In this document: positions 1 through 27,837 of the stretch, piece after piece
Position numbering within the stretch: the first letter of the stretch is position 1
Layout: each line of letters starts with the position of its first letter
Virus record (IMG/VR): IMGVR_UViG_3300025120_000413
Coordinates: 1 to 27,837 of that record
Source: a virus
Length of the DNA stretch: 27,837 nt
Strand: one strand, 5' to 3'
Translations under genes and position numbers: made by a program
Notes under the pieces: model-generated
What the model saw: only the letters and a program-made list of their open reading frames with translations
Database searches by the model: none
Told to the model about the DNA's origin: nothing

Positions 1-1436
1 ATGTAACCTGTCTGTTTAACCACGTTACTGAATGCATCTGTTGTGACTGTATCATAAAGCGTGACAGATCTTTTGGCCACTGTTCCGTGATTGTACAAGG
101 CCAGGCCTGAATCAAATTCTATTATGGGTCTCTTGGCCCTGTCATCCTCGTTCAGAACAGGAGTGAATCCGCCGACCCTTGCCGTCTCTTCTATTATGGA
201 TTTGTGGAACCATCTGTTGTATCTAGACCAAGCATTTTGATCCTGTGAATCTCTCTTGATTGTTATGTAGTCTTTTGATTCTGGTATGTAATAGGCCTTG
301 GCATATGGTCTTGAATCGTACCCTGCTTGATCGTAAAGTATTGTTGACTCTGTTGCATAACTTCCTGGGGTTATTAGGTCTTCAACATCAGTCAATGTTA
401 TCGCATCACCAACTCCCTCAACATAGTATTCTTTGTTTTGGTACGCAGTTGCCACCAATGAGCTTGTGAACTTTATCTTCATTCCATTGGAAAGATCTAG
501 TGTTCTTAGACTGTAATTTTTTGCACCTATTATGTCATCTTCGACATTTATTGCTGTTGTGCTAGATGCATCTTTGATCTGTAGTATGCCGTACATGGCA
601 TCATGGTTGCCACACTGGTAGTATAAAGTATCCGGTGCTCCTGTTGTGGGCACGGTGAATGTAACCGTTCCGTAGTCTGCGCCGTTGTTAGTTACTCCTG
701 TGTCAAATATTGTTGATGTTGAACCATCTGCTGAAACCTTGCTCTTGTATGGCTCAGTCATTATGTAGAAAGGATGCCCTTTGGCGTTGACATTAAACTT
801 GTATGTGTTACCCCTGTAAAGTGTTAGAATAGGATTGTTCTCGTTCTCTCTGTGTGTAAAGTTGTAGGCACCTTGTGCCAAATTCTCTACTGAATATTCC
901 GCTACTACACTGGGTCCGACTGAATCTATTTCTATGGCTCCTGTGCCTTCTGGTATCCAGTAGTATTCCCTGTAGTTCACCAACTTGTCATAGTCTATGG
1001 CAGGGTTCCAACTGTAAACAGTCTCCTTGTTGAGCCTATCATGGTTATTGACCTTGCCTCCTAAGTACTTGATCTGATTGATGTAGTCGTCGTATGTTGC
1101 TGTAAATTTTACTTGATCCTCAGGATTAACCGATGTGGTGTCTCTGTCTGTGTATGTGACTGTAGGCTCCAGTTGGTAAGCAAATCTGTCTCTGCTTGTA
1201 GCAGTGATGTATCTGTCGTCGACCTCTCTAGTGTAGGCATCCTGTTTACCTATAAAACCGTCCAGCCTCTCTAATTTACCTTTCTGTACCAATGGATCTA
1301 TTGTGCTTGACAAGAAACGTTGATTAGTGTCTGTCCTGTAGAAAGCAGGCAAATGCTGTACTGTACGCCTGTACTCGTTGTTGCCCTGTTTGACAACTTC
1401 GTTATTAGTTAATGCGTTTGTTGGATTGTCTGCCAT
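1..1436 (-). CDS. Giant virion structural protein, N-terminal part (truncated by the window edge)
   Basis: An open frame runs leftward from an ATG at 1436 to the window edge with no stop seen, giving about 478 residues (start MADNPTNALTNNEVV). The start overlaps the gp6 stop (TAATG), so the two are translationally coupled. The sequence is rich in Tyr, Asn, Asp and Thr and looks like the very long baseplate-linked structural proteins that follow gp6 in marine T4-like phages. About residues 195-283 form a cupredoxin-like domain: TLYRGNTYKFNV, then KGHPFYIM, then LYYQCGNHDAMYG. A role in the outer baseplate or wedge (gp7/gp8/gp10 position) is inferred from synteny only. The C-terminus and full length are outside the window. 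Confidence 0.8.
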   Translation of the reverse strand, partial: MADNPTNALTNNEVVKQGNNEYRRTVQHLPAFYRTDTNQRFLSSTIDPLVQKGKLERLDGFIGKQDAYTREVDDRYITATSRDRFAYQLEPTVTYTDRDTTSVNPEDQVKFTATYDDYINQIKYLGGKVNNHDRLNKETVYSWNPAIDYDKLVNYREYYWIPEGTGAIEIDSVGPSVVAEYSVENLAQGAYNFTHRENENNPILTLYRGNTYKFNVNAKGHPFYIMTEPYKSKVSADGSTSTIFDTGVTNNGADYGTVTFTVPTTGAPDTLYYQCGNHDAMYGILQIKDASSTTAINVEDDIIGAKNYSLRTLDLSNGMKIKFTSSLVATAYQNKEYYVEGVGDAITLTDVEDLITPGSYATESTILYDQAGYDSRPYAKAYYIPESKDYITIKRDSQDQNAWSRYNRWFHKSIIEETARVGGFTPVLNEDDRAKRPIIEFDSGLALYNHGTVAKRSVTLYDTVTTDAFSNVVKQTGY

Positions 1437-4400
1437 TAGTATCCTGATCCACTACTGCCGGTGCTTGAACTTGATCCCGATCCTGTTGTAGTAGAGCCTG
1501 ACACTGCTGATCCTGATGTGGTGTTGGTCGTGGCAGTTGATGTTGATGTGACCACAGTTCCGGAAGCCGCCAATTGGTTGGCTCCAAGTGCTGTTATGAT
1601 TGACACATCATCAACGGTGGCCCCACTGATGAAAATCTCGTCTGCCGCTGAGTCTAGTTGAAACAAGGACCCAAACCCCTGTCCTGACTGGTTAGGCACA
1701 ATCACCGCTGTCAGTAAGTCTGGAGCGAGTTGATTGTGTATGTAAGCGGCTAATTCTGTAAAATAAAAACTGTCTCCGAAATCCCAGTTGTCTAGTGCAA
1801 AAAATTCATTGATTGCGGCAATGACTCTAGTCTTTACCACTGCGTCTGACACGTTAGTTTTAGGATTTTTCACAACCTTGAAAGTTGCCTGTAGTTGTTC
1901 GTCAGCATTTGAACCAAAAAGTATCTTGTATTTCACTGGATGGTATATGATCTGATCTGATAATGATTTCAATGGATTAAGTGTTCCTGAATAGTTGATT
2001 CTCAATTGATCTGCTGTTGATACATCGGGTTTGCTTCCGCCATCTTGCAACCATATTCTAAATAGGTTGTCGTATGTTCTTTCCAACAGATATACGTCAA
2101 CTATGTTTGACACGCTAGGATCTATCCTAGTTTCCTGTCCTGCGTGATGTTTGTACTGGAATTCGATTGAGCTTCTGCCTCTTCTTGCTGTGTAGTCTGT
2201 TGTTGTAGTAAGTGTGTTGGTTGTAGAACTGTACTTCTTGATAACGTCTTCTGCACTGTCATAGAAGTAAAATAACTGTTCATCAGTGTATGCTGTCGTG
2301 TTAAGATTTATGTCTGTTTCTTTTTCTGCAACAACAAAATTACTTGCCGCGTATGGTCTGAACCTTTCTATGTTGTCATAAGAAATGTACTTTTCTGAAA
2401 ATACGAATTTAGTTGATTCTGAAAGAGTTGGTTCAACGAATATGTCAAACAGTTCTGGATTGTCTACAACACCGTCGTCGTCTGCATCAAAAAATCCTAT
2501 CTTGACTTTCCTGTTGTCCTGGAAACCGTCTGCTTCTGTCACAACATCGACCACCTGCCACGTAAGAGGATAGCTCACGCTGTTACCTGTGGAAACTATA
2601 CTATTGGTCTTTAATATCTTGACAGAATCTTTTACACTCCTGCCCGTGGTGTAGTCATAAATTTTTTCTTGCACGTCATAGTGGAACTTGTTCTGTGATT
2701 CTGATTCAAACACATAATCCAGTTTCCTGTACTGCACTGTGTACGTGTTTCCGTCATTAGTGAATTTAAACCACCAACTTGCATCCGCATTTGATCCTGC
2801 AGTCGATCCTGCATTGGCCAAATCGAAAACTGTGCTAGTGCTTAAATTTGTAGACGTGATAACTTTCCATGTTTCTGAATCAATGTCATACCTTAGTCCA
2901 AACTCCTCATAGGCCTCTATCCTGTCCAACAGGTCCGCTTCAAGTGTTGCGGAAAATGATGTGGTCAGATTTGGTATGATTGCATTTACGACCGAACCAT
3001 TTGGCACTATGTTGTTGAGTGTGACTGGTCCGACTCCCGACTCCAGGTCTCCTGTACCACCGTTGGCACCATCAAGCACAACTGCACCAATCTTAGCCCA
3101 TAACCTGTCCTCAGAATTATCTGTCGTTGACGTCACCAATGTACCGTTTAGAAATTTTCTTGTGTCTGGTGATGTAAATTTGATCAACGCTCCCGGTTTA
3201 GCAAACTTCATGTTGGAAGTTGCAGAATCACCTATGACCAATGCACCACCCGATGTGAAATATCCTGTGTTGGTATTAGTAGACGTTGTTGTGGAATTCC
3301 AGGTTGCACTCAATGTGCTGGTGTCCTTCGTGCCGTACTTCAAATAATAAAATTGTCTAGCATATGCTTCTTTTAATCTTGCTTCAACCGATGTGTCTAT
3401 TGTGGACTGTATGTTATTCTTGTTATTGAAGGTGAACGTAAACTGTTGTAGTGATTCTTCCCTGTACAGTATGCCATCCTCTGCGAACACGTTAACGTCT
3501 GAGTATGCACCTGTTGGATCTAGTATCTCTTTTGCTCTAGATATGCCTGAAGCCGATCTGTTCACGGACCTCACCTTGACTATCTCCTGTGATGCTGACA
3601 ATGGTACTACTTGGTAATCCTCTGCTGTGATCATCCTGTTCTGAGAATAATATACCTGTGCGGCTTTCTCTTTGATAGAATCATTTGATTCCGTTGCCGC
3701 CGAATTGTAAACGCTGGCCTTCAAGCTCATGCTCATGCTTAATGTCTGCTGGGCACCGTTGGCGTCTGTGTAAGGTACTGTTAATGATATACCTTGCATG
3801 TCCGCCGGTTGTATGGCGTACTTGGCGTTGTCACTAGTCCTGTAGTAGGTCCTAAAACTTCCCAATGGTAAGTTGGAGAAATTTCCGTCTCCAAACACAA
3901 GGTCAATCGTATCGTTATTTTTAGTCACGACATTGTAAGTGTTTCTTTCTGCCTTTGACAATGAATTGTATATGGCATTGTTACCTGACAATGACGGCAC
4001 TTTGGTCCATGGCTCTGACAACTGTCCGAACTGGTCCAACTTGTACAACCAAACATCTGAGTCGTTGATATTTGCTGTTGCAAGACTTTTAACATAATTT
4101 GTAATCGAAGTGTCAACAGTGAATTCTTGGTTCTGCATTACTCCTTGTTTGAATAAGAAGAAGAAACCTGTGTTGTTGCTACTGTCTCCGGATCCGTCTG
4201 CCCTGTAAGTGTATGTAAGTCCTGTTCCCGGCACTGGTGTAGATTCGAATATGCTTTCAGAGTCGTTTATTGAACTAGACACTATCTCAAATGCCCTCGT
4301 TGTACCTCCCACTGGGTTCTGGAATTTGAATATGGGTAGATCCAATTGGTTGGAACTCAATGTGTACACTTCTGTGTCTATGCCACCTATCTTTCCAGAC

Positions 4401-4924
4401 TCTCTTGGGTTACCGAACAGTTGTCCTGTCTGGTTGGCCGCATTTAGTATCGAGGTGAACTGCTCTCTGTAGTTTGCATTTGCAGAATCATTCCAGATGA
4501 TGTTTGCATTTGCTAGGTTAGTCCCTGTGCTGTCTTGCACATCCTGTGTCGTGGATATGCTATCTATCTTCAACAGTCCTGTTGCAGGTTGATTTCTTTT
4601 GGCATTGTAGTTGATTAATCTTGCCAACCTTAGAACCGAATTTCTTCTCTCTGCAGTTTCTAAGAAATTTTCTCTGGCATTCAAGTCTACCCTGAATGAT
4701 AACGCCTGTGATATGTAAGCAATTAAATCTATCAGTGCTACGTACTCAGAACTCTCAACAAAATCGTTGAAATCATCAGGATAGTTCTCACGAAGATACG
4801 CTACCATGGTCCTTCTCAGTGTCTCAAAGTCGTAACTTTTGAAATCTGCCTGTTGGAAAGCCTGGTAGATCTTTCTCCAATCTTCCGCAACTAATAATCT
4901 GTTTTGTCTGTCTGTGGTAGCCAT
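1436..4924 (-). CDS. 6: Baseplate wedge protein gp6
   Basis: 1162 residues. The N-terminus (MATTDRQNRLLVAEDWRKIY, then FVESSEYVALIDLIAYISQALSFRVDLNARENFL) is the hallmark start of T4-type gp6, which dimerises around the hub and forms the inner ring of baseplate wedges. T4 gp6 is about 660 residues, so roughly 500 extra residues are present, mostly inserted in the middle; enlarged gp6 proteins are usual in marine T4-like phages. The last 45 or so residues are a Ser/Thr/Gly low-complexity tail ending in SSGSGY. The gene follows gp25 and precedes the giant structural gene with overlapping stop/start. A late promoter lies just upstream (4939-4946), leaving a leader of only about 9 nt with no visible Shine-Dalgarno sequence. 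Confidence 0.93.
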   Translation of the reverse strand: MATTDRQNRLLVAEDWRKIYQAFQQADFKSYDFETLRRTMVAYLRENYPDDFNDFVESSEYVALIDLIAYISQALSFRVDLNARENFLETAERRNSVLRLARLINYNAKRNQPATGLLKIDSISTTQDVQDSTGTNLANANIIWNDSANANYREQFTSILNAANQTGQLFGNPRESGKIGGIDTEVYTLSSNQLDLPIFKFQNPVGGTTRAFEIVSSSINDSESIFESTPVPGTGLTYTYRADGSGDSSNNTGFFFLFKQGVMQNQEFTVDTSITNYVKSLATANINDSDVWLYKLDQFGQLSEPWTKVPSLSGNNAIYNSLSKAERNTYNVVTKNNDTIDLVFGDGNFSNLPLGSFRTYYRTSDNAKYAIQPADMQGISLTVPYTDANGAQQTLSMSMSLKASVYNSAATESNDSIKEKAAQVYYSQNRMITAEDYQVVPLSASQEIVKVRSVNRSASGISRAKEILDPTGAYSDVNVFAEDGILYREESLQQFTFTFNNKNNIQSTIDTSVEARLKEAYARQFYYLKYGTKDTSTLSATWNSTTTSTNTNTGYFTSGGALVIGDSATSNMKFAKPGALIKFTSPDTRKFLNGTLVTSTTDNSEDRLWAKIGAVVLDGANGGTGDLESGVGPVTLNNIVPNGSVVNAIIPNLTTSFSATLEADLLDRIEAYEEFGLRYDIDSETWKVITSTNLSTSTVFDLANAGSTAGSNADASWWFKFTNDGNTYTVQYRKLDYVFESESQNKFHYDVQEKIYDYTTGRSVKDSVKILKTNSIVSTGNSVSYPLTWQVVDVVTEADGFQDNRKVKIGFFDADDDGVVDNPELFDIFVEPTLSESTKFVFSEKYISYDNIERFRPYAASNFVVAEKETDINLNTTAYTDEQLFYFYDSAEDVIKKYSSTTNTLTTTTDYTARRGRSSIEFQYKHHAGQETRIDPSVSNIVDVYLLERTYDNLFRIWLQDGGSKPDVSTADQLRINYSGTLNPLKSLSDQIIYHPVKYKILFGSNADEQLQATFKVVKNPKTNVSDAVVKTRVIAAINEFFALDNWDFGDSFYFTELAAYIHNQLAPDLLTAVIVPNQSGQGFGSLFQLDSAADEIFISGATVDDVSIITALGANQLAASGTVVTSTSTATTNTTSGSAVSGSTTTGSGSSSSTGSSGSGY

Positions 4925-4938
4925 TGTAATTACAACGG

Positions 4939-4946
4939 TATTTATG
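4939..4946 (-). promoter_or_regulatory. T4-type late promoter (CATAAATA) for gp6
   Basis: The minus strand reads CATAAATA, one base from the T4 late consensus TATAAATA recognised by the gp55-RNA polymerase complex. In T4 this box spans about -13 to -6, so the start would fall near 4933, only about 9 nt before the gp6 ATG. It lies in the 42-nt gap between gp25 and gp6, a logical place for an internal operon promoter. Confidence 0.7.
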
Positions 4947-4966
4947 TGTTAGGAAATGTGCGTATA

Positions 4967-5380
4967 TTAAGATAGACGCATCAGTGAGTTCTCATCAAAA
5001 TTGAATCTCAGTTTCTCTGTGATGTTCAGTGGCACGTACTTGATTGTTGCCTGAATTGCTATGCCCTTGTCCGCTTCCGTTACCAGTATTTCCTCGGTGG
5101 CAATACGTGGATCAGCGTTTAAATTAGCGGTTATGTCATCAATTATGGCATCCTTGAGTGCCTCTGTGAACGGTTCAAATATGGCATCGTATATCATGGT
5201 GCCAAACTCTGGATTCTCAACTCTCTCGCCCTTACGCACTGATAACCTATTGATGAGGTCCTGCTTGGCTACTGCGAAGTCGTAAAGTTTGAAGTTCTGC
5301 TTGTCAGCACGTGAACTGAAACCTTTGAATGTAACTGACTTGTTTGATAGGTCTCCTGATCCTGAATCACCGTACGCCAT
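4967..5380 (-). CDS. 25: Baseplate wedge protein gp25
   Basis: 137 residues, against 132 in T4. The protein carries the gp25/GPW family core: ALIN-like helix VAKQDLINRLSVRKGERV, then ENPEFGTMIYDAIFEPFTE, the diagnostic EPF motif of the lysozyme-like fold in gp25 and in the type VI secretion protein TssE, then a beta segment IQATIKYVPLNITEKL. gp25 joins gp6 and gp53 in the baseplate wedge and helps nucleate the tail sheath. The start codon overlaps the stop of gp5 (shared bases at 5380), so it is coupled to the upstream gene. Family, length and synteny agree. Confidence 0.95.
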   Translation of the reverse strand: MAYGDSGSGDLSNKSVTFKGFSSRADKQNFKLYDFAVAKQDLINRLSVRKGERVENPEFGTMIYDAIFEPFTEALKDAIIDDITANLNADPRIATEEILVTEADKGIAIQATIKYVPLNITEKLRFNFDENSLMRLS

Positions 5381-7830
5381 TAATGTAATCTCCTAAATTC
5401 TACGTCTACCTTGCTGTAATCCACAGCGTAGTAGCCAGTGTCTGTCATGTGCCTAGCCCATGGAACTTCCTGTGCCATGACGCCTAGATACCTACCAGGC
5501 AACTGTTTGTATTTAAACGAATATGTGTTGATGCCTGCAGGTGATTTACCAACAAATCTTATGTCTTCTTTCAATCTGGAATCACTGAAGAGTCCTCCTG
5601 AAGAGAAGAACGTACTGATCGCCCCACCTATGTTACCTATTACAGTAGGTATGTTGGCTCCCACGTTCTGTAGAAAACTCTGTCCCATTATACCGGCTTC
5701 CCTGGCGTTGAACAGTCCTGCCTTGCTGGCCAGACTCTTGACCGTTTGCATGCCTACTATCTGTCCGCCGACCACACTTTGATAAGTCTGTGTGATGCTG
5801 GCTATACTGGATATTGTGGCCGGTATGTTTTTTGTAGACAGGTTCTTTGTCAACCCATCAAGTGAGTTTATGGTATTTTTGGCAAGATCAATGTTTCCAG
5901 AGATGCCTGATATTGTGTTTTGTCCTAGTGAGAACAGATCACCGGCGCTGTTGACAAAAACATTGTCCTTGAACAGTTCCTTACTTTTGTCTGTGAAGTT
6001 TTCAATCACTTGTGATGATAGGTTGTTGGTGAGATCGTCCACTGCATTGTTTATACTGAAGCCTTTTATTTTTTCAGATATGCTGTCCTTGATGTCGAAC
6101 GGCAGATTAATCTTTTCCGAGATACCGTATATCTCATTGTACTTGGTACCAAAGTCGGTCAAGATTTTCTTGGCCTTGGCCGCGTCGAGGCTGTCGCCCA
6201 TCGCCTGTTTGACGTGTTCCGATGCGTCCACTTGGTATCGAAAGTTCCTGATGTTAGAGTTTTTATCGAACCTTTGCCTGTGGTTGATAAACTCTGGTGT
6301 TCCTGGAGTGTTGGCAAGTTTACTCCACTGTTTCTTGTCATCGCTGTCTATGGGTATGATACCATCACTGGAAAAAACACTGGCCCTGAACATGGGTTCG
6401 TGTGTGACGAACCTGTGGACTGTGGTCTTGGTCTCCCTGGTGAATGGTTCCAGTGGTTTGATTCCTTTCTGTGCGAGCTCGACATCTCCCTCTTGCCTTT
6501 CCGTCATAGACGCCGCGTCAGTGTCTAACCATTTTGGTCCCCATTTGGTACTGGCCCCAGTTGAGTTGAAATGCACCTGTGCTCCTGCTAAATGTATCTG
6601 TCCAGACGCCCCATGCAACTGTGTGCCTTCTGTGAATGAACTTAGACCATCCCTGGAGTAGTCCCTTATGGATCCTGCCTGTGAACTGTTGAATATGCCC
6701 TTCTGCCCTAGGTTCATCATGTATGTTCCTGCACTCTGTATCAACTCACCCGACGAGCTCATCCTGATCTGTCCGCCGGCGTGCATGTTGATGTTGGAGT
6801 CCGAGTGTAGGTTGAAGTCACCTTCGGTCCTCATGTTGATTCCTCCAATTCCGGAGTACAAATCTATCCTGCCATTGCTCTGCATCTCTATGTAGGCGTT
6901 ACCTGAACCGTGGGCTATGTACACCACACCTTCGGTGTCATGCATCAGCAACTGGTGTCCAGATGCAGTCCTCAATCTCGTAAGTTGGTTTGTGCCGTCT
7001 ACTGCACCATCATCCATGACGAACGTGTGTCCCGTACCTCTTGTTACATGGTCAGTTGCTCCTGAATCACTTGCACCTACCTTTTGTTTGGTCGTTCCTG
7101 TGTCTTTACGACCCGGTGTGCTGATACCGAATACCTGGCTGGGTGTTTCCCTACGTGCCGAACTAGATGTGTTACCCCTCACGTTGTCCGCACTCAGTCC
7201 CTGCTTCAATAGTGTTTCTACGAATGGGTGTATGGGTTTTGGATATGCTTCGTAATCATTTTTTGGCAATGCGCCGGATGCCGCTCTGTTGAGTTCACCT
7301 GCTGGTACGTTGGTTGTTCCATAGGTTGCTTTCTTGTCAATGTCTGAGCTCAGTGTGCCTGCCGGTCCGCCGTCTGTTTTGTCCCATGTTTCTTCGCTTG
7401 ATGCTATGCCCGGGGTCATGTGATTTGTGTAGGGATCCTGCACACACCCTATCCAGAAAGCCTGGTTAATCTTGCCTTCCGCGAATATGACCAACACAGT
7501 AGTGTCAAGATCAGGTGGAACTGCCCAGAACCCATACGAGTGTTGACTGTGTTCGTACTCCGTTGATCCTGGAATGTTGTGTCTCACACCCTTGGCACCG
7601 TAGAAAGGTGCAAGGTATTCGCAAGTGATCAGTTGTGATTCTGTCCCCGCATTCGGGTTGGCCTGTGCCAATGATGGTATCAACACACTCAACCTGCCCA
7701 TCCTTGTGGGGTCCTTGTTGCCTTTGACTATGCCTATGTAGGGTCCTGGATTCGAACCTGCCCAGCTCTGGTCCTTGCCTGGTGCTTTGGCATTTGATGC
7801 ATCTCCCTTCAAATAGTTGTGTAGACTCAT
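5380..7830 (-). CDS. 5: Baseplate hub spike protein gp5 with C-terminal S74 chaperone domain
   Basis: 816 residues. About residues 28-135 form the gp5/VgrG OB-fold (GPYIGIVKGNKDPTRMGRLSVLIP, DTTVLVIFAEGKINQAFWIGCV). Residues 265-425 show the short alternating strands of a triple beta-helix spike (LLMHDTEGVVYIAH, IDLYSGIGGINM, FNLHSDSNINMHAGGQIRMSS). No lysozyme domain is seen between them, unlike T4 gp5. From about residue 745 to the end there is a peptidase S74/endosialidase-type intramolecular chaperone: SDSRLKEDI with the Ser749/Lys754 pair, then YLGVMAQEV. In that family the chaperone trimerises the fibre and cleaves itself off before the Ser. The start overlaps the stop of the upstream hub gene (7830). 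The puncturing spike role follows from the family; self-cleavage here is inference. Confidence 0.92.
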   Translation of the reverse strand: MSLHNYLKGDASNAKAPGKDQSWAGSNPGPYIGIVKGNKDPTRMGRLSVLIPSLAQANPNAGTESQLITCEYLAPFYGAKGVRHNIPGSTEYEHSQHSYGFWAVPPDLDTTVLVIFAEGKINQAFWIGCVQDPYTNHMTPGIASSEETWDKTDGGPAGTLSSDIDKKATYGTTNVPAGELNRAASGALPKNDYEAYPKPIHPFVETLLKQGLSADNVRGNTSSSARRETPSQVFGISTPGRKDTGTTKQKVGASDSGATDHVTRGTGHTFVMDDGAVDGTNQLTRLRTASGHQLLMHDTEGVVYIAHGSGNAYIEMQSNGRIDLYSGIGGINMRTEGDFNLHSDSNINMHAGGQIRMSSSGELIQSAGTYMMNLGQKGIFNSSQAGSIRDYSRDGLSSFTEGTQLHGASGQIHLAGAQVHFNSTGASTKWGPKWLDTDAASMTERQEGDVELAQKGIKPLEPFTRETKTTVHRFVTHEPMFRASVFSSDGIIPIDSDDKKQWSKLANTPGTPEFINHRQRFDKNSNIRNFRYQVDASEHVKQAMGDSLDAAKAKKILTDFGTKYNEIYGISEKINLPFDIKDSISEKIKGFSINNAVDDLTNNLSSQVIENFTDKSKELFKDNVFVNSAGDLFSLGQNTISGISGNIDLAKNTINSLDGLTKNLSTKNIPATISSIASITQTYQSVVGGQIVGMQTVKSLASKAGLFNAREAGIMGQSFLQNVGANIPTVIGNIGGAISTFFSSGGLFSDSRLKEDIRFVGKSPAGINTYSFKYKQLPGRYLGVMAQEVPWARHMTDTGYYAVDYSKVDVEFRRLH

Positions 7831-10121
7831 TATAATCTTCCTCTGCTAAAAATGTTCTTGGCCTCTGTGTAGAGGTCCTTAATCTTTCTTCCTATGTTAA
7901 TTACTTCCGATAGAGAACCACCCTCTTCTTTCAGGTACTGCCTCAACTCATTGGCTTGTGCCTTATCTACCACCTGAGACTCTCCATCTTTATTATTAGT
8001 TACGCCATATTCATCTACTGGATTTGAAATGTATACACCTTGGTTGTTGAAACGAGTCAATTGCAAAATATTGGTGTATTTCCCACCGTCAAAAACGTGT
8101 TCCACCTGGGTCACTCTGTACAGTCCAGAGAACATTCCCTGCTGTGATGATTCCATTTCGTAGATGCCCGTCTTGTCGTTTACGTCAGTGGGCATCTTGA
8201 AGTTCAACATTATGATCGGTTCCGCCAGGTCTGGGTTGTAGCACTTTCTTTTTACGTCCCACACCGCGTTGAGATTCCCCCTCCAAAAGCCTATCGTTTC
8301 ATCCTTGCTGACCCCGGGTGCAACTTCCTTTGGCTCCGCGGGAATGAACTGTGATTGCCCCATCCATGCTGGATCTCCCAGTATCTCCATCCTGATGTTA
8401 ACCATGTCAGCCAGTGGATGTGTGAGCTCATCTATGAACTGATCCACGAACGTGAATCCACCACCTGTCTTGTTTGTGCCTGCTGACTTGGCCACGCCGG
8501 GATAACTCCTGTAAATCAAATTTTGATCTTGCACATTGTCATCTGGGTTGAGAACTCCCCTTCTCTTTTCGACATTAATCTGTGATACCTTGTTCTTTCT
8601 CGATGCATCGGCCTCCACATCCTTCAGCCTGCTCTGATAGTAAGATACCTTGTAGTCGATGTTGAGATCTAAAATATCCACGTTGTCGCCCGTGAACATG
8701 TAGTCGTAGGTCTTGTACACGAAGTTCTTGAAATTCTGTCCCGTGCTGACGCCCGGTATCGACAGTGAGTATGCGTGTACCTTGTATGGTGAGACCACAA
8801 ACTTGAACTTCTTGACATTCATATTTCTTTTGAGGTCAAATTCTTCAGTCGGGATCACGCTGGACCTTATCCTGAAGTAATCGAACCACATGTTGGAATC
8901 GTTCTTGGCCTTTTCGTACACTGCTTGTGCACCGCCCACAGATTCAACACCACTCAAAGTGTCTGCAACTTTGGTCTTCCACTGATCGAAACTTATGTCT
9001 GAGAACTTTGGGTCCGATTTCATTACTTCTTCCAACACCTTTATTATGCTGGTCGTAGTGTTGATCTGCATGAAGTTAGTACCTGTTGAGTGCAGGTTCG
9101 CCGCCCTCCTGAATCCTGGATCTACCGCCTGACTGGTCATCGGTGACTCATTGAAGAATTCGTTTTTAATTTTGATCTTTTGTGGATTAAATGACTCGTC
9201 TATGCTTATCTCATACTTGTCTGGAATGCTGACCCCAGAAGTTTTTGTTTCTGACCGATTCTGGCGATTCAGTATGTCCTCTAGTTCCTTCACCACACCA
9301 CTCAACGTCTGATCCTTGGAAAAAAGTGTTCCCGTTGTCCTTGGGTAGATGGTCTTGTCCAGGTATCCGACCTCGTTCATGGGTATCGCCGTCGCAGTGT
9401 ATACGGTGCCTCCTTGGTTGACATTTAACTGCATGTTGGTCATTTTGATCGGTATGATTCTTTTCATTGTTTCTTTTTGAACACCTGGTGGATTTGGTTG
9501 CCCTTTATCATCGAACCCTTGAAATTCTATTGTCAACAGGTACGGTGCGTCCACGTGATCCAGATAGCCGTTGTTGGCGGCCGCGGCCCTCATACGTTCG
9601 AACAGGGTTATGCCCGCCGGCTCTATGATTGTCATGCTTATCTGTGTGACCGATGTCGTTCTCCTCCTGTCGTTGAAGCCTGGTATGGCATTCATCCGTA
9701 CCTCGTTGAAGTAAAGGTCGCGATCTTTTTTGAAAGTCCTGGAACTCTTGCCAAGCACTGCCCCCAGTCTTCCTTTGTCCACTGTTTTGTTAAATTCATT
9801 GCTGGGATCTCTTCGGCTCTCCCGGGCGTTGGCGGATGATTCGGCGTGGCTGGCGGAGTTGCTGTCCGCTATACCCCCGCTCTTGATTAATATGTCATGT
9901 GGTGGTCTCAATGTCTTGGTGTTTTCTATTTCAGACTGGCTTAATGCTGATAGTGTGAACAATGCATTGTATGATGCGAACTTTTCCAGCACGTTTGGTG
10001 TGGACACGTTGTGGACAAAAATCTTGTTATCCACGGTCTTGGCGTTGTCATTGTGGATGTTGAATTGTGTGGATACCTTTGCTTTAATATCAACACTTGA
10101 TGTGCTTATGGTTTTTGCCAT
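7830..10121 (-). CDS. Large baseplate hub protein, gp27-like by position
   Basis: 763 residues. No short motif identifies it outright, but its place between gp53 and gp5, and its content (ISMTIIEPAGITLFERMRAAA, then IPIKMTNMQLNVNQGGTVYTATAIP, and near the C-terminus MFSGLYRVTQVEHVFDGGKYTNILQLTRF), fit the hub proteins of marine T4-like phages that serve as the platform between tail tube and spike. The last quoted segment resembles the closing strand pair of tube-like hub domains. It is about twice T4 gp27 (391 residues). A charged region at residues 85-130 is probably flexible. It starts 2 nt from the gp53 stop and its stop overlaps the gp5 start. Alternatives: a structural protein without a T4 counterpart. 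Confidence 0.72.
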   Translation of the reverse strand: MAKTISTSSVDIKAKVSTQFNIHNDNAKTVDNKIFVHNVSTPNVLEKFASYNALFTLSALSQSEIENTKTLRPPHDILIKSGGIADSNSASHAESSANARESRRDPSNEFNKTVDKGRLGAVLGKSSRTFKKDRDLYFNEVRMNAIPGFNDRRRTTSVTQISMTIIEPAGITLFERMRAAAANNGYLDHVDAPYLLTIEFQGFDDKGQPNPPGVQKETMKRIIPIKMTNMQLNVNQGGTVYTATAIPMNEVGYLDKTIYPRTTGTLFSKDQTLSGVVKELEDILNRQNRSETKTSGVSIPDKYEISIDESFNPQKIKIKNEFFNESPMTSQAVDPGFRRAANLHSTGTNFMQINTTTSIIKVLEEVMKSDPKFSDISFDQWKTKVADTLSGVESVGGAQAVYEKAKNDSNMWFDYFRIRSSVIPTEEFDLKRNMNVKKFKFVVSPYKVHAYSLSIPGVSTGQNFKNFVYKTYDYMFTGDNVDILDLNIDYKVSYYQSRLKDVEADASRKNKVSQINVEKRRGVLNPDDNVQDQNLIYRSYPGVAKSAGTNKTGGGFTFVDQFIDELTHPLADMVNIRMEILGDPAWMGQSQFIPAEPKEVAPGVSKDETIGFWRGNLNAVWDVKRKCYNPDLAEPIIMLNFKMPTDVNDKTGIYEMESSQQGMFSGLYRVTQVEHVFDGGKYTNILQLTRFNNQGVYISNPVDEYGVTNNKDGESQVVDKAQANELRQYLKEEGGSLSEVINIGRKIKDLYTEAKNIFSRGRL

Positions 10122-10123
10122 GT

Positions 10124-10423
10124 CTAAATTCCTAGATCCTTGAGCAGGTTCTCTTTCTTTGGTAACTGCACAATCACTCCGGGTTTAAAATCATAAATGG
10201 GGTCTTCTATTTGGTCTGGGTTACGCTGTGCGAACACCCACCAAAGCCTAGGTGAACCATACAGGTCATAGGCCAATAGGTCCGGCCTGTATGCGTAGGT
10301 CCTCTCTATGGTGTAACTTTGATCGTCATCTTCCGCCGTCAGCGTCCTGGGGTTTAAGATGTCTAGATAATTCTGTGTTTCCCCTGTGGCAAAATATGGT
10401 GATGTGTTCGAGTATTCGGCCAT
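10124..10423 (-). CDS. 53: Baseplate wedge protein gp53 (short form)
   Basis: 99 residues, half the length of T4 gp53 (196). The C-terminal half, DLLAYDLYGSPRLWWVFAQRN then DPIYDFKPGVIVQLP, is the LysM-like fold typical of gp53 and of small tail proteins of the LysM group: a short helix with YG..RLWW and a terminal strand G..I.LP. gp53 bridges adjacent wedges through gp25 and gp6. It sits directly ahead of the hub and gp5 genes, as in T4 where 53 precedes 5. Start and stop overlap or abut both neighbours, consistent with coupled translation of equal-stoichiometry parts. Confidence 0.82.
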   Translation of the reverse strand: MAEYSNTSPYFATGETQNYLDILNPRTLTAEDDDQSYTIERTYAYRPDLLAYDLYGSPRLWWVFAQRNPDQIEDPIYDFKPGVIVQLPKKENLLKDLGI

Positions 10424-11256
10424 TAGATGAATCCTACCTCGTCACCCTTGCCGTTCAACTCACCGTTGACGAATTGCTTCATGGAGAACTTCTTGATTGA
10501 ATCTCTGCTGTAGATTGGTGTCACCAGCACTGATATGTTTGATATTGTGGGTGCCCATGTCTGTGATTCTCCCTGTTGGGCAGTTATAAACTCGCCAGCA
10601 TCTGCTCCCGTCAACTTTTTGTATTCTGTGTTACCCTGTTTTGTAGATATGTAATCTATGCCCTGCCTCAATTCCATGTTGAAGGAGTTTATTACAACCG
10701 GTACCCTGTTGAACATGTGATCCCCGTATCCATAAAGGTGCAGGATCGGTGGGGGATTACCTTTGAGTCCATTTAGGCCGTCGTCTTTACCAAAGAACAT
10801 CTTGGTCGCCGTACGCAGGAAGTTCACCGTTGCCACCCAGTGTTTTGCGTCGTCTGAATTCTGTACAGGAAACTCACCAATTATGTTCATTTGTTCTACT
10901 TGTGAGTTCTGGTACGCCTGGTGTGGGAAATTGCTGTGTGTCATGTCCAATGCATTGTAGGCGGCCTGGTGTGCTATCTGCATTGTGGGTGTCAGAGGCC
11001 AGAACATGCCGTATGATTCTGCCAATGGCTTCATGATCGGATTGTTCTCAAAATCAAAAAACTGTCTCAATGGGCCTTCGGGGACCGTTAATCTCACACG
11101 CCAATCGGTCTTGTCGCTCCTGCCCGACCATTTGGCCCTGGCCTGCACTATCCTGCTGTCCGTGGAAATACCAGCACCCGTGAGCCTGGCCAAGGTCCTG
11201 TTGAATATTCCCCCTCCAACGTTTTTTATTATTTTTCCTATTTCTCCAAATGCCAT
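10423..11256 (-). CDS. Tail tube initiator/cap-like protein (gp48/gp54 type)
   Basis: 277 residues from the ATG at 11256 (MAFGEIGKIIKNVGGG). The frame stays open to 11325, but the T4 late promoter TATAAATA at 11301-11308 lies inside that extension, so the transcript begins downstream of the upstream ATGs. AAGGAAA at 11269-11275 then offers a ribosome site, spaced about 13 nt. Features: WRVRLTVPEGPLRQFF, an NPIMKPLAESYGMFWPLTPTMQIAH segment, GNPPPILHLYGYGDHMFNRVPVVINSFNM, and a final strand ISVLVTPIYSRDSIKKFSMKQFVNG. These are shared with marine T4-like proteins usually labelled gp48 or gp54, which share the tube fold and start tail-tube polymerisation on the hub. It is the first gene of the baseplate operon. 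Which of gp48 or gp54 it matches cannot be settled by eye. Confidence 0.75.
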   Translation of the reverse strand: MAFGEIGKIIKNVGGGIFNRTLARLTGAGISTDSRIVQARAKWSGRSDKTDWRVRLTVPEGPLRQFFDFENNPIMKPLAESYGMFWPLTPTMQIAHQAAYNALDMTHSNFPHQAYQNSQVEQMNIIGEFPVQNSDDAKHWVATVNFLRTATKMFFGKDDGLNGLKGNPPPILHLYGYGDHMFNRVPVVINSFNMELRQGIDYISTKQGNTEYKKLTGADAGEFITAQQGESQTWAPTISNISVLVTPIYSRDSIKKFSMKQFVNGELNGKGDEVGFI

Positions 11257-11300
11257 TATAATGGTTGCTTTCCTTTGTAAAATTTTGTATACTTTAACTA

Positions 11301-11308
11301 TATTTATA
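11301..11308 (-). promoter_or_regulatory. T4-type late promoter (perfect TATAAATA) for the baseplate operon
   Basis: The minus strand reads CCTATAAATATAG, containing the exact T4 late consensus TATAAATA. The predicted start near 11295 gives a leader of about 39 nt containing AAGGAAA before the ATG at 11256. It is the main promoter for the whole baseplate operon and fixes the choice of start for the first gene. Confidence 0.85.
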
Positions 11309-11399
11309 GGCATTATTCTAGGCACACTTAATTCACCATACGGCGCGATTCAACAGACCTGTTTGTGGTCATTTTCAATAACATACAGAAAAGGAATTT

Positions 11400-12380
11400 A
11401 TGAAGAGAGTCAAGTACCTGAACAATCGAGATCTGCTACTGCAGATACATGCCAGCAAGAACACCTACTGTTCATACGTGGCCAAAGAGGATTCACAGTA
11501 TGATTTGATAGTGCCCAATTTGAAGAAGGTAAATGCCAGTGCCGTGGCACAGGCCAGAAAAGCCAAGGCCAAGAGACTCACACAGGAAGCGTGGGAAGAG
11601 GCCAAGTCGGCAGGAATGAAAAAAATTAAGTTAGTGGACTACACAGTGAGTCCTAGGAAAATAGACAAGACGGATCTGGTGTTCAGGGTAATGATGTTTG
11701 ATCACGTGCCTATGGATAGTGAACGAAAGAAGAATCCAAAGACCGTAGCAGACCACCACAGCAAGGTCAATTTCCCACCGTTCCAGCATTACAGATTCGA
11801 TGTGAAAGGTAAACTGGTGTGCGTGGGTAAATCACACTGGGTGGGCGGAATGAGTAACGGACACTTCTCCGTAGATCATGGCAAGATGACAAACCAATTG
11901 GCAATGATGTACATGAAGTTGTGTGAACGTTATGGAACGAGAGCCAACTGGAGAGGTTACACATACAACGACGAGATGCAGTCACAGGCGTTGATGCAGT
12001 TGAGTCAGATTGGTCTACAATTTGATGAATCAAAATCGGACAATCCGTTTGCATATTACACAGCGGCCATAACAAACAGTTTCACGAGAATACTAAACAT
12101 CGAAAAGAAGAACCAATCTATTCGAGACGACCTGCTGGAGTTCAACAACATGATGCCTAGTTTCACGAGGCAAAACGAGAATGAGACATCAGGTCCTTCG
12201 TACAAAGAGAGAATGAAAACAGCACACGGAGATGTTATGCAGGTCAATAAAACTGGTATTGCAAAATTGAATAAAGCACTAAAGAAAAAAGGCAAGATTG
12301 AATCAAAGGACTTTGAAACTGTTAATTCTAAGAAAGTCGACATGACCAATCACCAACCAATTGTAAAGAAGAGATGGTAG
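11400..12380 (+). CDS. 55: Late transcription sigma factor gp55, enlarged
   Basis: 326 residues, against 185 in T4. The first 20 residues (VKYLNNRDLLLQI) match the T4 gp55 N-terminus (YNYVNNKELLQAI). Residues 165-245 match sigma region 2: MTNQLAMMYMKLCERY, NWRGYTYNDEM, then NPFAYYTAAITNSFTRIL and EKKNQSIRDD, which bind the RNA polymerase beta-prime coiled coil and the TATAAATA box. Between them lie about 110-130 extra residues (about 28-158), rich in Lys, with conserved-looking DLVFRVMMFDHVP and GKSHWVGGMSNGHFSVDHGKM. The C-terminus ends IVKKRW; the acidic SLDFLYE-type sliding-clamp motif of T4 gp55 is not seen. AAGGAA lies 4-5 nt before the ATG. It reads away from the late baseplate operon and is followed by gp47 after 5 nt. 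Confidence 0.88.
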   Translation: MKRVKYLNNRDLLLQIHASKNTYCSYVAKEDSQYDLIVPNLKKVNASAVAQARKAKAKRLTQEAWEEAKSAGMKKIKLVDYTVSPRKIDKTDLVFRVMMFDHVPMDSERKKNPKTVADHHSKVNFPPFQHYRFDVKGKLVCVGKSHWVGGMSNGHFSVDHGKMTNQLAMMYMKLCERYGTRANWRGYTYNDEMQSQALMQLSQIGLQFDESKSDNPFAYYTAAITNSFTRILNIEKKNQSIRDDLLEFNNMMPSFTRQNENETSGPSYKERMKTAHGDVMQVNKTGIAKLNKALKKKGKIESKDFETVNSKKVDMTNHQPIVKKRW

Positions 12381-12385
12381 TATAA

Positions 12386-13408
12386 ATGGCATTCTTTAAA
12401 AAAGTAGCGTGTTTTACAGACATACACTTCGGTATGAAGGGTAACAGTCGTATACATAATGATGACTGCGAAGCATTCGTGAAATGGTTTATAGAGCAGG
12501 CCAAAGCAGAAGGCTGTGAGACTTGCATATTCCTAGGCGACTGGCACCATCACAGATCAGCAACCAATGTTTCCACGATGAACTACACAGTTTCCAACAT
12601 GGAACGACTGGGTGCGGCATTTGAAAAAGTCTATGTCATCATGGGGAATCACGATTTATTCTACAGAGAAAAAAGAGAAATTAATTCCATGGAATTTATA
12701 AGAAACATACCAAACATACATCTCGTCAACGAATGGTTAGTCGAGGATGACGTTGCAATTATTCCGTGGATAGTGGGAGACGAATATAAAAAGATCCAAA
12801 AAATGAAACAACAGTATGTGTTTGGACATTTCGAACTGCCATACTTTAAAATGAATGCTATGGTGGATATGCCAGACGTGGGCGGAATACAGACTGATCA
12901 TTTTGCAGGCTGTGGACAGGTGTTCTCAGGACACTTCCATAAAAGACAAGTCATGAAGAATGTGACCTACATGGGTAATGCGTTTCCACACAACTACGCA
13001 GATGCATGGGACGATGACCGAGGCATGATGATAATAGAAATGGGTGGAAAACCAAAATATATTAATTGGCCAGACATGCCAAGATACATCACTATCAAGG
13101 TTTCGGAACTATTAGAGGATCCGGACAAGTACCTAAAACCTAACATGTATGTAAGAGTAACTTTAGATATAAAAATCTCATACGAGGAAGCAAACTTTGT
13201 CAGAGAAACGTTCATAGACAAATATCAATTGAGAGAATTACAACTAATCCCAGAACAAATTGATCAAGCACAACAACCGTTAGTCGAAGTACAAAAGTTT
13301 GACAGTGTTGATCAAATCGTTATTAAACAGTTACAAGGAGTTGATTCAGAAGTATACGACAAGAACATATTAACAGCAATTTACAACGATCTAGATGTCA
13401 CGAATTAG
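12386..13408 (+). CDS. 47: Recombination nuclease subunit gp47 (Mre11/SbcD-like)
   Basis: 340 residues, against 339 in T4. The five metallophosphoesterase motifs are all present: TDIHFG (D12, H14), FLGDWHHHR (D52, H54), VIMGNHD (N88, H89), FGHFE (H148) and SGHFHKRQ (H183, H185). These bind the two metal ions of the nuclease. With gp46 it forms the T4 equivalent of Mre11-Rad50, which resects double-strand ends for recombination-dependent replication and host DNA breakdown. The start is 5 nt after the gp55 stop, so gp55, gp47 and gp46 likely share an early/middle transcript. Confidence 0.96.
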   Translation: MAFFKKVACFTDIHFGMKGNSRIHNDDCEAFVKWFIEQAKAEGCETCIFLGDWHHHRSATNVSTMNYTVSNMERLGAAFEKVYVIMGNHDLFYREKREINSMEFIRNIPNIHLVNEWLVEDDVAIIPWIVGDEYKKIQKMKQQYVFGHFELPYFKMNAMVDMPDVGGIQTDHFAGCGQVFSGHFHKRQVMKNVTYMGNAFPHNYADAWDDDRGMMIIEMGGKPKYINWPDMPRYITIKVSELLEDPDKYLKPNMYVRVTLDIKISYEEANFVRETFIDKYQLRELQLIPEQIDQAQQPLVEVQKFDSVDQIVIKQLQGVDSEVYDKNILTAIYNDLDVTN

Positions 13409-13559
13409 TAAAAAAAAATTGATAAAAGTTTTAAAAGGCGAGCTCGAACAACCTATGTCTAAACAAACACTGTTGGATCAACTTGCAAAACCTGTAACTC
13501 AAGAAGAATGGTTACGTGGATACAATGAATGGAAAAGGAAACAACTTGCTAACGATTAA
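13395..13559 (+). CDS. Small basic hypothetical protein between gp47 and gp46
   Basis: 54 residues (MSRISKKKLIKVLKGELEQP to KRKQLAND). It starts inside the last codons of gp47 (14-nt overlap) in another frame and ends inside the start of gp46. It is Lys-rich at the N-terminus, with a helical middle (PMSKQTLLDQLAKPVTQEEWLRGYNEWKRKQL). T4 also has small ORFs (46.1, 46.2) between 46 and 47, so a gene in this place is plausible. There is no clear Shine-Dalgarno sequence, and translation may be coupled to gp47 termination. No function is recognised. The ORF fills what would otherwise be an unexplained 107-138 nt gap in a very compact operon, which supports it being real. Confidence 0.6.
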   Translation: MSRISKKKLIKVLKGELEQPMSKQTLLDQLAKPVTQEEWLRGYNEWKRKQLAND

Positions 13560-15321
13560 AGAACTCACAGTAAAGAACTTCATGAGCGTGGGCAACCAGG
13601 CCCAAGCAATAAACTTTTCGGATAAAAATTTAGTACTGGTCATTGGTGAGAACATGGATCTGGGTGGTGACGATGCAGGTGCCAGAAACGGTACTGGTAA
13701 GACCACAATCATAAATGCACTATCTTATGTGTTCTTTGGTGAAGCACTAACGAACATCAGAAGAGATAACCTTGTTAACAAGACTAACGAAAAAGGAATG
13801 TTGGTAAGTGTTAAATTTGTAAAAAACAATGTTGAATACACAATCGAAAGAGGCAGGAAGCCTCAAATATTTAAATTCTATGCAAACAACATTGAACAAA
13901 ATCTAGAATCCAATGAAGCACAGGGAGAGAACAGAGAAACACAGATAGAAATCAATAAACTGATGGGAATGACACATTCTATGTTCAAGAACATTATTGC
14001 ATTGAACACATATACCCAACCTTTCTTATCAACCAAACAAGCCGAACAGAGAGAAATAATTGAACAATTACTAGGTATAACACTGTTATCACAGAAAGCA
14101 GATCTACTGCGTGAAAAACAAAAAGCAACCAAACAGTTACTAACAGAAGAAAAATTAACAATAGATGCCAGGATGGCTTCTAATGAAAAAATACAAGAAT
14201 CTATAGAGAGTTTGAAAATAAGATCTAGTGCGTGGACCAGACAAAAGGTAGACGACGTCGAAGGCTTCAAAGAAGCGATAGCAGAGCTAGATAAGGTAGA
14301 TAGCGAAATTGAAATTGCGAAACACAAAAAACTACAAAAGCACAACGAAATGCAAACTGCACTAAGAAGTCTACAAAAAGAGAAAGCATATCACGAAGAT
14401 TCATTTACTAAAGCAGAAAGCACTGTAGACAAAACTGAAAGTGATTTGGAATATGCCGCACAACAAAGATGTCCAACATGTGAACAAGAATTACACGATA
14501 ACAAACACGAACAACTGGTTGGTAAACTGAAAACAACACTGACAGAATCTAAGGAATACGCTGAGAAGTTGAGAATCGATCTTGTAAAAATACAACAGGG
14601 CATTGACGATATTGGGGATCTAGGCAATGTACCTGACACATACTATGATACCATAGACGAGGCTTACAACCACAAAAGTTCGTTGCAAGATCTGAAAAGA
14701 CAGTTGGAGCAGACAGAGAAAAAAGAAGATACGTATGCAGAGCAGATCGAAGAGATGCAAAACAAAGCAATACAAAAAGTAGATTACGAAAAAGCCAACG
14801 AACTTGAAGACTTGCACAGGCACCAAGACTTCTTGTACAAACTGTTGACAGCAAAAGACTCGTTCATAAGAACAAGAATCATAGAACAGAACTTGACTTA
14901 TCTGAATCAGAGATTAGCGTACTTCTTGGGCAAGGTAAAACTGCCGCACACAGTCACTTTCCAATCTGATCTCACTGTGCGTATCGAGGAACTAGGCAGA
15001 GAACTAGACTTTGACAATTTAAGCAGAGGTGAGAGAAACAGATTGATATTGAGTTTGAGTTGGGCATTCAGAGATGTGTGGGAAAGCCTTTATCAACAGA
15101 TCAACTTGCTGTTCATTGACGAACTTGTAGATGCTGGTATGGACTTGTCGGGTGTTGAAAGTTCAATGGCAGTGCTAAAGGACATGAGTAGGACGCAAAA
15201 GAAGAACATATTTTTGATATCTCACAAAGACGAACTGGTAAGCAGAGTGAATTCAGTACTAAAAGTGGTTAAAGAGAATGGCTTCACAAACTATGCCAAC
15301 GATGTTGAAATTATTGTTTAA
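13525..15321 (+). CDS. 46: Recombination nuclease ATPase subunit gp46 (Rad50/SbcC-like)
   Basis: About 598 residues (T4: 560). Numbering from the GTG at 13516: Walker A NGTGKTT at 58-64 after the long loop GENMDLGGDD, coiled coil from about 165 to 450, zinc hook CPTC at 319-322, ABC signature LSRGER at 502-507, Walker B LLFIDE ending at D535/E536, and D-loop DAGMDLSG. It is the ATPase that gates the gp47 nuclease. Start choice is open: GTG 13516, ATG 13525, or TTG 13546, the last preceded by AAAAGGAAACAAC, the only strong ribosome site, and giving MLTIKELTVKNFMSVGN, the usual gp46 beginning. The stop overlaps the convergent gene at 15311 by 11 nt. Confidence 0.95.
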   Translation: MNGKGNNLLTIKELTVKNFMSVGNQAQAINFSDKNLVLVIGENMDLGGDDAGARNGTGKTTIINALSYVFFGEALTNIRRDNLVNKTNEKGMLVSVKFVKNNVEYTIERGRKPQIFKFYANNIEQNLESNEAQGENRETQIEINKLMGMTHSMFKNIIALNTYTQPFLSTKQAEQREIIEQLLGITLLSQKADLLREKQKATKQLLTEEKLTIDARMASNEKIQESIESLKIRSSAWTRQKVDDVEGFKEAIAELDKVDSEIEIAKHKKLQKHNEMQTALRSLQKEKAYHEDSFTKAESTVDKTESDLEYAAQQRCPTCEQELHDNKHEQLVGKLKTTLTESKEYAEKLRIDLVKIQQGIDDIGDLGNVPDTYYDTIDEAYNHKSSLQDLKRQLEQTEKKEDTYAEQIEEMQNKAIQKVDYEKANELEDLHRHQDFLYKLLTAKDSFIRTRIIEQNLTYLNQRLAYFLGKVKLPHTVTFQSDLTVRIEELGRELDFDNLSRGERNRLILSLSWAFRDVWESLYQQINLLFIDELVDAGMDLSGVESSMAVLKDMSRTQKKNIFLISHKDELVSRVNSVLKVVKENGFTNYANDVEIIV

Positions 15322-16156
15322 TACTGCCTAAAAGTTTCCCTATAGAATACAATTTATTATTTTTATCCTTGACTATGTAAAAGAACATTGTGCGGTCGAG
15401 GCCTAGTTTATCACAGATCTGTTGATTTAATTTTGCGTATTTTTCCCAACCATAATCTCGCGATATGTTATCCATCATAAAAGACCCACACGCTGTTGTA
15501 AGTTCGTTGTATTTTTTTTGGGCACTTATTAATGAACACGAATCCATTGTACGCTGTCTGGACCACCTTAAACCTATTCTGTTCCAGGTGAAATTGTACT
15601 TGGACATACTCATTGCAAAGGATTTTATGTTAGGATGATCGAAGTTGAAGTTGAACCCTTTGGCGGCTGTCACCCAAGCACAATCAATGTGTATGTCTAT
15701 CTCCTTCTGTTCACATTCCTTTAGAACTGATTGCCATTCTGGCCTGTCGCCGTAGAAGTAGTTTGGCAACGATACTATTAATGGCACGCCGGACTGTAGA
15801 TGTCCAGGCTCTGTGTGTTTTTTACCCATCACTGTGTAGTAAGCATATTCTTTTCCAAGTATCTGTATGTTCCATTTGTGTTTGCTGGCCAGGCTCTCTA
15901 TGAAGTGTGTGCAACCCATTATTACATCAACACAAGGAAAGGCGTCCCACCCTTGCAAGTGGTTTGTTTTGGTAGACCTGAACCATGCTGTGGCTCGATC
16001 GAGGAACTGATTGTGTGACACAGGTTCTTGTGGTTGGCTGTACCATGCCTGTTTGAGATCTGATAGATGTTTGTCCTCGAGAGGATGCAAGGTGGTATCA
16101 AGATCTGATAGTTGCAAATTATTGATATCTAACATACAGACTGGTCCTCCCGTCAT
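15311..16156 (-). CDS. PLP-dependent aminotransferase-like protein (fold type I)
   Basis: 281 residues, small for the family (usually 350-420). It shows the order of fold-type I PLP enzymes: MGCTHFIESLA (cofactor phosphate-side turn), VSLPNYFYGDRPEW at the place of the SNPNNPTG loop, IDIHIDCAW with Asp158 expected to bind the pyridine nitrogen, and SMSKYNFTWNRIGLRW with Lys186 as the Schiff-base lysine and Arg193. The C-terminal small domain looks shortened. The substrate is unknown. Two starts each have a ribosome site: ATG 16156 behind AGAGGAAA, and ATG 16135 behind GGGAGGA. It overlaps the end of the upstream oxygenase-like gene, so the two are co-transcribed. Identification is by motif only. 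Confidence 0.62.
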   Translation of the reverse strand: MTGGPVCMLDINNLQLSDLDTTLHPLEDKHLSDLKQAWYSQPQEPVSHNQFLDRATAWFRSTKTNHLQGWDAFPCVDVIMGCTHFIESLASKHKWNIQILGKEYAYYTVMGKKHTEPGHLQSGVPLIVSLPNYFYGDRPEWQSVLKECEQKEIDIHIDCAWVTAAKGFNFNFDHPNIKSFAMSMSKYNFTWNRIGLRWSRQRTMDSCSLISAQKKYNELTTACGSFMMDNISRDYGWEKYAKLNQQICDKLGLDRTMFFYIVKDKNNKLYSIGKLLGSIKQ

Positions 16157-16664
16157 TCTCTATTTCCTCTACACCATGAGTGCTGTACATTCCGTTGTAA
16201 AGGGCATAGCCACTGTTGAACTTGAATGGGAAAGTGTATCGTATGTTGCCGGTGTTGTCATACAGAGAAGTGCCCTCGTTGTTGTCGCTGAGATATATTT
16301 GTAGTGCCAATTTAATCCTGCTGTCGTCAGTGTGTGGCACCAACTTGTATCCGCTATCATCGATCCATATGTCTGCTGAATCAAATGTTAGTCTTGTGTT
16401 GAATTTATTTTCGAGTGCACCTGTTATATTTGTGTTCATGAACAGTATTTTAATTTTCTTCATCAGCTCGTCATTGTAGTCAAGTCGCCTCCTGGGTTTA
16501 AGTTCTTGATGCTCAAGATTTGTAAATTTTTTTTTGCCTAATGCTGGTAAACTAAATCCTTTACCAAAAAAGTCACGGTATTCCTGGTACATTGTTCCAT
16601 GGACAATCATTAATGGAGACTTTTCTATTGACAGAACCACATCTTGTGTGCTTAAATGTAACAT
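16119..16664 (-). CDS. 2-oxoglutarate/Fe(II)-dependent oxygenase-like protein
   Basis: 181 residues. The C-terminal half carries the iron-binding facial triad and the 2OG-binding arginine of the prolyl-4-hydroxylase-like family: PHTDD (H111, D113), then ALQIYLSDNNEGTSLY, STHGVEE (H163) and GRTSLYVRY (R173). Such enzymes hydroxylate peptides, amino acids or small molecules; they are frequent in marine T4-like phages but their targets there are mostly unknown. It precedes and overlaps the PLP-enzyme-like gene by up to 38 nt. There is no Shine-Dalgarno sequence before the ATG at 16664, while a TATAAT hexamer on the minus strand lies only about 10 nt upstream, so the message may be nearly leaderless. 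Confidence 0.75.
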   Translation of the reverse strand: MLHLSTQDVVLSIEKSPLMIVHGTMYQEYRDFFGKGFSLPALGKKKFTNLEHQELKPRRRLDYNDELMKKIKILFMNTNITGALENKFNTRLTFDSADIWIDDSGYKLVPHTDDSRIKLALQIYLSDNNEGTSLYDNTGNIRYTFPFKFNSGYALYNGMYSTHGVEEIENDGRTSLYVRYQ

Positions 16665-16709
16665 ATGTTAATTAATTATATCGTACGACAATAGAAGGAG
16701 AAAAAACAT

Positions 16710-16904
16710 ATGTCAACAGAAACACATGACGCAATAATGACAGCGATTCAAACTTATTCAGAAGAAAATGGTAAGTTTGTTGATAAGGGTGTAAAAGCCT
16801 CTGCAACAAGAGCCAGAAAGGCCCTAGCAGAATTATCTAAACTGATCAAATCAAGAAGAAAAGAAATTCAAGAAGTGAAGAACGCGGCCAAGGCGGCGGC
16901 GTAA
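16710..16904 (+). CDS. Histone H1-like (Hc1-type) DNA-binding protein
   Basis: 64 residues, strongly basic, all helical in appearance. The segment KASATRARKALAELSKLIKSRRKEIQEVKNAAKAA matches the pattern of bacterial histone H1-like proteins (Hc1 family): ATRARKAL, then a helix of the form RKEIQE-KNAAK. These bind and compact DNA. AAGGAG lies 8 nt before the start, the strongest ribosome site in this part of the window, and a Rho-independent terminator follows at once, so it is a stand-alone, probably highly expressed unit. It is inserted between minus-strand accessory genes. A role in packing phage DNA or taking over the host nucleoid is inference. Confidence 0.68.
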   Translation: MSTETHDAIMTAIQTYSEENGKFVDKGVKASATRARKALAELSKLIKSRRKEIQEVKNAAKAAA

Positions 16905-16910
16905 TTACAA

Positions 16911-16926
16911 TTGAATTGCAATTCAA
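16911..16926. repeat. Perfect 16-bp palindrome TTGAATTGCAATTCAA
   Basis: A complete inverted repeat (7-bp arms around GC) lies between the H1-like stop codon and the terminator. It could be an operator, an upstream RNA hairpin aiding termination, or chance in AT-rich sequence. Confidence 0.5.
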
Positions 16927-16929
16927 TAA

Positions 16930-16959
16930 CCCTCGGCTTTTGCGAGTCGGGGGTTTTTT
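16930..16959 (+). terminator. Rho-independent terminator after the H1-like gene
   Basis: The plus strand reads CCCTCGGCT, then loop TTTGCG, then AGTCGGGGG and six T. This makes a 9-bp stem (two wobbles) followed by TTTTTTATT. It closes the transcript of the H1-like gene. On the minus strand the tail is only TTATT, so termination of the opposite strand is weaker. Confidence 0.88.
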
Positions 16960-16960
16960 A

Positions 16961-17803
16961 TTATTTGAAATAATCTTCCATCACGCCTTCTCTGTAAAGA
17001 TCCTGCGTAACACAATGCAGACCGTTGTCCCAAAACTCTTTATCACGGAATTCACAAATTACAGGATTAATTTTATTTTTTTCCAAGAAGTTGAATAAAG
17101 TTGTATTTGGTTCCGTCATTATACAGTTTTCCTCATTGACTGAAAGTATGTTTACATGATAATTGCTTTCTGCAGAATTGCCACCCCAGGTGTGATCAAC
17201 CAACTTTTGCTTTTTATAGTTTTCCAGATAGCAAATATCCCATCCTGGATAAATTTGTTCCAAGTTGGGTAAATCCGTTGTTGCAACTATAACTCCGGGT
17301 TTCAATATACTGTATACTCCGTCCATGTGCCATCCATGTCTTGTGACAGTTGTTCTATAATGGTTATCTTTGAGCCATTCTAGTATGGTGTCCTCCGCTT
17401 CTGGTTTAACATCTTTGCTTATATCCCAGTGTATGTGGTTTCCACAACGTATCATGTTGCCACTGGATATATCGCTGTCTAAAAACCATTTAATATTTTT
17501 TTTATCAATCTCTTTTAATATGCCTTTGTAACCATTGATCAGTTTACCAACAACTAGGTTGTCTCCAATTGCAACAAAATAATCCCGGGGCGACACCGGT
17601 GGACGTTTTGTGGCATCTTTTGTTTCCGGTCTGTAACAGGAAACATCAAACGACTCCAACGTTGCAACAAGGTTGTCCAGATCCTCTGCTGTGGTCTGCA
17701 TTACACCCTTAAGATCATCGGACACACTTTCCGGAGCATGTACGCTACCAACTATGCAGTGTTTGAGTGGATGGAATGTTGTATATCCTTTTACGGGTAT
17801 CAT
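16961..17803 (-). CDS. Amidinotransferase-family protein (guanidino-group modifying enzyme)
   Basis: 280 residues. The pattern follows the glycine/inosamine amidinotransferase and dimethylargininase superfamily: PPVSPRDYFVAIGDNLVVG (residues 68-86, the family's PRD strand), DISSGNMIRCGNHIHWD, HGWHMDGVYSILKPGVIV with catalytic His159 and nearby Asp161, and near the C-terminus WDNGLHCVTQDL with the expected nucleophile Cys264. Amidinotransferases move an amidino group from arginine to an amine; relatives hydrolyse guanidines, so the reaction here is open. It is somewhat shorter than typical AGAT enzymes (about 350-420). The ATG overlaps the GIY-YIG stop (ATGA), so the two are translated together. 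No substrate can be named. Confidence 0.78.
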   Translation of the reverse strand: MIPVKGYTTFHPLKHCIVGSVHAPESVSDDLKGVMQTTAEDLDNLVATLESFDVSCYRPETKDATKRPPVSPRDYFVAIGDNLVVGKLINGYKGILKEIDKKNIKWFLDSDISSGNMIRCGNHIHWDISKDVKPEAEDTILEWLKDNHYRTTVTRHGWHMDGVYSILKPGVIVATTDLPNLEQIYPGWDICYLENYKKQKLVDHTWGGNSAESNYHVNILSVNEENCIMTEPNTTLFNFLEKNKINPVICEFRDKEFWDNGLHCVTQDLYREGVMEDYFK

Positions 17804-18213
17804 TTCTTGAGAATGCCTTTGCCGTGTACTCTCACACGGATATGACCGTTATAATAATCATTAGTTTCTAAGACCTTACGTGAGAATTGTTCACGTGCTT
17901 CTACATAGGATAGTTCTGCTTTGGACTTGCAGTAGAAAAGTATTTCTCTTGTAAATTTATCTTTACCAATCTTGTTAACATCGATTGTGAGATCATCGCT
18001 TGATCCATAATAGTCCTGCCAGTCAGAATCAACCTTGTATCTACGTTTGTTCTTTCTGCCTTTAAGTGGTGGACGACTTCTCTTGAATCTGGCAAGTTTC
18101 TTGCCTATGTACATCCTACCGTTGGTTGTATTTGTTATGAGATAAACAAATCCCACAACCTCTTCCGGCATGTTGGTAATTTCATTTCCTTGGTATGTCC
18201 AATGCATAGCCAT
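17800..18213 (-). CDS. GIY-YIG family endonuclease-like protein
   Basis: About 137 residues. GFVYLITNTTNGRMYIGKK is the GIY-YIG core with the variant GFVY...YIG, followed by KRSRPPLKGRKNKRR, a basic DNA-contacting loop, DWQDYYGSS, then a Glu in LSYVEAREQF and an Asn in YYNGHIR at the usual catalytic positions. Proteins of this shape are common in marine T4-like phages and relate to the Seg-type homing or repair nucleases of T4. The start is uncertain: TTG 18225, ATG 18213 or ATG 18207 (MHWTYQGNEI, which looks most like family N-termini). No ribosome site separates them. It ends inside the amidinotransferase start. Confidence 0.8.
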   Translation of the reverse strand: MAMHWTYQGNEITNMPEEVVGFVYLITNTTNGRMYIGKKLARFKRSRPPLKGRKNKRRYKVDSDWQDYYGSSDDLTIDVNKIGKDKFTREILFYCKSKAELSYVEAREQFSRKVLETNDYYNGHIRVRVHGKGILKK

Positions 18214-18230
18214 ATTTAAAGCCAAAAAGA

Positions 18231-18259
18231 TTGACCAACTTTTTTATCTATGTTATATA
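18231..18259 (+). promoter_or_regulatory. Strong sigma-70-like promoter reading into the non-coding segment
   Basis: TTGACC at 18231-18236, a spacer of exactly 17 nt, then TATATA at 18254-18259. This is close to the TTGACA-17-TATAAT consensus. Initiation would fall near 18266 and read plus-strand into 18266-18704, where there is no gene. It would work with unmodified host RNA polymerase, so early expression is expected. Confidence 0.72.
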
Positions 18260-18525
18260 GTACTTGAAGGGCAACCGTATCCTTCCACCAGGCAAACAAT
18301 TTTCCCCATAGGCAAACATAGCATCGCAACCAGTGAGCAAGGAAATGCGGCTAACAAGCGACAGGTGAATCCTTAGATGCAAACAGCAAAAAATGATGAG
18401 GCACTTAGAAAAAGATAATCCTCAGGTTTATTAGATACTATTATACAAGGATCTAGTAGGCTCGCGTTGTAATAGAATGAGCAAACGGGTACAGCACAAC
18501 CGCCCGACGAAAGTAGCGATGTATA

Positions 18526-18604
18526 GTGACTGCGAACTCACCACAGGGTTCCCATTCAGTTCTGCTAGTAATAGCAGAATTGTGACTGCTCATCTACCAC
18601 AGGG
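18526..18604 (+). repeat. Imperfect 23-nt direct repeat flanking a GUAA hairpin
   Basis: Copies at 18526-18548 and 18582-18604 share GTGACTGC at the left and ACCACAGGG at the right, 18 of 23 positions identical, with all differences in the middle. A perfect 8-bp hairpin (TTCTGCTA, loop GTAA, TAGCAGAA; 18560-18579) sits between them. The arrangement suggests repeated structural modules in an RNA rather than coding sequence. Confidence 0.75.
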
Positions 18605-18684
18605 CACACAAAATGCGTACACCGTTAATTTTTACTGTGCGTAAGCGTAAATTAAAAAAACGAAACGAGCGTAGCGAAGTTTCA

Positions 18685-18704
18685 GATGACGTAAGTCATC
18701 TTTT
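18685..18704 (+). terminator. Terminator-like hairpin at the end of the RNA candidate
   Basis: GATGAC, loop GTAA, GTCATC, then TTTT; one more A-T pair can form at the base. The U-run is short (four), so termination may be partial, leaving some read-through into the gene that begins 4-22 nt later. Confidence 0.6.
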
Positions 18705-18725
18705 ACCATGACCTTAAGTATTAGC

Positions 18726-19499
18726 ATGGAACTGATATTCGACCACACATTCGGCAAACAGGAACAGCAGGATCTAGTGGTGTGCAAACCCATGGCGGTC
18801 GTTGACTCCGACGAGGAAGCGGAAGCCATTGACAGAGGATGGCTAGCACTGGACGAACCGATCGGTGGCAGGAATGAGGTGTTCTACCAGTCACGTAGCA
18901 CACGCATAAACCTGGACCTGTACAGACCCAGATACAAATCACACACCCACGACGGCCAGGAGATAGGACTCAAGGTCATAGACGCAAGTGAGATGGTCAA
19001 GTTGTTGAGCCTCCCGCACATATACAAGCAGTACATGAAGAGGAAAAATTTTGGCGCGGACTACGACCCCTTCGGACACTACCACAAGCGTGACCAGTTC
19101 ATGGTGTTCTACCAGGGCACCGCTGACAACATAGTGGGGTTCACCAAGCAGAAGCGATACAGATACCAGGAGGACAATTACAGCACCATAAACAGTTATG
19201 ACAGCAGGGACCTGGCGGGACTGGAGAGCGTGATACACGCCAACACCATACCCATATCAGACATCACACTGGACATGGAGATCGAGTGGGCCAGCGACAA
19301 CTACGTCAGGTACTTCTACATGGGGTCTGGATATGAACTGTCATCAGAATACAAGGCCAACTACCGCGGGTTCGAGTGGTGGACGGGTGCGGAGTGGAGC
19401 ACCAACAAGAAACAGTACAGGAGATTGTGTAGGAGGGACAGTAAACTTACTGATTTTTCTTCTCTCGGAAACCTTTCACTGATTCCAGATAATCTTTAG
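18726..19499 (+). CDS. Conserved marine-phage protein, possibly GNAT/arginyltransferase-like fold
   Basis: 257 residues from ATG 18726 (MELIFDHTFG); an in-frame ATG at 18708 would add six. The FDH.FG start, the VFYQSRSTRINL segment and the C-terminal RYFYMGSGYELSSEYKANYRGFEWWTGAEWS look like a family I have met in cyanophages. The final part (a strand plus GY...YK..Y.GFEWW) recalls aminoacyl-tRNA-protein transferases (ATE1/Bpt), which use a GNAT-like fold, but this is weak. No ribosome site precedes either start. The gene has a higher G+C feel and many AGG/CTG/GAC codons compared with the neighbouring RNA segment. Its last 53 nt overlap the convergent gene at 19447. Confidence 0.6.
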   Translation: MELIFDHTFGKQEQQDLVVCKPMAVVDSDEEAEAIDRGWLALDEPIGGRNEVFYQSRSTRINLDLYRPRYKSHTHDGQEIGLKVIDASEMVKLLSLPHIYKQYMKRKNFGADYDPFGHYHKRDQFMVFYQGTADNIVGFTKQKRYRYQEDNYSTINSYDSRDLAGLESVIHANTIPISDITLDMEIEWASDNYVRYFYMGSGYELSSEYKANYRGFEWWTGAEWSTNKKQYRRLCRRDSKLTDFSSLGNLSLIPDNL

Positions 19500-19974
19500 A
19501 CCAATTTTCGTAGTAGGGGCCGGCCTCCAACATCTTGGAGAACTTGTTCAACTTGGCCAGACCCTGTGCCAGGAACAGTGTGTAGTGCCCGTTGTTCAGT
19601 TTCACACCTTTGACCGATTCGGGAGTGCGTGGATGGTCTTCCAGCACCACTATGTCCCTGCTCATGAAATAACTGTTAAGGTCCTTGGCCAGTTTTTCCG
19701 TCTCCATGGGTGTGAAATGGTCGGGCTGTGCTATCATTATCAGCACGTCCTTGTCCTCGAAGTCGAAATCTGATATGTGTTGGTAAAGTGTTGGGTAATC
19801 GGCGACGCCATCCAGTTCCAGAAAGGACACCTTGCCATCCACTATGGCCTTCTGTGCGAATGGGCATGGCGGCAGGTCACCGAATATGGGATTGGGCTTC
19901 GTGACGAAGTCCTTAATCCAGTTCCGGATCGTCTGTGTCGGGTTCTGTTTCTGTTTTTCTTGTTGAGTCGTCAT
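19447..19974 (-). CDS. Hypothetical protein with PCPFAQKA motif
   Basis: 175 residues. A polar, Gln-rich start is followed by IRNWIKDFVTKPNPIFGDLPPCPFAQKAIVDGKV, a segment that looks like a conserved N-terminal signature with a Cys after a Pro pair. The alternating DKDVLIMIAQPDHFTPME and SRDIVVLEDHPRTP segments suggest an alpha/beta fold. No known enzyme family is recognised. AAGGA lies 5 nt before the ATG, so the start is well supported even though it overlaps the upstream coiled-coil gene by 62 nt. It is the last gene of the minus-strand unit that begins with gp26. Confidence 0.75.
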   Translation of the reverse strand: MTTQQEKQKQNPTQTIRNWIKDFVTKPNPIFGDLPPCPFAQKAIVDGKVSFLELDGVADYPTLYQHISDFDFEDKDVLIMIAQPDHFTPMETEKLAKDLNSYFMSRDIVVLEDHPRTPESVKGVKLNNGHYTLFLAQGLAKLNKFSKMLEAGPYYENWSKDYLESVKGFREKKNQ

Positions 19975-20236
19975 GTATGTCCTTGATCTTTTGCAGTGCT
20001 TCTCCCAGCAGTTTATCCTTGGTATCCAACTTGGCCTCCAGATCCGCTATCTGCTTGTTCTGTTCACCTATCTTGTGGCCCACTGTTTGCACATCTTGTG
20101 TGGCATGTTCCAGTTTGATCAACACCTGCTTCATCCGGCTCTCCTTGGCCTTCACCTTAGACAAAGCATCATCACGGTCTTTTGTGATTTCTACGATTTC
20201 GGATTTAAGTTCTTTGACTAAGTCTTTTTCGGACAT
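19913..20236 (-). CDS. Small coiled-coil protein
   Basis: 107 residues, nearly all heptad-like: LVKELKSEIVEITKDRDDAL, SRMKQVLIKLEHAT, IGEQNKQIADLEAKLDTKDKLLGEALQKI, followed by an acidic tail TETEPDTDDPELD. This predicts a long parallel coiled coil of about 80 residues. It lies between the gp26 cassette and a hypothetical gene in the same direction. No ribosome site is seen; a TATAAT hexamer (minus strand, 20271-20276) lies about 35 nt upstream and could be a weak promoter. A role in tail or hub assembly is only suggested by position. Confidence 0.72.
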   Translation of the reverse strand: MSEKDLVKELKSEIVEITKDRDDALSKVKAKESRMKQVLIKLEHATQDVQTVGHKIGEQNKQIADLEAKLDTKDKLLGEALQKIKDIHDDSTRKTETEPDTDDPELD

Positions 20237-20272
20237 ATGTAAGTGTTAATTATCTGCATAATTCAATACCAT

Positions 20273-20286
20273 TATAGTATACTATA
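20273..20286. repeat. Perfect 14-bp palindrome TATAGTATACTATA
   Basis: A perfect inverted repeat in the 52-nt gap downstream of the gp26 frameshift ORF. It overlaps a minus-strand TATAAT hexamer, so it might be a regulator site, but AT-rich palindromes of this size can also arise by chance. Confidence 0.4.
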
Positions 20287-20288
20287 TC

Positions 20289-20501
20289 CTAGAAGAAAGG
20301 TTGACCGGTTTTCTTGGTAGTTTCCAAATTATCCTTGATCAGTTGTGCCGCTATATCTCGTTCGTCGTTGGAGAAATTTAAGGCCTCCTGCCAGGTTACC
20401 CCACCCCTCATGTACCAGCATATCTTCATAATTTGTAATTTCATGTTCTTGGATTCGTTTTCTAGGTCTTTGAGGTACTTGACAATGTCAGAGTCCCCCA
20501 T
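20289..20501 (-). CDS. C-terminal extension ORF of gp26, probably made by -1 frameshift
   Basis: 70 residues from the ATG at 20501 (MGDSDIVKYLKDLENESKNM). The centre, MKICWYMRGGVTWQEAL, and the end, IAAQLIKDNLETTKKTGQPFF, look like the small ORF found after gp26 in marine T4-like phages. The ATG lies 11 nt past the gp26 stop, has no ribosome site, and is inside an 8-bp hairpin. The frame is open upstream through the gp26 slippery site, being -1 relative to gp26 (joining residues FRITLLT). It is therefore most likely translated as a gp26 fusion of about 362 residues, like the G/GT tail assembly chaperones of lambda. Independent translation is not ruled out. Confidence 0.72.
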   Translation of the reverse strand: MGDSDIVKYLKDLENESKNMKLQIMKICWYMRGGVTWQEALNFSNDERDIAAQLIKDNLETTKKTGQPFF

Positions 20502-20528
20502 TGTCAGTAGGGTTATCCGAAAAAATTT
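20480..20528 (-). promoter_or_regulatory. Programmed -1 ribosomal frameshift signal: slippery heptamer plus hairpin
   Basis: On the minus strand, in gp26 frame, the codons TCA AAT TTT TTC GGA TAA contain the heptamer A AAT TTT (20528-20522), of the X XXY YYZ type. From 20506 a perfect 8-bp stem, TGACAATG pairing with CATTGTCA (20487-20480), follows 15 nt downstream; three more pairs across one bulged A bring the stem to 12 nt from the heptamer. The -1 frame then runs without a stop into the 70-residue ORF. All parts are seen directly; the function is inferred. Confidence 0.75.
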
Positions 20529-21376
20529 GATTGATCAAAAGTGATTGGCACGTTGTACGTGGCAGGCACTCCCCTCTTTATCTGCTCATCTGTTGCTTTT
20601 ATTTTCAGAGGCGGTGTTTGTGCTTGTGTTTTGAGACTTTGTATTTTTTGTTCTATCTCTTTCACTGTCTTTGTATCGGCCTTGTTGCAGAATTCTGCGA
20701 TCTGATTCCTGTTGGTTACCACTTCTCCGTCCGGTGTCGTTATCTCGCCAATCGCATCGACCAACAGTGCGAAGTTCACGGTGTTCATTATTTCCCAACT
20801 CTTTGAGAATGCAGTCTGTTTCTGTTCTTCAGAAAGTGTGCTGTCGTTCACTGTGCCAATCATTTTCTGCTGTTCAAATCTGGCTAGTTGTACCTTGGCC
20901 ACCTGCCTGTAAGTCAGTGGTGCCACTTTTATCTTGAATCCTTTATTTGTGGTTGTGTAATCATCTATTTTGAGTTTGTTTACCTGTTCCAGTAGGGACG
21001 GCAGGTTGATCGTGTGTTCCTGATCTTCTAAAGTGACCGGTACCTGATACTTGATGTCCATTGTTTCCCCATAGGTGGCGATCCTTATGGCCAGCAACAC
21101 CGCGTCAGTATCGTAGTTCACCATACTCCATGGATCCAATAGATTCGGCACACATGACTTGATTACGTCAACTACAGCCTGCCCGTTCATCAACGCATCT
21201 GGTGTTTTGAACGTAAGTTCATCCTTGGCCGTCATAGGCAGTACGGGTATCTCACCTGTTTCTGTGGGTGTGTATACATCTTTGGTATAGTATCTACCTT
21301 CTGTGGGCAATTTGATGTATATAGCCGGTTGCCTGTGGTACTTCTGTAACGGGTTTGTGTTTGAGTTTTCTATCAT
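20513..21376 (-). CDS. 26: Baseplate hub assembly protein gp26
   Basis: 287 residues (T4 gp26: 208). The sequence NPLQKYHRQPAIYIKLPTEGRYY, then LPMTAKDELTFKTPDALMNGQAVVDVIKSCVP, then DAVLLAIRIATYGETM is the clear gp26 family pattern, also shared with tail assembly proteins of other myophages. gp26 acts in building the central hub of the baseplate. AGGA lies 7 nt before the ATG, and a late promoter CATAAATA at 21419-21426 gives a leader of about 37 nt. The gene is divergent from the tape-measure gene. Its last codons carry a -1 slippery site joining it to the next ORF, which supports a tail assembly chaperone-like role. Confidence 0.92.
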   Translation of the reverse strand: MIENSNTNPLQKYHRQPAIYIKLPTEGRYYTKDVYTPTETGEIPVLPMTAKDELTFKTPDALMNGQAVVDVIKSCVPNLLDPWSMVNYDTDAVLLAIRIATYGETMDIKYQVPVTLEDQEHTINLPSLLEQVNKLKIDDYTTTNKGFKIKVAPLTYRQVAKVQLARFEQQKMIGTVNDSTLSEEQKQTAFSKSWEIMNTVNFALLVDAIGEITTPDGEVVTNRNQIAEFCNKADTKTVKEIEQKIQSLKTQAQTPPLKIKATDEQIKRGVPATYNVPITFDQSNFFG

Positions 21377-21385
21377 TTTGTATCC

Positions 21386-21393
21386 TATAAATA
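21386..21393 (+). promoter_or_regulatory. T4-type late promoter (perfect TATAAATA) for tape measure and head genes
   Basis: CCTATAAATATAC on the plus strand contains the exact late consensus. Predicted start near 21399, leader about 58 nt to the tape-measure ATG at 21457. It faces the minus-strand late promoter at 21419-21426. Confidence 0.85.
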
Positions 21394-21418
21394 TACACTA
21401 GTTGCGTACATGTGTCAA

Positions 21419-21426
21419 TATTTATG
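21419..21426 (-). promoter_or_regulatory. T4-type late promoter (CATAAATA) for gp26
   Basis: The minus strand reads CACATAAATATTG. Predicted start near 21413, leader about 37 nt with AGGA before the gp26 ATG. It lies downstream of the plus-strand late promoter, so both transcripts cross the other promoter. Confidence 0.78.
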
Positions 21427-21436
21427 TGCGTATAAA

Positions 21437-21472
21437 ATGACAGGAATTAAAACCATATGGATAGAGAATTAG
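21437..21472 (+). other. Possible 11-codon upstream ORF overlapping the tape-measure start
   Basis: ATG at 21437 opens MTGIKTIWIEN and stops at TAG 21470-21472, overlapping the tape-measure start at 21457 in another frame. Its own ribosome site is poor, while AGGA inside it serves the tape-measure ATG. It could tune translation or be chance. Confidence 0.3.
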
Positions 21473-23439
21473 AGAGGATACTCAAAGATCTTACGTCAGA
21501 GCTCGGCGATCTGGTCAAGGTGCTAGGAAGCACAAACAAGAAGGTCATCGAAAATACCAAAACTCTCAAACAAGAAAAAGAAAGTCGTAAAAGAACAATA
21601 AAATCCATGGCGGATTTTATCAAAAAAAAGAAAGAGACTGGTTCTTTTGTCGAAGCGTTTGGTATAGAAGTCAAAGAGGCCACCGCAGAGTTGGGTGATT
21701 TCGAGCGTAAACTCGAGGGCATGCCAACACCATTGGGACTGGTTAAGAAGGCATTCAATGTTGTAAAAGATGCCGCCATGCAGTTGGGTGGTGCAATTAT
21801 AAAGACTGCACTGAACTTCGCAAGAGCAGACAGCAATATAAAGTCCTTAGAAGATGCCGTAAATGCAGGCATGGATGGAATAGATTTTTTAGGTCCGGCG
21901 GCACAAAAGGTCGCCAAAGAACTTGATGTGAACATAGAAATGTTAAGAGGATTGGCCCAATCAGGGGCAACCTTTGGAACTTCTTTATCTGACTTCAAAA
22001 ACGCGGCCACCAAGGCAAACATGCCTTTGCTACAGTTCCAAGAATTAATACAGGACAACACACAGGTGTTGGCCAAGATGTTTGGTTCGGTGAACCAAGG
22101 TGCGGTGCAGTTCGTTGAGTTGGGACGTGGACTGAGGGATTTCGTCAAGAAAGATTTGACAGGATTTGGTATCTCAATGGAAGAAGCCAATGAGTTCCTA
22201 GGCACTTTCACGGAACTACAGAGGGCACAAGGTCGTTCACAGGGCATGACAGCACAACAACTGTTGGCAGGCACACAGGGGTACATAAAGAATTTAACTC
22301 AACTGAGTAGGCTAACAGGCCAGAGTGTCAGAGAACTTGATGCACAGAACAGACAGAAATCAATGGACGGTGTGCTACAGGCCAAACTGGCACAGATGTC
22401 GACAGAGGACGCCATCAAATTTCAGAAGGTGCTTGACCTGTTCCCAGCAGGGGCACAACTGGCAGTGCAGGAACTGGGACTACTGGGTGCACCGGTGTCA
22501 GAGGCAGGCAAGGCCCTAGCAGTGCTGGGTGGTGGTGCAGTCAAAGACATCATAGACAGCGCCATGAACACCACAGGAACACTTTCTGAAGAAGCCACAG
22601 TGGCTCTTTCAAACAGGATCAAAACATTAGGCACCGACATACAGAATAGTGGTCTCGCAGACTCATTCGCAACAGCGGCATTGGCGGGCGGAGACAGTTT
22701 CTTCAGGGAAGGTAACAACCTGATCACTGCCATGGCAGGATCCGCCGCGGACATAAAGAAATTCACCAAGACCACTGCTGACGCACAGGCGGAATCGCCA
22801 ACCAAAGCATTAATGAATGTGAAGAACGCATTAGATGAGAACACTGTGCAGTTGCAAAAAGCCACCACAGCGATCATGGAAAAGTTGGTTCTTGATCCGG
22901 AAAGCGTGGGAGCCAGGGGAGTACAAGGCTTCGTCAATGACGGCGGGAAGTTGGCGGGGGAGGCCGTAGATAAATTGCTGGAGTACTTCGGTCTTAAAGA
23001 ACCAAGCAAGGATAAAGAAAAGAAAAAAACAACCTCAGCCAAGGAGTTGGACAGCATGATCATGAATGAAGATGGACTGGTCCCAGGCCTGGATGAATTC
23101 AACCAAGGAACAAACGGATTCAGGAACTTTGGATCTGGCACGCTGGCCAAGTTACACGGTGTGGAAGCGGTGGTTCCCAAGAACGACGTTGGGCAACTGG
23201 CTAATCTTCTAGCAGAGGTTGGGGCAACCACAACGAACACCACTGCGGGTGACACAGTGACCAACAATACCACACAAATGGACATGACGACCTTGAATGC
23301 AAACACTGAAAAACTCATAGCCGCCACCGAAATGAACTCAAACCACTTAAATACGCTAGTAACGATAGGTGCTATGACAGAAAGAAATACCAAAGAGACT
23401 AAAAATAATCTTGCAAACATGGACAAAAGCATAGTATAA
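21457..23439 (+). CDS. Tail tape measure protein (gp29-like)
   Basis: 660 residues (T4 gp29: 590). The N-terminus is a charged coiled coil (RELERILKDLTSELGDLVKVLGSTNKKVIENTK split over heptads). The middle alternates Ala/Gly-rich hydrophobic helices (PLGLVKKAFNVVKDAAMQLGGAIIKTALNFA), and residues 548-573 show the tape-measure signature GTNGFRNFGSGTLAKLHGVEAVV. A Thr/Asn-rich coil closes the protein. Using the usual 1.5 angstrom per residue of helix, it would specify a tail of roughly 100 nm. It is driven by the late promoter at 21386-21393 and is followed by the portal gene after 6 nt. Calling it gp29 rests on function, not on clear T4 sequence likeness. Confidence 0.8.
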   Translation: MDRELERILKDLTSELGDLVKVLGSTNKKVIENTKTLKQEKESRKRTIKSMADFIKKKKETGSFVEAFGIEVKEATAELGDFERKLEGMPTPLGLVKKAFNVVKDAAMQLGGAIIKTALNFARADSNIKSLEDAVNAGMDGIDFLGPAAQKVAKELDVNIEMLRGLAQSGATFGTSLSDFKNAATKANMPLLQFQELIQDNTQVLAKMFGSVNQGAVQFVELGRGLRDFVKKDLTGFGISMEEANEFLGTFTELQRAQGRSQGMTAQQLLAGTQGYIKNLTQLSRLTGQSVRELDAQNRQKSMDGVLQAKLAQMSTEDAIKFQKVLDLFPAGAQLAVQELGLLGAPVSEAGKALAVLGGGAVKDIIDSAMNTTGTLSEEATVALSNRIKTLGTDIQNSGLADSFATAALAGGDSFFREGNNLITAMAGSAADIKKFTKTTADAQAESPTKALMNVKNALDENTVQLQKATTAIMEKLVLDPESVGARGVQGFVNDGGKLAGEAVDKLLEYFGLKEPSKDKEKKKTTSAKELDSMIMNEDGLVPGLDEFNQGTNGFRNFGSGTLAKLHGVEAVVPKNDVGQLANLLAEVGATTTNTTAGDTVTNNTTQMDMTTLNANTEKLIAATEMNSNHLNTLVTIGAMTERNTKETKNNLANMDKSIV

Positions 23440-23445
23440 TAAAGT

Positions 23446-25176
23446 ATGGCTTGGAAAAAATATTTTAAAGACGCTAACCTTTCTCCTATATCAGGTGAGA
23501 AGGTACCCAACTTCGCCAAGAGGAACTACAGTTCTTACTTGCCGGACGTTTACACAGGACACCCCAACAGGATACAGAGATACTTCCAGTATGATCAAAT
23601 GGATTCAGACTCGGAGATAAACGCGGCTCTGGACATCCTGGCAGAATTTTCAACACAGAAGAACACAGAGAACGAAACTCCATTTGATCTTGTGTTCAAG
23701 GACGAGACAACGGAACACGAAGTGAAACTTCTCAAGAAAGCACTTCAACAATGGACCAAGTCAAACAAGTTCAACAAGAGAATTTTTAGAATATTCAGGA
23801 ACGCACTGAAGTACGGAGACTGTTTCTTCGTAAGAGATCCTGAAACACAGAAATGGCTATACATAGACAACGCAAAAGTTGACAGGATCGTTGTAAACGA
23901 ATCAGAGGGTAAGAAACCTGAACAGTACGTGATCAGAGATATCAATCCCAACCTACAGAGATTATCAGCAACACAGATCACACCCAACCAAACATACGGT
24001 GGCGGTGGAACTACCGGAGGTGGTACAGCGGCATATGGTTCAAGTTATGCCAACGCAGGTGCTACAAACAACATGTCAGGCTTCGCAGGCGGAAACGCAG
24101 GTGGAAGATTCTACAAGACAATGAATGCGTACAACATAAATGCAGAACATGTGATACACATGAGTATGTCGGACGGATTAGACAACCTATTCCCATTTGG
24201 ACAGTCGGTACTAGAACAAGTTTTCAAAGTTTACAAACAAAAAGAATTATTGGAAGACGCAATCATCATTTACAGGGTACAGAGAGCACCTGAGAGAAGG
24301 GTTTTTTACATCGACGTAGGTAACATGCCAACACACTTGGCTATGCAGTTCGTTGAGAGAGTCAAGAACGAGATCAACCAGAGAAGAATTCCAAGTGCAT
24401 CAGGTGGAGCAAACTTCATTGATGCAACCTACAACCCAATGTCAATAAACGAAGATTACTTCTTCCCACAGACAGCAGAAGGTAGAGGTTCTAAAGTGGA
24501 CACACTGCCAGGTGGTACCAACCTAGGTGAGATTGATGATTTAAGATTCTTCACCAACAAACTGTTCCGAGGACTAAGAATTCCAAGTTCTTACTTGCCA
24601 ACAGGTGCAGAAGATGGCGGACAACAGTACAATGACGGCAGGGTAGGTACAGCATACATACAGGAATTGAGATTCAACAAGTATTGTGGAAGATTACAAT
24701 CAATGTTGGCAGAAACTTTTGACAGTGAATTCAAATTATGGATCAAATCAAAAGGTTACAACATAGACAATGGAATGTTTGAAATAAAACTTAATCCACC
24801 ACAGAACTTTGCACAGTACAGACAGACAGAAATGGACCAAAGCAGGGTGGGAACATTCACACAGGTGGCAGAACTGCCTTACATGAGTAAGAGATTTGCA
24901 TTGAAGAGATATCTTGGACTTTCTGAAGAAGAAATGGCAAGGAATGCTGAACTATGGGCGGAGGAAAACAACGTGCCGCAGAAAAAACAAACTAAATCAA
25001 ATGAATTAAGAAGCGGCGGTGTTACACAGTCTGGAATATCAAGTGATCTAGACCAGTTCGAGGAGCCGACTGCAGATCCAGAAGCACCGGAACCAGGATC
25101 ACCACAGCCAGGACAACCTGGACAGACCCCGGGTGGACAAACACCAGGTGGCACAGGCGGCGGTGGACAGGTATAA
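23446..25176 (+). CDS. 20: Portal vertex protein gp20
   Basis: 576 residues (T4: 524). The family core is plain: NYSSYLPDVYTGHPNRIQRY, QMDSDSEINAALDILAEFS, RIFRNALKYGDCFFVRD, then FGQSVLEQVFKVYKQKELLEDAIIIYRVQRAPERRVFYIDVGNMP, and GGTNLGEIDDLRFFTNKLFRGLRIPSSYLP. It forms the dodecameric DNA gate of the capsid. Two departures: a Gly-rich insert at about residues 183-222 (TYGGGGTTGGGTAAYGSS and on), and a Pro/Gln/Gly tail after residue 545. Both are likely surface loops. It lies directly behind the tape measure gene; sheath (gp18) and tube (gp19), which precede gp20 in T4, are not here. Confidence 0.97.
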   Translation: MAWKKYFKDANLSPISGEKVPNFAKRNYSSYLPDVYTGHPNRIQRYFQYDQMDSDSEINAALDILAEFSTQKNTENETPFDLVFKDETTEHEVKLLKKALQQWTKSNKFNKRIFRIFRNALKYGDCFFVRDPETQKWLYIDNAKVDRIVVNESEGKKPEQYVIRDINPNLQRLSATQITPNQTYGGGGTTGGGTAAYGSSYANAGATNNMSGFAGGNAGGRFYKTMNAYNINAEHVIHMSMSDGLDNLFPFGQSVLEQVFKVYKQKELLEDAIIIYRVQRAPERRVFYIDVGNMPTHLAMQFVERVKNEINQRRIPSASGGANFIDATYNPMSINEDYFFPQTAEGRGSKVDTLPGGTNLGEIDDLRFFTNKLFRGLRIPSSYLPTGAEDGGQQYNDGRVGTAYIQELRFNKYCGRLQSMLAETFDSEFKLWIKSKGYNIDNGMFEIKLNPPQNFAQYRQTEMDQSRVGTFTQVAELPYMSKRFALKRYLGLSEEEMARNAELWAEENNVPQKKQTKSNELRSGGVTQSGISSDLDQFEEPTADPEAPEPGSPQPGQPGQTPGGQTPGGTGGGGQV

Positions 25177-25191
25177 GGATTAAATACGATT

Positions 25192-25434
25192 ATGAAACTG
25201 AATGAATTCTTCACATATGGCGCAGATGGCTTTGAACAGGACAAGACATACGAGCCTGAGAACGATATTTCAATTTTAGACGCAGAAGACACAAGGAAAA
25301 CAAGATTAACACTCAAACAAATCAACTCTATGAGGTTAGCATCAGAGGCACACGATGCTCAACAAAAGGAAGAAGCAGTATTTGTCCAAAAGATGTACGG
25401 ACAACCTGCACAAGACGATAACTTAGAGTTATAA
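25192..25434 (+). CDS. Small prohead core-type protein, gp67-like by position
   Basis: 80 residues, the same length as T4 gp67, and in the same place straight after gp20. The sequence is acidic and helical: MKLNEFFTYGADGFEQDKTYEPENDISILDAEDTRKTRLTLKQINSMRLAS split around a charged middle, ending in DDNLEL. T4 gp67 is an internal core protein cut by the gp21 protease. The likeness is in size, charge and place, not in motif, so the name is not assigned. AAGGA lies about 13 nt before the ATG, and its stop overlaps the next start (TAATG). Confidence 0.6.
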   Translation: MKLNEFFTYGADGFEQDKTYEPENDISILDAEDTRKTRLTLKQINSMRLASEAHDAQQKEEAVFVQKMYGQPAQDDNLEL

Positions 25435-26060
25435 TGTCATCAATAGCGTTCGTACTAGGCAACGGTGAATCACGTAAGGGCATCGAAATCAATGACCTTA
25501 AGGAAAAAGGCACCGTGTATGCCTGTAATGCCGTATACAGGACACATCAACCGGATTGGTTGATAGCGGTCGACCCAAAGATGATGAATGAGATTGCGGA
25601 AACAGATTATGTGGAACATAATAAAGTGTACTCCAATTTCAACACACAATACCAAAAGCACAAGAAATTGTTGGATCATGTGACTTGGTCCAAACCCAGC
25701 CTAGGATGGAGCAGTGGACCAACAGCACTAAAACTGGCCTGTGATCATGGATTCAAGGAAATCTACATACTAGGATTTGACTACCAAGGTCTCAAAGAGG
25801 ACAGCAAGAACAATGTATTCAGACTAAACAACATTTTTGGCGACACAAGAAACTACAAGAAAAGTAACGAGACTGCAACGTTCTATGGAAACTGGATGAA
25901 CCAAACAAAGAAGTGCCTTATGGACTACAAAGATGTGAACTTCCACCGTATTATACCCAACGGATGGTTCCGACCAAAAGATCTAGAATGGAAAGGCAAC
26001 ATAGATCATCCCACTATTAACCAATTTGTAGAGAAATTTCAGTTGCAGATTAAAATCTAG
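25434..26060 (+). CDS. DUF115/MptE-like protein of unknown function in the head operon
   Basis: 208 residues. IAFVLGNGESRKGIEI (residues 4-20) is a nucleotide-binding style Gly loop, followed by YACNAVYR, DWLIAVDPKMMNE, and SSGPTALKLACDHGFKEIYILGFDY (93-117). This order is seen in DUF115/6-hydroxymethylpterin pyrophosphokinase-like (MptE) proteins and in sialyltransferase-like sugar enzymes with a Rossmann fold. It sits between head core genes, sharing a start/stop overlap with the gp67-like gene, so it is expressed late with the capsid. Transfer of a sugar or phosphate group is a guess from the fold; the substrate is unknown. Confidence 0.65.
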   Translation: MSSIAFVLGNGESRKGIEINDLKEKGTVYACNAVYRTHQPDWLIAVDPKMMNEIAETDYVEHNKVYSNFNTQYQKHKKLLDHVTWSKPSLGWSSGPTALKLACDHGFKEIYILGFDYQGLKEDSKNNVFRLNNIFGDTRNYKKSNETATFYGNWMNQTKKCLMDYKDVNFHRIIPNGWFRPKDLEWKGNIDHPTINQFVEKFQLQIKI

Positions 26061-26126
26061 AAAAAATCCACCTTTTCGCACCAGTTACACCACCGTTTTT
26101 GCGCCTTTGCAGTAAATACAAACACT

Positions 26127-26134
26127 TATAAGTA
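26127..26134 (+). promoter_or_regulatory. Possible late promoter (TATAAGTA)
   Basis: TATAAGTA differs by one base from the T4 late consensus and lies 33 nt before the ATG of the acidic head gene, in the only gap over 100 nt of the head operon. Predicted start near 26140, leading into AAGGAGC before the ATG. The mismatch lowers confidence. Confidence 0.4.
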
Positions 26135-26167
26135 CAAATCGACACTAAACCAAGGAGCACGTGTAAA

Positions 26168-27109
26168 ATGTCAAACAATAAATTTGAATCGTTATTAGAG
26201 TTGCTAATAAACGAAGAAAACGATAAAGCAGAGGCTTTATTCCACGAAATCGTAGTAGAAAAATCAAGAGATATCTACGAGAATCTAGCAGACGAAGAAG
26301 TTACTGCTGAATCAAAAGACGAAGAAGTTAAAGAAACAGAAGCATCTAAAGAAGAAGCAGTTAAAGAAACTGAAGAATCTAAAGATGAAGAAGTTAAAGA
26401 AACTTCAGAAGAGTCTAAAGACGAACAAGTAGACGAAGTTGTTGAAATCGAAGACGAAGCAACAGAATCAGAAACTACTGAAGAAGAATCAATTGAAGAA
26501 GTAGGCGGAGACGCAACTGACGAATTGGTTAAAGACATCTCTAGCGAAGAAGAAGGCGAAATGGATGCAATGGACAAACCAGAGATGGACATGGACATGG
26601 ATGCAGAAAAAGACGCTGATGGCGACGCTGAAGGCGATGTTGAAGACAGAGTAGTTGACTTAGAAGACGCTTTAGATGAACTAAAAGCAGAATTCGAAGC
26701 AATGATGGGCAAAAAAGACGGTGAAGAAGATAAAGAAGAATCTTTAGCACCTGAAGTTGCACCAGAGTTGACTCCAGAAGTTGAAATGGAAGGCAAAATG
26801 GATAAGAAAAAAGAGGACATGAAAGAGTACAAAGTTCCTCAAAATGCAGACAAAGCCGACCATTCAGACAAGTCAGCAAAATCACCAGTTAACTCAAACA
26901 ACAAAGCAGTTAACAGTGCAAATGCAGGTAACATTGCAAAAGGCGGAGCAGACGACAACGGAAGACCGGCTCCAACTGCACAGAAGATGAGTGATTTCGA
27001 GAATAGTCCAGCAAAAGCAAAGTCTACTTCATTTAAGAAGCCAGGCAAAGCCGATACAGCGGACCATTCAGACAAATCTGCAAAATCACCAGTTGTTTCT
27101 AGAAAATAA
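26168..27109 (+). CDS. Highly acidic internal prohead/core protein
   Basis: 313 residues. A short helical start (LLELLINEENDKAEALFHEIVVEKSRDIYENL) resembles head-core proteins that lie near gp21 in T4-like phages. Residues 45-215 are extremely rich in Glu and Asp with heptad repeats such as EEVKETEESKDEEVKET, and one stretch is MDKPEMDMDMDAEKDADGD. The C-terminal quarter is basic and carries two copies of DHSDKSAKSPV. Acidic core proteins of this kind are scaffold, cut by gp21 during head maturation. AAGGAG lies ahead of the ATG. Codon use is A-rich (GAA, AAA, GCA), unlike the baseplate genes. Not gp22, whose start is seen at 27769. Confidence 0.7.
   Translation: MSNNKFESLLELLINEENDKAEALFHEIVVEKSRDIYENLADEEVTAESKDEEVKETEASKEEAVKETEESKDEEVKETSEESKDEQVDEVVEIEDEATESETTEEESIEEVGGDATDELVKDISSEEEGEMDAMDKPEMDMDMDAEKDADGDAEGDVEDRVVDLEDALDELKAEFEAMMGKKDGEEDKEESLAPEVAPELTPEVEMEGKMDKKKEDMKEYKVPQNADKADHSDKSAKSPVNSNNKAVNSANAGNIAKGGADDNGRPAPTAQKMSDFENSPAKAKSTSFKKPGKADTADHSDKSAKSPVVSRK
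26852..27094 (+). repeat. Two copies of the DHSDKSAKSPV peptide repeat
   Basis: Copies at 26852-26890 (with preceding KA) and 27059-27094, 11 residues identical, the second at the very C-terminus before SRK. The DNA copies differ only at synonymous sites (aag/aaa, tca/tct), so the peptide is under selection or the duplication is old. Confidence 0.85.
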
Positions 27110-27134
27110 TTGTTGATTTAACGGGAGTTATCGG

Positions 27135-27767
27135 ATGGCATCACTATACCTAAGAGAGAATCTAACATTTGATCAGGCCAGAGTGCAGATCTTACACGAG
27201 GGAAAAGACGGTAAGGATTTGTACATGAAGGGCATCTGCATTCAAGGTGGGATCAAGAACGCTAATCAGAGAGTTTACCCAGTGTCAGAAATCGCGAAAG
27301 CGACTAAAACACTGAACGATCAGATCAGCTCAGGATACTCTGTGTTAGGGGAAGTGGATCATCCAGATGATTTAAAAATTAATTTGGACCGTGTGTCCCA
27401 CATGATAACAGAAATGTGGATGGACGGACCAAATGGATATGGTAAAATGAAAATTTTACCAACACCAATGGGCAAACTTGTCGAAACTATGTTGCAATCA
27501 GGTGTGAAACTAGGCGTTTCAAGTAGAGGTTCTGGAAACATGAACGAATACGGAAGCGGTGAAGTTTCAGACTTTGAGATCATCACAGTCGATGTTGTAG
27601 CCCAACCTTCGGCACCGGGTGCTTATCCTACGCCAATTTACGAACACCTGATGAATACAAAGGGTGGTAATATGGCAAAGGGTTTGGCGGCTGAAGTTAG
27701 AAATGACCCTAAAGCACAAAAGTTCCTGAAAGAGGCACTAACAAACATAATAAAGGACCTGAAATAA
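27135..27767 (+). CDS. 21: Prohead core protein and maturation protease gp21
   Basis: 210 residues (T4: 212). Family marks: YMKGICIQGGIKNANQRVYP near residues 30-49, GEVDHPDD with catalytic His76, then MITEMWMDG, and KLGVSSRGSG with the catalytic Ser at 129/130, followed by DFEIITVDVVAQPSAPGA. This is the herpesvirus-like serine protease fold that cleaves scaffold and capsid precursors in T4-like phages. GGGAG lies 7 nt before the ATG. It precedes the scaffold gene gp22 with one base between them, as in T4. Confidence 0.95.
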   Translation: MASLYLRENLTFDQARVQILHEGKDGKDLYMKGICIQGGIKNANQRVYPVSEIAKATKTLNDQISSGYSVLGEVDHPDDLKINLDRVSHMITEMWMDGPNGYGKMKILPTPMGKLVETMLQSGVKLGVSSRGSGNMNEYGSGEVSDFEIITVDVVAQPSAPGAYPTPIYEHLMNTKGGNMAKGLAAEVRNDPKAQKFLKEALTNIIKDLK

Positions 27768-27768
27768 A

Positions 27769-27837
27769 ATGATAGACGCAATATCAAAATTAGTAGAGTC
27801 TGGAGCAATCTCGGAAGACGTTCAAAAAGGCATCCAA
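27769..27837 (+). CDS. 22: Prohead scaffold protein gp22, first 23 codons (truncated by the window edge)
   Basis: ATG at 27769, one base after the gp21 stop, opens MIDAISKLVESGAISEDVQK and runs to the window edge. A short helix of this type directly after gp21 is the usual start of gp22, the main scaffold of the prohead core. The assignment leans on synteny because only 23 residues are visible. Confidence 0.75.
   Translation, partial: MIDAISKLVESGAISEDVQKGIQ

Follow-up and report, generated by a model that had tools for sequence, protein, structure and literature searches.

The abstract of a 2022 study by Vladimirov, Gautam and Davidson is said to state that frameshifting appears conserved in several groups of T4-like phages. 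The study identifies the tail assembly chaperones of T4-like phages (Virology 566:9-15, PMID 34826709). The passages that cite it elsewhere refer to T4-like phages that do not frameshift but carry two chaperone genes, a short one and a long, fused one (PRFect, PMC10885494), and to poly-T -1 frameshift signals in the TAC-N genes of T4-like phages (the Adele paper, PMC12846349). A frameshifted tail chaperone in a T4-like phage is an already known kind, and the statement in a first-pass annotation of the DNA described here, that no case had been described in a T4-like gp26, is wrong. What is added here is a corrected slip site, a wide range of carriers (jumbo phages as well as a sizeable marine clade), a folding test and a variant in the Ackermannviridae; jumbo and marine phages may have been covered previously.

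The window, meaning the whole stretch of DNA analysed, comprises 27,837 nucleotides of IMG/VR virus record IMGVR_UViG_3300025120_000413. Its gp26 gene, which has AGGA upstream of its own ATG, encodes a protein matching PF12322 at 47.3 bits (cut-off 24.5) and phrog_150 at E 3e-16. The 3' end of the gene reads ...GAT CAA TCA AAT TTT TTC GGA TAA, and the following features are considered:

20513..21376, minus strand: gp26, short form (TAC-N), 287 residues, PF12322 / phrog_150
20519..20525, minus strand: slippery heptamer T_TTT_TTC, in frame with gp26; this is the conserved -1 slip site
20522..20528, minus strand: A_AAT_TTT, the heptamer of the first-pass annotation, overlapping T_TTT_TTC and not conserved
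20289..20519, minus strand: -1 frame extension (TAC-C, putatively a gp51-like C-terminal part), with 76 codons and a stop following the slip, predicting a 362-residue fusion
20289..20501, minus strand: 70-residue ORF, a gene-finder style call inside the -1 frame
20476..20509, minus strand: hairpin, a possible stimulator, starting 9 nt after T_TTT_TTC
21457..23439, plus strand: large divergent ORF, a candidate for the tape measure protein (the expected client)

An open -1 frame running into the 70-residue ORF, as the first-pass annotation had described, begins 19 bases ahead of the gp26 stop and spans 81 codons. The same annotation placed the slip at A_AAT_TTT. That heptamer is indeed present in the gp26 frame near the stop (20528..20522), but it is not conserved; the conserved heptamer is U_UUU_UUC, found in the window as T_TTT_TTC three bases downstream. 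A_AAT_TTT was rejected as the main slip site because many relatives keep T_TTT_TTC without it, and it is not common to the 13 jumbo phages described below. The predicted fusion is identical whichever heptamer slips (286 gp26 residues plus 76, making 362), and the two forms proposed earlier, of 287 and about 362 residues, are retained as predictions.

Relatives were sought among phage genomes and viral contigs. The top tblastn matches among phage genomes are jumbo phages, of which 13 were examined: Atu_ph07, Phosso, XaC1, XbC2, Vibrio 2.275.O, Cassandra, CBB, 121Q, RaK2, GAP32, Kaldavass, BF and Hallingskeid. In all 13, T_TTT_TTC lies in frame within gp26, 1 to 11 codons ahead of the stop, and is followed by a homologous -1 frame that starts FFR (FFQ in Cassandra). 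When the window gp26 was used as a single protein to scan viral contigs, no relatives were found, whereas an IMG/VR scan with a gp26 alignment yielded 80 marine relatives (39-59% identity), every one with both T_TTT_TTC and the -1 frame. The heptamer is also present in two Synechococcus ACG-2014 phages, S-SSM4, KVP40, phiAS5, Moby and marine virus AG-345. Rhizobium phage RL2RES has T_TTT_TTG at the site, and pelagiphage HTVC008M has T_TTT_TTT with the gp26 stop immediately after it and an open homologous -1 frame. A scan with cyanophage gp26 added 80 further contigs, all 80 with T_TTT_TTC, and a KVP40 scan one new contig with the same heptamer. Over 184 loci (the window, the 13 jumbo phages, 80 marine contigs, cyanophages, KVP40, phiAS5, Moby, RL2RES and HTVC008M), the heptamer is U_UUU_UUC in 182 and ends in UUG (RL2RES) and UUU (HTVC008M) in one each. 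The comparison of relatives suggested in the first-pass annotation found a slippery heptamer and an open homologous -1 frame in every frameshifting relative examined; the exception to the pattern is T4's own gene pair.

Further tests used the relatives clustered at 60% protein identity, giving 40 clusters. These bear on the suggestion that the heptamer is kept solely to encode FF in gp26, with the -1 frame open by chance. The FF pair never varies in the protein and survives in T4 gp26. Two phenylalanines can, however, be coded in four ways, and the preceding codon is free not to end in T; with the amino acids fixed and codon use pooled, the probability of the observed choice (a T-ending codon, then TTT, then TTC) over the 40 clusters is log10 P -35.9, a figure whose true strength is lower because independence was assumed among related sequences. 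T_TTT_TTC occurs nowhere else within gp26 in these clusters. An in-frame X_XXY_YYZ heptamer is kept at this site beyond coding need. The base after it is G in 38 of 40 clusters, making the conserved arginine of FFR in the -1 product; gp26 itself, whose next residue is variable, gives no obvious cause for it. Nor do the -1 frames look like chance: those at random gp26 positions stay open for a mean of 7.9 codons, those after the slip for 56-77, and the extensions are homologous proteins among the relatives. This suggestion can be given almost no credence. The alternative that the 70-residue ORF is an independent gene, starting at its own ATG and translationally coupled to gp26, is also very improbable. 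In 121Q, BF, Kaldavass, KVP40 and Moby the ATG of the annotated downstream gene overlaps the gp26 stop, and AGGA precedes that gene in Moby. Against independence, the conserved core starts at FFR, before any such start, the start positions vary over the 40 clusters, ribosome-site-like sequences are few, and 11 of the 40 lack any ATG, GTG or TTG within 21 codons of the slip. An independent gene would also not preserve T_TTT_TTC. In the window, the ATG (20501) lies inside the hairpin stem with no AGGA-, GGAG- or GAGG-like sequence upstream, just as noted earlier. The 70-residue ORF is most probably just the end of the fusion, and by comparative evidence (conserved slip site, homologous -1 frame and chance tests) the programmed -1 frameshift proposed in the first-pass annotation is real.

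The third alternative concerns function: the frameshifted long form could be a structural protein of the baseplate or hub and not a chaperone. The description of phrog_150 and many annotations say 'baseplate hub', and part of the T4 genetics assigned gp26 to the hub (PMC3004832). In Table 2 of the same source both gp26 and gp51 are classed as chaperones of hub assembly, and gp51 is described as required for assembly and missing from the final particle. A short and long pair from one gene is the tail-chaperone pattern, and tail chaperones of T4-like phages were assigned by Vladimirov et al. 2022 (PMID 34826709). We consider a structural role unlikely. The AlphaFold2 model of gp26 (mean pLDDT 89.9) matches 'baseplate hub assembly protein' models of T4-like phages in BFVD, with E down to 3.8e-22. 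The extension is predicted to be all-helical (pLDDT 84.9), and its fold search in BFVD gave no match at E <= 0.001.

It is very probable, judging from the sequence comparisons, that gp26 and the following -1 frame constitute one tail assembly chaperone gene, with gp26 as the short form and gp26 plus a gp51-like tail as the long form. The comparisons show that the slip site, the -1 frame and local RNA folding are conserved and that the proteins are homologous to the gp26/gp51 families. We infer the slippage itself, its rate and the chaperone function, as follows. Most ribosomes would end at the gp26 stop and produce the 287-residue short form. In a minority, the P- and A-site tRNAs on UUU UUC would slip back one base to UUU UUU and continue through CGG..., giving the 362-residue long form, whose extra C-terminal domain would correspond to the C-terminal part of T4 gp51. 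On the model of lambda G/GT, both forms would then act together on the tape measure protein; the assignment of T4 26/51 as chaperones comes from published work.

The candidate client is the divergent large ORF, present in 73 of the 75 marine contigs that hold the upstream side; its RaK2 counterpart is annotated as similar to tape measure protein. Its profile was compared with those ORFs that lie downstream of gp26 in the genomes of KVP40 and cyanophage types, which gave no support (probability 1.2%). Among the marine contigs listed, counterparts range in length from about 700 to 1084 residues, which is tape-measure-like. Elsewhere in the window, a 280-residue ORF (17803..16961, minus strand) appears by eye to be amidinotransferase/deiminase-like, and a 208-residue ORF (25434..26060, plus strand) near the portal gene appears by eye to be DUF115-like.

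The first-pass annotation also described a hairpin after the slip site. Its 8-bp stem exists (TGACAATG/CATTGTCA at 20506..20499 and 20487..20480), and the extension TAC/GTA requires one bulged A. The MFE is a moderate -11.5 kcal/mol, with a dinucleotide z of -0.33 to -2.07 that varies with the stretch folded. The hairpin was not found in the nearest relatives and was rejected as an element conserved among them; RNAalifold gave no consensus stem of importance in either group. Folding was compared in the 40 clusters between the 60 bases starting 5 nt after the heptamer and synonymous recodings of the -1 frame. It is stronger than the synonymous expectation (mean z -1.84, sem 0.25, with 55% below -2), against z of -0.20 to 0.01 in three gp26 control regions and -0.48 in a later part of the extension. 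The window's own value is -1.9, and several relatives have no unusual folding after the site. This points to stimulatory RNA structure in many relatives that is not one conserved stem.

The identity of the extension was approached through T4, in which gp26 and gp51 both belong to PF12322 and phrog_150 and the C-terminal part of gp51 also to phrog_634. The latter family is matched by seven of eight -1 extensions of the cyanophage/KVP40 type. The profile of these extensions aligns with the gp51 tail (hhalign E 3.5e-5) and with the window-type extension (E 2.9e-4, hhalign probability 40.6%) at the same FFR position; the window's own extension has no direct phrog match, and its link to phrog_634 is indirect. 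Fragments of the -1 ORF are already annotated 'gp51' in ACG-2014g, ACG-2014f and phiAS5. The 'gp51 base plate hub assembly catalyst' genes of cyanophages and phiAS5, 31 to 59 residues long, are by this evidence pieces of the gp26 -1 extension and not genes in their own right. These relationships support a T4-type tail assembly chaperone, as suggested in the first-pass annotation, as the likely role.

PF12322 genes number two in T4 (26 short, 51 long) and one in each of 23 other phages. T4 gp26 retains FF, coded TTC TTT, and the slip has therefore been lost. The simplest story for these gene counts would be that most lineages have a single frameshifted gene and that the T4 group has two genes. 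The Ackermannviridae differ: at the end of gp26, 2050H1, barely and 21 IMG/VR contigs (with 11 distinct sequences of the site among those listed) have (A/G)TT TTC AT(C/T) and then the stop; a homologous -1 frame is present, an X_XXY_YYZ heptamer is not. A different type of slip, possibly of four bases, may operate there. We lean slightly towards a single ancestral U_UUU_UUC frameshift in T4-like, jumbo and marine phages that was kept almost letter for letter, lost in the T4 group by splitting into 26 and 51, and replaced in the Ackermannviridae by an invariant (A/G)TTTTC-type slip without X_XXY_YYZ.

These results provide a firm gene model for the long form of gp26, which is misannotated in most records examined: its tail is omitted (RaK2, Cassandra), called 'hypothetical protein' or annotated as 'gp51' fragments (cyanophages, phiAS5). 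A near-invariant heptamer over very different phages makes the ratio of short to long chaperone directly testable in laboratory phages.

Like lambda G/GT, P2 E/E' and other -1 tail chaperones, the locus has a predicted slip near the end of the short form that would yield a short and a long form. It differs from the lambda/HK97-type chaperones in that Foldseek found no significant match between the gp26 model and solved structures (the HK97 chaperone 2ob9 only at E 4.0) and no sequence match was found in the PDB. It would also differ from the lambda type in gene order, the window gp26 being divergent from the candidate tape measure gene and not directly upstream of it. The locus of Pseudomonas phage Adele and of the Vandenendeviridae and Andersonviridae, as described in PMC12846349, is alike in that TAC-N ends with a T-rich -1 motif (GTTTTT) and the downstream -1 frame is annotated as a separate gene; the phage families and the motif differ. 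The gp26/gp51 chaperones of T4-like phages share with the window the PF12322/phrog_150 N-terminal part, probably the gp51-like C-terminal part, the predicted short and long forms and, as cited in PMC12846349, poly-T frameshift signals in TAC-N genes. T4 itself makes the two forms from two genes, whereas the window and its relatives have a single PF12322 gene with a slip site.
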